Shown: positions 1 through 64,000 of the stretch, in pieces
Layout of the letters: every line of letters begins with the position of its first letter
Position numbering within the stretch: position 1 is the first letter of the stretch
NCBI RefSeq assembly: GCF_004365175.1
Contig: NZ_SOCE01000001.1
Coordinates: 4,595,403-4,659,402, forward strand
Direction: 5' to 3'
From: Kribbella voronezhensis
GTDB taxonomy: Bacteria; Actinomycetota; Actinomycetes; Propionibacteriales; Kribbellaceae
Length of the DNA stretch: 64,000 nt
Position numbers and translations under genes: made by a program
Notes under the pieces: generated by a model
What the model saw: the letters and a program-made list of their open reading frames with translations, nothing else
What the model was told of the DNA's origin: nothing
The model's database searches: none

Positions 1-841
1 GGTCGGCCTCGCCGCCGGGCAGTGAGGCGACTTCGCGGACCGCGAGGGAGGCGAAGCCGTCGCGGACGACGCCGAGGCGGCCGTCGGTGCCGAAGCGGAT
101 GGGTTCGCCGTGGACCAGCGGGATGATCGCGTCGTCGCGGGTCTCGGGGTTCTTGAAGGCGTCGAAGGCGTTGTCGTTGAAGATCGGGCAGTTCTGGTAG
201 ATCTCGACGATCGCCGTACCGCGGTGGGCCGCGGCCTGCCGCAGTACGTCGGTCAGGTGTTTGCGGTCCGAGTCGATGGTGCGCGCCACGAAGGTCGCCT
301 CCGCGCCGAGCGCCAGCGAGACCGGGTTGAACGGGTTGTCGACCGAACCCATCGGCGTCGACTTCGTCACCTTGCCCGGCTCCGAGGTCGGCGAGTACTG
401 GCCCTTGGTCAACCCGTAGATCCGGTTGTTGAACAGCAGGATCTTCAGGTTCACGTTGCGCCGCAGCGTGTGGATCAGGTGGTTGCCGCCGATCGACAGC
501 GCGTCGCCGTCGCCCGTGACGACCCAGACGCTCAGGTCCGGCCGCGCCACCGCGAGCCCGGTCGCGATCGCCGGCGCGCGGCCGTGGATCGAGTGCATGC
601 CGTACGTCGACAGGTAATACGGGAACCGTGAGGAGCAGCCGATCCCGGAGACCATCGCGACGTTCTCGCGCTTGATCCCCAGCTCCGGCAGAAACCCTTG
701 AAAAGCAGCCAGTACTGCGTAGTCGCCGCATCCCGGGCACCACCGGACCTCCTGGTCCGACACGTACTCCTTGCGGTTCTGCGGCTCGTCGGCGGCGGGA
801 ACTCCCCTCAGACCGGGCAGCCCCAGATCGATCGAGGTCAT
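1..841 (-). CDS. korB: 2-oxoacid:ferredoxin oxidoreductase beta subunit (partial, 3' end outside window)
   Basis: Thiamine-diphosphate subunit of a 2-oxoglutarate (or related 2-oxoacid):ferredoxin oxidoreductase, which oxidatively decarboxylates the oxoacid to acyl-CoA and reduces ferredoxin. Translating leftward from ATG 841-839 gives a CPGCG motif (Cys35, Cys38), a later GIGCSSRFPYY segment, and a ThDP/Mg site reading GDGDALSIGGNH followed by NNRIYGLTKGQ. The gene runs off the left edge, so the C-terminus is not seen. Its ATG overlaps the korA stop in an ATGA junction, so the two subunits are probably translated together. Family assignment is firm; the exact oxoacid cannot be read from sequence. 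Confidence 0.95.
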   Translation of the reverse strand, partial: MTSIDLGLPGLRGVPAADEPQNRKEYVSDQEVRWCPGCGDYAVLAAFQGFLPELGIKRENVAMVSGIGCSSRFPYYLSTYGMHSIHGRAPAIATGLAVARPDLSVWVVTGDGDALSIGGNHLIHTLRRNVNLKILLFNNRIYGLTKGQYSPTSEPGKVTKSTPMGSVDNPFNPVSLALGAEATFVARTIDSDRKHLTDVLRQAAAHRGTAIVEIYQNCPIFNDNAFDAFKNPETRDDAIIPLVHGEPIRFGTDGRLGVVRDGFASLAVREVASLPGGEAD

Positions 842-2850
842 CGTGCTCCCTCCGGGTTCAGGTGGCCGTTCGCGGACGGATGGCCGTTGTGGCCGTTGTG
901 AGCGATCGGATCGTGCAGGGCCTCGCCGTGGGTGACAGCAGCCGCGTCGGCGCCGAGGTGACGCGCGTCGTCGTCGATCCCCTCGGTCTCCTCGACCAGG
1001 TTGCCGATCACCTCGGCGAGTTCGGCCGCGCCGAGCGGCATGCCGCGGACCTGTGCGTAAGACACCACGTCGACCAGGTACTTCGCCCGCAACAGCATCG
1101 CGAGCTGCCCGAGGTTCATCTCCGGCACGAGCACCTTGTCGTAAGAGCGAAGGATGTCGCCCAGGTTCGGCGGGAAGGGGTTCAGGTGCCGCAGGTGCGC
1201 CTGCGCGATCTTCCCGCCCACCTTGCGAACGCGCCGGCAGGCAGCACCGATCGGCCCGTACGTCGAACCCCAGCCGAGCACCAGCACCTTCGCCGTACCG
1301 TCGGGGTCGTCCACCTCCAGCGGCGGGACGGTGATGCCGTCGACCTTGGCCTGGCGGGTGCGGACCATCAGGTCGTGGTTGGCCGGGTCGTAGGAGATGT
1401 TGCCGGTCTTGTCCTCCTTCTCCAGACCACCGATGCGGTGATCGAGCCCCGCCGTACCGGGAACGGCCCAGGCACGCGCCAGGGTCTCCGGATCGCGCAG
1501 GTAGGGAAGGTAGACCGGCTCACCCTTGTCGTTGGTCGCGTTGGGCGACGTCGTGAAGTTGGGGTCGATCGTCGGCAGGTTCTCGATCACCGGGATCTGC
1601 CACGGCTCGGAGCCGTTCGCGAGGTAGCCGTCGGACAGCACGATCACCGGCGTGCGGTAGGTGACGGCGATCCGGGTCGCCTCGATCGCGATCGCGAAGC
1701 AGTCCGCGGGGGACTGGGCCGCGACCACCGGCAGCGGGGCCTCGCCGTTGCGGCCGAACATCACCTGCAGCAGGTCGGCCTGCTCGGTCTTGGTCGGCAT
1801 ACCGGTCGACGGGCCGGCCCGCTGGATGTCGCACACCACCAGCGGCAGTTCGAGCATCACGCCGAGGCCGATCGTCTCCGACTTCAGGCTGATCCCCGGA
1901 CCGGACGACGTGGTGACACCGAGCGCGCCGCCGAACGAGGCGCCCAGCGCCGCGCCGACACCGGCGATCTCGTCCTCGGCCTGGATCGTCGTCACGTCGA
2001 ACCGCTTCAGCTTCGACAGCTCGTGCAGGACGTCGGACGCCGGGGTGATCGGGTAGGCGCCGAGCACCAGCGGCATCCCGGCTCGCTGAGCGCCCGCCAC
2101 CAGGCCGTACGCCAGCGCGAGGTTGCCCGAGATGTTGCGGTACTGACCGGTCGCCATCGGCGCGGGCTTCACCTCGTAGCGGACCGAGAACTCCTCGGCC
2201 GTCTCGCCGAAGTTGTAGCCGGCCCGGAAGGCCGCGATGTTCGCGTCCCGGATGTCCGGCTTGCCGGCGAACTTGGACTCGAGGAAGTCGATCGTCGACT
2301 CGACCGGCCGCTGGAACAGCCAGGACACCAGGCCGAGCGCGTACATGTTCTTCGCCCGGGACGCGTCCTTGCGGGTCAGCCCGAACTCCTTGACCGACTC
2401 CACGGTCATCCCGGTCAGGTTCAGCGGTACGACGTGGTACGCGTCGAGCTCGCCGGTCTCCAGCGGGTTCTCGTCGTACCCGATCCGCTTCAGGTTGCGC
2501 GCGGTGAAGTCCGCGGTGTCGATGATCAGGGTGGAACCGCGCGGTACGTCGCGCAGGTTCGCCTTGAGCGCGGCGGGGTTCATCGCGATCAGCACATCGG
2601 GCGCATCACCGGGCGTGAGGATGTCGTGGTCGGCGAAGTGCAACTGGAACGACGACACTCCCGGCAGAGTCCCGGCTGGTGCCCGGATCTCGGCTGGGAA
2701 GTTCGGCAACGTCGACAGATCGTTGCCGAACGATGCCGTTTCCGCTGTGAATCGGTCCCCCGTGAGCTGCATCCCGTCACCGGAGTCACCGGCGAACCGG
2801 ATCACCACGCGGTCGAGCTGCCTGACCTCGATGGTCACTGTTCTGTTCAT
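838..2850 (-). CDS. korA: 2-oxoacid:ferredoxin oxidoreductase alpha subunit (fused gamma-alpha)
   Basis: Partner of korB. The roughly 670-residue length fits the fused form: an N-terminal gamma domain (VVIRFAGDSGDGMQLTG at the start) followed by the pyrimidine-binding alpha domain (GAYPITPASDVLHELSK, then TSSGPGISLKSETIGL) and a transketolase-C-like end. The C-terminal 40 residues are rich in His, Asn and Gly. Start is uncertain: ATG 2850 has GGAG immediately in front, while TTG 2856 is an in-frame alternative without a clear ribosome site. It is divergent from the lipoprotein gene at 3184. It lies near, but not in, the nuo set; reduced ferredoxin is a plausible electron donor to a complex I lacking NuoEFG, which is inference. 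Confidence 0.95.
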   Translation of the reverse strand: MNRTVTIEVRQLDRVVIRFAGDSGDGMQLTGDRFTAETASFGNDLSTLPNFPAEIRAPAGTLPGVSSFQLHFADHDILTPGDAPDVLIAMNPAALKANLRDVPRGSTLIIDTADFTARNLKRIGYDENPLETGELDAYHVVPLNLTGMTVESVKEFGLTRKDASRAKNMYALGLVSWLFQRPVESTIDFLESKFAGKPDIRDANIAAFRAGYNFGETAEEFSVRYEVKPAPMATGQYRNISGNLALAYGLVAGAQRAGMPLVLGAYPITPASDVLHELSKLKRFDVTTIQAEDEIAGVGAALGASFGGALGVTTSSGPGISLKSETIGLGVMLELPLVVCDIQRAGPSTGMPTKTEQADLLQVMFGRNGEAPLPVVAAQSPADCFAIAIEATRIAVTYRTPVIVLSDGYLANGSEPWQIPVIENLPTIDPNFTTSPNATNDKGEPVYLPYLRDPETLARAWAVPGTAGLDHRIGGLEKEDKTGNISYDPANHDLMVRTRQAKVDGITVPPLEVDDPDGTAKVLVLGWGSTYGPIGAACRRVRKVGGKIAQAHLRHLNPFPPNLGDILRSYDKVLVPEMNLGQLAMLLRAKYLVDVVSYAQVRGMPLGAAELAEVIGNLVEETEGIDDDARHLGADAAAVTHGEALHDPIAHNGHNGHPSANGHLNPEGAR

Positions 2851-2907
2851 CTCCAAGTCGAGCTTGGGCCGGCCGGAGCTCTCGTGGAGTCAGCCGATCC
2901 CCCCGGG

Positions 2908-2940
2908 TAAGGGCGATACCCCCATATTAGTTCGCCCTTA
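2908..2940. promoter_or_regulatory. 8-bp inverted repeat in the korA upstream region
   Basis: TAAGGGCG at 2908-2915 and its exact reverse complement CGCCCTTA at 2933-2940 lie about 60-90 bp ahead of korA. Read leftward, an A/T-rich TAATAT hexamer (2924-2929), possibly a -10 element, sits between the arms. This is the layout of a dimeric repressor operator, but no regulator is identified. Confidence 0.4.
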
Positions 2941-3183
2941 GTACGGAACCATGCGAAACCTCGTGCAGTCCACAGCCTGGGATCAACCGATGCCCACCGG
3001 CCCGGCAGTGGTTTGATGCGCCCTTCGCGGTCCCGCCTCCAGCGCGTACTACGTGCGTGGGCCTGGCCGGCCTGAGGTCACTGCGAGCAGTCGCTCGCTT
3101 GCCTTCTGCAGTCAATGCGTGCAGGGTGTCGTCATGAATTCGTGATCTACCCCGGGATCCACCCGGGCTCGAGGAGTTTCGCC
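2941..3183. other. rest of the korA / lipoprotein divergent intergenic region
   Basis: Between the inverted repeat and the lipoprotein start. Apart from a GAGGAG ribosome site at 3172-3177 and a short CCCGGGATCCACCCGGG stretch near 3152-3168, I see no gene or clear signal. Confidence 0.5.
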
Positions 3184-3999
3184 ATGGGCCTTCGCCCGAT
3201 CGCCGCCGGCCTGATCACCGCGGCCCTGCTGACCGCACCGCTGACCGCCTGCGGTGCGACCCCGTTACCGGCCGAGAGTTCGCTCTCGCTCCAACGCAGC
3301 CAGGTGGCCACACAGGCCGCGGCTCCGGTCCGGACCGTGAAGATCACCAGCCTTCGGACGACCGACTACACCAAAGGCACGCTGACCGTCGCGGGCACGC
3401 TCACGCCGGCGCCGGCAGCCGGTTCCCGGATCGCCTTCCAGCGCTGGTCGGCGACCGCGGGCTGGCAGGAGATCGGCCACGCGAGCTCGTCCGGCACCCA
3501 GGTGACGATCTCGGTGAACCAGCCCGGCTCGATCCGGACCTACCGGCTGGCGATCGGCCCACAGGCGCCGTACGCCGCTGCCGCTTCTGCGCCGACTGGC
3601 TTCTACCACTACGTCTGGCGGGGCATCTACAAGAAGCCGCTGCTGGCCACCGGCGGCAAGGGACACCCGCAGTACAACGTGGTCCCACCGTCCGAGGCGC
3701 CGCGCCGGGCCGAGGCGGAACTGCTCGCCGACAAGGGCGGCGTGGTCTGGGGTGACATCAACAGCGCGGGCTGCACGTGGGTGAAGAACTGGCTCGGCAA
3801 CATCACGGACGGCACGATCCGCGCGTCGCTGCTGAACGGCAGCACGGTGCTGGGCACTCTCGACCAGGCTCAGGAGACCGAAGGCTGGCTGAACCGGAAG
3901 ATCACCGGCGTCACCCGCCTGCGTCTGCAGGTCGCCGACGTGAGATCCGGCTACGGCCCGCAGGTCGCCACCGACTCGATGCTGCTCTGCACCAACTGA
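3184..3999 (+). CDS. secreted lipoprotein with NPCBM-like C-terminal domain
   Basis: Start chosen at ATG 3184, which has GAGGAG 6 bases upstream; an in-frame ATG at 3115 would put 23 residues before the signal peptide. The protein begins with a lipoprotein signal (MGLRPIAAGL, hydrophobic core, then LTAC with the lipid-bearing Cys near residue 20). A beta-rich middle (about 55-130) resembles an Ig-like/bacterial surface fold. The last 90 residues (WGDINSAGCTWVKNWLGNI through VADVRSGYGPQVATDSMLLC) resemble an NPCBM/NEW2-type carbohydrate-binding module. A role in cell-surface glycan binding is inference. It ends 18 bases before nuoA but is probably independent of it. Confidence 0.75.
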   Translation: MGLRPIAAGLITAALLTAPLTACGATPLPAESSLSLQRSQVATQAAAPVRTVKITSLRTTDYTKGTLTVAGTLTPAPAAGSRIAFQRWSATAGWQEIGHASSSGTQVTISVNQPGSIRTYRLAIGPQAPYAAAASAPTGFYHYVWRGIYKKPLLATGGKGHPQYNVVPPSEAPRRAEAELLADKGGVVWGDINSAGCTWVKNWLGNITDGTIRASLLNGSTVLGTLDQAQETEGWLNRKITGVTRLRLQVADVRSGYGPQVATDSMLLCTN

Positions 4000-4017
4000 C
4001 AGGTCGTACGAACTAAA

Positions 4018-4383
4018 GTGGACCAGGTGTCAGAGGCCTACGGAGTTGTCGCGGCGATCCTCGTGCTGGGGCTCGGCGGCCTGATCGGTGCGTTCGCGCT
4101 GAACCGTGCCCTCACCGTCACCTACCCGACCGCGGAGAAACTCAAGACGTACGAGTCGGGCGTGGACCCGGTCGGCGAAGGCTGGGCGCAGGTTCACATC
4201 CGCTACTACCTCTACGCCTACCTGTACGTCATCTTCGCCGTCGACGCGGTCTACCTCTTCCCCTGGGCGGGCGTCTACGCGGCCCTGGGTCTCTCGTCGC
4301 TGGTCGAGATGTTCGTCTTCCTCGCTTTCGTCACCGTCGGCCTGCTCTATGCCTACCGCAAAGGCGTCCTCACCTGGACCTGA
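4018..4383 (+). CDS. nuoA: NADH-quinone oxidoreductase subunit A
   Basis: Small membrane subunit of complex I with three transmembrane helices (about residues 8-28, 62-82 and 90-112). The conserved loop after helix 1 reads KLKTYESGVDPVGEGWAQVHIRYYLYAYLYVIFAVDAVYLFPW, including the family's YESG and FDVE/FAVDAVYLFPW signatures. 121 residues is normal. Start GTG 4018 or GTG 4027 (AAAGTGGA just ahead of the latter). It would normally head an operon, but nuoB is 10 kb away, past two unrelated gene blocks. Confidence 0.95.
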   Translation: MDQVSEAYGVVAAILVLGLGGLIGAFALNRALTVTYPTAEKLKTYESGVDPVGEGWAQVHIRYYLYAYLYVIFAVDAVYLFPWAGVYAALGLSSLVEMFVFLAFVTVGLLYAYRKGVLTWT

Positions 4384-4399
4384 CGGCGGTGACTGTGAG

Positions 4400-4575
4400 T
4401 CACCTGCCTCCGCAGGGAACTATCGTTGCTTGCTCACCCTGAGTGATTGCTTCCGACAACAATATCGATCAGATGCCTTGTTATGTCACGGATTGCAATT
4501 GGGGCATCGCCAATTCGTCAGAACAAGGTTATGGTGATTACTCGGGGACACGGGGCGAATACGGGGTGGTGAGGC
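4400..4575 (+). promoter_or_regulatory. AT-rich leader with inverted repeat before the small membrane protein
   Basis: A stretch markedly richer in A/T than its surroundings. AATTGG (4497-4502) and CCAATT (4510-4515) form a perfect 6-bp inverted repeat with a 7-bp spacer. The composition fits a promoter with operator, but no -35/-10 pair stands out and no regulator can be named. Confidence 0.4.
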
Positions 4576-4800
4576 ATGTCTTGGCAACTCTGGGTATTGA
4601 TTGGACTGGCTGTCGCGGGCGTGGTCGGGATTTTCGCGTGGCGGCTTCGGCACGCTCAAGAAGTCTTCGACCGGATCGTCCGGCAGACCGATCCAGCCGC
4701 TGACGAGGTCGCACGCCGCCGCCTCGCCCGCACACCGGCCCCACGCCGCATCGTCGGTCACCTGCCCCACATAGCAGTCCACTCCCGCCGCCACCACTAA
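4576..4800 (+). CDS. small single-pass membrane protein
   Basis: 74 residues starting MSWQLWVLIGLAVAGVVGIF: one N-terminal transmembrane helix (about 4-22), then a basic, Arg-rich cytoplasmic tail. GTGAGG precedes the ATG. Arrangement (short outside end, one helix, charged tail) is real-looking and the AT-rich leader supports expression, but I do not recognise a family. It sits between nuoA and the LAL regulator and may be unrelated to either. Confidence 0.55.
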   Translation: MSWQLWVLIGLAVAGVVGIFAWRLRHAQEVFDRIVRQTDPAADEVARRRLARTPAPRRIVGHLPHIAVHSRRHH

Positions 4801-4850
4801 CACCGGCTCGCACGGCACAGACGCCGGCGCGGCTGTCCGGGGGTAGTGGG

Positions 4851-7769
4851 TCAGGTGTCGAGGAGGCCGTCGCGGCGGGCTACGGCGGCGGCTTCGGTGC
4901 GGGAGCGGACGCCGAGTTTGGCGAGGATGTTGGAGACGTGCACGCTGACCGTCTTCTCGCTGATGTAGAGCTCGCGGGCCAACTGCCGATTCGTCCGGCC
5001 TTCGGCCAGCAACGCAAGCACCTCGGTCTCACGAGCGGTCAACGCCGCAGGTCCTTCTCCTGCCTCTGCCCCGCCGAGTTCGTCGAGCAGCGGTTTGGCG
5101 CCCAGCGCCCGCGCCACCTCGGCCGCGAGTTGAGCCTGCTCGTGCGCCTCGGTGATCCGCCCGCCCGCACGCAGAGCCGCCGACAGATGGACCCGTGAGC
5201 GTGCCTGCTCGAAGACATAGCCGTAGCCGAAGGCGTCGACCGTCCGCTGCCAGGTCGCGACGTGCTCATCGGCCGACGGCGGATCGATCCCCGCCAGCCA
5301 CCGCAGCCGCTCCCACTCCGCCTCCAGCCTGGCCAGCCAAGCGATCCCCTCGACCCCGAGCACGCGCCCGGGCGGCAAGCCCTTCTCCGCTGTCGCCTGC
5401 CCGTCGGCCAGCAGTTCCGCGCCGCGCGCGACCAACTCAGCAGCGGCAGTCGGTTCACTCACCACCCGCTGGCACAGCAACTGCAGGCCGAGTGCGGAGA
5501 ACCGGATCTTCGCCATGAACCACTCGGTCTGGAACACCTCGGCGCACAACGCGGACACGTCGGCGATCAGCTTCTCCGCCTCGGCGACCTGATCCAGCGC
5601 ACGATAGGCATCCACCGCGGGCTGCAGTCCGATGATCGGCAGCATCACATCGAGCGACCACCACTTGCGCAGCCGCTCCAGGTCCTCGGCGACCGCGGTG
5701 TCGCCGCGGCCGCCTCGCACAGCCAGGGCCACTCCTCGCAACGACGCCTCGGCCGCCACCGGTGTCATCGTGTCGACCCGGGCCGTCTCGGCAGCGCCGT
5801 CCCAGTCGCCCAGGATGAACTGGGTCAACGCCAGCATCCGGCGAGCGTCGAACCCATAGGCGGCCCACTGACGCCCGAGCTCACCTGCCCGGTGCCACGC
5901 GTTCTCCATGGAAGCCCTGGCGTTGATCAGGTCGCCCTGCTCGTACTGCGTCGAGCCGAGCAGGAACCTGCTGCGTACTTCGGCCGCCGAGTCGCCGGCC
6001 AGCTGAGCCCGTACGGCGGCTTCCTCCAACTGCTTCACCGCGATGACGGGATCACCGGCCTGGCGGCGCAGCAGAGCGAGGGTGATCCCGGCGTCGCCGG
6101 CCGCGGCCTCCTGACCGATCTCGCGGGCGATCTGGACCGCCTCGAGCGCCCAGCGCTCCGCCTCCATCGGCCGGCCCAGCTGGTAGCAGACATTCGCGTA
6201 CAGCGAGACGACCTGGGCCTTGAAGACGCTCGCCGGCTCGTCGGAGGTCAGCCGCAACGCCTGCGACACAGCCTCGTGCGCTTCCTGGTCATGGTCGATG
6301 TAGAGCGCGATCTCGGCCAGCGGGATCAAGAGCTGAGCCCGCTGCAGGCGCGGTGCGTCGGCCGGCAGCTCGGCCAGGGCCTTGCGGAGCAGCTTCAAGG
6401 CCCGAGGTTGCTGGGCCGACAACGCGGCCGCCCTTGCTGTCTCGACGATCAGCCAGGTCTTGTCGATGCTGGCGTCCCCGGCCGCGTTGGGATAGAGCTC
6501 GAGCGCCATCTCGTAGTGCTTCAGCGCTTCCTGCGGGGCCGCGACCGAGATCGCCTCCTGCCCGGCCCGCACCCGCGCTTCGAAGGCGGTCGCCAGATCG
6601 TGGGAGCGGGTGGCGTGCCCGGCCAGCTCGGCCGCAGTACCGGCGACCGTCTGGTCTTTCAGTGCTTTCGCGTACGCCGCGTGTTGGCGCACCCGCTCGC
6701 CGGGGAGCAGGTCGTCGTAGACCGCCTCGGCCAGCAGCGCGTGGCGGAAGTAGTAGCTCGCGTTGCCCGGGTGCTCGATGATGTGCGCGTCGATGAGCTC
6801 CCGGAGCGCGGCGTCCAGCTCCCGATCGGGTAGGCCGGCCACCGAGGTCAGCAGGGTGTGCGGAACCCGGCGCCCGGCGACAGCGATCACGCGGGCCACC
6901 TGGCGGGCGTCGTCCGACAGCGGGTCGAGCCGGACCAGGAGGAGATCGGCCAGATCCGGCGGTACGGCGTCGGCGTCACCCATCGACGCGGCGGCGACCA
7001 GCTCCTCGGTGAAGAAGGCGTTCCCGCCGGCGCGCTCGAGGATTCGGCGTACCTCCACCTCGGACAGCGGCTCGGTGGTCAGCTCGTTGAGGAGCGTCAG
7101 CGACTCGTCGGCGTCCAGCGGAGCCACGTTCACCCGGCGGACCCGCGGGATGCGGGACCACTCGGCGATCGGGCGGCGGAGCGGGTGCCGCCGGTGCAGG
7201 TCGTCGCTGCGGTAGGAGATCACCAGCGCGAGTCGCTGCGAGGTGAGCCGGGTGAGCAGGAAACCGATCAGGTCCCGGGTCGAGTCGTCGGCCCAGTGCG
7301 CGTCCTCGATGATCACCAGCAGCGGCTCGCTCGTCGACAGCGCGGTGAAGGCTCCGAGCACCGCGTCGAAGAGCGCGGCGCGGTCCAGTTGACCTTCCTG
7401 CGGAACGGCCGGGGCGCCGATCAGCCGGTGCGTGGGCAGCAGCCGGCCGATCGCCGGGAAGTTGTTCAGCACGCTGTCGACCACGTCCGGTCGTTCACCG
7501 GCCAGCCGGCCGAAGATCTCGGTGAAGGCCAGATACGGCAGGCCGGCGTCGCCGAAGTCGGTGCAGTGCCCGACCAGGACACCGAACCCGCGCTCGTGAG
7601 CGCCGGTGGCGACCTCGTCCAGCAGGCGGGTCTTGCCGACGCCGGCGTCGCCGGACAGCAGAACGGCGCCGGCGCGACGCGTTTTGGCGTCGTCGACGGC
7701 GCTGAGCAGGGCGACCATCTCGGTCGAGCGGCCGACGAGAGGTGTCGAGTTCCAGGGCACGACGTCCAT
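4851..7769 (-). CDS. LAL-type LuxR family ATP-binding transcriptional regulator
   Basis: Large (about 970 residues) regulator. N-terminal AAA/STAND ATPase module starts at STPLVGRSTEM and has Walker A GDAGVGKTRL and Walker B LLVIIEDAHWAD; a long TPR-like middle follows; the last 65 residues are a LuxR/GerE helix-turn-helix (LTARETEVLALLAEGRTNRQLARELYISEKTVSVHVSNI). Family members bind DNA as activators. I place the start at ATG 7769, with CAGGGG upstream and the conserved domain beginning a few residues later. The frame stays open to ATG 7943, whose ATGA overlaps the stop of the small protein at 7940, so a translationally coupled longer form is possible. A hairpin at 7892-7929 lies inside that extension. 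It is a likely regulator of the small genes just upstream (inference). Confidence 0.9.
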   Translation of the reverse strand: MDVVPWNSTPLVGRSTEMVALLSAVDDAKTRRAGAVLLSGDAGVGKTRLLDEVATGAHERGFGVLVGHCTDFGDAGLPYLAFTEIFGRLAGERPDVVDSVLNNFPAIGRLLPTHRLIGAPAVPQEGQLDRAALFDAVLGAFTALSTSEPLLVIIEDAHWADDSTRDLIGFLLTRLTSQRLALVISYRSDDLHRRHPLRRPIAEWSRIPRVRRVNVAPLDADESLTLLNELTTEPLSEVEVRRILERAGGNAFFTEELVAAASMGDADAVPPDLADLLLVRLDPLSDDARQVARVIAVAGRRVPHTLLTSVAGLPDRELDAALRELIDAHIIEHPGNASYYFRHALLAEAVYDDLLPGERVRQHAAYAKALKDQTVAGTAAELAGHATRSHDLATAFEARVRAGQEAISVAAPQEALKHYEMALELYPNAAGDASIDKTWLIVETARAAALSAQQPRALKLLRKALAELPADAPRLQRAQLLIPLAEIALYIDHDQEAHEAVSQALRLTSDEPASVFKAQVVSLYANVCYQLGRPMEAERWALEAVQIAREIGQEAAAGDAGITLALLRRQAGDPVIAVKQLEEAAVRAQLAGDSAAEVRSRFLLGSTQYEQGDLINARASMENAWHRAGELGRQWAAYGFDARRMLALTQFILGDWDGAAETARVDTMTPVAAEASLRGVALAVRGGRGDTAVAEDLERLRKWWSLDVMLPIIGLQPAVDAYRALDQVAEAEKLIADVSALCAEVFQTEWFMAKIRFSALGLQLLCQRVVSEPTAAAELVARGAELLADGQATAEKGLPPGRVLGVEGIAWLARLEAEWERLRWLAGIDPPSADEHVATWQRTVDAFGYGYVFEQARSRVHLSAALRAGGRITEAHEQAQLAAEVARALGAKPLLDELGGAEAGEGPAALTARETEVLALLAEGRTNRQLARELYISEKTVSVHVSNILAKLGVRSRTEAAAVARRDGLLDT

Positions 7770-7891
7770 CTTCGCCCCTGGAGCCGACACAATTCGACGG
7801 CATCCCGTCCGCGCGGCGTCCGCGGCCGCACCAACGACTGTCCGGACAGCTGTTCCGGCACCTGTTTTCCGCCCGGCGCCCGGAGAAAGAA

Positions 7892-7929
7892 CACCGTCCC
7901 CGACCTGAGCTATCTGGTCGGGGACGGTG
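7892..7929 (-). terminator. perfect 14-bp hairpin after the small-protein pair
   Basis: CACCGTCCCCGACC (7892-7905) pairs perfectly with 7916-7929 around a 10-base loop. Read leftward, the stem is followed by GTTCTTTCT, a short U-rich tract. It begins 10 bases after the stop of the small gene ending at 7940, so it looks like its Rho-independent terminator and favours a separate start for the LAL gene at 7769. Confidence 0.65.
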
Positions 7930-7939
7930 GTCACGGCGT

Positions 7940-8101
7940 TCATGCGGCGTGAGTGGGTCGCAGGGCCCGGCGCGCGTGCCGCGGTTCGGGCTTAGGGGCC
8001 CGCTCCTGGCTCTCGGTGCGGGCGGTGGCCCGGAACTCGCGCTTGGTCCGTTCGCGTCGGTAGGCGGTCTCCGCCTGGATCGATTGCGTGGTGATGAACA
8101 T
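7940..8101 (-). CDS. small basic protein 1 of a three-member AExxYRxER family
   Basis: 53 residues from ATG 8101, preceded by a strong GGGGAGG site (8107-8113). Sequence begins MFITTQSIQAETAYRRER and continues with TKREF and a tail rich in Arg and Pro. The block AE-x-[AS]-YR-x-ER-x-x-R-[DE]-[FY] is shared with the two neighbouring small proteins, which is strong evidence that all three are genuine genes. Second gene of a pair: only 12 bases separate it from the upstream member, and its ribosome site abuts that stop. Its TGA overlaps ATG 7943 of the possible long LAL form. Function unknown; a short amphipathic, highly basic protein might bind nucleic acid or a protein partner, which is speculation. 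Confidence 0.75.
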   Translation of the reverse strand: MFITTQSIQAETAYRRERTKREFRATARTESQERAPKPEPRHARRALRPTHAA

Positions 8102-8113
8102 GGTTGCCTCCCC

Positions 8114-8245
8114 TCAGGCGTTCTTGGTGAACAGGTGGACGAGGTGCCGGCGGGCTCCGGTACGGCGAGCCGTCCGGCCGTAGTCGCGGGCGAGACGCTC
8201 GCGGCGGTAGCTGACCTCGGCCTTGACGCTGTCGGTGGTGAACAT
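8114..8245 (-). CDS. small basic protein 2 of a three-member AExxYRxER family
   Basis: 43 residues from ATG 8245 with an AGGAGG site (8254-8259) 8 bases upstream. Begins MFTTDSVKAEVSYRRER, followed by LARDY and an Arg-rich end closing in HLFTKNA. It shares the AE-x-x-YR-x-ER-x-x-R core with the members at 7940 and 8608. First gene of a two-gene unit; a promoter block with CTAGG boxes and a 17-base conserved leader lies 45-145 bases upstream. No family recognised. Confidence 0.75.
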   Translation of the reverse strand: MFTTDSVKAEVSYRRERLARDYGRTARRTGARRHLVHLFTKNA

Positions 8246-8290
8246 TTCTTGTGCCTCCTGGTTGTTTCGGCTCCTTGCCGATGCCCCTAA

Positions 8291-8390
8291 TCTGCTCGCC
8301 TGAGGAGGACCCGCACATCGGACTTCCTCCCTATCCCCGCCCCTAGGCGCTCACTAGGGAGTCCTCGTCAACCGGGTTCACCCCCTAGGA
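8291..8390 (-). promoter_or_regulatory. promoter block copy 1: phased CTAGG boxes plus conserved leader
   Basis: Four CTA-containing boxes (CCCTAT, CCCCTAGG, CTAGGG, CCCCTAGG) have CTA at 8331, 8343, 8354 and 8385, i.e. spaced 12, 11 and 31 bp, close to whole helical turns. Downstream (leftward) a 17-base block TCTGCTCGCCTGAGGAG (8291-8307 on +) is identical to one at 8808-8824. CTAGGG resembles the half-site CTVGGG known for some actinobacterial LuxR-type activators; binding by the neighbouring LAL protein is inference. Confidence 0.6.
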
Positions 8391-8421
8391 CCCCCTCCGG
8401 TACGCCGTACGCCAACCACCC

Positions 8422-8543
8422 GGTGAGGCTCGGGAACGCGCGGCGTGGTGAGGAGGAAACGTGGCAGCGTGGTGGGGCCGGGACGCGGAGGCGTGGTGGG
8501 CTGGGAACGCGAAACCGCGGTGAGGCCCGGAACACGGCAGCGC
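8422..8543. repeat. five degenerate 24-25 bp tandem repeats
   Basis: Units begin at 8422, 8447, 8471, 8495 and 8519, each starting GGTG[AG]GG or GGTGGGC, followed by a CGGGAACGCG-like middle and a GCGT/GCGC end. They lie between promoter copy 1 and the terminator of small protein 3, and contain no credible gene. Confidence 0.6.
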
Positions 8544-8575
8544 GGCCGGGTTCCGGTGGGAACCTCGGCCGCGCT
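8539..8575 (-). terminator. strong hairpin terminator of small protein 3
   Basis: AGCGCGGCCG and GGTTCC (8539-8554) pair with GGAACC (8559-8564) and CGGCCGCGCT (8566-8575): a 16-bp stem with one bulged T (8565) and a GGTG loop. It is 33 bases past the stop of the gene at 8608. No U-tract follows, so the call rests on stem strength and position. Confidence 0.55.
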
Positions 8576-8607
8576 GGGGATGGGTGGGGGTGGGGGTGGA
8601 CGGGCGC

Positions 8608-8775
8608 TCACATCGCGTGCCGGGCCTGGACCGCCGGGCGGCAGACCGGTTGCGGAGTGGCCTTCGGGGCGGGCTTCTTCTGGAACCAGAGCGGGCGCTG
8701 GAAGTCCCGCTTGATCCGCTCCTGACGGTAGGCGATCTCCGCGTCGAGGTACTGCGACGAGTAGAACAACATCAT
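8608..8775 (-). CDS. small basic protein 3 of a three-member AExxYRxER family
   Basis: 55 residues from ATG 8775 (or ATG 8772, giving MLFYSS), with GGAGG at 8781-8785. The core reads DAEIAYRQERIKRDF, matching the two smaller relatives at 7940 and 8114, and is followed by a Pro/Lys-rich tail (RPLWFQKKPAPKATPQP). It is transcribed alone, with its own copy of the CTAGG-box promoter block upstream and its own hairpin downstream. Same direction as the other two and the LAL gene. Function unknown. Confidence 0.75.
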   Translation of the reverse strand: MMLFYSSQYLDAEIAYRQERIKRDFQRPLWFQKKPAPKATPQPVCRPAVQARHAM

Positions 8776-8807
8776 GGTGTCCTCCGGGAGCTGGTCGATG
8801 CGACGAC

Positions 8808-8896
8808 TCTGCTCGCCTGAGGAGTACGGGCACATCCGCACAACTCCCTATCCAGCGCCCTAGGTCCGTCGGGGCCTCCCTAGTGCGCCCTTAGGA
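8808..8896 (-). promoter_or_regulatory. promoter block copy 2: phased CTAGG boxes plus conserved leader
   Basis: Second copy of the block. CTA/TTA boxes at 8848 (CCCTAT), 8860 (CCCTAGG), 8880 (CCCTAG) and 8891 (CCTTAGG) are spaced 12, 20 and 11 bp. The 17-base leader TCTGCTCGCCTGAGGAG recurs at 8808-8824, 33 bases ahead of small protein 3. Between leader and boxes both copies also share CACATC and CTCCCTATCC. The outermost boxes overlap the 3' end of the PfkB gene. Confidence 0.6.
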
Positions 8897-9806
8897 ACCC
8901 CTCCAGCCCCGCTCGCGACGGCCCGGTAGCCGGTCCTCGGCGCGTGACCGCAAGAGCCGCCGCCGCATTGGCCCACCGAGCGGCCTCGGCCGGTTCCTTG
9001 CCCTCGGCAATCCCCGCCAGGAACGCCCCCGAATGAGCATCCCCGGCCCCGTTCAGATCCACCGCCTCCACCGCGAACCCGGCCACGCTCACAACCTCGC
9101 CCTGTACTCCGAGTAGGCACCCAGCGCGTCCCACCCGCACCAACACCCTGCCCGCACCGAGTTCGGAGCTCCTTCCCGCTCTCGCCATCAGAGCTCTGGC
9201 CGCTTCGGTGGGGTCGTTCGAGCCGGTCATCGCCTGTGCTTCGGTGGAATTGCAGCTGAGCCAATCGGCCCGGGCGAGGACGGGTTCGAGGGTGGTTGAG
9301 GGGATGTCGGCAACCAACGGACCGGGATCGAAGAAGACCTGGACGCCGGCCGGGATCGTCGGCAGCCAGCGGATCAAGGCGTCTCGGTTCGCGTCGTGGA
9401 GCAGGCTGTAGCCGGAGAGATACACCAGGTCGTCGAGCCCCGGCTGAAAGAGATCGGTACTGCGCAGCGTCGCCTCCGCGCCGGGGCTGGTGACGAAGGT
9501 GCGTTCGCCGGAGGAATCGACGAGGGTGACCACGAAGCCGGTGTCCAGGCCGGTTCTTGCCGGCAGCAACCAGTCGATCCCCTCGGCGAGCAGGGCGGCC
9601 CGCGCCCGATCGCCGAAAGGTCCGGTGCCGAGCGCACCGGCGTACAGGGTGGTCAGGCCGAGGCGGGCGGCGGCGGCCATGACGTTGAAGCCGCCGCCGG
9701 GCGAGGTCGTCGTACTGGAGGCGATGACGTCACCGCCGCGGGCCGGAAGGTCGCCGACGGTGAGGACCAGGTCGACGACGACGTTGCCGAGGTGGACCAG
9801 TCTCAT
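8880..9806 (-). CDS. PfkB-family carbohydrate kinase
   Basis: Phosphorylates a sugar or nucleoside-derived sugar. 308 residues: N-terminal MRLVHLGNVVVDL, substrate motif GGGFNVMAAAARLG (PfkB signature 1), and the C-terminal ATP/anion-hole signature DLNGAGDAHSGAFLAGI with catalytic Asp in NGAGD. ATG 9806 overlaps the stop of the ADP-ribosylglycohydrolase-like gene in an ATGA junction. It is the last gene of a five-gene operon. In that setting a ribokinase-like role on the sugar released by the upstream hydrolase is likely (inference). Confidence 0.9.
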   Translation of the reverse strand: MRLVHLGNVVVDLVLTVGDLPARGGDVIASSTTTSPGGGFNVMAAAARLGLTTLYAGALGTGPFGDRARAALLAEGIDWLLPARTGLDTGFVVTLVDSSGERTFVTSPGAEATLRSTDLFQPGLDDLVYLSGYSLLHDANRDALIRWLPTIPAGVQVFFDPGPLVADIPSTTLEPVLARADWLSCNSTEAQAMTGSNDPTEAARALMARAGRSSELGAGRVLVRVGRAGCLLGVQGEVVSVAGFAVEAVDLNGAGDAHSGAFLAGIAEGKEPAEAARWANAAAALAVTRRGPATGPSRAGLEGFLRAH

Positions 9807-10885
9807 GCGTCGCGTACTTCGAGGAGCCGGCGGGCCAGGTCGTCCAGCCGCAGGTTGTTGACCAGGGCAACGGTTTGCCGGGCGTCGGCCGGGAAGGCCT
9901 CGACGCCGTGGCAGGCGCCGGCGATCGCGCCGGCGATGGCGGCGATGGTGTCGGTGTCGCCGCCGAGCGAGGCGGCCAGCCGGCAGACCAGCCATGGATC
10001 GTCGGGGTAAGCGGCGAGGACGGCGAAGGCAGCCGGTACGGACTCCTGGCTGGCGAGGCTGGTGCCGACCAGTTCGTACACCAGTGCGGACACGGCGCCC
10101 GGCCGAGGAGGGGTAGTACCAGGCGCCGTGTCGATCAGGGGAGTGTCGATGAGAGAGGTGGTGACCGGGGGCTGGCCGACCAGGGATGAGGTGACCAGGG
10201 AGGTGGCCCATCGGATGCGGGTGGCGACGTCTGCGCCGGCTGTCCAGTGGCCGTGGTCGGCCGCGTCGGAAGCGGCCCGGATCGCGATGGGAATCGCTTC
10301 AGCGACGGTGGCGCCGTCGATGCCGGCGCTGACCGCTGCCGCGACGGCTGCTGCGGCCGACAGGGCGAGACCGGTGTTGTGGGTCGCCGCGCTCGCCGCG
10401 AGCACGCGATCGAGCAGCAGACCGTCAGAGCCGAGCGAGGTTGCGATGCCGACGGGGGCGATGCGCATCGCGGCGCCGTTGGTCGTGCCGAAGCGGCCGG
10501 TCTCGGTGATGTCGGTGCCGGCGAGCAGTTCGTCGATTGCACGCTTGGTGGAAGGGCCGAGGAGGTCGAGCGAGCCGCGGGCGCGCATCGAGTCTTCCCA
10601 GGCCAGGAGCCTGCGTGCCAGTTCGTGGCCGTCGATCTTGCCGCGGGAGGAGACCACCAGTTCGCCGAGGAGGATCGCCTGTTCGGTGTCGTCGGTGATC
10701 GCGCCGGCAGGCATGCCCGCCGCCAGTGGCTGGTCGTCGGGCGCCGGATGAAAGCCGTCGAGCAGTTCGCCGTACCGCTCGACGATGAGGGCCCTGGGCA
10801 ACGATTGGGTCGGCATGCCGAGGGCGTCGCCGATCGCCAGACCGTAAAGGGCACCGGCGGCGCGCGCCGTACGGGTAGGGGTCAC
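9803..10885 (-). CDS. ADP-ribosylglycohydrolase (DraG) family protein
   Basis: Binuclear-metal N-glycosidase fold. 360 residues with GLAIGDALGMP near the N-terminus, ITDDTEQA (metal-binding TDDT), NGAAMRIAP, HNTG, and the C-terminal GGDTDTIAAIAGAIAGA metal motif, so the active site looks complete. Starts at GTG 10885 in a GTGA overlap with the GntR stop. Family members remove ADP-ribose from proteins, but versions in catabolic operons next to PfkB kinases probably cleave small N-ribosides; the context here (NCS1 permease, cysteine hydrolase) favours the latter. Confidence 0.9.
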   Translation of the reverse strand: MTPTRTARAAGALYGLAIGDALGMPTQSLPRALIVERYGELLDGFHPAPDDQPLAAGMPAGAITDDTEQAILLGELVVSSRGKIDGHELARRLLAWEDSMRARGSLDLLGPSTKRAIDELLAGTDITETGRFGTTNGAAMRIAPVGIATSLGSDGLLLDRVLAASAATHNTGLALSAAAAVAAAVSAGIDGATVAEAIPIAIRAASDAADHGHWTAGADVATRIRWATSLVTSSLVGQPPVTTSLIDTPLIDTAPGTTPPRPGAVSALVYELVGTSLASQESVPAAFAVLAAYPDDPWLVCRLAASLGGDTDTIAAIAGAIAGACHGVEAFPADARQTVALVNNLRLDDLARRLLEVRDA

Positions 10886-11601
10886 TGGGTGGTTCCGGTG
10901 TAGGTGTGGCTGAGTTCGAAGTGCTGCGGATCCAGCAGGCTGTCGACCTGCTCGGCGAAGCGGTCGTCGGCGGTCCAGCTCGTTCGGCGGGTGTGCAGGA
11001 ACCAGGTGCCGGGCGGTCGCTGCAGCAAGGCGGCCTCTTCGGCGTCGAGAGGGCGGCCGCGGAGGCGTTGCCGGCCGTGGTCGAGGTGGAGACCGGCGTG
11101 CCCGAGGGTCGCGATGATCGAGTCGTTCAGCAGTCCGCGCGACGGCAGGTCGCGGAGCTCGCCGATCGCGGGGATGCGGCTGCGTTCGATCGAGATCGGT
11201 TCGCCGCCGATGATCACCCGGAGCCGCTCGATCACGATCAGGTCGGGCGATTCCAGGCCGACCCGCTCGGTCAGCACCGGGTCCTGCACGAGCGCGAGCC
11301 GTAGTACGCGGACCTGGGTCTCGACGCCTTGGGCTGCCAGGGCGTGCGTCCAGCCGAGCCGGTCGTCGAGAGGGCGGCCGTCGAACAGGACGAACGACCC
11401 CTTGCCGGTCCGGGTGGTGATCAGCCCGTCCTCGTTCAGTACGGCGAGCGCCGAGCGGACCGTGTTCCGGCTGACGGCGAACCGTTTGGCCAGCTCGACC
11501 TCGCCCGGCAGTTGGTCCCCGTGCCCGACCCGGCCGGAGCGGATCTCCCGGGCCAGGATCGACGCGATCCGCTCGTGTTTGAGGTTCACGCCACGGATCA
11601 C
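10882..11601 (-). CDS. GntR/HutC-family transcriptional regulator
   Basis: 239 residues from GTG 11601, which overlaps the stop of the cysteine hydrolase (GTGA). N-terminal winged helix (KHERIASILAREIRSGRVGHGDQLPGEVELAKRFAVSRNTVRSALAVLNEDG) and a C-terminal UTRA-type effector domain (residues about 90-235, with TSWTADDRFAEQVDSLLD near the end). Encoded inside the operon it presumably controls. Candidate operator: the CCTGTTCA repeats ahead of the permease at 13620-13641. Confidence 0.9.
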   Translation of the reverse strand: MIRGVNLKHERIASILAREIRSGRVGHGDQLPGEVELAKRFAVSRNTVRSALAVLNEDGLITTRTGKGSFVLFDGRPLDDRLGWTHALAAQGVETQVRVLRLALVQDPVLTERVGLESPDLIVIERLRVIIGGEPISIERSRIPAIGELRDLPSRGLLNDSIIATLGHAGLHLDHGRQRLRGRPLDAEEAALLQRPPGTWFLHTRRTSWTADDRFAEQVDSLLDPQHFELSHTYTGTTQ

Positions 11602-12131
11602 TGCTGCCCCGCGCGGTTCACCAGCTCGTCGACCGTGACGACCTCGAGCATGGGGGAGTAGAGGCGCATCAGATCGATCGCCTTGCGGTGGCTGGCCTCG
11701 TCCACTCCGGCGCACGCGTCCTCGACCACCTGTACTGCGACGCCCGCATCGACCGCGGCCAGGGCAGTCGTGAGCACGCAGCAGTCCGTGGTCACCCCAC
11801 TGAGCACGAGGTGCCCATTGGCGGCTGCCGCGAGTTCAGGACCCCACTTGCCGAAGGTCGTCTTGTCGAGCGTCGGGGCACCGCGGAACTCGTCGACCAG
11901 CTGGTAGGCGTACGAATCGGGCGGCTGGAGCGCGAACGGCCACTGTTCGTAGTACGGGATCCACGAGCCGGTCGGGTGCTCGGGCGCGATGAAACGGGTG
12001 AAGACGACGTCCTCGCCGAACAGCTCGACCAGTCGCTGGGTCGGTTTCACCACCCGCTGGAAGTCCGGCGTGGCCCAGCCGCTCTCGGGTTCGGCGAAGA
12101 TGCGTTGCAGGTCGATGACCGCGAGCACCAT
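11598..12131 (-). CDS. isochorismatase-family cysteine hydrolase
   Basis: 177 residues. Begins MVLAVIDLQRIFAEPESGW with the catalytic Asp in VIDLQ, has the Lys in LDKTTFGKWG and the cis-peptide/nucleophile segment SGVTTDCCVLTTALAA with Cys following the aspartate. The family includes nicotinamidase, N-carbamoylsarcosine amidase and biuret/ureidoacrylate hydrolases, so hydrolysis of an amide or carbamoyl group of the imported compound is likely. ATG 12131 shares a base with the permease stop (TGATG). Confidence 0.88.
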   Translation of the reverse strand: MVLAVIDLQRIFAEPESGWATPDFQRVVKPTQRLVELFGEDVVFTRFIAPEHPTGSWIPYYEQWPFALQPPDSYAYQLVDEFRGAPTLDKTTFGKWGPELAAAANGHLVLSGVTTDCCVLTTALAAVDAGVAVQVVEDACAGVDEASHRKAIDLMRLYSPMLEVVTVDELVNRAGQQ

Positions 12132-13594
12132 CAGGCCGTCACCTCCTGTGCTTGGACGGTACGACGCCCGGCCGCCAGCTGGACGACGAAGGCGACGACC
12201 AGCGCGAACAACACGCCCAGATTGGCGAAGGCCCAGTTCCCCTGCTTGCCGCCGAGTCCGAGCGGGCCGAGCAGATAACCCTGCCAGGTCAGCCAGTGCG
12301 CGCCGGCGTTGGTGACCAGGCCCCAGCCGATCGCGGTCGTCACCACGATGATTGCTATCGGCAACCAGCGGATGTCGCCGTACCGGCCGGTGCGGTCGAA
12401 CAGGTCGGCCTCGGCGTAGTCGCGGCGGCGGCTCGCGATGTCGGCGAGCATGATGCCGCACCAGGCCGCGACCGGGACGCCGAGCGTGATCAGGAAGCCG
12501 GTGAACTGGCCGAGGAACTCGTCGCCGAAGAACACCACGTAGACGGTGCCGGCGATCATGATGACTCCGTCGACGAAGGCCGCGACGTACCGCGGTACCG
12601 GCAGGCCGACCGAGAGCAGCGCGAGCCCGGACGAATAGATGTCCAGGACGGCACCGCCGACCAGGCCGAGGACGGCGACGATCACGAACGGCACCAGGAA
12701 CCACGTCGGCAGCGCCTCGGCGAGAGCGCCGATCGGGTCCGCGGCGATCGCGGCTGACAGGTCCGTCGACGAACCGGCGAGCAGCAGGCCGAAGACCAGC
12801 AGCACGATCGGCGCGAGCGACGAGCCGAACGTTGTCCACCCGACCACGCCGGCACTGGACGACGAGCGCGGCAGGTACCGCGAGTAGTCGGCCGCCATGT
12901 TCACCCAGCCGAGGCCGAATCCGGTCATCAGGAAGACCAGCGCGCCGATCACCGCCTGGGTCGAGCCGTTCGGCAGGTCGCTCACCTTGCTCCAGCTCAC
13001 CTGGTCCGCGACGAGCACGATGTAGACGACGGTGAGCACGCCGGTGACGATGGTGATGACCGTCTGCATCCGCATGATCAGGTCGAAACCGAGCACGCCG
13101 CCGGCAACGATCAAGGTGCCCACGACAACGAGCGCGATCACCTTGGTGATCCCGCCGCCGCCCCAGCCGAGCCGCTCGAACACGGTCGCCGTCGCGAGCG
13201 TGGCGAGGATGGTCAGCACGGTTTCCCAGCCGACCGTCAGCAGCCAGGAGATGAGCGAGGGCAGTTTGTTGCCCCGTACGCCGAAAGCCGCGCGGCTCAG
13301 CACCATGGTCGGAGCGGACCCGCGCTTGCCGGCCAGCGCGATCAGGCCGCAGAGCAGGAACGAGAAGACGATCCCGGCCAGCCCTGCGATCACGGCCTGC
13401 CAGAACGAGATGCCGAAGCCGAGCGCGAACGCCCCGTAGCTCAGCCCGAGCACCGACACGTTGGCGCCGAACCACGGCCAGAACAGCTGACTCGGCCTGC
13501 CTTTGCGGTCCGCGTCGTCGATGACGTTCAACCCGTTGAGCTCCACCTGCAGAGCCCGCACCTCGCCCGGCTCGACCTGCACCTGATCGGTCAT
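12131..13594 (-). CDS. NCS1-family nucleobase/cytosine-type permease
   Basis: 487 residues, about 12 transmembrane helices, secondary transporter of bases, allantoin, hydantoins or related compounds by H+ or Na+ coupling. The loop before helix 1 (GRPSQLFWPWFGANVSVLGLSYGAF) is the NCS1 hallmark; GFGLGWVNMAADYSRYLP lies mid-protein. ATG 13594 is chosen because GGAGAG lies 5 bases upstream; ATG 13612 is an alternative. First gene of the operon permease-hydrolase-gntR-draG-pfkB, every junction of which overlaps by 1-4 bases. Confidence 0.92.
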   Translation of the reverse strand: MTDQVQVEPGEVRALQVELNGLNVIDDADRKGRPSQLFWPWFGANVSVLGLSYGAFALGFGISFWQAVIAGLAGIVFSFLLCGLIALAGKRGSAPTMVLSRAAFGVRGNKLPSLISWLLTVGWETVLTILATLATATVFERLGWGGGGITKVIALVVVGTLIVAGGVLGFDLIMRMQTVITIVTGVLTVVYIVLVADQVSWSKVSDLPNGSTQAVIGALVFLMTGFGLGWVNMAADYSRYLPRSSSSAGVVGWTTFGSSLAPIVLLVFGLLLAGSSTDLSAAIAADPIGALAEALPTWFLVPFVIVAVLGLVGGAVLDIYSSGLALLSVGLPVPRYVAAFVDGVIMIAGTVYVVFFGDEFLGQFTGFLITLGVPVAAWCGIMLADIASRRRDYAEADLFDRTGRYGDIRWLPIAIIVVTTAIGWGLVTNAGAHWLTWQGYLLGPLGLGGKQGNWAFANLGVLFALVVAFVVQLAAGRRTVQAQEVTA

Positions 13595-13619
13595 CGGCTC
13601 TCCATCGCTCATCCCGGAA

Positions 13620-13641
13620 TGAACCTGTTCAGTCCTGTTCA
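13620..13641. promoter_or_regulatory. candidate GntR operator
   Basis: CCTGTTCA occurs twice at 13624-13631 and 13634-13641, exactly 10 bp apart, and the first is part of the inverted repeat TGAACCTGTTCA (13620-13631). It lies 26-47 bases ahead of the permease start, in the gap to the divergent hydrolase gene, where the operon's repressor would be expected to bind. Confidence 0.5.
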
Positions 13642-13738
13642 ATCAAGCTACGACGCTGCCCTGTCCCGGTCAAGAAGATTTGAGCTGGAGGCTGCTGTCC
13701 TCCCGCACCGACTTCCCCGGGCGGACCATGATGGGCCC

Positions 13739-14590
13739 ATGCCGAACAGTGCTGCTGTAGACGGGTTCTCGTTGGCGTACGACCGGGACGGTGAAGGGCC
13801 TGCCGTGGTGTTGCTGCACGGCTGGCCGGGGGATCGGACGGACTACCGGCTGCTGGCGCCGATGCTGGTGGAGCAGGGGTGCGAGGTCGTCGTACCCGAT
13901 CTGCGGGGGTTCGGGGAGTCGGACAAGCACGAGGCCGACGCGGCGACGCAGTACGGGGTTGCTGGGCAGGCGCGGAGTGTCTTGGGGTTGATCGAGGAGT
14001 TGGGGCTCGAGCGGCCGGTGCTGGCCGGGTACGACGTCGGCAGCCGGATCGCGCAGGCGATCGCGCGGAGCCGGCCCGACGCGATCCGTGGGCTGGTGGT
14101 GGCGCCGCCGTTGCCGGGGATCGGGAAGCGGGTGTTCTCGGAGCACGCGCAAGCGGAGTTCTGGTACCAGGCCTTCCACAAGTTGCCGCTGATCGAGGAA
14201 CTGGTCGACGGGAACGCCGACGCGGTACGGGCTTATCTGCGGCACTTCTGGACGCATTGGTCGGGGCCCGGGTTCGAGCCGTCGCTGGACCACTTGGTGG
14301 AGGTCTACTCGGCTCCCGGCGCTTTCACGGCGTCGATCAACTGGTATCGGGCGGGAGCCGGGTCGGTCGCGACGTCGGCTGCCGAGACGGCGCCGGCGCG
14401 GTACGACCGGATCGGCGTACCGACGGTTGTGTTGTGGCCCGAGTTCGACCCGCTGTTCCCGCGGGCGTGGTCGGACCGGCTGGACGACTTCTTCAGCGAC
14501 GAGCGGCTCCGGTTCGTCGACGGGGTCGGGCACTACGCGCCGCTGGAATACCCGGAGATCCTCGCGGAGGAGATTGTCGGACTAGGCTGA
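13739..14590 (+). CDS. alpha/beta hydrolase, epoxide hydrolase-like
   Basis: 283 residues. Oxyanion motif LLHGWPG near residue 26, nucleophile elbow AGYDVGS with Asp99 rather than Ser, and a C-terminal GVGHYAPLE with the catalytic His. Asp nucleophile and HGWPG are the pattern of epoxide hydrolases and haloalkane dehalogenases (known family rule). Start ATG 13739 gives a normal N-terminus; the frame is open further upstream but that region holds the operator. It ends 4 bases before nuoB, without a link in function that I can see. Confidence 0.85.
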
Positions 14591-14594
14591 GCCC

Positions 14595-15260
14595 ATGCCT
14601 GACAGTCCGGTCCATCTGCCGACGCCGACCGTCCGGCCGGCGGTCGGTGCGCTGGCGAAACTGGCGCCCGAGCCGGTCCGGTACCTGCTCAACTGGGGCC
14701 GCAAGTACTCGCTCTGGGTGTTCAACTTCGGGCTGGCCTGCTGTGCGATCGAGTTCATCGCGGCCTCGATGGGGCGGCACGACTTCATCCGGCTCGGCGT
14801 CATCCCGTTCGCACCCGGGCCGCGGCAGGCCGATCTGATGGTGGTGTCCGGCACGGTGACGGACAAGATGGCGCCGGCGATCAAGCGGCTCTACGACCAG
14901 ATGCCAGAGCCGAAGTACGTGATCTCGTTCGGCTCGTGTTCGAACTCGGGCGGACCGTACTGGGATTCGTACTGCGTGACGAAGGGCGTCGACCAGATCA
15001 TCCCGGTGGACGTCTACGTGCCGGGCTGCCCGCCGCGGCCGGAGGCGTTGCTGCAGGGGATTCTCAAGCTGCAGGAGAAGATCGCCGGCGAGAACGTCAC
15101 CAGCCGGTACGAACCGTCGGCCGGCGCACTGACCCGCGGCCTCGTCGCCCCTGGCCAGGGCTCTTCCATCGCTCCGGACGCCTCGAGTGCCTCGGGCTTG
15201 GGGGCTTCTGAGTCCGGTGGTACTTCGGGTTCCGCGCGTGACGGGGTGGGCTCGGAGTGA
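14595..15260 (+). CDS. nuoB: NADH-quinone oxidoreductase subunit B
   Basis: Carries iron-sulfur cluster N2, the last electron carrier before quinone. All four ligands are present: tandem Cys49-Cys50 in GLACCAIEF, Cys115 in FGSCSNSGG, and Cys145 in VPGCPPRPE. Residues from about 170 to 221 are an extra Ser/Gly/Ala-rich tail not needed by the family. GTG of nuoC overlaps the stop. Separated from nuoA by 10 kb. Confidence 0.96.
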
Positions 15261-16147
15261 GCGACGAGGTGCTTGCCGCGTTGAGCGCGGCGGGGATCGA
15301 GGCGACTGCCTCCGACAGTTTCGGCCCGCAGGCGTACGACGTACCGGCTGCTGCGTGGGTCGCGGCACATGAGGTACTGCGGGACGAGGTCGGGCTGACC
15401 TTCTTCGACTTCCTGACCGCGAGCGACGAGCTGGGTGACGGGTTTCGGGTGGTCACGCACCTGGCCGACTTCTGGGGCGGTTCGCACGTCGAGCACCTGA
15501 TGGTGCGGACGCTGGTCCCGCGGGCGACGCCGCAGCTCGCGTCGCTGGCCGAGGTGTACGCCGGCGCGAACTGGCACGAGCGCGAGACGGCCGAGATGTT
15601 CGGCATCACCTTCGACGGGCACCCGAACCTCGTCCCGCTCCTCCTCCCCGACGGCTTCGAGGGCAACCCGTTGCGCAAGGAGTTCGTCCTCGCCTCCCGC
15701 GTCGCCAAGCCGTGGCCGGGCGCCAAGGAACCAGGCGAATCCGACCACGCCCCCACCTCCAAACCAGGCGCCCCCAGCCGCCGTCGCACCCTCCCACCCG
15801 GCGTCCCCGACCCCGAATCCTGGGGCCCCCGCCCACCCGGCACCCCAGACCCAGACCCGCTCGCTCCGGCCTTGGCAGCCTCCACCCCCGCCCGCCCCCG
15901 CCGAGCCGCCGGCGAACGCCGCACCCGCACAGCATCCCCACCAGCCGACGCGTCCTCCCCACCGGCCGACGCGTCCTCCGCACCGGCCGACGCGCCTTCT
16001 CCGCCAGCCGACGCGCCTTCTCCGCCGGCGGAGGCGTCCGCTCCGCCAGCCGACAGGCTCGCCCCACCCGCCGACGCGTCCACTCCGCCAGCCGTCCCAC
16101 CCGCCGACGATCCGTCCGACCGCGGTAGCGAAACTCCGGACGCCTAG
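15257..16147 (+). CDS. nuoC: NADH-quinone oxidoreductase subunit C with a Pro/Ala repeat tail
   Basis: Peripheral-arm 30-kDa subunit. Residues 1-155 are a recognisable NuoC domain, ending with [41 protein letters not shown]. Residues about 155-296 are an extra low-complexity Pro/Ala/Arg extension, the last third of which is built from 7-residue repeats. NuoD should follow but does not: the next gene is leftward NmrA-like, and no nuoD, or fused NuoCD, exists in the window. The tail is not a NuoD remnant; it has no 49-kDa motifs. Confidence 0.93.
15932..16099 (+). repeat. eight 21-bp tandem repeats inside the nuoC tail
   Basis: Eight in-frame 21-bp units encode variants of S-S-P-P-A-D-A (for example [21 protein letters not shown]). 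Units start at 15932 and repeat every 21 bases. The sequence drifts from unit to unit, so the array is not a fresh duplication. Confidence 0.75.
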
Positions 16148-16184
16148 GCCGGGCTCCACAGCCGAGCGCGTAGCCGCCCGCGAT

Positions 16185-17030
16185 TCACGGGGTCAGTTGG
16201 AAGGCGGTGGCGTGTTCTTGGGCCCAGGTGCGGTAAGTGAGGGCCGGGCGGCTGAGGAGGGTGGGGACTGTGGGGCTGACTGGTTCCGGGTTGGTGACCA
16301 GGGAAGCCCAGTAGGCGACCGAGGTTTCGGCGAGGGTGGGGTCGGCGCCGAGGGCGAGCATGGCCTGGCGGGCTTCGGCTGGGGTCTGTTCCTCGATGCG
16401 CATTGGTTTGCCGGTGACCTCGCTGAGGATGGTGATCTGCTGGGTCTGGGTGAGCACCTCGGGACCGGTCAGCACATATTTCTGGCCGATGTGTTTGTCG
16501 TCCAGCAACGTGACGACCGCGACCGCGGCGATGTCGCGCTCGTGGATCAGCGACCGCCCGGCCTCGGGCGACGCAACCCGTACGACGTCTCCGCGGCGGA
16601 ACTCGGCTGCCCAGCCGAGCGTGTTGACCGCGAAACCACCAGCGCGCAGGTACGTCCAGTCCGAGCCGACCAGCAGGTCCTCGATCTGCCCCCAGACTCC
16701 GTTCGCGGCCGGCGGTCGATCGTCGCGCACGCTCATCGAGGACAAGTAGACGACCCGCGAGACCTGCTCGGTCAGGGCCGCGACCACGGGCCGTGCACCT
16801 TCGGCGCTGAACGACGGCCACAGAAAGAACGCAGCATCCACCCCGGTCGCGGCCCGCTCGACAGCCGCCTCGTCGGTGATGTCGCCCTGCACAACCTCAA
16901 CAGCCTCGGGCAGCGCGGCACCCGCCGGATTGCGAACCAGCGCGCGCACCGTAGTACCGGCTTCCAGCAGGCCCTGTACTACGTGGCGCCCGACGCGCCC
17001 GGTCGCTCCGGTGACGAGGATCGTGGTCAT
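16185..17030 (-). CDS. NmrA-like NAD(P)H-binding oxidoreductase
   Basis: 281 residues from ATG 17030, preceded by AGGAGCTGGA. N-terminal Rossmann motif MTTILVTGATGRVGRHVVQGLLEAG (GxxGxxG) and a VVYLSSMS segment; atypical short-chain dehydrogenase of the NmrA/QOR2 type, which sense or use NAD(P)H. It occupies exactly the slot where nuoD would be, and points the opposite way, so it appears to be an insertion that displaced or replaced nuoD. Confidence 0.85.
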   Translation of the reverse strand: MTTILVTGATGRVGRHVVQGLLEAGTTVRALVRNPAGAALPEAVEVVQGDITDEAAVERAATGVDAAFFLWPSFSAEGARPVVAALTEQVSRVVYLSSMSVRDDRPPAANGVWGQIEDLLVGSDWTYLRAGGFAVNTLGWAAEFRRGDVVRVASPEAGRSLIHERDIAAVAVVTLLDDKHIGQKYVLTGPEVLTQTQQITILSEVTGKPMRIEEQTPAEARQAMLALGADPTLAETSVAYWASLVTNPEPVSPTVPTLLSRPALTYRTWAQEHATAFQLTP

Positions 17031-17114
17031 TCCAGCTCCTTCAGACGGTTGTTTCTCCACACCCTGCGACCTCAACATTGGTTCAGGTCAAGCCGGACTC
17101 GGTAGGGTTCGGTC

Positions 17115-18065
17115 ATGCTCGAGTTCGTGGTGCGGGTCGTCGGCGTGCTGGTCGCGTTCCTGGTGACGCCGTTGCTGGTCGGCCAGGCCGAGCACAAGGT
17201 GATGGCGCACATGCAGTCGCGGCTCGGGCCGATGTACGCCGGTGCGTTCCACGGCTGGGCGCAGCTCGTCGCCGACGGGGTGAAGTTCGTCCAGAAGGAG
17301 AGCGTGACCCCGGCCGCCGCGGACCGGCGGGTCTTCGAGTGGGCGCCGATCGTCGCGATCCTGCCGTACATGGCGGCGATGGCCGCGATCCCGATCGCGC
17401 CCGGCGTCGTCGGCGCGGATCTCGACTCCGGCCTGTTCTTCGTCCTCGCGGTGATGTCCGTCGGCGTGCTCGGCTCGCTGATGGCCGGCTGGGCCAGCGG
17501 CAACAAGTACAGCCTCCTCGGCGGCCTCCGCGTCGCGGCCCAGCTGATGAGCTACGAGTTGCCGTTCGTGCTGTCGGCAGCCAGCGTCGCGGTGGCCGCG
17601 GGCACGCTCAGCCTGAGCGGCATCGTCCACCAGTGGAACCCGTGGTGGATCCTCTGGCAGCTGCCCGGCCTGATCGTGTTCTTCATCGCCGGCCTCGCCG
17701 AGTTGCAGCGGCCGCCGTTCGACATGCCGGTCGCCGACTCGGAGGTGATCTTCGGTCCCTACACGGAGTACACCGGACTCCGCTTCGCCATGTTCTTGCT
17801 CGCCGAGTACGCCGGGATCGTGGTGCTGGCCGGCCTGACCACAGTGCTGTTCCTCGGCGGCTGGAGCGGTCCCGGACCGGACGGCCTCGGCTGGGTCTGG
17901 ACCGCGATCAAGGTCGCCCTGGTCTCCCTCGTCGTCATCTGGGTCCGGGTCGCCTTCCCCCGCATGCGCGCCGACCAACTCCAGAAACTGGCCTGGCAGG
18001 GCCTCGTCCCCTTGGCCCTGCTCCAACTGGCCCTCACCGGCATCGGCGTCGCAGTCTTCTACTGA
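17115..18065 (+). CDS. nuoH: NADH-quinone oxidoreductase subunit H
   Basis: Membrane subunit forming much of the quinone cavity, about 8 helices. Family signatures visible: GPMYAGAFHGWAQLVADGVKFVQKE, EWAPIVAILPYMAAM, and AELQRPPFDMPVADSEVIFGPYTEYTGLRFAMFLLAEYA (acidic quinone-channel loop). 316 residues is short but complete. Starts at ATG 17115. It stands alone between the leftward NmrA-like gene and the leftward ABC exporter block. Confidence 0.95.
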   Translation: MLEFVVRVVGVLVAFLVTPLLVGQAEHKVMAHMQSRLGPMYAGAFHGWAQLVADGVKFVQKESVTPAAADRRVFEWAPIVAILPYMAAMAAIPIAPGVVGADLDSGLFFVLAVMSVGVLGSLMAGWASGNKYSLLGGLRVAAQLMSYELPFVLSAASVAVAAGTLSLSGIVHQWNPWWILWQLPGLIVFFIAGLAELQRPPFDMPVADSEVIFGPYTEYTGLRFAMFLLAEYAGIVVLAGLTTVLFLGGWSGPGPDGLGWVWTAIKVALVSLVVIWVRVAFPRMRADQLQKLAWQGLVPLALLQLALTGIGVAVFY

Positions 18066-18081
18066 GTCCCACGACGCACTA

Positions 18082-18106
18082 CGACGCCGCCGGTACTACG
18101 GCGTCG
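18082..18106. terminator. hairpin between convergent nuoH and ABC permease
   Basis: CGACGCCG (18082-18089) pairs with CGGCGTCG (18099-18106) around a 9-base loop, 17 bases beyond the nuoH stop and overlapping the permease 3' end. No U-tract, so it is a weak-to-moderate bidirectional terminator call. Confidence 0.45.
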
Positions 18107-19313
18107 CCAGCGCCTCGGTCGGCGCGAGCCGTGACGCGCGGATCGCCGGGTAGAGGCCGGCCAGGCCGCCGATCACCAAGGTCGACGCGAAGCCGCCGAG
18201 CAACGCCCACACCGGGATCACCGTCAGCCAGTTCTGGTACGCCGCGTACCCGGCGGTGACTCCGCTGCCCAGCACAGCTCCACCAGCACCGCCCAACGCG
18301 GACAACAGCAACGACTCGGTCAGGAACTGCGTCCGCACCTGCCCCCGGGTAGCGCCCAGGGATCGCCGCAGGCCGATCTCGGCCCGGCGCTCGAGCACGG
18401 AGATCACCATGATGTTGGCAACGCCGACCCCGCCGACGAGCAGTGCGACCGCACCGAGTCCGAGCAGCAGCCCGGTGAACGCCTCACCAGCGGCCTGCTT
18501 CGCCGCGAGCGCATCGGACGGACGCGACACCTCGACCTCGTTCGGCGCCTCGGGGTTCGCGGTAGCCCCGAGGACCGAGCGGACCGCGTCGACCTGGGAG
18601 TCGCGGGACCGGGTGTAGATCCTGGTCGGGTGGCCGTCGAAGCCGAGGGTCGAGTCTGCCGCCGGCCAGCCGATCAGCGCGGCGCTGTCGAGTTCGGGAG
18701 CGAGCGCGGCCGGCTGGAGGATTCCGATCACGGTGAACCAGCGGTTGCCGATCAGCACCTGGGTGTCCGGCCGGCTGATCCCGAGCCGTTCGGCCGCGGC
18801 GGAGCCGAGCACGGTCGCCGGGTACCTGCCGGTCGCCGCGTCGAGCCAGCGGCCGCTGCGAAGGGTGCCGCCGACCGTGGTGAGCAGGTCGACGCGGGCG
18901 GCGTACGGGACGATTCCGTTGGTTTCGACCGCGGGGATCCGGTCGGTGCGGTAGACGTTCCTGTCGTCCACGCGGCCGATCGCGGACTGCTCCAGGACCG
19001 GGCCGATCCGGCCGACCATCGCCTCGGCGGTCAGCGGCAACTGCGCCTGTGATCCGGTCAGCGTCGTGCCGGGAGTGACGGTCAGCAGATTGGTGCCGAG
19101 GGCATCGAGGGTGTTGTTCAGCTCTGCCTGCGAGGACGAGGAGATGCCGACCACGGAGACCATCGCGCCGATCCCGATCGCGATCCCCAGTGCGGACAGG
19201 AACGCTCGCAGGGGCCGCGTCCTCAGCCCCACCGCGCCGACGCGTACGACATCTCCTGCCCAGAGCCGGGCTGGACGCAAGACCTCGTGCGGCCTCACCT
19301 CAGCCGCCGCCAT
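18096..19313 (-). CDS. MacB-type ABC transporter permease
   Basis: 405 residues. One N-terminal helix (about 29-51), a large extracytoplasmic MacB-core domain (about 55-275), and three C-terminal helices ending with the FtsX-type pattern (ERRAEIGLRRSLGATRGQVRTQFLTESLLLSALGG, then GLYPAIRASRLAPTEALATP). Its ATG overlaps the ATPase stop (TGATG). Part of a lipoprotein-fusion protein-ATPase-permease operon next to a two-component system; such systems export peptides, antibiotics or lipids. Confidence 0.92.
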   Translation of the reverse strand: MAAAEVRPHEVLRPARLWAGDVVRVGAVGLRTRPLRAFLSALGIAIGIGAMVSVVGISSSSQAELNNTLDALGTNLLTVTPGTTLTGSQAQLPLTAEAMVGRIGPVLEQSAIGRVDDRNVYRTDRIPAVETNGIVPYAARVDLLTTVGGTLRSGRWLDAATGRYPATVLGSAAAERLGISRPDTQVLIGNRWFTVIGILQPAALAPELDSAALIGWPAADSTLGFDGHPTRIYTRSRDSQVDAVRSVLGATANPEAPNEVEVSRPSDALAAKQAAGEAFTGLLLGLGAVALLVGGVGVANIMVISVLERRAEIGLRRSLGATRGQVRTQFLTESLLLSALGGAGGAVLGSGVTAGYAAYQNWLTVIPVWALLGGFASTLVIGGLAGLYPAIRASRLAPTEALATP

Positions 19314-19975
19314 CAGGCGGCCTCGGGAAGCAGGTGGCCGTCACGCATGGCGAGCCGGCGGGGGAGCGAGGCGGCGATGTCGCGATCATGGGTGATGACG
19401 ACGACCGTCGTACCGGCGGTGTTGAGGTCGCGGAGCAGTTGCATCACGCCGGCACCGGACACCGAGTCGAGTGCGCCGGTCGGCTCGTCCGCGAGAAGCA
19501 GCGCGGGGTCGCCCGCGACAGCGCGGGCGACGGCGACCCGTTGGCGCTCGCCGCCGGAGAGTTCGTGCGGTCGGTGGTGCAGTCGATGTCCTAGACCGAC
19601 GCGTTCCAGCGCGGCCTCGGCCCGGCGACGTCGTTCGCCCCGGCGCAGACCGGAGTACAGCAACCCGTCCGCGACGTTGTCCAGGGCCCGTACGCCGGCC
19701 GCCAGGTGGAACTGCTGGAACACGAAGCCGATCCGGCTCGCCCGCAAGGCCGACAAACCGGCGTCGGACAGCCGCGCCACGTCGTACCGGTCGATCCGCA
19801 CCCGGCCGGTGGTCGGTCGGTCCAGTGTGCCGAGCACGTTCAGCATCGTCGACTTGCCGGACCCGGACGGTCCGACGATCGCGACCAGTTCGCCCGTCTC
19901 GATCCGCAACGACACACCCGCCAGCGCGCTGACCCCGCCCGGATAGGTCTTGGTCACGTCGGTCAGCTCGATCAC
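19313..19975 (-). CDS. MacB/LolD-type ABC transporter ATP-binding protein
   Basis: 220 residues from GTG 19975, which overlaps the stop of the fusion-protein gene. Walker [11 protein letters not shown]-loop [11 protein letters not shown] signature [14 protein letters not shown], Walker [14 protein letters not shown]-loop ITHDRD: complete. Pairs with the permease that follows directly. Confidence 0.95.
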
Positions 19976-21018
19976 TTCGGCACCCCCACTTTGATTCCGG
20001 CGGCGATCCCGGCGCCGCTGATCTCGACCCGTCCTCCCGCGAACATCCCGGTCTTCACCGGCACGTACCGCGAACCGTCGGCGCCGACGACCTCGACGCC
20101 GAAACCGCCCTCCTGCAACGCGAGCAGCGCGGCGACCGGGACGGTCAGGACGTTCTTCCGCTCCGAGGCCGTGAACTCCACAGCGACCGAGGCGGGCGCC
20201 GGCGCCTTCTGGTTGCTGATGGCAACAAGTACTTCGAACTTCGTCGTCGGCTCCTGTTCCGGCGCGGTGGCCGGGACGATCTTGGTGGACACCTCGTCGA
20301 TCCGGCCCGCGACCGTACTGTCGTCGGGCAAGGTGGCCGACACCCTGGCGCCCCGCTTCGCCAGCCGCTGATCGGCCGCGTCGAGTTCGACGGTGACAGC
20401 CTTGGTCGTGCCGGAGTAGCTCAACACCGGCTGTCCGGGCGCGATCGGCGCGCCCTGTGAGGCCGCGAGGCTGTCCACCCGCACCGGGCCGTCGGTGAAG
20501 ACGACCTGGCCGAGTTCGACCGCCCCTGTCTCGTCGAAGCCGCGGTCGTCCTGCCACTCCTCGACCGCGTCGGCCGTGGCCGACGTGTACTCGTCGTCCA
20601 CCGTGAACCCGGTGTAGCCCAGATTCTTGAGGTTCTGCTCGAGTTGCAGGACATCTGGCCCCTCGCTGCCGACTGCAAGCCGCCGGTACGCCGGCAGGCC
20701 GCCGTACATGATGCTGGTGGGTTCGTTGTTCACCTTGTAGAGCGCCTGGCCGCGGCTGAGCGCCTGGCCGGTCTCAGGGAGCCAGGTGATCGTGCCGGGC
20801 CTGCGGCTGACCGCGGACGTCGTGGTGCCGTAGCCCAATTCGCCGTCGACGGTCTCGCTGTCGGTGAGGGTCTGGCGGGTCACCTCGGCCGTCTTGGGCG
20901 GCAGAGCAGCGGTGTCCTTGTCCGCGGCCTGACTGCTGTCCGACCGGCTGAGCAGAACGGCTGTCAACGCGCCACCGGCTGCGAGCGCCACTACGACCAG
21001 TACTGCGCGCCGCGGCAT
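19972..21018 (-). CDS. periplasmic adaptor/membrane-fusion-like protein with peptidoglycan-binding domain
   Basis: 348 residues from ATG 21018. N-terminal membrane anchor ([23 protein letters not shown]). Residues about 100-165 are a PG_binding_1 domain ([40 protein letters not shown]), inserted in an HlyD/RND-like adaptor with barrel regions ([22 protein letters not shown] through [28 protein letters not shown]). This combination is common in Gram-positive MacB systems. Junctions overlap on both sides. Confidence 0.88.
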
Positions 21019-21539
21019 CACTTGCCCGCCAGGATGGGCTGACAGGTCTCCTGCGCCTTCTGCAGATCCGGGTCGTCCGCGGTCGCCTTGTCGATCACGA
21101 TCCCGCGCTGACCCGGCTTCGGGTCCGGGAACTTCTCGACGCCGTTCTTCCGCATGCACTCCGCGAACTTCCGCCCGTTCTCCTCCGCCTGAGGGTTGGC
21201 ATTGTTCGATCCGTCGGCCTGCGGGTCGTACTGCTTGCAGGCCTCCATGGCTTTGTCGACGTCCTCCTTGCGGATCCCGCTACTGGGGTCGAGCTTGAGC
21301 TGGATGCCCTTGCCCGGTTCGGGATCCTTGACGTCGATCCCGTTCTCGCGCAGGCATTGGGCGAACTTCACGCCCTTCTCGTCCTGGCTCAGGCTCGCCG
21401 GCGCACTGCTCGGGCCGGTCGCCGCCTGGCTGCCGTTGCCCGAGGCCACCTGCTTGTCCTCGGCCCCGGACCCGCAACCGGTCAGGGTCATGGCCAGGAC
21501 GATCGCGGCCAGGGCGCCGAGGGTGTGCTGTCGCTTCAC
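21018..21539 (-). CDS. lipoprotein with two Cys-containing repeats
   Basis: 173 residues from GTG 21539 (AAGGAGACACC just upstream). Signal ends in LTGCG, so it is lipid-anchored. After a Ser/Ala linker there are two related halves: KFAQCLRENGIDVKDPEPGKG and KFAECMRKNGVEKFPDPKPGQ, each followed by a second Cys (ACKQY; ETCQP). First gene of the exporter operon and divergent from the response regulator, so it may deliver a ligand to the transporter or sense for the kinase (inference). No named function. Confidence 0.8.
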   Translation of the reverse strand: MKRQHTLGALAAIVLAMTLTGCGSGAEDKQVASGNGSQAATGPSSAPASLSQDEKGVKFAQCLRENGIDVKDPEPGKGIQLKLDPSSGIRKEDVDKAMEACKQYDPQADGSNNANPQAEENGRKFAECMRKNGVEKFPDPKPGQRGIVIDKATADDPDLQKAQETCQPILAGK

Positions 21540-21675
21540 GGTGTCTCCTTCTGAGTTGGCTGACCTGCCCCAGCCAAGGGGGACCGGCGTTTCCCTGGCG
21601 TTTCCACTGGTCGCTAACGCGGAGGAAACACCGCGGTCGGCGATCATGGGAGAACCGAGGAGAGGGGGCGGTCGA

Positions 21676-22332
21676 ATGCGGGTACTGGTGGCCGAGGACG
21701 AACCGTTGCTCGCGGCAGCGATCGCGGAGTGGCTGCGCGACGAGGCGCACGCTGTCGACCTGGCCGCCGACGGCTCGGCCGCGCTCGAACGGCTGACGGT
21801 CAACGAGTACGACGTACTGGTGCTGGACCGGGATCTCCCGCGCGTCCACGGGGACGACGTCTGCCGTGAACTGGTGGCGTCCGGGTCGACCACCCGGGTA
21901 CTGATGCTGACGGCCGCGGCGGCGATCAACGATCGGGTGGAAGGGCTCGGACTCGGTGCCGACGACTACCTGACCAAGCCGTTCGCGTTCGCCGAACTGG
22001 CTGCTCGCGTGCAGGCACTGGGCCGCCGAAGCCGCCCCGCCGATCCACCGGTACTACGGCGTAGCGGGCTGACGTTGGATCCGGCTCGGCACGAGGTGTT
22101 CCGGGACGGCCGCTATGTGCCGCTGGCGAAGAAGGAGTTCGCCGTACTGGCCGAGCTGCTGCGGGCCGACGGGGCCACGGTGTCTGCTGAGCAGTTGCTG
22201 GAGAAGGCCTGGGACGAGCATGTCGATCCGTTCACCGGCGCTGTGCGACTGACGATCCTCAAGCTCCGCCGCAAACTCGGCGAGCCCGCGGTGGTCGAAA
22301 CCGTCACGGGAGTGGGGTACCGGATCCCGTGA
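21676..22332 (+). CDS. OmpR-family response regulator
   Basis: 218 residues from ATG 21676. Receiver domain with EDE near the N-terminus, phospho-acceptor Asp51 (LVLDRDLP), Thr in LMLTAAA and Lys in YLTKPFAF; OmpR/PhoB winged helix from about residue 125 (LAKKEFAVLAELLRADGATVSAEQLLEKAWDEHVDPFTGAVRLTILKLRRKLG). GTG of the kinase gene overlaps its stop. Divergent from the MacB-type exporter operon, which it probably controls. Confidence 0.95.
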   Translation: MRVLVAEDEPLLAAAIAEWLRDEAHAVDLAADGSAALERLTVNEYDVLVLDRDLPRVHGDDVCRELVASGSTTRVLMLTAAAAINDRVEGLGLGADDYLTKPFAFAELAARVQALGRRSRPADPPVLRRSGLTLDPARHEVFRDGRYVPLAKKEFAVLAELLRADGATVSAEQLLEKAWDEHVDPFTGAVRLTILKLRRKLGEPAVVETVTGVGYRIP

Positions 22333-23546
22333 AGCATCTGTCCCTTCGCGCCCGGCTGACCCTGATCTACGGCGGGCTGTTCATGGTGGCCGGCGTGCTG
22401 CTGCTCGGCCTGACCTACGCGCTCTTCAGCCAGCAGCTCTCGTCGGACCATCGGGTGATCGTCAAGGGCACCTACCTGACGCCCGCTCCGAGCGGCGCGA
22501 CGCCGGCCAAGCAGCCACAGAAGGAGCTGGTCGTCCTCAACAGCGCGGGTGACGTCCTGACCGGACCTGACGCCGAGCGGGTGATGAACGAGCAGCGCGA
22601 CCAGTTGCGGTCGGCCGCCACGAAGTCCTTGCTGACTCAAGGCGGGATCGCGCTCCTGCTGGTCGGCGGTCTGGCGGCCGGCTCCGGCTGGCTGGTGGCG
22701 GGGCGGGTGCTCGCGCCGCTTTATCGCGTCACCGATACGGCCCGCCGGATCGCGACGGCACCGGCCGCCGGACGTGGGCTGCACGAGCGGATCGCGCTCA
22801 GCGGGCCGGACGACGAGGTGAAGAATCTCGCCGACGCGTTCGACACGATGGTGGAGCGGCTGGACCACTCCTTCGACGGGCAGCGCCGGTTCGTCGCGAA
22901 CGCCTCCCACGAACTTCGGACGCCGCTCACCGTCGGCCGGGCGCTGGTGGAGGTCGCCATGCACCGGCGATCGGCCTCGGAGGATGTGAAGCAGTTGGGC
23001 GAGAGTCTGCTGGCGATCAACCACCGGCACGAGCAGTTGATCAGCGGCCTGCTGATCCTCGCCGATTCGGAGAAGGAGCTGACGGACCGCTACCCGGTGA
23101 ACCTGGCCGATGTGGTCGGGCACGTGGTGGCCCAGTCCGCCAGCGAGGCGGGCGCCGCCGACGTCGAAGTACGGGCTGATCCGGGGGATGGGCCGACGTC
23201 GGGGGACGCGTTGTTGCTCGAACGGCTGGTGCACAACCTGGTCGAGAACGCGATCCGGCACAACCAGGCCGGCGGGTGGGTCGAGGTCAGCAGCCGGCGT
23301 ACGGCCGATCAGGTGGAGGTCGAGGTGGCGAACAGCGGGGCCGACATCCCGCCGTACGAGGTGGAAGGGTTGTTCAAGCCGTTTCATCGGCTGAACGACG
23401 ACCGGCTGGTCTCGGCGAAGGGCGCCGGGCTGGGGTTGTCGATCGTCCGGTCCGTGGCCGAGGCGCACGGTGGATCGGTCAAGGCCCGGGCGCGTGAGGG
23501 TGGTGGACTGGTGGTGGTCGTGACGTTGCCTGTCGATCCGGGGTGA
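22329..23546 (+). CDS. sensor histidine kinase
   Basis: 405 residues. Two transmembrane helices (about 10-32 and 103-125) frame a short extracytoplasmic loop of about 70 residues; HAMP follows; the phosphorylated His is in NASHELRTP (about residue 195); ATP-binding motifs LVHNLVENAIRHN, and GAGLGLSIVRSVAEAHGG. Coupled to the regulator by a GTGA overlap. A small loop suggests membrane or cell-envelope stress sensing (inference). Confidence 0.94.
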   Translation: MKHLSLRARLTLIYGGLFMVAGVLLLGLTYALFSQQLSSDHRVIVKGTYLTPAPSGATPAKQPQKELVVLNSAGDVLTGPDAERVMNEQRDQLRSAATKSLLTQGGIALLLVGGLAAGSGWLVAGRVLAPLYRVTDTARRIATAPAAGRGLHERIALSGPDDEVKNLADAFDTMVERLDHSFDGQRRFVANASHELRTPLTVGRALVEVAMHRRSASEDVKQLGESLLAINHRHEQLISGLLILADSEKELTDRYPVNLADVVGHVVAQSASEAGAADVEVRADPGDGPTSGDALLLERLVHNLVENAIRHNQAGGWVEVSSRRTADQVEVEVANSGADIPPYEVEGLFKPFHRLNDDRLVSAKGAGLGLSIVRSVAEAHGGSVKARAREGGGLVVVVTLPVDPG

Positions 23547-23589
23547 ACCCGTTCGTGTAGTGGGTGGGACCGAATCTCTGGAGGACCTC

Positions 23590-23931
23590 ATGAAGAAGTA
23601 CCTGCTCAGCATCTATCAGCCGGACGGCCCGCCGCCGGAGCCGGCGGTGCTCGAACCGATCATGAAGAACCTGACCAGCCTGGCCGACGAGCTCCGCGCG
23701 GCCGGGGCCTGGGTGATGGACGCGGGGCTCCATCCGCCGGAGTCGGCGACCGTACTGCGTGCCGCGGGTGACGAGTTGCTCGTCACGGACGGCCCGTTCA
23801 CCGAGGGCAAGGAGCACCTCGGCGGGTTCATGATCATCCAGGCCGAGGACCTCGACGAGGCGCTGGACTGGGCCCGCCGACTCGCCCGGATCCTCGAGCC
23901 GCTGTCGATCGAAATCAGACCCGTCGTCTGA
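23590..23931 (+). CDS. YCII/DGPF-domain protein
   Basis: 113 residues from ATG 23590 (TGGAGGACC upstream). Carries the family's signature DGPFTEGKEHLGGF (residues about 73-86). DGPF proteins are regularly encoded beside ECF42-type sigma factors and are thought to be functionally linked to them. Its stop overlaps the sigma-factor ATG. Confidence 0.92.
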   Translation: MKKYLLSIYQPDGPPPEPAVLEPIMKNLTSLADELRAAGAWVMDAGLHPPESATVLRAAGDELLVTDGPFTEGKEHLGGFMIIQAEDLDEALDWARRLARILEPLSIEIRPVV

Positions 23932-25151
23932 TGCATCCTTCTACAGCGGACATCGCGGGTGTCTTCCGGGCCGAGCACGGGCGCGCGGTCGCCGTACTGG
24001 CCCGGGTGTTCGGCGACCTGGACATCGCGGAGGACGCAGTACAGGAAGCGTTCGCGGCGGCTGTGGAGAAGTGGCCGGACGCCGGGCTGCCGCCGAGTCC
24101 GGCCGGGTGGATCATCATGACCGCACGGAATCGCGCGATCGACCGGTTGCGGCGCGAGGCGTCGCGGGAGGACAAGCACGCGCAGGCGGCATTGCTGCAT
24201 GCCCAGGACGAGCCGCTGGAGGAGGGCGTTGTGCGTGACGACCGACTGCGATTGATCTTCACCTGCTGCCACCCGGCGCTCGCCTTGAACGTCCGCGTGG
24301 CCTTGACGTTGCGGTTGCTCGGCGGCCTCACCACTGCGGAGATCGCCCGTGCGTTTTTGGTGCCTGAAGCAACGATGGCGCAGCGGCTGGTGCGGGCGAA
24401 GGCGAAGATCCGTACGGCGGGGATCCCGTACCGGGTGCCCTACGAGGCTGATCTGCCGGAGCGGGTGCGCGGCGTACTGGCTGTCGTCTACCTGATCTTC
24501 AACGAGGGGTACGCCGCTTCGTCGGGCGACGAGCTGATCCGCTCCGAGCTCTGCCTCGAGGCGATCCGGCTCGGCCGGCTGCTCGTCTCGCTGATGCCAG
24601 ACGAGCCTGAGGCGGTCGGTCTGCTCGCGCTCATGCTGCTGCAGGAATCCCGCCGGCCGGCGCGGGTCGGGCCGGACGGTTCGCTGATCCCGCTGCCGCA
24701 ACAGGACCGCTCACTGTGGGACCGGGGCTTGGTCTCGGAGGGTCAGGATCTCGTACGCCGTTGCCTTCGCCGAGGCGCGCCAGGTCCGTACCAACTGCAG
24801 GCAGCCATCAATGCCGTCCACAGCGACGCGACTTCGGCCTCCGACACAGCGTGGGACCAGATCGTCCAGCTCTACGACCACCTGCTGGCCCTCACCCCCA
24901 CCCCAATCGTCGCCCTCAACCGAGCAGTCGCCGTCGCCGAGCTCGACGGCCCCCTCGCGGCCCTCGCCCTCATCGACGACCTAGACCTCGGCAACTACTA
25001 CCTCTTCCACGCCATCCGAGCCGACCTCCTGACCCGCCTCCACCGCCTCCCCGAAGCCGTCGCCGCCTACGACACAGCCATCACCCTGACCACGAACACC
25101 ACCGAAAAGGCCTTCCTCACCCATCAACGCGCGCAGGTGACCAATCCGTAG
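23931..25151 (+). CDS. ECF42-type RNA polymerase sigma factor with C-terminal TPR-like extension
   Basis: 406 residues, twice the length of a simple ECF sigma factor. Region 2 (DIAEDAVQEAFAAAVEKWP ... GWIIMTARNRAIDRLRR), region 4 (LRLLGGLTTAEIARAFLVPEATMAQRLVRAKAKIR), then a long helical extension (YLIFNEGYAASSGDELIR and later ALNRAVAVAELDGPLAALALIDDL) typical of ECF42 proteins, which have no classical anti-sigma factor. TGATG junction with the DGPF gene. Confidence 0.94.
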   Translation: MHPSTADIAGVFRAEHGRAVAVLARVFGDLDIAEDAVQEAFAAAVEKWPDAGLPPSPAGWIIMTARNRAIDRLRREASREDKHAQAALLHAQDEPLEEGVVRDDRLRLIFTCCHPALALNVRVALTLRLLGGLTTAEIARAFLVPEATMAQRLVRAKAKIRTAGIPYRVPYEADLPERVRGVLAVVYLIFNEGYAASSGDELIRSELCLEAIRLGRLLVSLMPDEPEAVGLLALMLLQESRRPARVGPDGSLIPLPQQDRSLWDRGLVSEGQDLVRRCLRRGAPGPYQLQAAINAVHSDATSASDTAWDQIVQLYDHLLALTPTPIVALNRAVAVAELDGPLAALALIDDLDLGNYYLFHAIRADLLTRLHRLPEAVAAYDTAITLTTNTTEKAFLTHQRAQVTNP

Positions 25152-25240
25152 CAGCCGGCTCACCCTGCCCTTCCATCGCCCGGATCAACAGCTGATATAT
25201 CGCCATCGGTCGAAGGTACGGGTCGCTACAGTCCGGTGGC

Positions 25241-26002
25241 ATGGGTGACGGGTTTGAGGTGGTTTGTGAGGTGGAGCCGCCGACGCGGCCGGATTTGCGG
25301 AAGGTTCGGCATCAGATCGGGGTGATGAGCCCGATCGCGGATGCGTTCTTGATTCCGGACAATCACATCGGGCGGGCGACGGTGTCCAGCGTGGCGGTGG
25401 CCAACGAGGTGCAGGCGATGGGTGCGCGCGGTATCGCTTGCTTGAACTCGCGGGACCGGAACCTGCTCGGGTTCCGGCGCGACCTGTTGACGGCGGCGGC
25501 GTACGGCGTGGAGCAGTTCCTGTTCGTCCACGGTGACGAGCCGACAGCGGGGGCGCGGACCAGCCAGTTGACCGTCCGGACGATGATCGAGGAGGCCCGA
25601 GCCACCTCCTTCCCCGGCATCGCGCCCTTCCAGGTCGGCGCCGCCACCCGCCTCCGCCCGATCCCCGCCTGGAAGGCGGAGGCCGACTTCCTGTACGTCC
25701 AGGTCAGCTACTCCCTCGACGACCTCCTGCGCTGGCGTGACACCGTCACCGCCGATATCCCGATCTACGCGGGCGTGATGGTCCTCGCCAGCGCCAAAAT
25801 GGCCCACAACCTGGCCGCCCTCCCACAGCTCACCATCCCGGACCACCTGATCGCCGCGGTAGAACAAGACCCGGACGCCGGCGTCGAGGCGGCCTGCGAC
25901 CACATCCTCCAGATCAAGGAATCGGGCGCCTTCGACGGCGTACACCTCGTCCCCGTCAGCCGCTACCGCCAGGTGGCCGCCCGCCTCGAGCGCGAGCTCT
26001 GA
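25241..26002 (+). CDS. methylenetetrahydrofolate reductase-like protein
   Basis: 253 residues with the MTHFR TIM-barrel pattern: N-terminal FEVVCEVEPPTRPD (catalytic-type Glu), then GARGIACLNSRDRN, FLFVHGDEPT, FQVGAATRL, FLYVQVSY and IYAGVMVLASAKMA. Shorter than MetF (about 290) and without the usual GNP/GGD flavin-binding details, so it may be a paralogue with another folate or methyl-transfer role rather than the housekeeping enzyme. Confidence 0.75.
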   Translation: MGDGFEVVCEVEPPTRPDLRKVRHQIGVMSPIADAFLIPDNHIGRATVSSVAVANEVQAMGARGIACLNSRDRNLLGFRRDLLTAAAYGVEQFLFVHGDEPTAGARTSQLTVRTMIEEARATSFPGIAPFQVGAATRLRPIPAWKAEADFLYVQVSYSLDDLLRWRDTVTADIPIYAGVMVLASAKMAHNLAALPQLTIPDHLIAAVEQDPDAGVEAACDHILQIKESGAFDGVHLVPVSRYRQVAARLEREL

Positions 26003-26207
26003 CCGGACCGCCACACCATCAGTGCCGCAGTTCGGCGGCGCCGCCTACGCTCAGGGCGATCCGACTTCCACCCCACTGACGGCCTGTCACGCAGCACTGA
26101 TGGCCTGGCGGTCCGCACCGTTTGGGCGGAGTACGCGCCTGTTCGTGCTCTCCCGGGGTGGGAGCGACTAGTCTCAGCGTGCAGAACCGACTGACGGAGG
26201 AGGAGGC

Positions 26208-26741
26208 GTGGCCGTACCTGGCAAGGGTCTGATCGATGGCTTGAAGGTCACCGCGAAGACGCTGTCCCGCCGCTCCGTCACCGAGCAGTATCCGGATGTC
26301 CAGCCGGAGCTCCCGCCGCGGTCGCGCGGAGTGATCGCGCTGATGGAGGAGAACTGCACCTCCTGCATGCTCTGCGCGCGCGAGTGCCCGAGCTGGTGCA
26401 TCTACATCGACTCGCACACCGAGACCGCGCCGTCGGTCGGTGAGCAGGCGCGCGAGCGGAGCCGGAACGTGCTGGACCGGTTCGCGATCGACTTCTCGCT
26501 CTGCATGTACTGCGGGATCTGCATCGAGGCGTGCCCGTTCGACGCGCTGTTCTGGTCGCCCGAGTTCGAGTACGCCGAGACGGACCTGCGCAACCTCACC
26601 CACGAGAAGGATCGCCTCCGCGACTGGATGTGGACCGTCCCGGCACCCCAACCGATCGACCCGGGACCCTCGGTGATCGAGCCCATCGACCCCGGACCGG
26701 GCGACGCCGCGCGAGTGGATGAGCCGAGGAGCGACGGGTGA
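26208..26741 (+). CDS. nuoI: NADH-quinone oxidoreductase subunit I
   Basis: Holds clusters N6a and N6b. Two complete 4Fe-4S motifs: C50-x2-C53-x2-C56-x3-C60 and C99-x2-C102-x2-C105-x3-C109. Start GTG 26208 after a GGAGGAGG site. A Pro/Asp-rich tail follows (from about 150). Opens a tight nuoI-J-K-L-M-N operon; it is 8 kb from nuoH. Confidence 0.96.
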
Positions 26742-27277
26742 CCACTGCGCTCTTCTCCATCGCGGGGGCGGTGGCAGTGGTCGCGGCCGTGGTGGTCGTC
26801 ACCACGCGCCGGATCGTGCACGCCGCGCTCTGGCTGGTGGTCGCACTGGGCGCGGTAGCGGGCTGCTTCGGCGCCCTGCACGCCGAGTTCGTCGCGCTGG
26901 TGCAGATCCTGGTGTACGTCGGCGCGATCGTCGTACTGGTCCTCTTCGCCCTCATGCTGACCAAGGCACCCACCAACCCGCTGCCTGCGTTGACGACCCG
27001 CCGCAGCCCCTTCGCCGCCGCCGTCGCCGGCGTACTGTTCCTGCTCCTCGGCACCGGCATAGTGATTGCCTTCGGCAACGAGAAGATCAAGCCCGTGCCC
27101 GCCGGCGCCGCGGCGGATGTCGGTACTGCGGTGTTCCGCGTCTGGGTGTTGCCGTTCGAGGTCCTGTCGGTGTTGTTGCTCGCGGCATTGATCGGCGCGA
27201 TCGTGCTTTCCCAGCGGTCCGGCAAACTGTCGGAGCCTGATGAGACGGTGTCGTCCTCGGGGAAGGGGGACGACTGA
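26738..27277 (+). CDS. nuoJ: NADH-quinone oxidoreductase subunit J
   Basis: 179 residues, five transmembrane helices; conserved middle helix segment [47 protein letters not shown], the flexible helix needed for coupling in complex I. GTG 26738 overlaps nuoI by 4 bases; its stop shares a base with the nuoK ATG. Confidence 0.95.
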
Positions 27278-27609
27278 TGCCGTTGGTCCTGCCGCTGCTG
27301 CTGGCGGTGCTGCTGTTCTGCCTGGGCGTGTACGGCGTGCTCGCGCGCCGGAACGCGATCACGATGCTGATGTCGTTCGAGCTGATGCTGAACGCGGTGA
27401 ACCTGAACCTGGTCGCCTTCGACGCCTGGCGTCTCGACGGCCTGGCGACCGGCCAGACGCTCGCGGTCTTCGTGATCACCTTGGCGGCCGCCGAGATCGG
27501 CCTCGGTCTGGCGATCGTGTTGCTGCTGTTCCGTGGTCACGGCCATGTCGACGCCGACCTGGCCCGTGATCTACGCGAGCAGCCCGAGCTCCAGGAGAAC
27601 GAGCTGTGA
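27277..27609 (+). CDS. nuoK: NADH-quinone oxidoreductase subunit K
   Basis: 110 residues, three helices; family pattern [35 protein letters not shown] with the proton-path glutamate in FELMLNAVN, and a second Glu in [18 protein letters not shown]. Overlaps nuoJ and nuoL. Confidence 0.96.
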
Positions 27610-29372
27610 TCGCGACCGCCTGGCGGGTGATCGGCGTCGGCTTCTCCCTGCTGGTCATCCTGACCGCCGCCCTGCTGTACGGCGTGGATCCTCAGCAGGC
27701 CGATCTCGCCGGCAGCTACGCCGGAATCCACACCTACTTCACTTTCGGTGTCCGGACCGACGACCTGACCGTGCTGATGCTCGCCGTGGTCGGCGTCGTC
27801 TCGGCCTGCGTGCAGGTCTACTCGATCGGCTACCTGGAGAAACGCGTCGCGTCGTACACGGCGCTCGTCACGCTGTTCACCGCGGCGATGGTGACGGTGG
27901 TCGTCTCGGACAGCCTGTTCCTGCTGCTGATCGGGTGGGAGGTGATGGGTGCCTGCTCGTACCTGTTGATCGGCCACTACTGGGAGCGCCAGGACGCGCG
28001 CGCGGGCGCGATGAAGGCCTTCCTGATGACCCGGCTCGGCGATGTCGGCTTCCTGTTCGGCATCTTCGTGCTCGGTGTCGCCGGCGATACGTTCAAGATC
28101 TCCGACCTGCGCGCCGACGAGATGTCGTCGCCCGCACTGACCGCCGGGACGTTGCTGCTGCTCGTCGGCGTGGTCGGCAAGTCGGCGCAAGTGCCCTTGC
28201 AGACCTGGCTTCCGGACGCGATGCCGGGTCCGAGCCCGGTCAGTGCGCTGATCCACGCCGCCACGATGGTTGCCGCCGGCGTCTTCGTGATCGCCCGGCT
28301 GTTCGACCTGTTCACCGCCGCCGACGCGACGCTCACGGTGCTTGCGATCGTTGCCTGCGTGACCATGGTCTTCGCCGCACTCTGCGCGATGGCCGCGGTC
28401 GAGGTGAAGCGGGTGCTCGCCTGGTCGACCGTGAGCCAGTTGGCGATCATGTTCGCGGGGCTCTCGCTCGGCACCAAGGACGGTCGGCACGCCGCCCTGT
28501 TCCACCTGCTCACTCACGCGGCCTTCAAGGGCCTCCTCTTCCTCTGCGCCGGCGTTCTGCTGCACCAGATCGGCAGCGCGGCCTTCGTCGTACTCCGGCG
28601 CTACACCCGCCGCGGTGTGCTCAGGAAGGCGATGCCGGTCACCTTCGTCACGATGACGATCGGCCTCGGCGCGCTCGCCGGCGTACCAGGGCTGGCCGGA
28701 TTCTTCTCCAAGGACTCCGTGGTCGAAGCAGCCTGGGACCACGCCCGGGACGGATCCACCCTCGGCTGGGTCGTCCTGATCTCGGTCTGCCTCACCGCCG
28801 CGATGACCGCCTTCTACTGCGTGCGCCTGTGGCTCTGGGTCTTCTTCCGTACTCCGGCGCTCGCGGGCGCGCTGGGAGCGTTCGAGGCCGACGATCCGAT
28901 GGCGGATCTGGAGGACCCGGACACGTCCAAGCTGCACGACGGTTCCTGGCTGATGCTCGCTCCGCTGATCCTGCTCGCCATCGGTGCCGCTGGGCTCGGT
29001 TACGCCGACGGGGTGCACATCGACTGGCCGATCGCTCTGGTGACGACTGTGCTGGCGCTGTTCGGCGCACTCCCGGCGTACTCGTTGTGGCAGCGGGGTG
29101 CGGATCCACGGCCGGTGCTGCTGGAACGTGAGTTCGGCGTCGACTCGGCGTACCAGCGGCTGTTCGTCGTACCGGTGCGGTGGTTCGCCAAGCTTGCTGT
29201 CGGTGGCGACCGGGATGTGATCGGTGGTTATGTGCGGGCGACCGGCAAGGCCGGAACGCTCGCCTCCGAAGGCTTCCGGCGGCTGCAGACCGGCAATGTG
29301 CAGACGTATCTGACCGCGGCCGTGGTCGGTGTGGTCGCGCTCGCGATTCTCGCGGGGGTGATCGGCTCGTGA
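27606..29372 (+). CDS. nuoL: NADH-quinone oxidoreductase subunit L
   Basis: 588-residue antiporter-like subunit at the far end of the membrane arm. Conserved Glu in [20 protein letters not shown], Lys in [40 protein letters not shown] and in [13 protein letters not shown]. Slightly shorter than usual (about 610-650), with a compact lateral-helix end. GTG start in nuoK. Confidence 0.95.
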
Positions 29373-30907
29373 GTTGGTTGCTGATCGCCCTGCTCGCAGT
29401 TCCCGCGTTGACCGCTGCGTTGTTGTGGGCCTTGCCCGCCGGGACCGGCGAGCGGGTCGCCGCCGTCGTCGGGTCGGTGATCTCGGGCCTCGTGCTGATC
29501 GGCTCGGGCGTGCTCTGGTGGAAACTGGTCACGCCGGACGGACCGTCTCTGCTGACGGCGGGGCCGCTACCTCGGACGCTGCCCGGCAAGGTCCATGGGT
29601 ACGCCGAAACCGACGTCTCCTGGATCCCATCGCTCGATGTGCGGTTCCATCTCGGCATCGACACGATCTCGATGCCGTTGATCGCGCTGACCGCCCTGCT
29701 GGTCTTCCTCTGCTGTCTGTACTCCCTGCGCATCACGCCGCGCGCGGGCCGGATGCGGTCGCTGATCGCACTGCTACTGGTGATCGAGACCGGCGTGATC
29801 GGCACGTTCTCGGCGCTCGACCTGGTGTTGTTCTTCCTGTTCTTCGAGGTCGTGCTGATCCCGATGTGGCTGGTGATCGACATCTGGGGCGACGACCACG
29901 ACCCGGCCGGGCGGCGGCGCGCGGCGACCACCTTCGTGCTGATGACGGTGCTCGGGTCGGCGCTGATGCTGCTCGGTTTCCTGCTGGTGCATCGGCTGAC
30001 CGGGTCGTTCGACATCGAGTACCTGAGCAGCCATCCGTGGCGGAGCAGCGGCGGCACCGGTCTCAAGGCCGCGCTGCTGATCGCGGTCGGCCTGGCGGTG
30101 AAGATGCCGCTCTGGCCGCTGCACATCTGGTTGCCCGATGCGCACGCCAAGGCTCCCACGGTCGGCTCGGTGCTGCTGGCGGGCGTCCTGCTGAAGCTCG
30201 GCAGTTACGGGATGATCCGGATCCTGCTGCCGGTGCTGCCCGGCGACTCGGCCACCATCGCGCCGTACCTCGGCGGTCTCTCCACCGTGGCGATCATCGC
30301 CGGGTCGCTGGCGTGCTTGGCCCAGACCGATGTGAAGCGGCTGATCGCCTACTCCAGCGTCGGTCACATGGGCTTCATCGGGCTCGGCATCGCGACCATG
30401 TCGCCAGAAGGGCTGACCGGCGCGCTGTTCGCCAACATCGCGCACGGCATCATCACCGGCCTGCTGTTCTTCCTGGCCGGCGCGATCAAGGACCGGCACG
30501 ACACCAGCGACCTGCGCGCGATCGGCCGCGCGCTGTACGCGCGACTGCCGCGCATCGGTGGGCTGCTCACGTTCGCCTGCCTCGCCTCGCTCGGCCTGCC
30601 CGGGCTGGCCGGGTTCTGGGGCGAGATGCTGGTCCTCCTCGGCGCCTACCATCCCGGTGATCTGTTGCCTCGGACAACGTTCCTGGTGTTCATGGTGATC
30701 GCCGGAATCGGTACGGTGCTCACCGCGGCGTACTTCCTCCGCCTGGTCCGCAACCTCTGCCAGGGTGACCCGGCCGAGCATCCGGCCGCCGCCTTCGCGG
30801 TGGACCTGAGCCGGATCGAACTGATCGCCTGGGCGCCGCTGATCCTGCTCACCGTCTTCCTCGGCCTCTGGCCCTGGTTCCTGCTGCAGTACTGGACGTT
30901 CCTATGA
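29369..30907 (+). CDS. nuoM: NADH-quinone oxidoreductase subunit M
   Basis: 512 residues, about 14 helices. FFEVVLIPMWLVIDIWG (conserved Glu), LAVKMPLWPLHIWLPDAHAKAPTVGSVLLAGVLLKLG, and DVKRLIAYSSVGHMGFIGLG. GTG 29369 overlaps the nuoL stop (GTGA). One of three proton-pumping antiporter-like subunits. Confidence 0.96.
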   Translation: MSWLLIALLAVPALTAALLWALPAGTGERVAAVVGSVISGLVLIGSGVLWWKLVTPDGPSLLTAGPLPRTLPGKVHGYAETDVSWIPSLDVRFHLGIDTISMPLIALTALLVFLCCLYSLRITPRAGRMRSLIALLLVIETGVIGTFSALDLVLFFLFFEVVLIPMWLVIDIWGDDHDPAGRRRAATTFVLMTVLGSALMLLGFLLVHRLTGSFDIEYLSSHPWRSSGGTGLKAALLIAVGLAVKMPLWPLHIWLPDAHAKAPTVGSVLLAGVLLKLGSYGMIRILLPVLPGDSATIAPYLGGLSTVAIIAGSLACLAQTDVKRLIAYSSVGHMGFIGLGIATMSPEGLTGALFANIAHGIITGLLFFLAGAIKDRHDTSDLRAIGRALYARLPRIGGLLTFACLASLGLPGLAGFWGEMLVLLGAYHPGDLLPRTTFLVFMVIAGIGTVLTAAYFLRLVRNLCQGDPAEHPAAAFAVDLSRIELIAWAPLILLTVFLGLWPWFLLQYWTFL

Positions 30908-32355
30908 CGATGACCTGGACCGACTGGCAGGCGATCGCCGTACCGCTGGTGCTCGCCCTCGGCGCCGTCACCGTGCTGCTGGCCGACGCCTTGTGGCGGA
31001 CCGGCAGCAAGCAGGTCAGGCATACGGTGATCACGCTGATCACCGGAGCCGCGATCCTGTTCGGGCTCGCGTTCATCGCGGTGCAGCGCAACAGCCTCAA
31101 GCCCGCGTTCTGTCGGCCGGCGGTCGAAGGGCCGGCGCAGTGCAGCCTGGTCTTCGAGCCACTCACGGTCGGCTTGTGGGCGGTGCTGCTGTTTGGCGGG
31201 CTCGGAGTCGTCGGCCTGTCGGCGTACCGGTTGCTCGACGTCGACATCCCGGTGGGGGAGTACCACTTCCTCCTGCTCAGCGCGTTGACCGGGGCAACCG
31301 TTCTGGCCGGTGCGCGGGATCTCGCGACCGTCGTGATCGCGCTCGAGGTGGTCTCGCTGCCGAGCTTCGCGATGGTTGCCCTACGGCGCGACCGGCGAGG
31401 CTCCGAAGGTGCGTTGAAGGCGTTCCTGGTCTCGGTGCTGTCGACGGCCGTGATGCTGTTCGGGATCTCCTACCTGTACGGCGTGACGGGGTCGCTCTAT
31501 CTCCAGACGATCGTCACCCGGCTGCCCGCGATCGATCCGGACCTGCGCCGGGTGGCGTTCGCGGCCGGGTTGTTCGTGATCGTCGGGTTCGGGTTCAAGA
31601 TCGCCGCGGTGCCCTTCCACGGCTGGCTGCCCGACACGTACGCCGGTGCGCCGGTCGAGGTCGCCGCCTTCCTCGCGGTCGTGTCGAAGTCGGCCGGCGT
31701 CGCCGGACTCCTGGTCCTCGTCACTTTCGGCGTGGCGCCGAGCGGGTCGTCGTTGCGGACAGTGGTCTGCATCCTCGCGGCGGTCACGATGACGGTGGGC
31801 AATTTGGCCGCGCTACGCCAGGTCGAGGCCGTCCGGCTGCTCGCCTGGTCGTCGATCGGTCAGGTCGGCTTCCTGCTCGCCCCACTCGCGGTCGGCGACG
31901 CGCAAGCGGTCGTCGGCTACCTCGCGGCGTACGTCGTGGTCACGCTCGGCGCCTTCGGTGCAGTGGCAGTCGTCCAGCGGCATCGCCCGGCCGGTCTGCT
32001 CACCGACTACCGCGGCATGGTTCGCTCCGAGCCGGGCCTCGGTGTCGCGCTCGTCTTCTTCCTCGTCGTCCTGGCAGGTCTTCCACCAGGCCTGGCGGGT
32101 CTCTTCACCAAGTTCGCCGCGTTCCAGGCAGTCCTCGACGCCCACATCGGCTGGCTGGCCGCGGTGATGGCCGTCAACGTGATGATCGGCCTGGCCGTCT
32201 ACCTCCGCTGGATCGCAGAACTCTTCCGCCTCCCCGCCGACGACCCGTTCTCCGTCGACATCGAAAACCCCGCGGTCGCCGTCATCAGCACCTGCGCCGG
32301 CGCCGCTGTAGTCCTCTCCGTCCTCCCCAGCACCCTCTTCGCCCTGGTCACGTAG
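30904..32355 (+). CDS. nuoN: NADH-quinone oxidoreductase subunit N
   Basis: 483 residues, about 14 helices. VVIALEVVSLPSFAMVALRRDRRGSEGALKAFLVSVLSTAVMLFG, then FKIAAVPFHGWLPDTYAGAPVEVAAFLAVVSKSAG. Completes the nuoI-N run. Its 3' end overlaps the convergent nitroreductase gene by 8 bases. Confidence 0.96.
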   Translation: MTMTWTDWQAIAVPLVLALGAVTVLLADALWRTGSKQVRHTVITLITGAAILFGLAFIAVQRNSLKPAFCRPAVEGPAQCSLVFEPLTVGLWAVLLFGGLGVVGLSAYRLLDVDIPVGEYHFLLLSALTGATVLAGARDLATVVIALEVVSLPSFAMVALRRDRRGSEGALKAFLVSVLSTAVMLFGISYLYGVTGSLYLQTIVTRLPAIDPDLRRVAFAAGLFVIVGFGFKIAAVPFHGWLPDTYAGAPVEVAAFLAVVSKSAGVAGLLVLVTFGVAPSGSSLRTVVCILAAVTMTVGNLAALRQVEAVRLLAWSSIGQVGFLLAPLAVGDAQAVVGYLAAYVVVTLGAFGAVAVVQRHRPAGLLTDYRGMVRSEPGLGVALVFFLVVLAGLPPGLAGLFTKFAAFQAVLDAHIGWLAAVMAVNVMIGLAVYLRWIAELFRLPADDPFSVDIENPAVAVISTCAGAAVVLSVLPSTLFALVT

Positions 32356-32848
32356 GCACGGAAGTGATCCGGAAGACCGGGAACTGCCCGGCGATCCGTT
32401 CGAACTCCGTCAACGGCGCGTGCCGGTCGACCGGCAGATGAGCCCGAGCTCCCGGAGCGCACTCCAGGTAGCGGCGAAGAATGGGTGGTCGAGCGCCGAC
32501 CTCGACCTCCTCCAGTTGGACAGTCTCGCGGCGGCCGTGGCGCAGGAGCACGCGCCCGTTGGCCGCCTGGACGTTGCGTACCCAGTTCGTGTTCTCTCCG
32601 AGCATCGAAACCAGATAGCGCTCGCCCTGGTAGTCCGCGACGACAAGCGGGAAGGAGACGACGCGGCCCGTACGCCGTCCGGGCACCTCCAGGGTGACCC
32701 AGCTGCTCGGCGCGAGGCCACTCGCGAAGTGGACGGCCGAGATGCGGTTCATCGTTCGCGCCAGGCGATTCGGCCGCCCGCCGCGGTACAGCCAACGGTC
32801 GAACCGGTGCAGGCCCTTCGCCTCACCGGCATTCTTCTGAGTGCTCAC
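32348..32848 (-). CDS. deazaflavin(F420)-dependent nitroreductase family protein
   Basis: 166 residues with the Ddn/FDOR-A pattern: NRLARTMNRISAVHFASGLAPSSWVTLEVPGRRTGRVVSFPLVVADYQGERYLVSMLGENTNWVRNVQAANGRVLLRHG. Family members use F420 to reduce quinones or nitro compounds. Convergent with and overlapping nuoN, so probably unrelated to it. Confidence 0.88.
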   Translation of the reverse strand: MSTQKNAGEAKGLHRFDRWLYRGGRPNRLARTMNRISAVHFASGLAPSSWVTLEVPGRRTGRVVSFPLVVADYQGERYLVSMLGENTNWVRNVQAANGRVLLRHGRRETVQLEEVEVGARPPILRRYLECAPGARAHLPVDRHAPLTEFERIAGQFPVFRITSVPT

Positions 32849-32951
32849 GAACTCACGCTGACACCGACCCTGCCGCCCAACCAGGGCCGAAGGTCACCTC
32901 CACCGTGGACCGGCGGACGAGGCGAGTCGTTGAGGAAGCGTGTCCGCAGTA

Positions 32952-33569
32952 TCAGCTGAGGCGTGGCGCATCCGGATGATAGGCGCGTTGACGCTCGAGC
33001 GAGGCGTCGGCGAAGTCGCCGGAACCGTTCACGACCTCGCCCACTCCGACGCTCAGCCCTCGTGCCTTGCCGAAACCTTTGAGAACTGCGCCGCGATGGT
33101 CAGGGTCCGGATGAGACCAGTCGGCACCGCCGGACAGTTGTACCTGCTGCGCGGTGATCTGACCGAGTACCTGGCATCCGTCACCGAGGTCGGCAGGCGC
33201 GACGATCACGGGTGAACTGCTGATGCGGGTGCGGTCGCCGACGGTCAATCGCGAACCGGGTTGCCCGGCGACGAGGCGAGCGCCGCCTTCGCCGATGCGG
33301 TTGTGGTCGCCGATGACGATCGAGCCGCCGCCAGATGCGGCGATGAAGGTGCCCGGGAGCAGCGTGTTTCCCGAACCGAGCTCGCAGGAACTCTCTGGAT
33401 CACACTCGATCACGACCCCCGGGTAAAGGACATTTCCGTCACCCAGACGCACGCGGGTGCCCACCAGGACGGAGTACGGGTCGAGGATGATCGTGCCCGC
33501 CTCGGCCAGTTCCAGTAGCTCAGCAACGGTCCGGAGGCCGCGGGCGGTGCGCTGGTCGTCGATGATCAC
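32952..33569 (-). CDS. left-handed beta-helix (hexapeptide-repeat) protein
   Basis: 205 residues. Repeats of the hexapeptide type run from about residue 28 to 140 (ILDPYSVLVGTRVRLGDGNVLYPGVVIECD, then SIVIGDHNRIGEGG and LTVGDRTRISSS). Resembles the GlmU-type acyltransferase helix, without an N-terminal nucleotidyltransferase. Substrate unknown. Confidence 0.75.
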   Translation of the reverse strand: MIIDDQRTARGLRTVAELLELAEAGTIILDPYSVLVGTRVRLGDGNVLYPGVVIECDPESSCELGSGNTLLPGTFIAASGGGSIVIGDHNRIGEGGARLVAGQPGSRLTVGDRTRISSSPVIVAPADLGDGCQVLGQITAQQVQLSGGADWSHPDPDHRGAVLKGFGKARGLSVGVGEVVNGSGDFADASLERQRAYHPDAPRLS

Positions 33570-33662
33570 CCGCCGACATTACCTATCCGCAAGACCCGAG
33601 CACTCGCCTGAATGGTGGATTGGTGGGTGCTGGGGGTGCGGGGACCTGGCAGGGTAGGGGGT

Positions 33663-34682
33663 ATGACTTCGGAGCGGATCTATGTCGGTGGGTACACCAG
33701 TCAGGCGGGCGGCGGGGAAGGGATCGGGTTCGGTCCGCTCGACGCGATGGGGGTTGCCGCGGTGACCGAGGATCCGTCGTTCCTGACTCGGTCGGCCGAC
33801 GGCAGGTTCCTGTACGCGGCGAACGAGCTCGACGCCGGTCGGGTCAGTGCGTTCCGGATTCAGGACGACGGCTCGCTGGAGTTCCTCAACGACCAGCCGA
33901 CCGGTGGTGCGCATCCCTGCCATGTCGAGCTCGACCCGACCGGCGCGTTCCTGTTGTCGGCGAACTACAGCTCGGGGTCGGTCGCGATCCACCCGATCTC
34001 GGCCGACGGTTCGCTCGGCGAGGCGACCCAGTTCCTGCAGCGCGAGGGCACCGGGCCGAACCAGGAGCGCCAGGAAGGTCCGCATGCTCACCAAGTGACG
34101 TTCGACCCGGCCGGCCAGTACGCGTTCGACGTCGACCTCGGCTCGGACTCGGTACACGTGTCGACGCTGACCCCCAAAGGCCAACTGGAGGCAGTGGACC
34201 GTCTGGCGGTCCACCCCGGCGCCGGCCCGCGGCACATCGCGTTCCACCCGGGCGGCGGCGCGGCGTACGTGATCAACGAGCTGGACTCCACGCTGTCGGT
34301 CTGCAGCTACGCCGACGGCGGGCTGACCGTAGTACAGACGGTGTCGACCCGGCCTGAGGGTGCTGAGGGGGAGAACGCACCGGCCGAGGTGCTGGTGTCG
34401 GCCGACGGGCGGTTCGTGTACGGGTCGAACCGCGGCGACGACACCATCGCGGTGTTCGAGACCGGTGCCGACGGGATCGACGTGGAACTGATCCAGACGA
34501 TCCCCTCCGGTGGTTCCGGGCCGCGGCACCTTGCCTTCAGCAAGAATGGGACCGAGCTGTATGCGGCGAACGAGAAGTCGGACACCATTGCCGTCTTCGC
34601 CGTCGACCAGAGCAGCGGCGCCCTCACCGCAACGGGGACGCCGCTGAGCTGGCCCAAGCCGGTCTGCGTGCTGCCTGCCTGA
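33663..34682 (+). CDS. lactonase family protein (YbhE/6-phosphogluconolactonase-like beta-propeller)
   Basis: 339 residues from ATG 33663. Seven-bladed propeller with repeated FLYAANE / FLLSANY / FVYGSNR blades and the conserved HPCHVELDPTG, HAHQVTFDP, GAGPRHIAFHP and GSGPRHLAFSKNG motifs of the lactonase family. Likely hydrolyses a sugar lactone in the cytosol. Confidence 0.9.
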   Translation: MTSERIYVGGYTSQAGGGEGIGFGPLDAMGVAAVTEDPSFLTRSADGRFLYAANELDAGRVSAFRIQDDGSLEFLNDQPTGGAHPCHVELDPTGAFLLSANYSSGSVAIHPISADGSLGEATQFLQREGTGPNQERQEGPHAHQVTFDPAGQYAFDVDLGSDSVHVSTLTPKGQLEAVDRLAVHPGAGPRHIAFHPGGGAAYVINELDSTLSVCSYADGGLTVVQTVSTRPEGAEGENAPAEVLVSADGRFVYGSNRGDDTIAVFETGADGIDVELIQTIPSGGSGPRHLAFSKNGTELYAANEKSDTIAVFAVDQSSGALTATGTPLSWPKPVCVLPA

Positions 34683-34690
34683 CCGAGGTC

Positions 34691-34978
34691 TCAGACGAGC
34701 TTCTCGAAGAAGAACTCGTGCTTGAGGAACGACACGTCGTACTCGTGACCCGGCTGCGGCGGCAGCAGCTGCGCGGCCTGGAACAGCCGCCAGCCGTCCT
34801 TCAAGGCGTCCAGCCCGGTCCCGTACGGCGGTTCGTCGCTGTCACCCGTCGTCGGCGTGGTCGCCCCGGTGCCGTCGTACGTCGACCAGCCGACCACGCG
34901 CGAGTCCAGCGCGGACGAGGCCAGGTACAGCACGAGCACCTGCTGGCGAACGGTTTGCTGGGCAGTTGTCGTGGTCAT
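34691..34978 (-). CDS. small conserved-looking protein coupled to phytanoyl-CoA dioxygenase
   Basis: 95 residues; ATG 34978 overlaps the dioxygenase stop (ATGA). Acidic centre and an end reading HEYDVSFLKHEFFFEKLV. No signal peptide or helix of the membrane type. No family recognised; the coupling suggests a partner of the oxygenase. Confidence 0.65.
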   Translation of the reverse strand: MTTTTAQQTVRQQVLVLYLASSALDSRVVGWSTYDGTGATTPTTGDSDEPPYGTGLDALKDGWRLFQAAQLLPPQPGHEYDVSFLKHEFFFEKLV

Positions 34979-35838
34979 GCCATCTCCTTCTTCGCGGCGT
35001 GCGGGTTGACGCTGCGCTGCGCGACCACCCGCTGCGGGCGGTTCGACACCCGGGTGACCCAGTAGTCCGGGTCGAACGTGTCGTCACCGGTCAGTGCCTG
35101 CCACAGCTTGACCCGGTTGTAGATCTCGAGCCGGGCGGTGGCGTTCTCGTACCAGGGGAAGTACTGACCGAGCTCGGCCGCCACCTGCTCGTCGTACAGG
35201 TCGTCGGTGTTCCACAGCTGGACCTGGCGGACGGTCGGGTTGAAGCGGATCTTGAACATGTAGCGGTCGATGTCGCTGTCGTTCCTGCGGCCGCCGTGCC
35301 AGATGCCGTGGTGCAGGAACACCACGGTGCCGGGCGGGCAGGTGAGCCGCGTCTGGCCGAGCAGGTTCTGGTACCGGCCGGTGTCGGACTCGTTGGTCTT
35401 GCGCAGATGGCTGCCGGGCACGCTGAGGGTGCCGCCCATCTCGAGCGTCACCTCCTGCGGGTAGTACATGAGCTGTACGTCGAACGCGTCCGGGCGGACG
35501 TCGATGATCGCGTCGCCGTGCAGGTCCTGCGCCTCGCCCTCGTTGGCCTTGCGGATGTGGACGGCGTGGTGGTCGACCGTGGGCTCGGGGCCGACCAGGC
35601 TGTGGATGGCGCCGGCGATCTCCGGCAGCTGCACCAGCTTCTGGACGAACTCGCTGCCCTCGAACGCCTCCGACAGCGGGGTGCCGTACGGGACGCCCGG
35701 GATGCCGGCCTTCAGTACGTCGATCGCTTCGCGGTTCATCTCGTCGGGTACGACGGCGTCCATCCGGAACGCTCCGGTGGCGACGAAATGCGCCATCTGG
35801 ACCGAGGTGAGCAGGTTCTTGCGATGTGGATGGGGCAT
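34975..35838 (-). CDS. phytanoyl-CoA dioxygenase (PhyH) family protein
   Basis: 287 residues from ATG 35838 with GAGGGAGAG upstream. Fe(II)/2-oxoglutarate oxygenase: LHGDAIIDVRPDAFDVQLMYYP contains the HxD iron ligands, and FLHHGIWHGGRRN the distal His; the 2-oxoglutarate Arg probably lies in YMFKIRFNP. Complete. Divergent from the AraC-type regulator, with the 95-residue gene coupled downstream. Substrate unknown. Confidence 0.85.
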   Translation of the reverse strand: MPHPHRKNLLTSVQMAHFVATGAFRMDAVVPDEMNREAIDVLKAGIPGVPYGTPLSEAFEGSEFVQKLVQLPEIAGAIHSLVGPEPTVDHHAVHIRKANEGEAQDLHGDAIIDVRPDAFDVQLMYYPQEVTLEMGGTLSVPGSHLRKTNESDTGRYQNLLGQTRLTCPPGTVVFLHHGIWHGGRRNDSDIDRYMFKIRFNPTVRQVQLWNTDDLYDEQVAAELGQYFPWYENATARLEIYNRVKLWQALTGDDTFDPDYWVTRVSNRPQRVVAQRSVNPHAAKKEMA

Positions 35839-35920
35839 GTCTCTCCCTCTCGGGGCGACTGGTCCGTGGTGGTTGGTACTCGTCCAGGCTAGGTATGGCG
35901 AGACTTGTTTCGCGTGGGTT

Positions 35921-35946
35921 GAGATCACCACTGGTGGTAATTTCTC
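35921..35946. promoter_or_regulatory. inverted repeat between phyH-like gene and araC-type gene
   Basis: CACCACTGGTG (35926-35936) is an 11-base palindrome, set in a wider GAGAT...TTTCTC imperfect dyad (35921-35946). It lies immediately before the regulator's ATG 35950, suitable for autoregulation and control of the divergent gene. Confidence 0.45.
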
Positions 35947-35949
35947 ACC

Positions 35950-36717
35950 ATGGTCTTGTTGCACCTGGCCGAGCCGCCCGAGCGGGTGCACGCCGGCGTC
36001 GGGGTTCACGGCGTGCGCGGCCGGCGAGACACCTACTTGCTGCCCGACCTGTGGCAGTTCCACCTCTACGGGTACTCGGCGGATCTGACGGTCGACGGCA
36101 CGGCGTACGAGGTCTCGCCCGGCTCGGTCAGTCTGGTGCCGGCCGGAGTGCAGGTGGAGTTCGCATACCGCGGTCGCTCGGAGCACCTCTACGCGCACTT
36201 CCGCCCGCGCCTCGTCGGCGAGCCGTCGTACGTTCCGGTGGTGCAGGACTCCGGTACTGCGGCGCCCGTACTGTCCGATCTGCTCCGCCAGGCGATCGAG
36301 GCGACCCCGTCCGGCACGGCCCGAGTCGCCGCCGAGGTGTGGACCGCGCTCTGGCGAGTCGCCCAGCTCAGCGCAGCACTCGGCGAAGGCGGCGGTACTG
36401 CGGGCCACCCGGCCGTCGCCGCAGCCATCGCCTACATCGAAGCAAACCTGGCGCGGCCACTAACGGTCCCCGCGCTGGCCCGAGCCGCCGGTGTCTCGCA
36501 CAACCACCTGACCCGCCTCTTCCGGTCGGAGACCGGAACGACGGTCGTCGCCTACATCCGCCAACGCCGGATGGCTCGCGCTCGCCACCTGCTGGTCTCC
36601 TCGACTCTGTCCATCCCAGCCGTCGCTGCCTCGGTCGGCATTCCCGACCTGCACGCCTTCAACAAGTCCTGCCACCGAGAACTGGGCGGCTCCCCACGCT
36701 CGGTCCGCGCCGGGTAA
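35950..36717 (+). CDS. AraC-family transcriptional regulator
   Basis: 255 residues. N-terminal cupin-like sensing domain (WQFHLYGYSADLTVDGTAYEVSPGSVSLVPAGVQVEFAYRGRSEHLYAHF) and C-terminal two-HTH AraC domain (LARAAGVSHNHLTRLFRSETGTTVVAYIRQRRMARARHLLVSSTLSIPAVAASVGI). Divergent from the PhyH-type oxygenase, which it likely activates. Confidence 0.92.
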   Translation: MVLLHLAEPPERVHAGVGVHGVRGRRDTYLLPDLWQFHLYGYSADLTVDGTAYEVSPGSVSLVPAGVQVEFAYRGRSEHLYAHFRPRLVGEPSYVPVVQDSGTAAPVLSDLLRQAIEATPSGTARVAAEVWTALWRVAQLSAALGEGGGTAGHPAVAAAIAYIEANLARPLTVPALARAAGVSHNHLTRLFRSETGTTVVAYIRQRRMARARHLLVSSTLSIPAVAASVGIPDLHAFNKSCHRELGGSPRSVRAG

Positions 36718-36758
36718 GTGGGCTGCGGCCGACGAGTGTGCAGGGCATCGTTGGATCC

Positions 36759-37703
36759 GTGACAGACAAGCTGCGGCGCTGGCTGGCCGAGGACTTCGGG
36801 CTCGACGTACTGGACCTGGTGCAGGTGCACGAGGGTGCTGACGTCGCCGCTGAGGTGTGGCGAGCTGTCGGCGACGCGTCGTACGCGGTGAAGTGGTCCG
36901 GTGGCGGCACGGACGCCGGACCCCGCGCAACGGCGTACCTGGCAAGCAGGGGCGTCCAGGAAGTGCCTGGGCCGGTCCGGACTCTCACTGGTGGCTTGTG
37001 GAGTGAGCGCGAGGGCCGGCGGCTCTCGGTGATGCCATGGATCGCAGGAGAGCGCGCCTCCGAGACAGGGCTCACTCTTGAGCAGTGGACGTCGTACGGC
37101 GGTCTGTTGGCGGACGTACATCGCGCAGAGCCGCCCGCTGAGCTACGAGCCGTGCTGCCGCGGATCAACCCCATCAACGCTCGCATGCCCGCCCTGGCCC
37201 GCTCTGTCCGAGCCAGGCTCGCTACACCGGCCGACACTGTCGAGGAGGAGCTAGCGGCTGTCTGGGAAGCTCACGACGACCTCATCACCGCAGTGTTCGA
37301 TCAGTGCGCGGACCTTGCTGCCCGCGACCTCGGCGGCACTGCTGTGCTCTGCCACGCCGACCCCCATCTCGCCAACGTGCTGGTCACTGCCGAGCAGCTG
37401 TACCTCATCGACTGGGACGACGTAGTACTGGCGCCGCCCGAGCAAGACCTCCTGTTCTTCCTGGGCGGCATGGGCTCGATCGGCCCGACCAGCCCCGCCG
37501 AACAGGACGCCTTCTTCACCGGCTACGGCAGCGTCGAGCTGGACCCGACCCGCCTCGCCTACTACCGCTCAGCCCGAGCCATCGAAGACTTCACGGGCTG
37601 GTCCGACTACGTCCTCAGTGGAGCCCTCGACCGCACACAACGCCTCGAGGTCGTCCGCTTCATCCTCAGCCCCGAAGGCCTCGCAGTACGTGCTCTCGCC
37701 TGA
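36759..37703 (+). CDS. aminoglycoside phosphotransferase-family kinase
   Basis: 314 residues from GTG 36759. Catalytic loop CHADPHLANVLV (HxDxxxxN) and metal-binding LIDWDDVVLAPPEQDL are intact. Family phosphorylates aminoglycosides, homoserine, choline or other small alcohols, so resistance cannot be assumed. Confidence 0.82.
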   Translation: MTDKLRRWLAEDFGLDVLDLVQVHEGADVAAEVWRAVGDASYAVKWSGGGTDAGPRATAYLASRGVQEVPGPVRTLTGGLWSEREGRRLSVMPWIAGERASETGLTLEQWTSYGGLLADVHRAEPPAELRAVLPRINPINARMPALARSVRARLATPADTVEEELAAVWEAHDDLITAVFDQCADLAARDLGGTAVLCHADPHLANVLVTAEQLYLIDWDDVVLAPPEQDLLFFLGGMGSIGPTSPAEQDAFFTGYGSVELDPTRLAYYRSARAIEDFTGWSDYVLSGALDRTQRLEVVRFILSPEGLAVRALA

Positions 37704-37706
37704 CGG

Positions 37707-38444
37707 TCAGGCGTGGCGGAGCCAGATGTTGGGTTCTTGGTAGTGGCCGGTGTCCGCGTCGCGGTCGATGGTGAGGGTCGTCAGGCCGTCGGGGATGACG
37801 TAGGTGCCGGTGGCTGGGAGCGCCATGCCGGTCCACTTCTCCCAGTCAGCGACTGAGCCGGTCATCGTCTGGCTCGCCGGAGCCGGGGCGAGCAGGGTGG
37901 CGCCGAGCCGGACGTGAGTGCGCAGCCAGGGGTCGAGCGGGAGCCCGTCGTCGCGGGTCCAGGTCATGAACTCGGCGATGTCGATCAGCGGGTACTGCGA
38001 CTTCAAGGTCGGCCGGACCGGCGCGATCATCTTGGTGAGACCGCGCGCGAGCGCCTGCTCCTTCACTGCGGTGATCACCCGGCCGGCGTGTCCCTTGCCC
38101 TGCTCGTCGTTCCGCACGGCCGCCGCCATCAGCACGAACGTGTCCGGGACCACCCCGGCCTCGTACGACTCGACCGAGCGGGCCAGCGAGTCCGTGAAGC
38201 CACCCGGAAGATCCGCGACCGTGCCGTCCCAGGCGATCGGCACCCCCCAGCAGCCCGCGATCAACCGCCGGTCATCGGCGTCGACGAGGTAGAACTCCCA
38301 GTCGCGGAAGTATTCGATCCGGCGCTCGCGGTACGGCGTCACGCCCTCGTCGTGAAAGATGAACTCCGGCCAGTCCTCTACGAACCGCCGCTCGGCTTCC
38401 TCGTCCAGCTCAGGTGCGGTGGCGACCGGGATCAGCTCGTACAT
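37707..38444 (-). CDS. GNAT-like N-acetyltransferase
   Basis: 245 residues from ATG 38444. Central MAAAVRNDEQGKGHAGRVITAVKEQALARGLTKMIAPVRP resembles the acetyl-CoA binding segment of GNAT proteins (QGKGHA in place of Q/RxxGxG/A). Long C-terminal part (about 175-245) is family-specific. Substrate unknown. Confidence 0.65.
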   Translation of the reverse strand: MYELIPVATAPELDEEAERRFVEDWPEFIFHDEGVTPYRERRIEYFRDWEFYLVDADDRRLIAGCWGVPIAWDGTVADLPGGFTDSLARSVESYEAGVVPDTFVLMAAAVRNDEQGKGHAGRVITAVKEQALARGLTKMIAPVRPTLKSQYPLIDIAEFMTWTRDDGLPLDPWLRTHVRLGATLLAPAPASQTMTGSVADWEKWTGMALPATGTYVIPDGLTTLTIDRDADTGHYQEPNIWLRHA

Positions 38445-38532
38445 GCCGCGAACGCTAGTCGCGACCGCCGCCTCCCGCCACGGAGTTTCGCGGTATGACA
38501 GCGGTATAGGCCGGAGCGCGAATCTCGGAAGC

Positions 38533-40083
38533 ATGAGCTCCCCGGCGAACACCTTCGAGGCGACCGCCTTCGGCAAGAAGGAGGCGACCGGACCCGACAA
38601 GGTCCCCGCGCCGGTGCGCCGCGAGCCCAGCCGCAATCGCCCCTTGCTGGCCCTGCTCGGCTCACTGGCGACCGTACTGACCCTGGTCAGCAACCGCTAC
38701 GGCTACTACCACGACGAGCTGTACTTCCTGGTCTCGGGCAAGCACCCGGCCTGGGGGTACCCCGACCAACCGCCCCTGACGCCACTGCTGGCCCGCCTCG
38801 GCGACGCGCTGGCACCTGGCGAGGTCTGGGCGCTGCGGGTTCCTGCGACGATCTGCACGGTACTGACGGTGCTCTTCGTCGCACTGCTCGTCCGTGAGCT
38901 GGGTGGCTCGCTGCGAGCCGAGTTGATCGCTGCGGGCGCGTTCTCTTGCTCGACGATGGTGCTGATCACTGGGCACGTGCTGGGAACCAGTACGACTGAT
39001 CTCACATTCGTAGCGGCTCTGAGCTGGCTGCTGTGCCGACTGATCCGCACTGGCAACGACCGGCTCTGGCTGATCATCGGACTGGTGCTGGGCGTCGGCC
39101 TGCTCAACAAGATGACGCTGGCTCTGTGGGTGTTCGCAGTACTGGTGGCTCTGGTACTGGTCGGCCCTCGGCGGATCATGTACAGCCGGTGGTTCGTCGT
39201 CGCCGCTCTGGTGTCGCTGGCGCTGTGGACGCCGTACCTGCTGTGGCAGGCTCGACATGACTGGCCTCAGCTGACCATGGCCTCGGTACTGCGAGAGCAG
39301 GCGGCGCAGGGCGGCTCGCTGGGCCTCCTGCCGTACCAGGTCGTCGTCGGCCCACTACTGCTACCGCTGTGCGTCGCCGGCGGCGTCTGGCTGTGGCGTA
39401 GCTTTCGTGTCTTCGCAGTGACCTTCATAGTGTTCGCTGCGTTGCTGATGATCACCGGCGGCAAAGCGACCTACCTCGCCAGCGCCTACCCAGCCGTCTT
39501 CGCCGGAGCCGGCATCGCCGCCGACCGCTGGCTCCACTCTCGCCAGCGAGCGATCACCCTGTACGGCGTACTCGCTCTGTCCCTCCTCATCGCAGCGCCG
39601 CTCGGCCTGCCCCTGCTGCCGGAGCGGACGGCGGTCGCATACGGCAAGGCTCTGACCGTCGACCAGGCCCGCAGCCAGATCGGCTGGCCAGAGCTCGCCG
39701 ACTCGGTCGCTCGCGCTATGAACCAACTATCCCCGGCAGAGCGTTCCCGTGCGGTCGTCTACACCTACAGCTACGGCCAGGCCGCGGCCCTCGAGCGCTT
39801 CGGGCCGGCTCGCGGACTGCCTCGGGCGTACAGCGGCCACAACGGCTTCGCCAACTGGGGCCCGCCCCCGGACTCGGCCGACATCGCCGTCGTGGTGGAC
39901 GGCTTCCGGCGTACCGGACCTTCAGACATCCCGGAATGGACCTGGCAGGCCTGCCAGACCCTCACCCAGGCCGGCGTGGTCGAGGCACCGGCCGCCACAC
40001 GCGAGCGCGGCAAACCAATCTGGATCTGCCAACTCCGCGACCCTTGGTCAACCGTCTGGCCCCACCTAACCCGCCTCGGCTGA
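38533..40083 (+). CDS. GT39/ArnT-like membrane glycosyltransferase
   Basis: 516 residues from ATG 38533; about 10 transmembrane helices. The first loop reads SNRYGYYHDELYFLVSGKHPAWGYPDQPPLTPLLARLGD, carrying the acidic DE of the PMT/GT39 active site. Transfers a sugar from a polyprenyl phosphate donor on the outer face of the membrane. C-terminal domain extracytoplasmic (about 400-516). Confidence 0.88.
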   Translation: MSSPANTFEATAFGKKEATGPDKVPAPVRREPSRNRPLLALLGSLATVLTLVSNRYGYYHDELYFLVSGKHPAWGYPDQPPLTPLLARLGDALAPGEVWALRVPATICTVLTVLFVALLVRELGGSLRAELIAAGAFSCSTMVLITGHVLGTSTTDLTFVAALSWLLCRLIRTGNDRLWLIIGLVLGVGLLNKMTLALWVFAVLVALVLVGPRRIMYSRWFVVAALVSLALWTPYLLWQARHDWPQLTMASVLREQAAQGGSLGLLPYQVVVGPLLLPLCVAGGVWLWRSFRVFAVTFIVFAALLMITGGKATYLASAYPAVFAGAGIAADRWLHSRQRAITLYGVLALSLLIAAPLGLPLLPERTAVAYGKALTVDQARSQIGWPELADSVARAMNQLSPAERSRAVVYTYSYGQAAALERFGPARGLPRAYSGHNGFANWGPPPDSADIAVVVDGFRRTGPSDIPEWTWQACQTLTQAGVVEAPAATRERGKPIWICQLRDPWSTVWPHLTRLG

Positions 40084-40100
40084 CCCCGTACTGCGGGAGC

Positions 40101-40224
40101 CCTCACGGTGTCGAGGCTGGTGAGACGGACCCCTCACGGTGTCGGGGCTAGTGAGACGGACCCCTCACGGTGTCGGGGCTAGTGAGACGGACCCCTCACG
40201 GTGTCGGGGCTGGTGAGATCAGTC
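40101..40224. repeat. four 31-bp tandem repeats
   Basis: Units at 40101, 40132, 40163 and 40194, each starting CCTCACGGTGTCG and the first three ending GTGAGACGGACC. Units 2 and 3 are identical; unit 1 differs by two bases, and unit 4 diverges at its end. CTCAC and GTGAG near the ends of each unit form an inverted repeat, so every unit could fold into a hairpin. It lies just past the GT39 stop, facing the convergent yajQ. Confidence 0.85.
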
Positions 40225-40418
40225 ACCCCGCGCGCCAGAAGGCTGGCCGGCAGGAAGGTCGGAGTCGGAGACAGGGGTCGCGGCGACCAGCCGGGGTACG
40301 GCCGATGCGCCGAGGCGGCGCTGCACCGGCGCGGTGCGCCGGGGCGGCGGCTGCCGTGCGGCGGGCGCCGGTCGAGCGTCGCCGCCGGCTCGGGCGGCCG
40401 GCGCGACGTTCGGGTGGG
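40225..40418. other. intergenic stretch between repeats and yajQ
   Basis: Very GC-rich; reading frames give only Pro/Arg/Ala-rich strings without ribosome site or known motif. I see no gene or signal here. Confidence 0.5.
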
Positions 40419-40910
40419 TCAGCGGTAGTTGACGAACTGGACGGCGAAGTCGAGGTCCTCGCCCTTGATGAGCGCCTGGACCGTCTGGAGGTCGTCGCGG
40501 CTCTTGCTGGAGACGCGGAGTTCGTCGCCCTGGATCTGTGCCTTGACGCCCTTCGGGCCCTCGTCGCGGATCAGCTTCGACAGCTTCTTCGCGTTCTCCT
40601 GGGTGATCCCGGCGTTGATCGAGGCGGTGATCTTGTAGACCTTCCCGGACAGCTTCGGCTCGTCGGCGTCCAGGCCCTTCAGCGAGATCTGCCGCTTGAC
40701 CAGTTTGTCCTTGAGCACGTCGAGGACGGCGTTGACCCGCTCCTCGGTGTTCGCCTGCATGTCGATCGTCTCGCCGGTCAGCTTGATGGCCGCGTCGACG
40801 TTCTTGAAGTCGAACCGCTGGCTGATCTCCTTCGCCGCCTGGTTCACGGCGTTGTCCACCTCCTGGTGATCGACCTTGTTCACGATGTCGAAGGAGGACT
40901 CCGAAGCCAT
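40419..40910 (-). CDS. yajQ: YajQ family nucleotide-binding protein
   Basis: 163 residues; starts [36 protein letters not shown] and ends [37 protein letters not shown], both hallmark ends of YajQ. Two RRM-like domains. Some members bind c-di-GMP. Length exact for the family. Confidence 0.96.
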
Positions 40911-40928
40911 GGGCAGTTCCTTTCCGAT

Positions 40929-40957
40929 TTGCTGTCAGGGGCACTGTCTGTTGTATC
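40929..40957 (+). promoter_or_regulatory. candidate promoter of tRNA-Tyr
   Basis: TTGCTG (40929-40934), 17-base spacer, TGTATC (40952-40957), 35 bases ahead of the tRNA. Weak match to a vegetative promoter but well placed. Confidence 0.4.
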
Positions 40958-40992
40958 GTCTCTCACGCCGGTCCACGGATCAGCAGCGCCCT

Positions 40993-41075
40993 GGCGGGTT
41001 GCCCGAGCGGCCAAAGGGAGCAGACTGTAAATCTGTCGGCTTATGCCTACGCAGGTTCGAACCCTGCACCCGCCA
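40993..41075 (+). tRNA. tRNA-Tyr(GTA)
   Basis: 83 bases with acceptor stem GGCGGGT/ACCCGCC, anticodon GTA in CTGTAAATC, a long class II variable arm as expected in bacterial tRNA-Tyr, and T-arm GCAGGTTCGAACCCTGC. CCA is not encoded (discriminator A followed by CAG). Confidence 0.95.
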
Positions 41076-41083
41076 CAGGAGCT

Positions 41084-41125
41084 AAACAGCCCCTGACCTG
41101 GAGAGATTCGGGTTGGGGGCTGTTT
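41084..41125 (+). terminator. terminator after tRNA-Tyr
   Basis: AAACAGCCCC (41084-41093) pairs perfectly with GGGGCTGTTT (41116-41125), loop 22 bases; 8 bases separate it from the tRNA 3' end. The T-run is within the stem. Confidence 0.7.
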
Positions 41126-41151
41126 CGTGGTGGGGGTGTCAGACTCTTGGG

Positions 41152-42177
41152 GTGGAGCAGAGGCTCGGCTCGGTGGTGTTGGGGGACGGGACTGCGATTC
41201 GGTTCGCGGTGGCCGGGGTGGGGCCGGTCGTGGTTTGTGTGCCGGGGTGGGTGTCGCATCTCGAACTGGGGTGGGCGATGCCTGCGGAGCGCCTGTTCTA
41301 CGAGAGTCTCGCCAATGGCCGCACGGTCGTGCGGTACGACCGGCCCGGCTGCGGGCTGTCCGGGGCGACGGATCGTTCGGACGTCGTCGAGCTTGAACTC
41401 GAGGTCATCGAGGCAGTGACCAAGGCGGTCCGTGCCGACAGGTTCGACCTGGTGGGTACGTCGTTCGGAGCGCCGCTGGCGGTGAAGTTCGCGGCCCGTC
41501 GTCCCGAGTCGGTCGACCGGCTGGTGCTGTACGGCGGTTGGGTGCAGGGCGATCAAGTCTCTCCGCCTGCTCTTCGCCAGCACTTGCTCGGGCTGGTCGA
41601 GCAGCACTGGGGATTCGCCTCCGATGTCCTGGTCGAGATCTTCGCACCCGATGCCGACGCCGGATTCCGGGCCACCTTCTCGACGTACCAACGTCAGTCG
41701 GCGTCCCCCGCGACGGCCCGGCGGCTGCTGGCCGCTTGCTACGAGATCGACGTGAGCGAGGACCTTGCCCGGATCGGCGGCGTGCAAACCACCGTGATCC
41801 ACCGTGCTGACGATCGCGCGGCGCCCGTGGCGGAGGGCAAGCGATTGGCGGCCGGGATCGCCGGCGCGACCCTGAAGCTGTTGCCGGGCCGCACGCACGT
41901 GCCGTTCGCCGGCGACGTGGAGACTCTCGTCGATGCGATCCGCGCCGGCCTCGGACTACCGCGGCTGCCGCGGACGGCCCGTCCCTCGCTGACTCCGCGA
42001 CAGGCAGAGGTCGCGGCCCTCGTCGTCCGCGGGTGGTCGAATCGGCAGATCGCCGAGGAACTGGTCATCACCGAACGCTCGGCCGAGTCGCACATCGAGC
42101 GGATCCTCGTGCGGATGGGCTTCCGGTCGCGCGCACAGATCGCCGCCTGGTACGCCGCGACGCACCCGACGGGCTGA
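41152..42177 (+). CDS. alpha/beta hydrolase fused to LuxR DNA-binding domain
   Basis: 341 residues from GTG 41152. Residues 1-265 are an alpha/beta hydrolase (nucleophile elbow VGTSFGAP; RTHVPF near the end, likely catalytic His), residues about 280-335 a LuxR HTH (LTPRQAEVAALVVRGWSNRQIAEELVITERSAESHIERILVRMG). The hydrolase part probably acts as a ligand-sensing domain. Followed by a methyltransferase gene 54 bases on. Confidence 0.9.
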   Translation: MEQRLGSVVLGDGTAIRFAVAGVGPVVVCVPGWVSHLELGWAMPAERLFYESLANGRTVVRYDRPGCGLSGATDRSDVVELELEVIEAVTKAVRADRFDLVGTSFGAPLAVKFAARRPESVDRLVLYGGWVQGDQVSPPALRQHLLGLVEQHWGFASDVLVEIFAPDADAGFRATFSTYQRQSASPATARRLLAACYEIDVSEDLARIGGVQTTVIHRADDRAAPVAEGKRLAAGIAGATLKLLPGRTHVPFAGDVETLVDAIRAGLGLPRLPRTARPSLTPRQAEVAALVVRGWSNRQIAEELVITERSAESHIERILVRMGFRSRAQIAAWYAATHPTG

Positions 42178-42231
42178 AGTGCCGTATTTCCACGGCTGCC
42201 CTGGCGCTCGCCGTACCCGCAGGATGACAGC

Positions 42232-42888
42232 ATGACCAAGACGGCGACTCAACGTGACGGGTTCACTCTGCATCCCCTCCGCGGCCGGTTCAACTCGATG
42301 TTCTTCGCGGCGCTGGGCGGCTACCTCGATCTGCAGTTGCGCAAACGGAAGACCGCGGTATTCGCCGAGCTGCCACAGACCGTGGTCGAGCTGGGCTCGG
42401 GCGTCGGTGCGAACCTGCGCTACCTGGCTCCGGGTACGCACCTCATCGCGATCGAACCGAACCGCTACATGCACCCCCGGCTCCGGCGTGCAGCCACCAG
42501 GCACGGTGTGGAGGTCGAGGTCCGCGACGTCGTCGCTGAGCGCATCGACCTGCCGGACGGGAGCGCGGACGCCGTGATCTCGAGCCTTGTCCTTTGCAGC
42601 GTGAGTGATCCGGCCGCAGTACTCGCCGAGGTACGACGCGTACTGCGGCCAGGTGGCCGGTTCAGTTTCGCCGAGCACGTCGTCGCGAAGAAGAACACGC
42701 CGACCCGGTGGGCACAGCGTGCAGTACGCCGTCCGTGGGCGTGGGTGTTCGAGGGCTGCTCGTGCGAGCGAGATCTCGCGAGCGCGATCGAATCGGCGGG
42801 CTTCGCCGGCGTCGACCTCCAGCATCACCGGATCCGTTCGCCGTTCCTGCCGTTCAACACGCACATCGCAGGCACTGCCACCGCGTAG
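42232..42888 (+). CDS. class I SAM-dependent methyltransferase
   Basis: 218 residues. SAM-binding motif I VVELGSGVGANLRYL, motif II IAIEPNRYM, DGSADAVISSLVLCSV, and VLRPGGRFSFAEHV. Methyltransf_11/UbiE type. Substrate unknown. Confidence 0.88.
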   Translation: MTKTATQRDGFTLHPLRGRFNSMFFAALGGYLDLQLRKRKTAVFAELPQTVVELGSGVGANLRYLAPGTHLIAIEPNRYMHPRLRRAATRHGVEVEVRDVVAERIDLPDGSADAVISSLVLCSVSDPAAVLAEVRRVLRPGGRFSFAEHVVAKKNTPTRWAQRAVRRPWAWVFEGCSCERDLASAIESAGFAGVDLQHHRIRSPFLPFNTHIAGTATA

Positions 42889-43007
42889 CTCACGAGCTAC
42901 TGGGCGGCCGCTGCGGAACAGCCCGTCACCATGGGGAATAGTGGTGGGGCTGTCGCAGGTTGGTTGTCTAGTCGGTTCGGCTGAGTTCCAGGTAGGAGAC
43001 GCGGGCT

Positions 43008-44102
43008 ATGAAACCCACTGAGTTCGTCAAGGTGAATGGGCAGTTCTGGGGCGAGCACCTTCGGGGCGTGAGCGAGCATCTGACGGCCAGTCACTCCCGT
43101 GAGCTGCCGGGGCCGTTGCTGTTTCCGCGGGTGATGGTGCTGACGGAGACGCCGGACTGGAACATCCTGGAGTTCACCGGGATCAGCCGGGAGTACCGCT
43201 CGCTCGAAGTACGGCGGCAGAAGGCTGCCGGCATCGATCAGTACTTCGCGGATGCCGCCGGCTCCAAGCCGGTGGTGATCCTGCGCGAGGCCGATGTCTA
43301 TCAGGACGCGACGATCGCCACCGAGACCGGGCGCAGCGCTCTGCGCAGCCGCTTCCCGGGTGCCGAGGGACTGATCGGGCGGGAGCTCGTCGGCACCGGT
43401 GACGGCAAGCTGCTGCAGTTCGCCCCGGGGAACTACTCCGTGCTCAACCGCGTACTGCTCGCCTCCGGCCAGCGTCTGCACTGGACCTTCCTGGCGATCG
43501 CGATCCACCGGTCCGAGCCGGCCGACAAGTACCGCGACTTCCTGCAGAACCTGGTCAACTCCGTGCCCCACCTGGACCCGGTCGGCACGTTCGCCGTACC
43601 GCGTGGTGAGCTCGACCAGCTGCTCAAGGCGGACCCGTTCGGAAGCACGTATCACCAGGGTCTGCACAAGACGACCGTCGGGGAGTTCCTTCAGCAGCAC
43701 GAGGAGATCCTGCTGTCCGCGTTCGACGCGACCCAGCTGATCCGCGAGCCGGTACTCGAGGCAGAAGACGGTACTGCGGTCACGCCCGACTTCATCCTGG
43801 AGCGCTCCGACGGGACTCACATCGTCGGTGACTTCGCGCTGCCGTTGCTGGAGACGGCGAAGGACGGCAAGAAGCGGCGGCGCTCTACGACGGCGGCCGG
43901 CGACGGTACGCAGTACGGGGAGTTCTTCAAGAACGCCGAGAACCGGGCCTTCGCGAAGACCAAGTACGGCGTGGAGCTCAACGATCCGCGGCGGCTTCTG
44001 GTGACGACCAGCCAGGACGCGGTCGAGGTCGGTGAGGCGGAGGCCGTTGAGGTCGTCGACTACGACACCGTTCTTCGGCTGTATCTGGCGGCCAAGTCGT
44101 AA
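43008..44102 (+). CDS. Shedu-like (DUF4263-like) nuclease-fold protein
   Basis: 364 residues. Residues about 215-330 resemble the SduA/DUF4263 domain: TVGEFLQQHEEILLSAF, then a LIREPVLEAEDGTAVTPDFILERSDG strand carrying the PD of a PD-(D/E)xK fold, and a basic DGKKRRR. Where Shedu proteins usually have an ELK-type motif, this one reads HIVGDFALPLL, lacking the lysine in place, so nuclease activity is doubtful or the residue has moved. N-terminal 200 residues are unassigned. A single-gene antiphage role is the family precedent; here it is inference. No other defence genes nearby. Confidence 0.5.
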   Translation: MKPTEFVKVNGQFWGEHLRGVSEHLTASHSRELPGPLLFPRVMVLTETPDWNILEFTGISREYRSLEVRRQKAAGIDQYFADAAGSKPVVILREADVYQDATIATETGRSALRSRFPGAEGLIGRELVGTGDGKLLQFAPGNYSVLNRVLLASGQRLHWTFLAIAIHRSEPADKYRDFLQNLVNSVPHLDPVGTFAVPRGELDQLLKADPFGSTYHQGLHKTTVGEFLQQHEEILLSAFDATQLIREPVLEAEDGTAVTPDFILERSDGTHIVGDFALPLLETAKDGKKRRRSTTAAGDGTQYGEFFKNAENRAFAKTKYGVELNDPRRLLVTTSQDAVEVGEAEAVEVVDYDTVLRLYLAAKS

Positions 44103-44204
44103 CACCCCGTCGGCAGATCCACAGCAAGCTCCCAGCTTGCGTGGGTCGTCGTCTCAGCAAGTCCGTGAACCATCGAGGAATCACCACTCCGCCAGGGAGC
44201 CTCG

Positions 44205-45734
44205 ATGGACACAACGACAGGCGTACGCCGCCCCGCCGCAGCCGACCGCGGTACTACGACGCCGCCGACCCACCCAAGCGCAGGCGCGACCCCGCGGCAC
44301 CCGAGCGCTGAGCTCCAGCAGCACTCGGGTGCGGCAACCCAGTACGGGGTGGGTGGGCGCGAGGCTTGGCGGCACGTGCTGGGGCGGCGGGCGCGATTTG
44401 ACGCGGGTGTGCGCGTTGTTGCGGGGGCTGCGCTTTGGGTAAGCCTGTTGGTGGTCGCCTATTGGTGGGTGGCCGGTCGGGGCATCCAGGCGCTGGGCGG
44501 GTGGGAGACCGGGCTTACCTCGCTCGGGCGGCTCGGCGGTCTGTTGGCTTCGGATCTACTGCTAGTGCAAGTCCTACTGATCGCACGCGTCCCGCTGCTG
44601 GAGCGTGCGTTCGGACAGGACCGGGTGCTGCGGGTCCACCGAGTAGTCGGCTTCACCTCGTTCAACCTGATGGTGGCCCACCTGGTGCTGATCACCTGGG
44701 GCTATGCCGCCGGTAGCGCCACAAAGATCCCAAGCACCTTCTGGGACCTCATCACCGACTACCCAGGAGTCCTGCTCGCACTAGCCGGTACTGCGTGCCT
44801 GGTGCTGAGCGTGGTGACCAGCGTGCGCGCAGCGCGTCGTCGGCTGCGCTACGAGTCGTGGCATCTCCTGCACCTCTACGCCTATCTAGGAGTGGGCCTA
44901 GCTCTTCCCCATCAGCTGTGGACAGGCCAGGAGTTCATCAGCTCGCCAGCAGCCACGGCGTACTGGTGGACGCTCTGGGCCGTCGCCGCAGCCGCAGTAC
45001 TGGTCTGGCGCGTCGGAGCGCCGCTGGTCAACAGTGCTCGTCACCGCCTTCGCGTAGCTGCCGTTGCGGACGAGGGAGACGGCGTGGTGTCGGTGTACCT
45101 CACTGGGCGACACCTGGATCGACTGGGCGCCGAAGCAGGGCAGTTCCTCACCTGGCGGTTCATGGACCGCACTGGGTGGACCCGCGGCAACCCGTACTCG
45201 CTGTCCGCCGCACCCAGCAGTCAGAGCCTCCGGATCTCGGTCAAGGCGCTCGGTGACAACAGTGCGTCCCTCCGAAGCTTGCGACCCGGCACACCCGTGC
45301 TGATGGAAGGCCCGTACGGCCGGCTCTCCGCGCGAGCCCGCACCGGCCGCAAGGTCGCACTGATCGGTGCTGGAGTCGGGATCACTCCATTGCGCGCACT
45401 GGCCGAAGGACTCGACTACGGCCCCGGTGAAGCCGTCCTGATCCAGCGCTACACCCGTACGCCGCTCTTCGAGCGAGAGCTCCGGATGCTCGCTGCCGAA
45501 CGCGGACTCCTCGTCGGCCTGCTGCCGGGCCACCGACGCGCTCCCGATTCATGGCTCGGCCACGGCGCGGACCACCTCGATGATGTGGCGGCCCTTCGTA
45601 CGTGGATCCCTGACATTGCCGACCGGGACGTCTATCTGTGCGGACCTGATCCCTGGACCGCCTCCGTGCAACGCGCAGCCGCTGCAGCCGGCGTACCCGC
45701 AGACCGCATCCATCTCGAGAACTTCACGTGGTGA
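44205..45734 (+). CDS. ferric reductase-like transmembrane flavoprotein
   Basis: 509 residues. Disordered N-terminus (1-55), a six-helix heme-binding membrane domain (about 65-280, with His in HRVVGFTSFNLMVAHLVLITWG and SWHLLHLYAYLGVGLALPHQ), FAD domain (TRGNPYSLSAAP) and NAD domain (LIGAGVGITPLRAL; YLCGPDPW). Moves electrons from cytosolic NAD(P)H through the membrane to the outer face. Five bases before the FMN-binding gene, followed by apbE. Confidence 0.9.
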   Translation: MDTTTGVRRPAAADRGTTTPPTHPSAGATPRHPSAELQQHSGAATQYGVGGREAWRHVLGRRARFDAGVRVVAGAALWVSLLVVAYWWVAGRGIQALGGWETGLTSLGRLGGLLASDLLLVQVLLIARVPLLERAFGQDRVLRVHRVVGFTSFNLMVAHLVLITWGYAAGSATKIPSTFWDLITDYPGVLLALAGTACLVLSVVTSVRAARRRLRYESWHLLHLYAYLGVGLALPHQLWTGQEFISSPAATAYWWTLWAVAAAAVLVWRVGAPLVNSARHRLRVAAVADEGDGVVSVYLTGRHLDRLGAEAGQFLTWRFMDRTGWTRGNPYSLSAAPSSQSLRISVKALGDNSASLRSLRPGTPVLMEGPYGRLSARARTGRKVALIGAGVGITPLRALAEGLDYGPGEAVLIQRYTRTPLFERELRMLAAERGLLVGLLPGHRRAPDSWLGHGADHLDDVAALRTWIPDIADRDVYLCGPDPWTASVQRAAAAAGVPADRIHLENFTW

Positions 45735-45738
45735 CCCC

Positions 45739-46224
45739 ATGAAACGCATCGCAACCTGGCTCCTCAGCACGATCACGGTCGTCGTCCTGCTCTTCGGTTA
45801 CCACACCTCGACCTCCGGCAAAGCCGCCAGCGCTCCAGCCGTGATCGGCTCCGCAAACCCCACCACCAGCTCCGGCACAGGCGCCGCGGCTTCGCCGGGT
45901 TCGGGCGGTACGCCGGAGCCGAGCTCGACCGCCTCCACGTCCACCGCGGCGACCACGGTGCAAGGCGATGTCGCCGACACGCAATGGGGTCCGGTCCAGG
46001 TCCAAGTAATCGTTGCCAACGGCAAGATCACCGACGTGTCCGTCCTGCAGTACCCCAACGGCAATGGCAAGGACCAGCAGATCAACGCGTACGCGCTGCC
46101 GGTACTCATCAACGAGACGCTCGCCAAGCAGAGCGCCGCCATCGACATGATCAGCGGCGCCACAGTCACCAGCGACGGCTACACCCGATCCCTGCAATCC
46201 GCCCTCGACAAGGCCGGCCTGTGA
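45739..46224 (+). CDS. extracytoplasmic FMN-binding domain protein
   Basis: 161 residues. N-terminal membrane anchor (about 5-22), Ser/Thr/Gly-rich linker (about 25-75), then an FMN_bind domain. DMISGATVTSDGY contains the Thr that ApbE links covalently to FMN ([DN]xxSGATxT). The apbE gene overlaps it by 4 bases, so the flavin is almost certainly attached. It likely receives electrons from the upstream reductase. Confidence 0.92.
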   Translation: MKRIATWLLSTITVVVLLFGYHTSTSGKAASAPAVIGSANPTTSSGTGAAASPGSGGTPEPSSTASTSTAATTVQGDVADTQWGPVQVQVIVANGKITDVSVLQYPNGNGKDQQINAYALPVLINETLAKQSAAIDMISGATVTSDGYTRSLQSALDKAGL

Positions 46225-47012
46225 ACGCCCCGATCGCCCGGTACGTCGAGCAGGTGATGGGTATGCCGATCAGCCTCGCGCTTCGCGGCAAGCACACGAG
46301 GGACGCGAGCGCACGCAGTACGTGGGAAGCTGTTGTCGACGAGTTGCGAGAGGTCGATCGGGTGTTCAGCACGTACCGCGCGGATTCGTTCATCTCCCGC
46401 CTCGGACGCGACGAGCTCAGCTTGCCCGACTGCCCGCCCGAGGTGAGCGAAGTGCTCGAAATCGCCAACCAGGCGGTCGAAATCTCCGATGGTGCCTTCT
46501 CTGTCTACCTGCCCGATCCCGCGGGCGGGCTGGTGTTCGACCCGAGCGGCGTGGTCAAGGGCTGGGCGGTGGAACGCGCAGCTCGCCGCTATCTCGACGG
46601 CCTCGAGGACACCGACTACTGCCTCTCCGCGGGCGGCGACATGGTCGCTCGCACTCTCGACCCAACGACCGAGCCCTGGTGTATCGGCATCGAGGATCCG
46701 CTCGATCCGAACCGGCTCGTTGCCACCGTTCCCCTGCGCACAGGAGCCGTCGCGACCGCCGGAACCAGTCACCGCGGCACCCACATCATCGACCCGCGCA
46801 CCGGGCGCCCGGCGTACGGGATCGCTTCGGTCACCGTCGTCGGCGATTCGCTCACCTGGGTGGACATCGAGGCCACGGCCGCTTTTGCGCAGGGGGCGCA
46901 GGCGCTCAGTTGGCTGCGCACCCGCCCTCGACGTACCGGGTTGATCGTCTGGGCGGATGGGCAAACGACCCTCTTCGACACGAGTCATCCGGTAGGCCAA
47001 GGGGCCGGGTGA
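46221..47012 (+). CDS. apbE: FAD:protein FMN transferase
   Basis: 263 residues from GTG 46221, overlapping the FMN-binding gene. Conserved GVVKGWAVERAA, LSAGGDMVAR, and HIIDPRTGRPA with the Mg-binding Asp. Attaches FMN to Thr of the partner. N-terminus MNAPIARYVEQVMGMPISLAL lacks a clear signal peptide, so export is uncertain. Confidence 0.94.
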   Translation: MNAPIARYVEQVMGMPISLALRGKHTRDASARSTWEAVVDELREVDRVFSTYRADSFISRLGRDELSLPDCPPEVSEVLEIANQAVEISDGAFSVYLPDPAGGLVFDPSGVVKGWAVERAARRYLDGLEDTDYCLSAGGDMVARTLDPTTEPWCIGIEDPLDPNRLVATVPLRTGAVATAGTSHRGTHIIDPRTGRPAYGIASVTVVGDSLTWVDIEATAAFAQGAQALSWLRTRPRRTGLIVWADGQTTLFDTSHPVGQGAG

Positions 47013-47042
47013 TTGTCGGCGGGGATGGGTAGTTTCGGTGGC

Positions 47043-47669
47043 ATGACGACGGATTGGGAAGCCTGGCACGCCGCGTACGACGATCCTGGATCCGGGCTGT
47101 CCCGGCGGTTGCGGATCATCCAAGGGCTGATCGGGGAGTGGCTCGACCGCACGGCGCCGAACGACGTCCGCGTGGTCAGCGCGTGTGCCGGCGACGGCAG
47201 AGACCTCTTGGGCGTACTACGGAATCGCGGCGACTCGAATCGCGTCACGGCGACCTTGCTCGAGTACGACGAACGCAACGTCGCTCGGGCCCGCTCGGCC
47301 GCCGCGGAGTTTCCGGCGATCGCAGTACGCCAGGCTGATGCCGGCCAAGGCGCCTCCTATGCGGGCGCGATCCCGGCCGACTTGGTGTTGATGGTCGGTG
47401 TCTTCGGCAACATCAGCGATGACGACATCCGCAGGACCATCGAAGCTCTACCCGGTATGTGCAACCCAGGTGCCTTGGTGATCTGGACGCGCCATCGAGG
47501 TGCTCCCGATTTCACCCCGACGATCCGCGAATGGTTCGCCGCCAACGACTTCACCGAGGAGTCCTTCCACGCCCCCGACGACCTGGAAATCGGCGTAGGC
47601 TCCCACCGCTTCACCGGCACCCCACCCCACCAAAACCCCACCCAACACCTCTTCACCTTCACCCACTAA
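47043..47669 (+). CDS. class I SAM-dependent methyltransferase-like protein
   Basis: 208 residues from ATG 47043. Motif I VVSACAGDGRDLLGVL, LLEYDERNVARA, and a VLMVGVFGNISDDDI segment. ATG 47013 is an alternative start. C-terminus is rich in Pro, Thr and His. Role unknown. Confidence 0.78.
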   Translation: MTTDWEAWHAAYDDPGSGLSRRLRIIQGLIGEWLDRTAPNDVRVVSACAGDGRDLLGVLRNRGDSNRVTATLLEYDERNVARARSAAAEFPAIAVRQADAGQGASYAGAIPADLVLMVGVFGNISDDDIRRTIEALPGMCNPGALVIWTRHRGAPDFTPTIREWFAANDFTEESFHAPDDLEIGVGSHRFTGTPPHQNPTQHLFTFTH

Positions 47670-47865
47670 CCCACCCGCCACTAACCCACCGGCTCCACCG
47701 CGCGCCCCTCGCCGAGTGGCTTTGGAGGTCTCCACCAGCACCGTTTGTAGGTCAGTGCTGACACCACCCGGACCAGGAGGGCACCTTAGTGTTGGTGGGA
47801 GTTGACAACACCCTGGCGGGCGCGCAAGCGGAGCGAGTCCGAGCAGATTGAGCGGAGGTGGGCGC

Positions 47866-48459
47866 ATGTCGGCGACGAAGCTCCTGGTACTCGGTGTCGT
47901 GCACCTCTCCGGCGGCGCGCATGGCTACCAGGTGCGGTCCGAACTGCAGAGCTGGGGTGTGGAGATTTGGGCCAAGATCAAGCCCGGCTCGATTTATCAT
48001 GCGCTGAAGAAGGCGGCGGCTGATGGCCTCCTCACCGAACACCCCGAGCCGGGCAACTCCGGGCCGGAGCGCGTTCTGTACCGCGCGACAGCTCGGGGAC
48101 GTGACGAGATAGTCGAACTTGTCCGCGACGGTCTGCGGCGCACCCACGACCCGGCCATGCTCAACGCGGCCATCGCCATGTTGCCCATGCTGACCAGGAC
48201 AGATGCCATCGCGCACGTCAACGAGCGGGTCGCGCGCCTGGAAGCGGAGCTCGTAGAGCAGGCCAAGTGGCGGGAGCACCCCAATCGGGACACCCCCGAG
48301 CACGTCCGCGATCAGGCCGAACTGTGGGCGGGACACGCACGCACCGAACTGGAGTGGGCGAAGAGCCTGAGCAAACGACTGGCTGAGGGCGCCTACACCA
48401 TGGCCGATGATCCGGGTTCGTGGCGAACGGTCGCCGATCACCTCAAGATGCGCTTCTAA
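47866..48459 (+). CDS. PadR-family transcriptional regulator
   Basis: 197 residues from ATG 47866 with GCGGAGGTG upstream. N-terminal winged helix (KLLVLGVVHLSGGAHGYQVRSEL ... IKPGSIYHALKKAAADGLL) and a C-terminal coiled-coil dimer segment. Next to a DrrAB-type exporter; PadR proteins commonly repress such pumps until a drug binds. Confidence 0.92.
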   Translation: MSATKLLVLGVVHLSGGAHGYQVRSELQSWGVEIWAKIKPGSIYHALKKAAADGLLTEHPEPGNSGPERVLYRATARGRDEIVELVRDGLRRTHDPAMLNAAIAMLPMLTRTDAIAHVNERVARLEAELVEQAKWREHPNRDTPEHVRDQAELWAGHARTELEWAKSLSKRLAEGAYTMADDPGSWRTVADHLKMRF

Positions 48460-48518
48460 TCAAACTTGACTAGACGTTCCTCTTCGTGCACTCTGGCCAA
48501 GTAACCAAACTTGACTAG
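48457..48518. promoter_or_regulatory. direct repeats, candidate PadR operator
   Basis: TAATCAAACTTGACTAG (48457-48473) and TAACCAAACTTGACTAG (48502-48518) match in 16 of 17 bases, 45 bp apart. Each includes TTGACT, which could be a -35 box. They lie between padR (first copy begins in its stop codon) and the ABC operon. Confidence 0.6.
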
Positions 48519-48563
48519 TGCTCAACCAATCCGTTCGCAACACCGAGAGAAGGACTCGAACCC

Positions 48564-49517
48564 ATGGGAAAGCTCGCGATCGAGACGAGAGGGTTGAAGA
48601 AAAGCTTCGGCAAGACCCACGCGGTCGCCGGTGTGGACCTGGCCGTGAGCGCCGGGGGCGTGTACGGCGTGCTCGGTCCGAACGGGGCGGGCAAGACCAC
48701 CACGATCCGCATGCTGGCCACGCTCCTGCGCCCCGATGCCGGAGAGGCGCAAGTGCTCGGCTACGACGTCGTGCGTGACGCCCGGGCGGTGCAGAGCAGG
48801 GTGGGCCTCACCGGGCAGTTCGCGTCGGTCGACGAGGACCTCACCGGGGTGGAGAACCTGTTGCTGCTCGCCAGGTTGCTCGGCTACTCACGCCGCCGAG
48901 GCAGGGAGCGGGCGGCCGACCTGCTCGACGCGTTCGGTCTTGCCGAGGCGGCCGACCGGCAGGTGAAGAAGTACTCCGGCGGGATGCGCAGGCGCATCGA
49001 CATCGCGGCGAGCCTGGTCGTCACCCCCGAACTGATCTTCCTCGACGAGCCCACGACCGGGCTCGACCCGCGCAGCAGGAACCAGGTCTGGGAGATCGTC
49101 AGGGGCATGGTCGCCGAGGGCGCCACCGTGTTGCTGACCACGCAGTACCTCGACGAGGCCGACCAGCTGGCCGACCGGATCGCGGTGATCGACCACGGGA
49201 AGGTGATCGCCGAGGGCTCGAGTGGCGAGCTCAAGGCATCGGTCGGTGCCGGCTCGCTGCACGTACGGCTACGTGCGCCCGAGCAGCGGGCCGAGGCCGA
49301 ACGGGTCCTCGCCGGCGTCCTCGAGGTGCCGGCCGAGCCGTCCGCCGACCCGTCCGCGCTGTCCGCGCGGATCTCCGACCCCGAGCGGGTCGCCCGCGCC
49401 CTGGCCGAGCTGTCCCGCAGCGGCATCGACGTCACCGAGTTCGCGCTCGGTCAGCCGAGCCTGGACGAGGTGTTCCTCACCCTGACCGGACACGCCGCCG
49501 AGGAGGATGCCGCATGA
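48564..49517 (+). CDS. daunorubicin-resistance-type ABC transporter ATP-binding protein
   Basis: 317 residues. Walker [10 protein letters not shown], signature [15 protein letters not shown], Walker [17 protein letters not shown], then the DrrA C-terminal extension. Overlaps the permease gene by 4 bases. With PadR and the permease it forms a typical regulated drug-efflux unit. Confidence 0.94.
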
Positions 49518-50359
49518 ATGCCACGACCGCGGAACAGGCGTCGGCGCCGGTCACCGAGGACGCGCTGCGCAGTGTGCTGTTGGCAGGCGAGCGGCCGTCG
49601 CGCCCCGGCCCGGTGCTCACCTCGCTGACGTTCGGCTGGCGCGCTTTGCTGAAGATCAAACACGTGCCCGAGCAGCTCGTCGACGTGACCATGTTCCCGA
49701 TCATGTTCACGCTGATGTTCACCTACCTGTTCGGTGGCGCGCTCGCCGGGTCGACTCAGGAGTACCTGCAGTTCCTGCTGCCCGGCATCCTGGTGCAGGC
49801 GAACGTCATGATCACCATGAACACCGGCATCACGCTGAACACCGACATCCAGAAGGGGGTGTTCGACAGGTTCAGGTCACTTCCGGTGTGGCGACCGTCG
49901 CCGCTGGTCGGCGCCCTGCTCGGCGATCTGGTGCGCTACTCGATCGGGTCGGCGATCGTGATCACGCTCGGACTGGTCCTAGGGTTCCGGCCGGAGGGTG
50001 GCGCCGTCGGGGTGGTGCTCTCGGTGGTGCTGCTACTGGTGTTCTCGTTCTGCCTGTCGTGGCTGTGGACGATGCTCAGCCTGATCCTGCGCACGCCGAA
50101 CTCGGTGGCGGGGGTCAGCATGATGGTGATGTTCCCGCTCACGTTCGTGAGCAACATCTTCGTGGACCCGAAGACGATGCCCGGGTGGATGCAGGCGGTC
50201 GTCGAGGTCAACCCGATCACCCACCTGGCGACCGTGGTACGCGGCCTGATGGACGGCTCGGTCCCGGCCGGGGAAATCGGCTGGGTGCTCGTCTCGTCCG
50301 TACTTCTCGTCGCGGTGTTCGGTCCCATCACCATGGTCCTCTACCGCAACAAGAAGTAG
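49514..50359 (+). CDS. DrrB-type ABC-2 transporter permease
   Basis: 281 residues, six helices; [45 protein letters not shown] and [46 protein letters not shown] are characteristic of the DrrB family. Exports lipophilic compounds with the preceding ATPase. Confidence 0.94.
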
Positions 50360-50462
50360 ATGCCGCTACCGCGAGCACTTGGTCGAAATCAGCTCCGACA
50401 ACCCGGCCCACTCGGCCAACGCCATCACCGGTACCAGGCCCGGACACGACAAGGAGAGCCGA

Positions 50463-50885
50463 ATGAGCACCATCCCCAAGAACAACTTGGAAACCGTTGC
50501 GCACACGCCCGGGCGGGCGAGCAGCATCGGGGTCTGGATTCTGCAAGTCGTGCTGGCGGCGATCATCGCCGGCGGCGGAATCTCGAAGCTCGCCGGCGAC
50601 CCGGTCATGGTGGACATGTTCGCCGACATCGGGGCTGGCCAGTGGCTCCGGTACCTGGTCGGAGCGCTGGAGGTCGCGGGAGGGGTTGGACTCCTGATCC
50701 CGGCTCTGGCGGGCCTGGCCAGTCTCGGGTTGGCGGCATTGCTGACCGGTGCTGTCATCACCGATCAGTTCGTGCTCGAGCAGAGCCCTTGGCTGCCGCT
50801 CGCCTGTCTCGCCGTGGCGGCCGTGATCGCAAGGGCGCGGTGGTCGCGCACCGAGGCCGTCGTCGGCACGCTGCTCAGGCGCTGA
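50463..50885 (+). CDS. DoxX-like family membrane protein
   Basis: 140 residues from ATG 50463. Four helices; ILQVVLAAIIAGGGISKLAGDPVMVDMFADIGAGQWLRYLVGALEVAGGVGLLIP is the DoxX_2 pattern. AAGGAGAGCCGA precedes the start. In line with the ABC genes and a hydrolase; function not known for this subfamily. Confidence 0.85.
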   Translation: MSTIPKNNLETVAHTPGRASSIGVWILQVVLAAIIAGGGISKLAGDPVMVDMFADIGAGQWLRYLVGALEVAGGVGLLIPALAGLASLGLAALLTGAVITDQFVLEQSPWLPLACLAVAAVIARARWSRTEAVVGTLLRR

Positions 50886-50912
50886 GACAAACCTCTCGAA
50901 CGGAGATGTGAG

Positions 50913-51746
50913 ATGAACGAGATGGACTTTCGCGTGACATCAAACGATGGCACCACCATCGCCTACGACCGGAAGGGAAGCGGCCCGGCTGTCGTCCTGG
51001 TAGGCGGCGCACAGGACGACGGAGCCGAGAACGCTCCCTTGGTACCTGCTCTCGCCGAGCACTTCACGGTTTACAACTATGCCCGTCGGGGACGCGGCGC
51101 GAGCGGCTTCACCGAGCCCTACGCCGTGGAAAGGGAGATCGAGGACCTGGATGCGTTGATCGCGGAGGCGGGCGGCTCGGCGCACCTGTTCGGGGCGTCC
51201 TCTGGTGGCGCTCTGGCGCTGGAAGCCGCCGCGGCCGGGTCAGCCATCGACACGATCGCCGTGTGGGAGGTGCCCTACGCGGTCGGAGACGACATACGCC
51301 CGCGATTCGAGGAGTACGTCGCGGACACCCGACGCGCCTTCGACGCCGGGCGAGACGAGGAGGTTCTCGAACTGTTCATGCGCATGACCGGCGCCTCCGA
51401 CGACAACATCGCGGCCAGGAAAGCGGCAGGCAAGAAGACGGCGCATTGGGCGGATTCGGTCGCCCTCGCGCCCACGCTGGTCCACGACAGCGTCTTCGAC
51501 AACCGCTACCAATTGCCGACCGATCGACTGGCAACGGTCACCCAACCGGTCCTGGTCACCACCGGAGGACCGATCACGGTCCCCTACATGGCAGGCCTGC
51601 CCTCGGACTTCTTCGACCGCGCAGCCGACGAGCTTGCAGACCTACTACCCCACGCTCAACGGGAGACCCTCGACGGGCCGGATCACGTCGTCGACCCACA
51701 GACCATCGGCCCACTGTTGCTACGGTTCTTCAGCAGCGAACACTGA
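50913..51746 (+). CDS. alpha/beta hydrolase
   Basis: 277 residues, preceded by GGAGATGTG. Nucleophile elbow HLFGASSGGALALE (Ser), strand motif VVLVGGAQ at the oxyanion site, catalytic His probably in DGPDHVVDP. Sits downstream of DoxX-like gene, likely same transcript. Substrate unknown. Confidence 0.85.
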   Translation: MNEMDFRVTSNDGTTIAYDRKGSGPAVVLVGGAQDDGAENAPLVPALAEHFTVYNYARRGRGASGFTEPYAVEREIEDLDALIAEAGGSAHLFGASSGGALALEAAAAGSAIDTIAVWEVPYAVGDDIRPRFEEYVADTRRAFDAGRDEEVLELFMRMTGASDDNIAARKAAGKKTAHWADSVALAPTLVHDSVFDNRYQLPTDRLATVTQPVLVTTGGPITVPYMAGLPSDFFDRAADELADLLPHAQRETLDGPDHVVDPQTIGPLLLRFFSSEH

Positions 51747-51758
51747 GAGGCCCGCGAG

Positions 51759-52048
51759 GTGGTGCGGGAAGACCGATTAGGCACCGCGCAAGCAGATCTT
51801 CGTCGCGCCAGGGACACGGGGCGGACAGGTGGTGCCGAGGTTGATGTCGTCGGCGGCATCACAGGCCTGATCCTGGGCGTGCTCGTCACCAACGTCTTCG
51901 TCGCCGCGCAAGGCCGGGCCGTCGTACTGACCTGGGCTTCAGTGGGAGTCGACCTGGCCTACTCGCGGCTCATCGGCTCCGTCGTCGGTCGTACCCCGCA
52001 CTCCGCGCCGACTTAGTACCGCCCACCGAACCCCTGCGCAGCACATGA
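51759..52048 (+). pseudogene. decayed FtsX/MacB-type permease C-terminus
   Basis: In frame, residues VVGGITGLILGVLVTNVFVAA then VLTWASVGVDLAYSRLIGSVVG match the last two helices of FtsX-type permeases, but the frame then ends. Shifting frame at about 51989 restores the family's ending (YPALRADLVPPTEPLRS, stop at 52046-52048). Upstream, another frame yields PRKQIFVA, like the pre-helix ATRxQI segment. So at least two frameshifts, and the 5' part is gone. Confidence 0.7.
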
Positions 52049-52134
52049 CCAGGCACCTCGGCAGGGCCAGTGATTCCGGGCTGTGGTCGCATGCGGTCAC
52101 CATTCCCGGGCGGTGGCCCGGTGCCGAAAGTGCG

Positions 52135-52287
52135 TCCAATGAGTCCTTCGGCGGCTGGACCAAGACCTTCACCGACCCCCGGCTATGCGCAGCCATCGTC
52201 GACCGACTCACCTTCGGCGGCACCATCCTCGAGACCGGCACCGACTCCTACCGTCTGGCCCAAGCCACAAGGCAGCGGACAACCTGA
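52135..52287 (+). pseudogene. IS21-type IstB ATPase C-terminal fragment
   Basis: Codes for SNESFGGWTKTFTDPRLCAAIVDRL and GGTILETGTDSYRLAQATRQ, the C-terminal end of IstB-like transposition helper proteins (typical pattern W-x-x-x-F-x-D-x-x-x-x-x-A-x-x-D-R-L...SYR). Only about 50 residues remain; no Walker motifs and no istA. Remnant of an IS21-family element. Confidence 0.75.
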
Positions 52288-52305
52288 CACCCGTCGGGAG
52301 CGGAA

Positions 52306-52381
52306 GCGGTGTCGACGCAAACCAACATCCGCGGCACCGACACGTGCCCGGCGGTGTCAGAACTCGCCAACAAGCGGTGTC
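52306..52381. repeat. three GCGGTGTC repeats, possible IS21 terminus
   Basis: GCGGTGTC at 52306-52313, 52351-52358 and 52374-52381, each followed by an A/C-rich G-A-C-x-x-A-A-C-like stretch. IS21-family elements carry multiple short repeats at their ends, so this may be the right end downstream of the istB fragment. The opposite end was not found. The remaining bases to 52573 show nothing. Confidence 0.35.
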
Positions 52382-52573
52382 GGACGAAACCTCCGCAGCC
52401 AGCCGACAGACGGATCGGTCCCGCCGGCTGCTCCCCGCCCGTCAGCCGGTCCGACTGCCCGCACTTTCCCCCGCTCAGGCGTCCGTCCGACTGCCTGCCC
52501 TTCACCGACGAACGCACCCGCCCCACCGCGCGCTCTACGTCTCGTGCGCTTTCTCGGCGTTCTGCCCTTGGTT

Positions 52574-53014
52574 TTAGGGGTGTTTGGGGGTGGCGGCGGT
52601 GACTATGCGGTTGAGGGCTGCGAGGACGTGGGAGCGGTGGCTGGGAGTGAGGTCTGTGGTGAGGGCCTCGACTCGCCCCGCGTAGGCGTCGTGTGCCTGG
52701 TGGGCGAGGGTGCGGCCTTCGTCGGTGAGGGCGATCTGGCACGCGCGGCGGTCGGTGGGGTGGGCGGACCGCGCGACCAGCGAACGGCGTTCCAGCCGGT
52801 CGACCATGCTGGTGAGGCTGGAGCGCTCGATGCTCATGATCCGGCTCAGCTCGGTCATGCCGAGCGGTCCGTCGAGAAGCACGCAGATCAGGTGCGCCTG
52901 CTGAGGCGTCAAGCCGAGCGGCCGGCTCGTCTCGGCGTACAGGTCCTGGAGTACGTGCATCAAGGTCACCAGGGAGCCGACCAGCTCCGTGTCTCTCGCC
53001 GTCTTGGTTGCCAC
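52574..53014 (-). CDS. MarR-family transcriptional regulator
   Basis: 146 residues from GTG 53014 (GGAGGG upstream). Winged helix LGLTPQQAHLICVLLDGPLGMTELSRIMSIERSSLTSMVDRLERRSLVARSAHPTDRRACQIALTDEGR. Divergent from the LLM-oxidoreductase gene; a shared inverted repeat lies between. Confidence 0.93.
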   Translation of the reverse strand: MATKTARDTELVGSLVTLMHVLQDLYAETSRPLGLTPQQAHLICVLLDGPLGMTELSRIMSIERSSLTSMVDRLERRSLVARSAHPTDRRACQIALTDEGRTLAHQAHDAYAGRVEALTTDLTPSHRSHVLAALNRIVTAATPKHP

Positions 53015-53059
53015 CCCTCCACTGTAGTCCGCAGACCGAACTGTTTGTGCTTCTAATAG

Positions 53060-53088
53060 TTCGTAGGGCTAGTATTTAGGTCTACGAA
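53060..53088. promoter_or_regulatory. candidate MarR operator
   Basis: TTCGTAG (53060-53066) and CTACGAA (53082-53088) are a perfect 7-bp inverted repeat with centres 22 bp apart, in an A/T-rich stretch between the divergent marR-type and LLM genes. Confidence 0.6.
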
Positions 53089-53111
53089 GTATCTACGGAC
53101 GGAGACAGACA

Positions 53112-54005
53112 ATGAACGTGCGCTTCGGCTACGGCTCACCCGCCGAACTCGGCGAGTTGAGCGAAATACTGCGCTTGGCCGAGCAGGCCGACCGGGACGG
53201 TCTCGACCACTTCTCGACCTCGGACCATCCGTACCTGGCTGAGCGCCTCGACGGCTACGCCATGGTCGGCTTCCTGCTCGGCCGGACCGAAAGGATTGCC
53301 GGCTTCGTCAACGTGACGAACCTGCCGCTCCGCCCGGCGCCCATCCTGGCGCGGACCGCGGCAACGCTGACCGCGATGTCCGAGGGCCGGTTCATCCTGG
53401 GGCTCGGCGCAGGGGGAGCGTGGGATCGGATCACCACGATGGGAGTGCCGCGCCTCACGCCCGCAGGGGCAGTCGAGGCCTTCGAGGAAGCGATGGTGCT
53501 GGTCCGCCAGCTGTCCGGCGGAGGACCGGCGGTTACGTCCGGGACTCACTACCCAGTCAAAGGTCTCGCGGCTTCTCCGGTCCGAGCGCCGGAGATCTGG
53601 ACCGGCTCTGTCGGCCCCAAATCATTGGTGGCGACTGGTCGACAGGCCGACGGCTGGATCCCAGGCCACGCGGCCGACTGGTTGAGCGAGCCGTACCTGC
53701 GATCCCGCGCGATCATCGACGAGGCCGCGCTGGCGGTCGGACGAAAGCCCACCGAGATCGCGACGATCTACAACTTCCCCGGCGCTATCACCGCCCGGCC
53801 GCTACCCCGCACCCGCGACGACGACGGCCGCTGGATCGGCGGCTCCACAGACCAGTGGATCGAAGAACTCACCGGTGCCGTCCTCGAACACAGCGCCGCC
53901 GGCTTCACCCTCTTCCCCACCGGCCCCGACCCGTACGACACCACCCTCAAGCGCTGGTCCCAGGAAATCGCCCCCGCCGTCCGAGCCGCAACCGGATCAC
54001 GCTAG
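53112..54005 (+). CDS. LLM-class flavin/F420-dependent oxidoreductase
   Basis: 297 residues from ATG 53112. TIM barrel of the luciferase-like family: HFSTSDHPYL, NLPLRPAPILARTAATLTAMSEGRFILGLGAGGAWD, and APEIWTGSVGPKSLVATGRQADGWIPG. Probably F420-dependent as in many actinobacterial members. Under control of the divergent MarR (inference). Confidence 0.9.
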   Translation: MNVRFGYGSPAELGELSEILRLAEQADRDGLDHFSTSDHPYLAERLDGYAMVGFLLGRTERIAGFVNVTNLPLRPAPILARTAATLTAMSEGRFILGLGAGGAWDRITTMGVPRLTPAGAVEAFEEAMVLVRQLSGGGPAVTSGTHYPVKGLAASPVRAPEIWTGSVGPKSLVATGRQADGWIPGHAADWLSEPYLRSRAIIDEAALAVGRKPTEIATIYNFPGAITARPLPRTRDDDGRWIGGSTDQWIEELTGAVLEHSAAGFTLFPTGPDPYDTTLKRWSQEIAPAVRAATGSR

Positions 54006-54221
54006 TTCGCCGACGAGCAGCAGGGCACGCTAGTCCGCCGACCAGCCAGCAGCCGACCGGTAAGCAGACGACCGGTCAGCAGGCGACCGAGCCGAGGCCG
54101 ACCGAGCAGCAGCCGACCGGGATGCAGCCGATCGAGCAGCAGGCGACTGGGCAGCAGGCGACCGGGCAGCCGATCGAGCAGCAGGGGGCCGAGCAGCAAC
54201 AGGTCACGTTAGTTCGCCGAC
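53998..54221. repeat. CAG-rich ~12-bp repeat array flanked by a 17-bp repeat
   Basis: A 17-base block CACGCTAGTTCGCCGAC occurs at 53998-54014, near-exact at 54026-54042 and again at 54205-54221. Between the last two are roughly a dozen degenerate 12-bp units of the form CAGCAGxCGACCGG. On + strand one frame would read strings of QQxTG, but it has no start or ribosome site. The first block covers the stop codon of the LLM gene, the last that of the leftward gene. Confidence 0.65.
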
Positions 54222-54743
54222 TGAGTACTCGCCGCCGAGCACTTGGCTGTGCTCTCGGAAGCCTCGCCGATAGCTGAATCGGACCCCTGACGAGATCAGC
54301 GGGCGTTGGGCGCTGCTGACCCGGAAATGCAGATAGATGACAGCGCCAAGGTCGGCATGCGCGCCGATCCGTTGTCCCGCGATCGGCGTGGACTTGTGCC
54401 GTGCGGGGTCGGCGCCCTCACCGCGGCCGGTCGCCCAGCACGCCGGAACACCGTCGAGGAACTCGGCCGTCTTGTACACCCTGGCTTCGACGAACTCGAG
54501 TCCGGCCGGCGTCTGATCGGGTGCGGCGGCGAGGAGTTCGAGTGCCCGGCCGGATCGATTGATCGGGGTCGGGGCCAGGAAGTAGACGTCAGCACCCTGC
54601 CGCACGTCATCCATGCGGATCCCCAGGCTGCCTCCGGACTCGTCCAGAGCCGCGCCGCTCCGGGCATCGAAGATCCAGGCCCCACCGAGCACGGCCAGCA
54701 CCGCGACCACCGGTACGCCGAAACTCAGAAAGCGCTTCCGCAT
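54204..54743 (-). CDS. membrane-anchored hypothetical protein
   Basis: 179 residues from ATG 54743 with GGGGGAGCT upstream. N-terminal helix MRKRFLSFGVPVVAVLAVLGGAWIF anchors an extracytoplasmic domain of mixed beta character. No family recognised. Its 3' end enters the repeat flank at 54205-54221. Confidence 0.6.
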   Translation of the reverse strand: MRKRFLSFGVPVVAVLAVLGGAWIFDARSGAALDESGGSLGIRMDDVRQGADVYFLAPTPINRSGRALELLAAAPDQTPAGLEFVEARVYKTAEFLDGVPACWATGRGEGADPARHKSTPIAGQRIGAHADLGAVIYLHFRVSSAQRPLISSGVRFSYRRGFREHSQVLGGEYSVGELT

Positions 54744-54967
54744 AGCTCCCCCTCGGAACGTGACCACTACGTCACCAACAGTAGGCATCGCAGGTGTCAG
54801 GCCGGCCGTCGTCGCGTTGGTCAATGCCGGGGGCTGGCCGCGGCGGCACCCGGTGGCGGGCGGCGGCTCGGCAGGCCAGTCGTCGAGCTGGCTGCGTCCA
54901 GGAGCTGTCCGCGGTGGCGCCGAGGCGGATGGTGTCTCGGCCGGCGACGCAGGTGGCGAGCGAAAGC

Positions 54968-55042
54968 TGACAACTCGTCTTCAGGTGAAAAGTGACAACT
55001 CGTCTTCAGTTGAAAGGTGATTGCTTGTCTTCAGTTGAGAGT
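54968..55042. repeat. three 25-bp tandem repeats at the aldo/keto reductase 3' end
   Basis: Units begin at 54968, 54993 and 55018; the core TCGTCTTCAGTTGAAA-like segment is shared and each opens with TGA. The third unit contains the reductase stop codon (55031-55033), so the gene's 3' end appears to have been duplicated outward. The stretch 54744-54967 holds no gene that I can support. Confidence 0.7.
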
Positions 55043-55918
55043 GGCGAGTTCTTCGGGGGTGAGGTGGAGGGCGGCGGTGGCGATGTTCTGGGCCAGGTGG
55101 GTGGGGTTGCCGGTGCCGGGGATGGCTAGGACGTGGGGGCCTTGGTGGAGGGTCCAGGCGAGGCGGATCTGGGCGGGGGTCGCGTCGTGGGCGGCAGCTA
55201 AAGCCTCGATGGCCGCGGTGTGGTCGGTGGTCGGGCCGCCTTCGCGTTGCGAGCCGGCGATCGCGAAGAACGGGACGAAGGCGATGCCGCGTTCGCCGCA
55301 GAGACCGAGGAACTTGTCGTCCTCGCGGTGGGTGTCGATGCTGTAGCTGTTCTGGACGCAGACGACAGGTGCGATCGCCTGCGCCTCGTCGAGGTGAGCG
55401 GGGCTGACGTTGGAGATACCGAGGTGCCGGATCAACCCGGCGTCGCGCAGTTCGGTGAGCCAGCCGAAGCGGTCGGCGATCGATTCGCCGGGCCGGTTCA
55501 TGATCCGCAGGTTGACCACGTCGAGGTGCTCGCGGCCGAGCTGGCGGAGGTTCTCCTCGACCTGGGTTCGCAGTTCGGCCGGCGTGGTCGCGTTGTAGAA
55601 CCCGCGCTCGTCGACGCCCGGGCCGACCTTGGTGGTGATGACAAGACCTTCCGGGTACGGCGAGAGCGCCTCGCGGATCAGCTCGTTGGCAAACCGCTCC
55701 GGCCCCTCGCCGACTCCCAGGGTGCCGCCGGGCGAACGGTAGAACGCAGCCGTGTCGATGTGATTCACGCCCAGCTCGACCGCACGACGTAGTACCCGAA
55801 TGGCCACTTCGCGATCCGGGTTCGCGGTGATGCGCATCGCGCCGAACCCGAGTCGGTTGACGGTGAGATCGCCCAGAGTCCACGTACCCGCGGCAGTCGC
55901 GGAAAGGTCAGCAGCCAT
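55031..55918 (-). CDS. aldo/keto reductase
   Basis: 295 residues. NADPH-dependent carbonyl reductase of the AKR fold; GFGAMRI near the start, catalytic Asp/Tyr region GVNHIDTAAFYRSPGG, Lys in VITTKVGP, His-type site in HLDVVNLRIMN, and a GTGNPTHLAQNI cofactor end. Confidence 0.92.
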   Translation of the reverse strand: MAADLSATAAGTWTLGDLTVNRLGFGAMRITANPDREVAIRVLRRAVELGVNHIDTAAFYRSPGGTLGVGEGPERFANELIREALSPYPEGLVITTKVGPGVDERGFYNATTPAELRTQVEENLRQLGREHLDVVNLRIMNRPGESIADRFGWLTELRDAGLIRHLGISNVSPAHLDEAQAIAPVVCVQNSYSIDTHREDDKFLGLCGERGIAFVPFFAIAGSQREGGPTTDHTAAIEALAAAHDATPAQIRLAWTLHQGPHVLAIPGTGNPTHLAQNIATAALHLTPEELATLN

Positions 55919-55953
55919 TCCTCGACCCTAGTGCGCAGGTCCAACGGCGCAGG

Positions 55954-56646
55954 TCATTCCTCGATCGCGCCGCCGACGCCGCGGAGGTGCTCGCGGAACG
56001 TCAGCCCCGGCCGCTCGGCTCGGGCCGCGAGGTAAGCGTCGAAACCCAGCTGCTCGCGCAACGTAGTACCGGCTTTGATGAGTTCGGACTGACGGCGTTC
56101 GGTGTCGCGGATCGATTCGGCGAGGCCGAAGAGTTCGTCGACGCGATCGGCCGGGACGAAGGTGATGCCGTCTTCGTCGCCCAGTACTACGTCGTCGCGC
56201 GTGACTGTCCATTCGCCGACGGTCGCGAACTCCAGCGCGTCCGACGGCAGCGGGTCGAGGCGGAGCGGGCCGGTCGGCATCGCGCCGAGGCTGTAGACGG
56301 GCAGGCCGATCTCTTTGATGTCGACGGTGTCGCGGTGCAACCCCCACAGAACGAGACCGGAAAGACCGGCCGCCTTGGCCTCCGCGGCGACCAGGTCACC
56401 TGCACAGGCCTCGTCCCGTCGGGCAGCGTTGTCGACGACCAGTACGTCGCCTGGCGCTGCCGACCCGAATGCCTCCAGGAAGATGTCGACGCTACCCACG
56501 TGCTGAACCGGCAGCACCCGCCCGGCGATCCGGGCTGGGAACACGGCGGTCAGAGAAACCGTCCGGACCGGGATGTGCAACCGAAGACAGGCATCGGCGA
56601 CGTGGGCACACGTCAGCTTTGCGAACCGCTCGTGAAGTTCCGCCAT
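55954..56646 (-). CDS. RraA-like / HMG aldolase family protein
   Basis: 230 residues. Typical of the RraA/4-hydroxy-4-methyl-2-oxoglutarate aldolase family: GDVLVVDNAARRDEACAGDLVAAEAKAAGLSGLVLWGLHRDTVDIKEIGLPVYSLG, with the conserved D and R of the divalent metal/pyruvate site. Likely an aldolase or decarboxylase, not an RNase regulator, in this phylum. Confidence 0.85.
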   Translation of the reverse strand: MAELHERFAKLTCAHVADACLRLHIPVRTVSLTAVFPARIAGRVLPVQHVGSVDIFLEAFGSAAPGDVLVVDNAARRDEACAGDLVAAEAKAAGLSGLVLWGLHRDTVDIKEIGLPVYSLGAMPTGPLRLDPLPSDALEFATVGEWTVTRDDVVLGDEDGITFVPADRVDELFGLAESIRDTERRQSELIKAGTTLREQLGFDAYLAARAERPGLTFREHLRGVGGAIEE

Positions 56647-56744
56647 GACTCGTCCCCTTCGCTCGCTGATTGCCTGACCTTAGTCAGCGAATCGATACGG
56701 CACCACAGTTCCGCCGTACTGCGTCGCGGTCGCGAGCCGCGGGG

Positions 56745-57281
56745 CTAGTGGTCGAGGAAGGCGAGGATTTCGGCGAGGGGTGGTTGGTCGGTGGTGTCGA
56801 CCGTGAGAGTGGGGACGGGCAGGGTGATCGGGTCGTAGGTCGTGTGGGTGCGGCGGTGGGCGTCGAGGTCGGGCGTGACTTCGTGGGCTCTGCGGAGCGG
56901 GTTGGCGGCGGCGCGGGTGGTGATTCGGTCCAGGGCGACGTCGGGGGAGACCGTGCACCGGATGATGCGGAGGTCGGCCGAGTCGAGGAGCGGGGTCAGG
57001 CCGGGGCGCCAGAGGCGGTCCTGGAAGGCGGCTTCGGCGACGACCGTCGTACCGCGGTCGATCAGCAGGCCGATCACGTCGAAGAACGTGGCGAGCGTGC
57101 GCAGGCTGAGCGGATCCGAGTCGCCCGGCGCGAAGTCGGTCGTCGCGTGGACCATGCCTTCCTTGATCTCGTCGCGGCAGATCGCCGGACAGCCGATCGC
57201 CCGCGCGACCTCGTGCGCCAGCGTCGTCTTCCCCGTCCCGGGCGGCCCACTGATCACCACAAGCATCGGCTTCGAACGCAC
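56745..57281 (-). CDS. AAA P-loop kinase-like protein
   Basis: 178 residues from GTG 57281 (or ATG 57266). Walker A MLVVISGPPGTGKTTLA; RDEIKEGM and VVAEAAF (Walker B-like); RIIRCTVSP. AAA_33 type, related to small-molecule kinases and polynucleotide kinases. Substrate unknown. Confidence 0.82.
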   Translation of the reverse strand: MRSKPMLVVISGPPGTGKTTLAHEVARAIGCPAICRDEIKEGMVHATTDFAPGDSDPLSLRTLATFFDVIGLLIDRGTTVVAEAAFQDRLWRPGLTPLLDSADLRIIRCTVSPDVALDRITTRAAANPLRRAHEVTPDLDAHRRTHTTYDPITLPVPTLTVDTTDQPPLAEILAFLDH

Positions 57282-57411
57282 CGCCGCACCCTAACGCGTG
57301 GAAGCCTTGCGAGTACGGCCGAACAGGTGGGAAGTGTCGGTGGGTTTGCCTAGTGTCAGGGATGCGGCCGGGTTGGTCGGGCGGTGGGGATCGGGTGGGT
57401 GGAGTGAAGGT

Positions 57412-58740
57412 GTGACTACGTATTCGGCGGTGCGGACGACCGGGATCTACTGTCGGCCCGGGTGTGGGGCGAAGCCGTTGGCGGAGAACGTGCGGACGTT
57501 CGAAGTGGCTGCCGCGGCTGAGGCCGAGGGGTATCGCGCGTGCTTGCGGTGCCGGCCGTACCGGGTAGCGGGGACCGTCGCGGACGACGCGCCCGAGTTG
57601 GTGTGCCGCGCGGTGCAGCTGATCATCTCGGGCGTCCTCGACGCCGCGGACGAGACCGCGCTCGGCGCGCAACTGGGGATGTCGGCGAGACATCTGCGGC
57701 GGCTGTTCAACGATCATCTCGGCGTGACGCCGGATCAGTTCGCGCGGTCCCGGCGGGCGCATTTCGCCAGGCGGTTGCTGGACGACTCGGAGTTGACGAT
57801 CGCGGACATCGCCTTCGCCTCCGGATTCGGGAGTCTTCGGCAGTTCAATCGGGCGATGCGGGAGGTGTTCCGCGCGACGCCGCGGGAGCTGCGCGAACGG
57901 CGTCGCCGCTCGGACCGGCTGGCCGCGGACGGTGGTCTCGTACTGCGTATGCCGTACTCGCCGCCGTACGACTGGGACGCGATGACCGCGTTCCTCGCCA
58001 GGAACGCGGTGCCGGGAGTCGAGTCGGTCGTCGATGGTGTCTATCGCCGGACGATCGCGCTCGACGGCGACCTGGGGATGCTGGAGATCGGGCCCGGAGG
58101 TGTCGATCATCTGCTGCTGAAGGCTCATCTTCCTTACTGGGAAGGGGCGATCCACGTGGTCGAACGAGCCGGCTGCCTCGTCGGGCTGACCACCGAACCG
58201 ATCCTCGCGACCGCTCAACTCGCCGGCGACCCCGTCATCGGCCCACTCATCAAGGCCCGCCCGGGGGTGCGAGTTCCCGGCGCTTGGGGTCCTTTTGAAG
58301 TCGCCATACAAGCAGTTGTCACGCACCATCCGGCGCTCATGACGCCGGCGATGGGGGCGGAAGTGCTCAGGCGGGTGGTTGAGGGGGCGGGGGTGGTGGT
58401 GAGTGGGCTGGGGTTCGGGTTGACGCATGCGTTTCCGTCGGCAGAGGCGGTGGCCGGGGCGGAGCTGTACGGCGTACCGGAGGAGGTGGGCCGGACGGTC
58501 AGGGCCCTCGCCGGTGAAGTTGCTGAGGGCAACTTGTCGTTGGCGGCGTGTGCGCCGTTGGAGGAGTTGACCGGCGCGTTGCTGGCGATCGACGGTGTGA
58601 GTGAGACGGCGGCTCAGTGGATCGCGTTGCGGCTCGGTGCTCGCGATGCTTCACCGAAGACGAAGGAGCCCAACGAGGAATGGCGCCCGTGGCGCGCGCT
58701 CGCCACGATGCAGTTGGAGGCCGCAGAACAAACCGCCTGA
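57412..58740 (+). CDS. Ada-AraC/AlkA fusion: DNA-3-methyladenine glycosylase with regulatory domain
   Basis: 442 residues from GTG 57412 (GGAG 7 bases upstream). Ada zinc domain (AVRTTGIYCRPGCGAKPLAENVRTF ... ACLRCRP, four Cys), AraC HTH (about 75-165), AlkA N-domain, and HhH-GPD glycosylase (about 285-440) with GVSETAAQWIALRLGARD. The Ada part starts directly at the first strand and is shorter than in many homologues. Excises alkylated purines and probably senses methylation. Confidence 0.92.
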   Translation: MTTYSAVRTTGIYCRPGCGAKPLAENVRTFEVAAAAEAEGYRACLRCRPYRVAGTVADDAPELVCRAVQLIISGVLDAADETALGAQLGMSARHLRRLFNDHLGVTPDQFARSRRAHFARRLLDDSELTIADIAFASGFGSLRQFNRAMREVFRATPRELRERRRRSDRLAADGGLVLRMPYSPPYDWDAMTAFLARNAVPGVESVVDGVYRRTIALDGDLGMLEIGPGGVDHLLLKAHLPYWEGAIHVVERAGCLVGLTTEPILATAQLAGDPVIGPLIKARPGVRVPGAWGPFEVAIQAVVTHHPALMTPAMGAEVLRRVVEGAGVVVSGLGFGLTHAFPSAEAVAGAELYGVPEEVGRTVRALAGEVAEGNLSLAACAPLEELTGALLAIDGVSETAAQWIALRLGARDASPKTKEPNEEWRPWRALATMQLEAAEQTA

Positions 58741-58790
58741 CAGACAGACGGCCGCCGTCACCCGCGGTGGGTGGCGGCGGCCAGGTGCTG

Positions 58791-59591
58791 TCAGTGGAGG
58801 AGGTTGTTGTGTTTGGCGTAACCCGCGGCGGCTTTGAGGAGGTTGTAGGTGCCGTGGGTGAGGAGCTCTTCGGCAGCGCCCGCGGCCAGGCCGTAGGCGC
58901 CGGCGGTGATGGCTGGGCCGACGCTGATTCTGGTGACGCCGAGGTCGACGAGTTCTGCGACGGTGAGCGCACCCGGGCCGACCATCAGATTGAGCGGCCG
59001 GGCGAGTTGCGGGACGAGTTCGCGAATCGCTGCGGGATCGAGCAAGCCAGGAACGAACAGCACGTCCGCGCCGGCCTCGGTGTAGATTGCGGCGCGCTTG
59101 ACCGTGTCCGCCGGATCGCCGAAGAAATACGTGTCGATCCGTGCGTTGATGCAGAGCTCGATACCGGCCGCGTCCGCGGCAGCCCGGGCGGCCGCGATCC
59201 GTTCCGCCTGTGCGGCCGGGTCGATCAGCGCACCGCCCGAGCTGTCTTCGAGATTGATGCCGACGGCACCGATCTCGATCACCTCGGCCACCGTCTCGCC
59301 GACCTCAGCCGGCGACCCGCCGTACCCGCCCTCGATGTCTGCCGTGACCGGCACCGAGACGACGGAGACGATCCGGCGCAGCGCCGAGAGGGCGGCCGTC
59401 CGGGTGAGTCCGCCGGCATCCGTGACACCGTCGGCCCACGAAACACCTGCGCTGGTCGTCGCGATCGCCTTCGCGCCCGCGGCCTCGATCGCCCGCGCCG
59501 AGCCCGGGTCCCAGGCGTTCGGCAGGACGAGCGGCGGCTGCCGATGCAGCGCCTGCAGTTCGCGTGCCTGCGCCAATCGATCGATGGTCAC
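58791..59591 (-). CDS. isocitrate lyase/PEP mutase superfamily protein
   Basis: 266 residues from GTG 59591. LVLPNAWDPGSARAIEAAGAKAIATTSAG, TADIEGGYG (Mg site), INLEDSSG, INARIDTYF and VGPGALTVAEL. Probably a carboxyvinyl/oxaloacetate-decarboxylase-like enzyme. GTGA overlap with the preceding monooxygenase-like gene. Confidence 0.88.
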   Translation of the reverse strand: MTIDRLAQARELQALHRQPPLVLPNAWDPGSARAIEAAGAKAIATTSAGVSWADGVTDAGGLTRTAALSALRRIVSVVSVPVTADIEGGYGGSPAEVGETVAEVIEIGAVGINLEDSSGGALIDPAAQAERIAAARAAADAAGIELCINARIDTYFFGDPADTVKRAAIYTEAGADVLFVPGLLDPAAIRELVPQLARPLNLMVGPGALTVAELVDLGVTRISVGPAITAGAYGLAAGAAEELLTHGTYNLLKAAAGYAKHNNLLH

Positions 59592-59884
59592 AAGCTCACC
59601 ACCAGTTCGTGATCGATCTCGACGAACTCGACGATCAGGTCCGCGAACCGGCCCGCGATGAGCTCCTTGTACACCGCCGAACCGGTGTGCGCGTCGTACG
59701 CCGCCTGGTCGGCGAAGTGCTCCACGAACAGCAGGTAGTCCGGCTGCGCCGGGTCGCGGTACACGCGGAAGGACAGGGTGCCCTCCTCCTGCCCGGGGCC
59801 TTGCGGCGCGAACACCTGGACGAGTTCCTCGGCCTTCGCCTGGTTGCCGTCCTTCAACTTGATCGGAAATACCTTGGCAAGCAC
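59588..59884 (-). CDS. antibiotic biosynthesis monooxygenase (ABM)-domain protein
   Basis: 98 residues from GTG 59884 (AGGAGGACG upstream). FRVYRDPAQPDYLLFVEHFADQAAYDAHTGSAVYKEL is the ABM/YgiN quinol-monooxygenase-like core. Coupled to the PEP mutase-like gene. Confidence 0.88.
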   Translation of the reverse strand: MLAKVFPIKLKDGNQAKAEELVQVFAPQGPGQEEGTLSFRVYRDPAQPDYLLFVEHFADQAAYDAHTGSAVYKELIAGRFADLIVEFVEIDHELVVSL

Positions 59885-60057
59885 TTTCGTCCTCCTGGGG
59901 TGGTTGTTTCGCTGCCCCAAGCCTCGCCCGTGCGGGTACCTCCGGTCTGGCCATATTCGGTCATGGATGAAGTATCACTATGCAAGACGATATGTCTCAC
60001 TAAGCAAGATCTTCGGTTAGTCTGAGGCGGTCAACGACGACGCGGAGAGGGCGAACC

Positions 60058-60852
60058 ATGAACAACGTCTACACGCACGGCCACCACGAATCGGTCCTGC
60101 GTTCGCACCGCTGGCGGACCGCGGAGAACTCGGCCGGCTACCTGCTCACCCACCTTCGTCCCGGCATGTCCTTGCTCGACGTCGGCGCAGGTCCCGGCAC
60201 CATCACCGCCGACCTCGCCCGTCTCATTCAGCCGGGCCCGACCACTGCCCTCGAAGCAAGCGAGTCGGCGCTCGACGTCACTCGATCGACCTTCGCCGAG
60301 CTCGACATCAAGGTCGAGTTCGTCGTGGGTGACGTGCACCAGCTGGACCTCCCGGACGACTCGTACGACGTGGTGCACGCGCACCAGGTCCTGCAGCACG
60401 TGGCCGATCCGGTCCAGGCGTTGCGGGAGATGCGCAGGGTCTGCAAGCCGGGCGGGATCGTCGCCGCGCGCGACTCGGACTACCGCGCCTTCGCCTGGTA
60501 TCCGTTGCTGCCCGAGTTGGACGAGTGGATGGAGCTGTACCAGCGACTCGCGCGGGCCAACGGAGGCGAGCCCGATGCCGGTCGCCGGCTGCTGTCCTGG
60601 GCACTGGAAGCGGGCTTCGAGAACGTCGAGTCGACCGCGAGCAACTGGACCTTCGCGAACGACGAGGATCGCGCCTGGTGGGGCGGGATGTGGGCCGACC
60701 GGATCCTCGAGTCGGCGATGGCCCACCAGGCCCGCGCGGACGGCGTACCGGAGTCGACGCTGCAAAGGATCTCGGCCGCGTGGCAGACCTGGTCGACGAC
60801 GCCCGACGCCTGGATCTCCTTGCTACACGGCGAAATCCTCGCTACGGCCTGA
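60058..60852 (+). CDS. SAM-dependent methyltransferase (UbiE-like)
   Basis: 264 residues. Motif I LLDVGAGPGTITADLA, GDVHQLDLPDDSYDVVHAHQVLQHVADP and MRRVCKPGGIVAARDSDY. Converges on the VOC-family gene. Substrate not evident. Confidence 0.9.
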   Translation: MNNVYTHGHHESVLRSHRWRTAENSAGYLLTHLRPGMSLLDVGAGPGTITADLARLIQPGPTTALEASESALDVTRSTFAELDIKVEFVVGDVHQLDLPDDSYDVVHAHQVLQHVADPVQALREMRRVCKPGGIVAARDSDYRAFAWYPLLPELDEWMELYQRLARANGGEPDAGRRLLSWALEAGFENVESTASNWTFANDEDRAWWGGMWADRILESAMAHQARADGVPESTLQRISAAWQTWSTTPDAWISLLHGEILATA

Positions 60853-60857
60853 GCTGA

Positions 60858-61247
60858 TCAGGCAGCGGGATCGGACAGTACTACGAGGAAGTGGTCCGGG
60901 TCGCGGAGCCAGAGCTCCTGGTGGCCTGCGTTCGGGTTGTGGTGGAGGTCGGTCTGGATCGTGAAACCGGCTGACCGGGCCCGAGCGGCTGCGGCTTCCA
61001 GGGAGTCGACCTCGAACCAGAGCGCCACACCGTTGCCCAGCGCAACCTCTGGGTCGCCGATCGCACCATGGTGATGGCCGACTTCGAGCTTGTGGAGTTG
61101 GAGGATGAGCTCCCCGTCGACCAGGAGCTGTTCGTACTCCGGTCCGCCGTGGCCGCTCGCCGCGCCCAGCAGTTCGCAGTACCAGGCGCTGCTCTTCTCC
61201 ACGTCGGACACGGCGATCATCGGCTGGGGTCGTACGGATGCAGTCAT
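60858..61247 (-). CDS. VOC (glyoxalase/bleomycin-resistance) family protein
   Basis: 129 residues; two beta-alpha-beta halves, the second with GHQELWLRDPDHFLVVLSDP carrying the C-terminal metal-ligand region. Typical length for the fold. Activity cannot be assigned. Confidence 0.88.
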   Translation of the reverse strand: MTASVRPQPMIAVSDVEKSSAWYCELLGAASGHGGPEYEQLLVDGELILQLHKLEVGHHHGAIGDPEVALGNGVALWFEVDSLEAAAARARSAGFTIQTDLHHNPNAGHQELWLRDPDHFLVVLSDPAA

Positions 61248-61256
61248 GTGGTGAGG

Positions 61257-62105
61257 TTAGGTGTTGCCGCCGGCATCCGTCTTGGACGAATGGGCACGCT
61301 GCCGGGCAGCTTCGTAGAGGACGGCCGTCGCGGCGTTGGCCGCGTTGAGCGAACTCGCCGAACCGGTCATCGGGATCCGCACGAGCTGGTCCGCGAGGTC
61401 CTTCCAGGCGGCGCTCAGGCCGGAGGTCTCGTTGCCGATCAGCAGCAGCGTCGGCTGGGTGAGGTCGTGGTCGAAGATGTCGACCGTGCCGTGCTCGTCG
61501 GTGCCGACGATCACGAGCGGAACACCTTCCGTACGGCGCTTCGCCACCCACTCCATCACTTCGCGCTGCGACGGGACCCGGACCGACGGCAGGGCGAAGA
61601 TCGAGCCCGTGCTCGCGCGCACGGACTTCGGGTCGTACACGTCGGCGGCGTGCCCGGTGACGATCAGCCCGTCGGCGCCGAACGCGTCGGCGGAGCGGAT
61701 GATCGAACCGATGTTGCCCGGTCCTGTCGGCCGGTCGAAGACGACGCCGAGAAAGTCCTGGCCGACCTGGATCCGGTCGAGGTCGTCCGGTGGCATCTCC
61801 ATCACCGCGATGACCTCGGGTGCGGCTTCGTCCTTCTCGCCGAGCTCGGCCAGCAGGTCCGCGGTCATGCCGACGCGCTCGGCGCCGCGCTGTTCGCGCA
61901 GCAGGTCCTGCGCCCAGCGCGACAACGGCCGGTCGGCGTCGTGGATCAGCGCCCGGATCGGCCAGCCGCGCTCGACGGCGACGCTGATCGGCCGGACCCC
62001 CTGCACCAGGAACTCACCGGCCCGCTGCCGTTTGTTCCGATTGCTGAGCAACGCCTGCCACACCTGAAACCGCGCGTTCCGGCTACTCACCCGCACACCT
62101 GCCAT
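61257..62105 (-). CDS. TrmH/SpoU-family RNA 2'-O-methyltransferase
   Basis: 282 residues from ATG 62105. N-terminal substrate-binding domain; SPOUT knot motifs NIGSIIRSADAFGADGLIVT (motif 1), LLLIGNETSGLS (motif 2) and MTGSASSLNAANAATAVLYEAAR (motif 3), all complete. Probably methylates 23S rRNA or tRNA. Confidence 0.94.
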   Translation of the reverse strand: MAGVRVSSRNARFQVWQALLSNRNKRQRAGEFLVQGVRPISVAVERGWPIRALIHDADRPLSRWAQDLLREQRGAERVGMTADLLAELGEKDEAAPEVIAVMEMPPDDLDRIQVGQDFLGVVFDRPTGPGNIGSIIRSADAFGADGLIVTGHAADVYDPKSVRASTGSIFALPSVRVPSQREVMEWVAKRRTEGVPLVIVGTDEHGTVDIFDHDLTQPTLLLIGNETSGLSAAWKDLADQLVRIPMTGSASSLNAANAATAVLYEAARQRAHSSKTDAGGNT

Positions 62106-62216
62106 CACCCCACCCTACGAGCAACCCCGGCTGCGGAGGTCGACACCACGGATCAGACGACGGGAAGGAAGGCGGTGCGAAGCAGCCCGCCCGGGTGACC
62201 ATGCCTTGGCGTGTGG

Positions 62217-62564
62217 TCAGGTGAGGTGTTGGAGGAGGCCTAGTTGGTTGTTGTCCGGGTCGGCGGTGGTCGCGAGGCGTTGGCGGCCCTGTGCGACTTC
62301 CGTGGGGTCGGTGGTGGTGATGCCTGCGGCCGAAAGGGTGGAGCGGGCGGTGTCGAGGTCGTCGACGAAGAAGTTGACGGCGGTCCGCCCGGCCTTGCCG
62401 GGGTCCTCGAAGACCTGGACGGTTGCTTGATCGCTCAGGTGCCATTCGGCCAGGCTGTCCATCGGCCGGCTGTCCGCGGGGCGTCCGAAGAACGACTCGT
62501 ACCACTCGGTTGCCGGTCCGATCTCGGTGACCGGGAGCACTGCGAGTACGGCCTTGATCTCCAT
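62217..62564 (-). CDS. VOC family protein
   Basis: 115 residues from ATG 62564. Starts with the first VOC half (AVLPVTEIGPATEWYESFFGRPAD) and ends with TTADPDNNQLGLLQHL. One domain. No specific activity. Confidence 0.85.
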   Translation of the reverse strand: MEIKAVLAVLPVTEIGPATEWYESFFGRPADSRPMDSLAEWHLSDQATVQVFEDPGKAGRTAVNFFVDDLDTARSTLSAAGITTTDPTEVAQGRQRLATTADPDNNQLGLLQHLT

Positions 62565-62659
62565 CGTCCATCGCCTCTTCTGGTCAGGGCGGCCGGAATG
62601 GCCGCTCACCTCTGCAACGTCGGTACCCAGGTCACCGTTTCGACATCAGCGCGGCACCT

Positions 62660-63523
62660 TCAGCCGAGGGTCCGGGTGAGGAAGCCGTCGATCAGGGTGG
62701 CGATCTCGGCGGCGTGGGTCTCCAGCGCGAAGTGGCCGGTGGGGAGGAGGTGGACCTCGGCGTCGGGGAGGTCACGTCGGAAAGCCTTGGCGCCGGCGGG
62801 TGGGAAGATCTCGTCGTTCTCGCCCCACACCGCGAGCAGCGGGACCTGGCTGGTGCGGAAGTACTCCTGGAACTTCGGGTACAGCGCGAAGTTCGTCAGA
62901 TAGGTCCGGGCCAGGTCCACCTGCACCTGATCGGCGCCGGGCCGGCTCAGCAGGGAAAGATCGTGCTGCCAGGCGTCCGGGCTGAGCAGCGTCTGGTCCG
63001 GCACCCCGTGCTGGTACTGCCATTTCACCATCGCCTCACTGTGCATCCGGCCCACCGCGCCAGCGTTCTCCGGCGTCGGATCGGCGTCATAGGCAACGAT
63101 GTCCGCCCACATCGCCTCGACGATGCCGTCCTCGTACGCGTTCCCGTTCTGCGTCACGATCGCCGTGATCCGCTCCGGATGCGCCAGCGCCATCCGCCAC
63201 CCGATCGGCGCGCCATAGTCCTGCACATAAAGCCCGTACGCCGTGAGGCCGAGCTTCTCGGTGAAAGCCGTCGTGATCTCCGCGAGCCTGGCGAAGCTGT
63301 AGCCGAAAGCATCTGCCGGCGGCATCGCCGAATAGCCGAAGCCCAGGTGATCGGGCGCGATCACGTGGTACTTGTCCGCCAGCTTCGGGATCAGGTCGCG
63401 GAACATGTGCGAGCTGGTCGGAAACCCGTGCAACAGCAGCAGCACGGGCGCGTCGACGGGCCCCGCCTCGCGGTAGAAGATCTCGTGCCCCTCGACCTCG
63501 ACGGTCCGGTGGTGAACGGTCAT
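62660..63523 (-). CDS. alpha/beta hydrolase, epoxide hydrolase/haloalkane dehalogenase type
   Basis: 287 residues from ATG 63523. HGFPTSSHMFRDL oxyanion region, Asp nucleophile in YVQDYGAPIGW, and His in PTGHFALETH. The Asp elbow with HGFP matches epoxide hydrolases. Divergent from a CGNR-type regulator that probably controls it. Confidence 0.88.
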   Translation of the reverse strand: MTVHHRTVEVEGHEIFYREAGPVDAPVLLLLHGFPTSSHMFRDLIPKLADKYHVIAPDHLGFGYSAMPPADAFGYSFARLAEITTAFTEKLGLTAYGLYVQDYGAPIGWRMALAHPERITAIVTQNGNAYEDGIVEAMWADIVAYDADPTPENAGAVGRMHSEAMVKWQYQHGVPDQTLLSPDAWQHDLSLLSRPGADQVQVDLARTYLTNFALYPKFQEYFRTSQVPLLAVWGENDEIFPPAGAKAFRRDLPDAEVHLLPTGHFALETHAAEIATLIDGFLTRTLG

Positions 63524-63545
63524 CACTAACCCCTTCAAGAGATTT

Positions 63546-63609
63546 ATCTGGTTACGGCGGACAGCAAACACCGTGCCGGTGTAACCTGTCAACATGTCCA
63601 ATCTGGTTA
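63546..63609. promoter_or_regulatory. operator-like repeats between hydrolase and CGNR regulator
   Basis: ATCTGGTTA occurs at 63546-63554 and 63601-63609; GGTTAC (63550-63555) and GTAACC (63581-63586) form an inverted repeat. The second copy lies just inside the regulator gene. Suits autoregulation with control of the divergent gene. Confidence 0.5.
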
Positions 63610-64000
63610 GCTCTGATGTGGGGCTGCTGCTGGAGCTGCTGAACTCGGCACCGATCGTCGACGGGGTGCCGACCGACGCGCTGCGTGGGTCGGGCGCGAC
63701 CGGCTGGTTGCGCGAGCGTGGCATTCCGGGTCCGCCGGCGGCTGCGCGCGAAGTACGGGATGCCGTCGCCGCCGTAGTACGGGGGGAAGCGTCCGCTGGA
63801 AGTCTGCAGAAGTACGTGCGCGATGTGCGGCAGGTGGTGGTGGTATCAGCCGACGGGGTGCGGTGGCGGCTCGAGGGTGCGCGATTCCCGGCGAGAGCCG
63901 TGCTGGCGTGGGCTGAGGTGAAGGACAGGTTGCGGCCCTGTGAGAACGACGCGGAATGCAGGTTGTTCTTGATCGACCGCAGCAAGGCGAATGCGCGTCG
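63594..64000 (+). CDS. CGNR zinc-finger (ABATE-domain) regulator, 3' end outside window
   Basis: ATG 63594; first 136 residues seen. The N-terminus (LLLELLNSAPIVDGVPTDALRG) and mid part fit the stress-induced ABATE domain; RPCENDAECRLFLIDRSKANARR is the start of the zinc-ribbon, but the window ends before the CGNR itself. Confidence 0.82.
   Translation, partial: MSNLVSSDVGLLLELLNSAPIVDGVPTDALRGSGATGWLRERGIPGPPAAAREVRDAVAAVVRGEASAGSLQKYVRDVRQVVVVSADGVRWRLEGARFPARAVLAWAEVKDRLRPCENDAECRLFLIDRSKANAR

Follow-up and report, generated by a model that had tools for sequence, protein, structure and literature searches.

In Kribbella voronezhensis, three neighbouring small genes, A, B and C, are predicted to encode paralogous small, basic, mostly helical proteins of an uncharacterised family, and they lie directly upstream of a gene for a large ATP-binding LuxR-type (LAL) regulator. 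As judged from genome sequence comparison, the linkage of this family to one orthologous group of LAL regulators recurs in about 20 genera. Transcription of A and of B-C probably starts from copies of one conserved promoter block, and the LAL gene is preceded by an element resembling the RecA-NDp/PafBC promoters of DNA-repair genes. The most economical reading would be that the LAL activates the adjacent small genes, that their products are the effectors, and that control by DNA damage is the likely input. Positions are those of the window, the whole stretch of 64,000 nucleotides that was analysed.

Three related small genes and their regulator

The original prediction held that three leftward open reading frames lie here, each behind a strong ribosome site and with a shared AE...YR...ER core. 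All three are present (Table 1); each begins with ATG behind a purine-rich ribosome site, which is also strong in the orthologs, and each contains the sequence AE-x-x-YR-x-ER-x-x-R. Searches with A, B and C singly, or with a 46-member family, returned no match in Pfam, NCBIfam or PDB, in agreement with the earlier view that the family is undescribed. A structured RNA in place of protein-coding genes was rejected, the locus having no match to a structured-RNA family in Rfam.

Protein-level selection had also been proposed. Within Kribbella, pN/pS over the core is 0.49 for A, 0.48 for B and 0.55 for C, which supports such selection in the core of all three proteins. Over the full length the values are 0.56, 0.90 and 0.65, respectively, and the claim is weak for B as a whole because this gene shows little variation at synonymous sites. 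From genus to genus the motif persists although the codons for its A and R residues differ, and we regard this distant conservation as a better argument for translation than pN/pS. The predicted structure of B is a single helix spanning residues 4-41 with a mean pLDDT of 74.5, lower past residue 20. Among 66 distinct small-protein sequences from outside Kribbella, the A, E, Y and R residues are nearly invariant and the conservation moment at 100 degrees follows a helical period (permutation 0.043), a modest signal for conservation along one face of the predicted helix.

Genes B and C are separated by 12 nt and C has no promoter block of its own. The hairpin past C has arms at 7889-7908 and 7913-7932 and a fold of -37 kcal/mol, is followed by a T-rich stretch, and recurs in nearly all Kribbella with compensating changes, and the two genes probably form a unit closed by a hairpin, as had been suggested. 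For gene A, the earlier claim of a separate promoter is borne out by the conserved block, while that of a separate terminator stands only in part: the hairpin downstream of A has no T-run and was not called by terminator prediction. Three imperfect 24-nt tandem copies occupy window positions 8440-8511, between this hairpin and the promoter of B.

Table 1. Features of the small-gene and LAL locus (window positions)
Feature	Position	Strand	Details
Promoter/operator block of A	8818..8852	-	GATAGGGAGTTGTGCGGATGTGCCCGTACTCCTCA
Putative -10 of gene A	8806-8811	-	CAGAGT; predicted transcription start about 8798, both placed from leaderless relatives
Small gene A	8608..8775	-	55 aa, MMLFYSSQYLDAEIAYRQERIKRDFQRPLWF...; ribosome site GGAGG; conserved in Kribbella
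Hairpin downstream of A	8538..8576	-	perfect 11-bp arms, no T-run
Promoter/operator block of B	8301..8335	-	GATAGGGAGGAAGTCCGATGTGCGGGTCCTCCTCA
Putative -10 of gene B	8289-8294	-	CAGATT; predicted transcription start about 8281
Small gene B	8114..8245	-	43 aa, MFTTDSVKAEVSYRRERLARDYGRTARR...
Small gene C	7940..8101	-	53 aa, MFITTQSIQAETAYRRERTKREF...; probably on one transcript with B
Intrinsic terminator closing the B-C unit	7882..7932	-	parts B-C from the LAL; stem conserved in Kribbella
LAL promoter, RecA-NDp/PafBC-like	7764..7796	-	GTGTCGGCT-N8-GAAGAT, 7 nt to GTG
LAL regulator	4851..7763	-	AAA_16 ATPase, TPR, C-terminal LuxR HTH; about 970 aa from GTG 7763

The large LuxR/LAL regulator expected after the small genes was recovered by domain searches. 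Its N-terminal ATPase matches AAA_16 (E 3.5e-29), with G41, A43, G44, G46 and K47 of the Walker A region invariant among 14 LALs; the middle repeat region matches TPR_12, and residues 910-965 match the GerE HTH (E 7.2e-21). The protein thus combines the N-terminal ATPase, the large size with repeats and the C-terminal LuxR HTH of a LAL, and probably starts at GTG 7763 rather than at ATG 7772.

Conserved linkage across genera

A profile built from the three small proteins found matches in all 38 Kribbella genomes searched. The order A-B-C-LAL on a common strand is present in 37 of these, and in the remaining genome (G029, L044) A is lost and B-C-LAL kept; one Kribbella locus is broken by a contig boundary into A and B-C-LAL (L070, L071), an arrangement consistent with that order. 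While A-B-C-LAL is fixed, the genes around it, among them those for PfkB and ADP-ribosylglycohydrolase, vary from genome to genome. We take the set not to be due to chance, because in 37 of the 38 genomes all three genes occur together at a single locus, and in the last one B and C do. The minus-strand neighbours in the window (8880-11715) encode a PfkB-type kinase, an ADP-ribosylglycohydrolase and a GntR-UTRA regulator, the first two of which adjoin the locus in some Kribbella genomes but not in others.

Profile searches farther afield recovered the linkage of homologues to LALs for which the original prediction had proposed to look. At the level of the order, 73 of 294 genomes matched, and Nocardioidaceae carry a single small gene of 38-63 aa directly before a LAL that is 38-46% identical to that of the window. 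The small-protein profile alone matched 35 of 395 genomes of the class, in 17 genera; in the longer loci from outside the order (L171-L186) a LAL, full or cut by the contig end, lay just downstream in 16 of 16, with 37-47% identity to the window's LAL. The linked LAL was the top LAL match in its own genome, and it usually scored about twice as high as the runner-up. Outside Kribbella, the AE-x-x-YR relatives are single-copy genes directly upstream of the orthologous LAL, as seen in Nocardioides, Geodermatophilaceae, Jiangella, Pseudonocardiaceae and others.

We also surveyed 80 named LAL loci for the small gene, which was found in Nocardioides, Blastococcus, Geodermatophilus, Jiangella, Kibdelosporangium, Saccharothrix, Actinophytocola, Amycolatopsis, Actinokineospora, Isoptericola, Cellulomonas, Ornithinimicrobium and others; LAL loci that the strict motif had missed carry relaxed variants such as SEIEYRREE. 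With Streptomyces and Streptosporangiaceae left out, the small gene accompanies 37 of 45 named LAL orthologs, and the promoter core described below is likewise present in 37 of 45 named loci, versus none of 28 in those two groups. The small gene is also absent from all 28 LAL orthologs of Streptomyces and Streptosporangiaceae, where the regulator must therefore act on other targets. In a control comparison, a small ORF with the motif and a ribosome site was present in 31 of the 70 regions upstream of a LAL, compared with 0 of the 70 reverse strands and 5 of the 2124 background windows.

Several related loci depart from this arrangement. Two C-type paralogues away from the locus, together with four relatives from another genus (L127 8189, L128 7775, L119, L120, L122, L123), lack a neighbouring LAL and are preceded by a different block, TGTCGRATCCG...CGTTCGTCG, perhaps an ECF sigma promoter; in four of these loci the position of the ATG reads ATT or ACT, with a good ribosome site before it. 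A different type of small basic protein (MGPDIHFDLMVTRTAELRAEAAEHR...) precedes a paralogous LAL behind a similar promoter block (L286-L293, L197, L195), and this was the case in 8 of 8 Streptosporangiaceae-like matches. In one genome of another family (G038, L191 3470-4170), a small basic ORF (MTDDYSYGWEHRARITELQDIAAMDRL...) with the block and the orthologous LAL are arranged divergently.

Promoters of the small genes and of the LAL

That the small genes are regulated, as had been predicted, is supported by the conserved promoter before A and B. One copy of a 74-nt upstream block stands before each of these genes. Its core, GATAGGG-N7-CNGATGT-N6-CTMCCTCA, searched with up to one mismatch, occurred 9 times in the 395 genomes of the class and its reversed control 0 times; of these occurrences, all 6 that were opened in longer loci precede a LAL. 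Within Kribbella a 38-nt form of the block is nearly confined to the regions before A and B. In all families compared the block ends in the -10-like sequence [CG]A[AG][TC]CT, and a few relatives have their start codon about 7 nt past this -10, from which we infer the transcription start and a position of the palindrome near -45. A sigma-70 consensus scan found no promoter at the locus. The exact palindrome TGAGGCANNTGCCTCATG was found in 0 of 148 genomes and is thereby ruled out as a general operator.

The block also occurs away from the LAL locus. In one genome (G015, L285 5094-7958) the block together with the first codons of B (MFTTDSVKAEV) precedes an ATP-grasp-like ORF, which is followed by an MFS-like transporter, and in another (G003, L284 4624-5200) the block precedes a related MFS-like gene; the names ATP-grasp-like and MFS-like rest on reading of the sequence rather than on a search of family models. 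These two copies suggest that the block works as a unit outside the locus.

The LAL gene probably has its own leaderless promoter, a feature that the original prediction did not include. Conserved from Kribbella to Streptomyces are the TGTCGG core, a spacing of 10 nt to a -10 with A at position 2 and T at position 6, and a distance of mostly 7 nt to the GTG. As a -35 box, TTGTCGG was ruled out by its distance of 10-11 nt from the -10, and the same distance leads to the RecA-NDp reading. The published consensus for the RecA-independent damage promoter is tTGTCRgtg-8-TannnT (PMC5656591), and PafBC acts through this promoter (PMC6789036). A TGTCGG-type core at a fixed distance before a -10 and the start codon is present in 106 of 147 LAL loci, and a looser pattern of the element was unmatched in 41 of the 147. 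With a matrix made from repair-gene sites, the window's LAL site ranked 14th of 127,952 window positions and 75 of 157 LAL loci reached 6 bits versus 0.3% of random windows, scores that largely reflect the TGTCGG core because the matrix sites were chosen with the strict pattern.

In the genome of the window, the strict element with a start codon gave 24 matches versus 1 in the control, and 11 of the 24 precede DNA-repair or related helicase/nuclease genes. These 11 are uvrB, radA, rmuC, a uvrA paralogue, three DUF222/HNH genes and the genes for an lhr-like helicase, a DEDD/UvrC-like exonuclease, an AddB-like nuclease and a SCO1167-type helicase. A two-gene WYL set at C3:42474-43648, near a gene of the Pup-ligase family (pafA/dop-type), is a candidate for PafBC. 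Two further strong RecA-NDp-like sites lie on the plus strand of the window at 57332 and 47011, and at the latter an ATG 7 nt past the -10 opens a 208-aa ORF.

Taken together, these promoter comparisons make damage induction of the LAL plausible. The same evidence bears on a different view, in which the LAL would be made constitutively from an ordinary leaderless promoter and would activate the small genes in response to a small-molecule ligand, with no role for damage. In its favour, LAL regulators are MalT-like ATP-binding proteins (PMC3282765), and the element is missing in part of the loci and degenerate in Kribbella, where the window's copy departs from the strict PafBC consensus in its flanks (TGTCGGCT) and in the first base of its -10 (GAAGAT). 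Against this, the TGTCGG core at a fixed spacing from -10 and start is far above background, and repair genes of this very genome carry the element as well; we see constitutive synthesis as a possibility of some weight that is nonetheless less probable than damage control.

A proposed damage-linked circuit, its rivals and known systems

We propose that a damage-linked LAL activates A, B and C as its main output and that the small proteins act on a partner, a proposal for which we find the case evenly balanced. The LAL would be transcribed alone from its leaderless RecA-NDp/PafBC-type promoter, and DNA damage would raise its level. As a MalT-like ATPase it would assemble on an operator array consisting of the imperfect palindrome GATAGGG-N7-CNGATGT at about -45 and flanking half-sites, which may be CTACCTCAG/CTCCTCAG together with an upstream CCTAGG or CTGAGGTAG, and it would then activate both small-gene promoters, that of A and that of B-C, activation rather than repression being what we infer. 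The small proteins would bind their partner through the conserved helix face (A, E, Y, R), and the variable basic tail would contact nucleic acid, the ribosome or RNA polymerase. More tentatively, and with somewhat less than even confidence, PafBC, the LAL and small helical basic damage effectors could form successive steps of a second tier, so far undescribed, in the response of actinobacteria to DNA damage.

The main rival makes the small proteins feedback partners of the LAL, which would be under its control, bind its ATPase or TPR region and restrain or sharpen its response. MalT is restrained in this way by MalK, MalY and Aes. The almost one-to-one pairing of small genes and one LAL group in genomes, the near absence of the operator elsewhere in the genome, and the conserved residues on one helix face, which suggest a conserved partner, are all in keeping with feedback. 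However, LAL orthologs that have no small gene are common in two groups, and the presence of three paralogues in Kribbella and of LAL-free relatives suggests a function beyond the LAL. We consider feedback rather unlikely.

Less probable still, and in our judgement doubtful, is that another regulator recognises the block and that the LAL and the small genes adjoin through a shared pathway. A related block before the different small-protein type beside a paralogous LAL could point to such a shared factor, but the block, the small gene and the LAL group travel together, and palindromic, repeated sites would suit a LuxR-type HTH protein. That the small ORFs are leader peptides controlling translation or transcription of the LAL, as their position just upstream of it in most genera might suggest, is very improbable, being contradicted by the conserved terminator and separate LAL promoter in Kribbella, by two or three tandem genes with a conserved protein core, and by the one divergent arrangement.

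Activation of the small genes by a damage-linked LAL would matter beyond this locus. LAL regulators are common in actinobacteria, yet few have known direct targets; here one LAL group appears to have, in many genera, a recognisable and almost private target promoter with a defined output of small proteins, and the group's own promoter points to DNA damage. Signal, operator and effector are thereby directly testable. The small-protein family has likely been missed by automatic annotation because of its size.

A literature search for LAL regulators together with small proteins found nothing relevant. The nearest analogue is AfsR, a large ATPase-TPR activator of the small-protein gene afsS (PMC10936776, PMC3282765), and the likeness would extend to a large ATPase-TPR activator, a gene for a small regulatory protein and a site overlapping the -35 or spacer. 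AfsR, however, has an N-terminal SARP domain and binds two 11-bp direct repeats overlapping the -35, whereas the window's LAL has no SARP domain and a C-terminal LuxR (GerE) HTH, and the putative site is the imperfect palindrome with half-sites. A-B-C-LAL is thus not a member of the AfsR-AfsS type, because both the SARP domain and the direct-repeat site are absent. In domain architecture the regulator resembles SCO0877/SCO7173, PikD and MalT, which likewise combine an AAA_16 ATPase and a TPR region with a LuxR HTH at the C-terminus; in the sections of PMC3282765 consulted, LALs are tied to secondary metabolism or phosphate, and neither a linked small-protein gene nor a RecA-NDp-like promoter for them was found there. 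A LAL regulator was likewise not found as a member of the RecA-NDp/PafBC regulon in PMC5656591, PMC6789036 and PMC11804915. The LAL element shares with the promoters described in those papers the TGTCGG core, the spacing to the -10 and the position, and differs from them in being partly degenerate.
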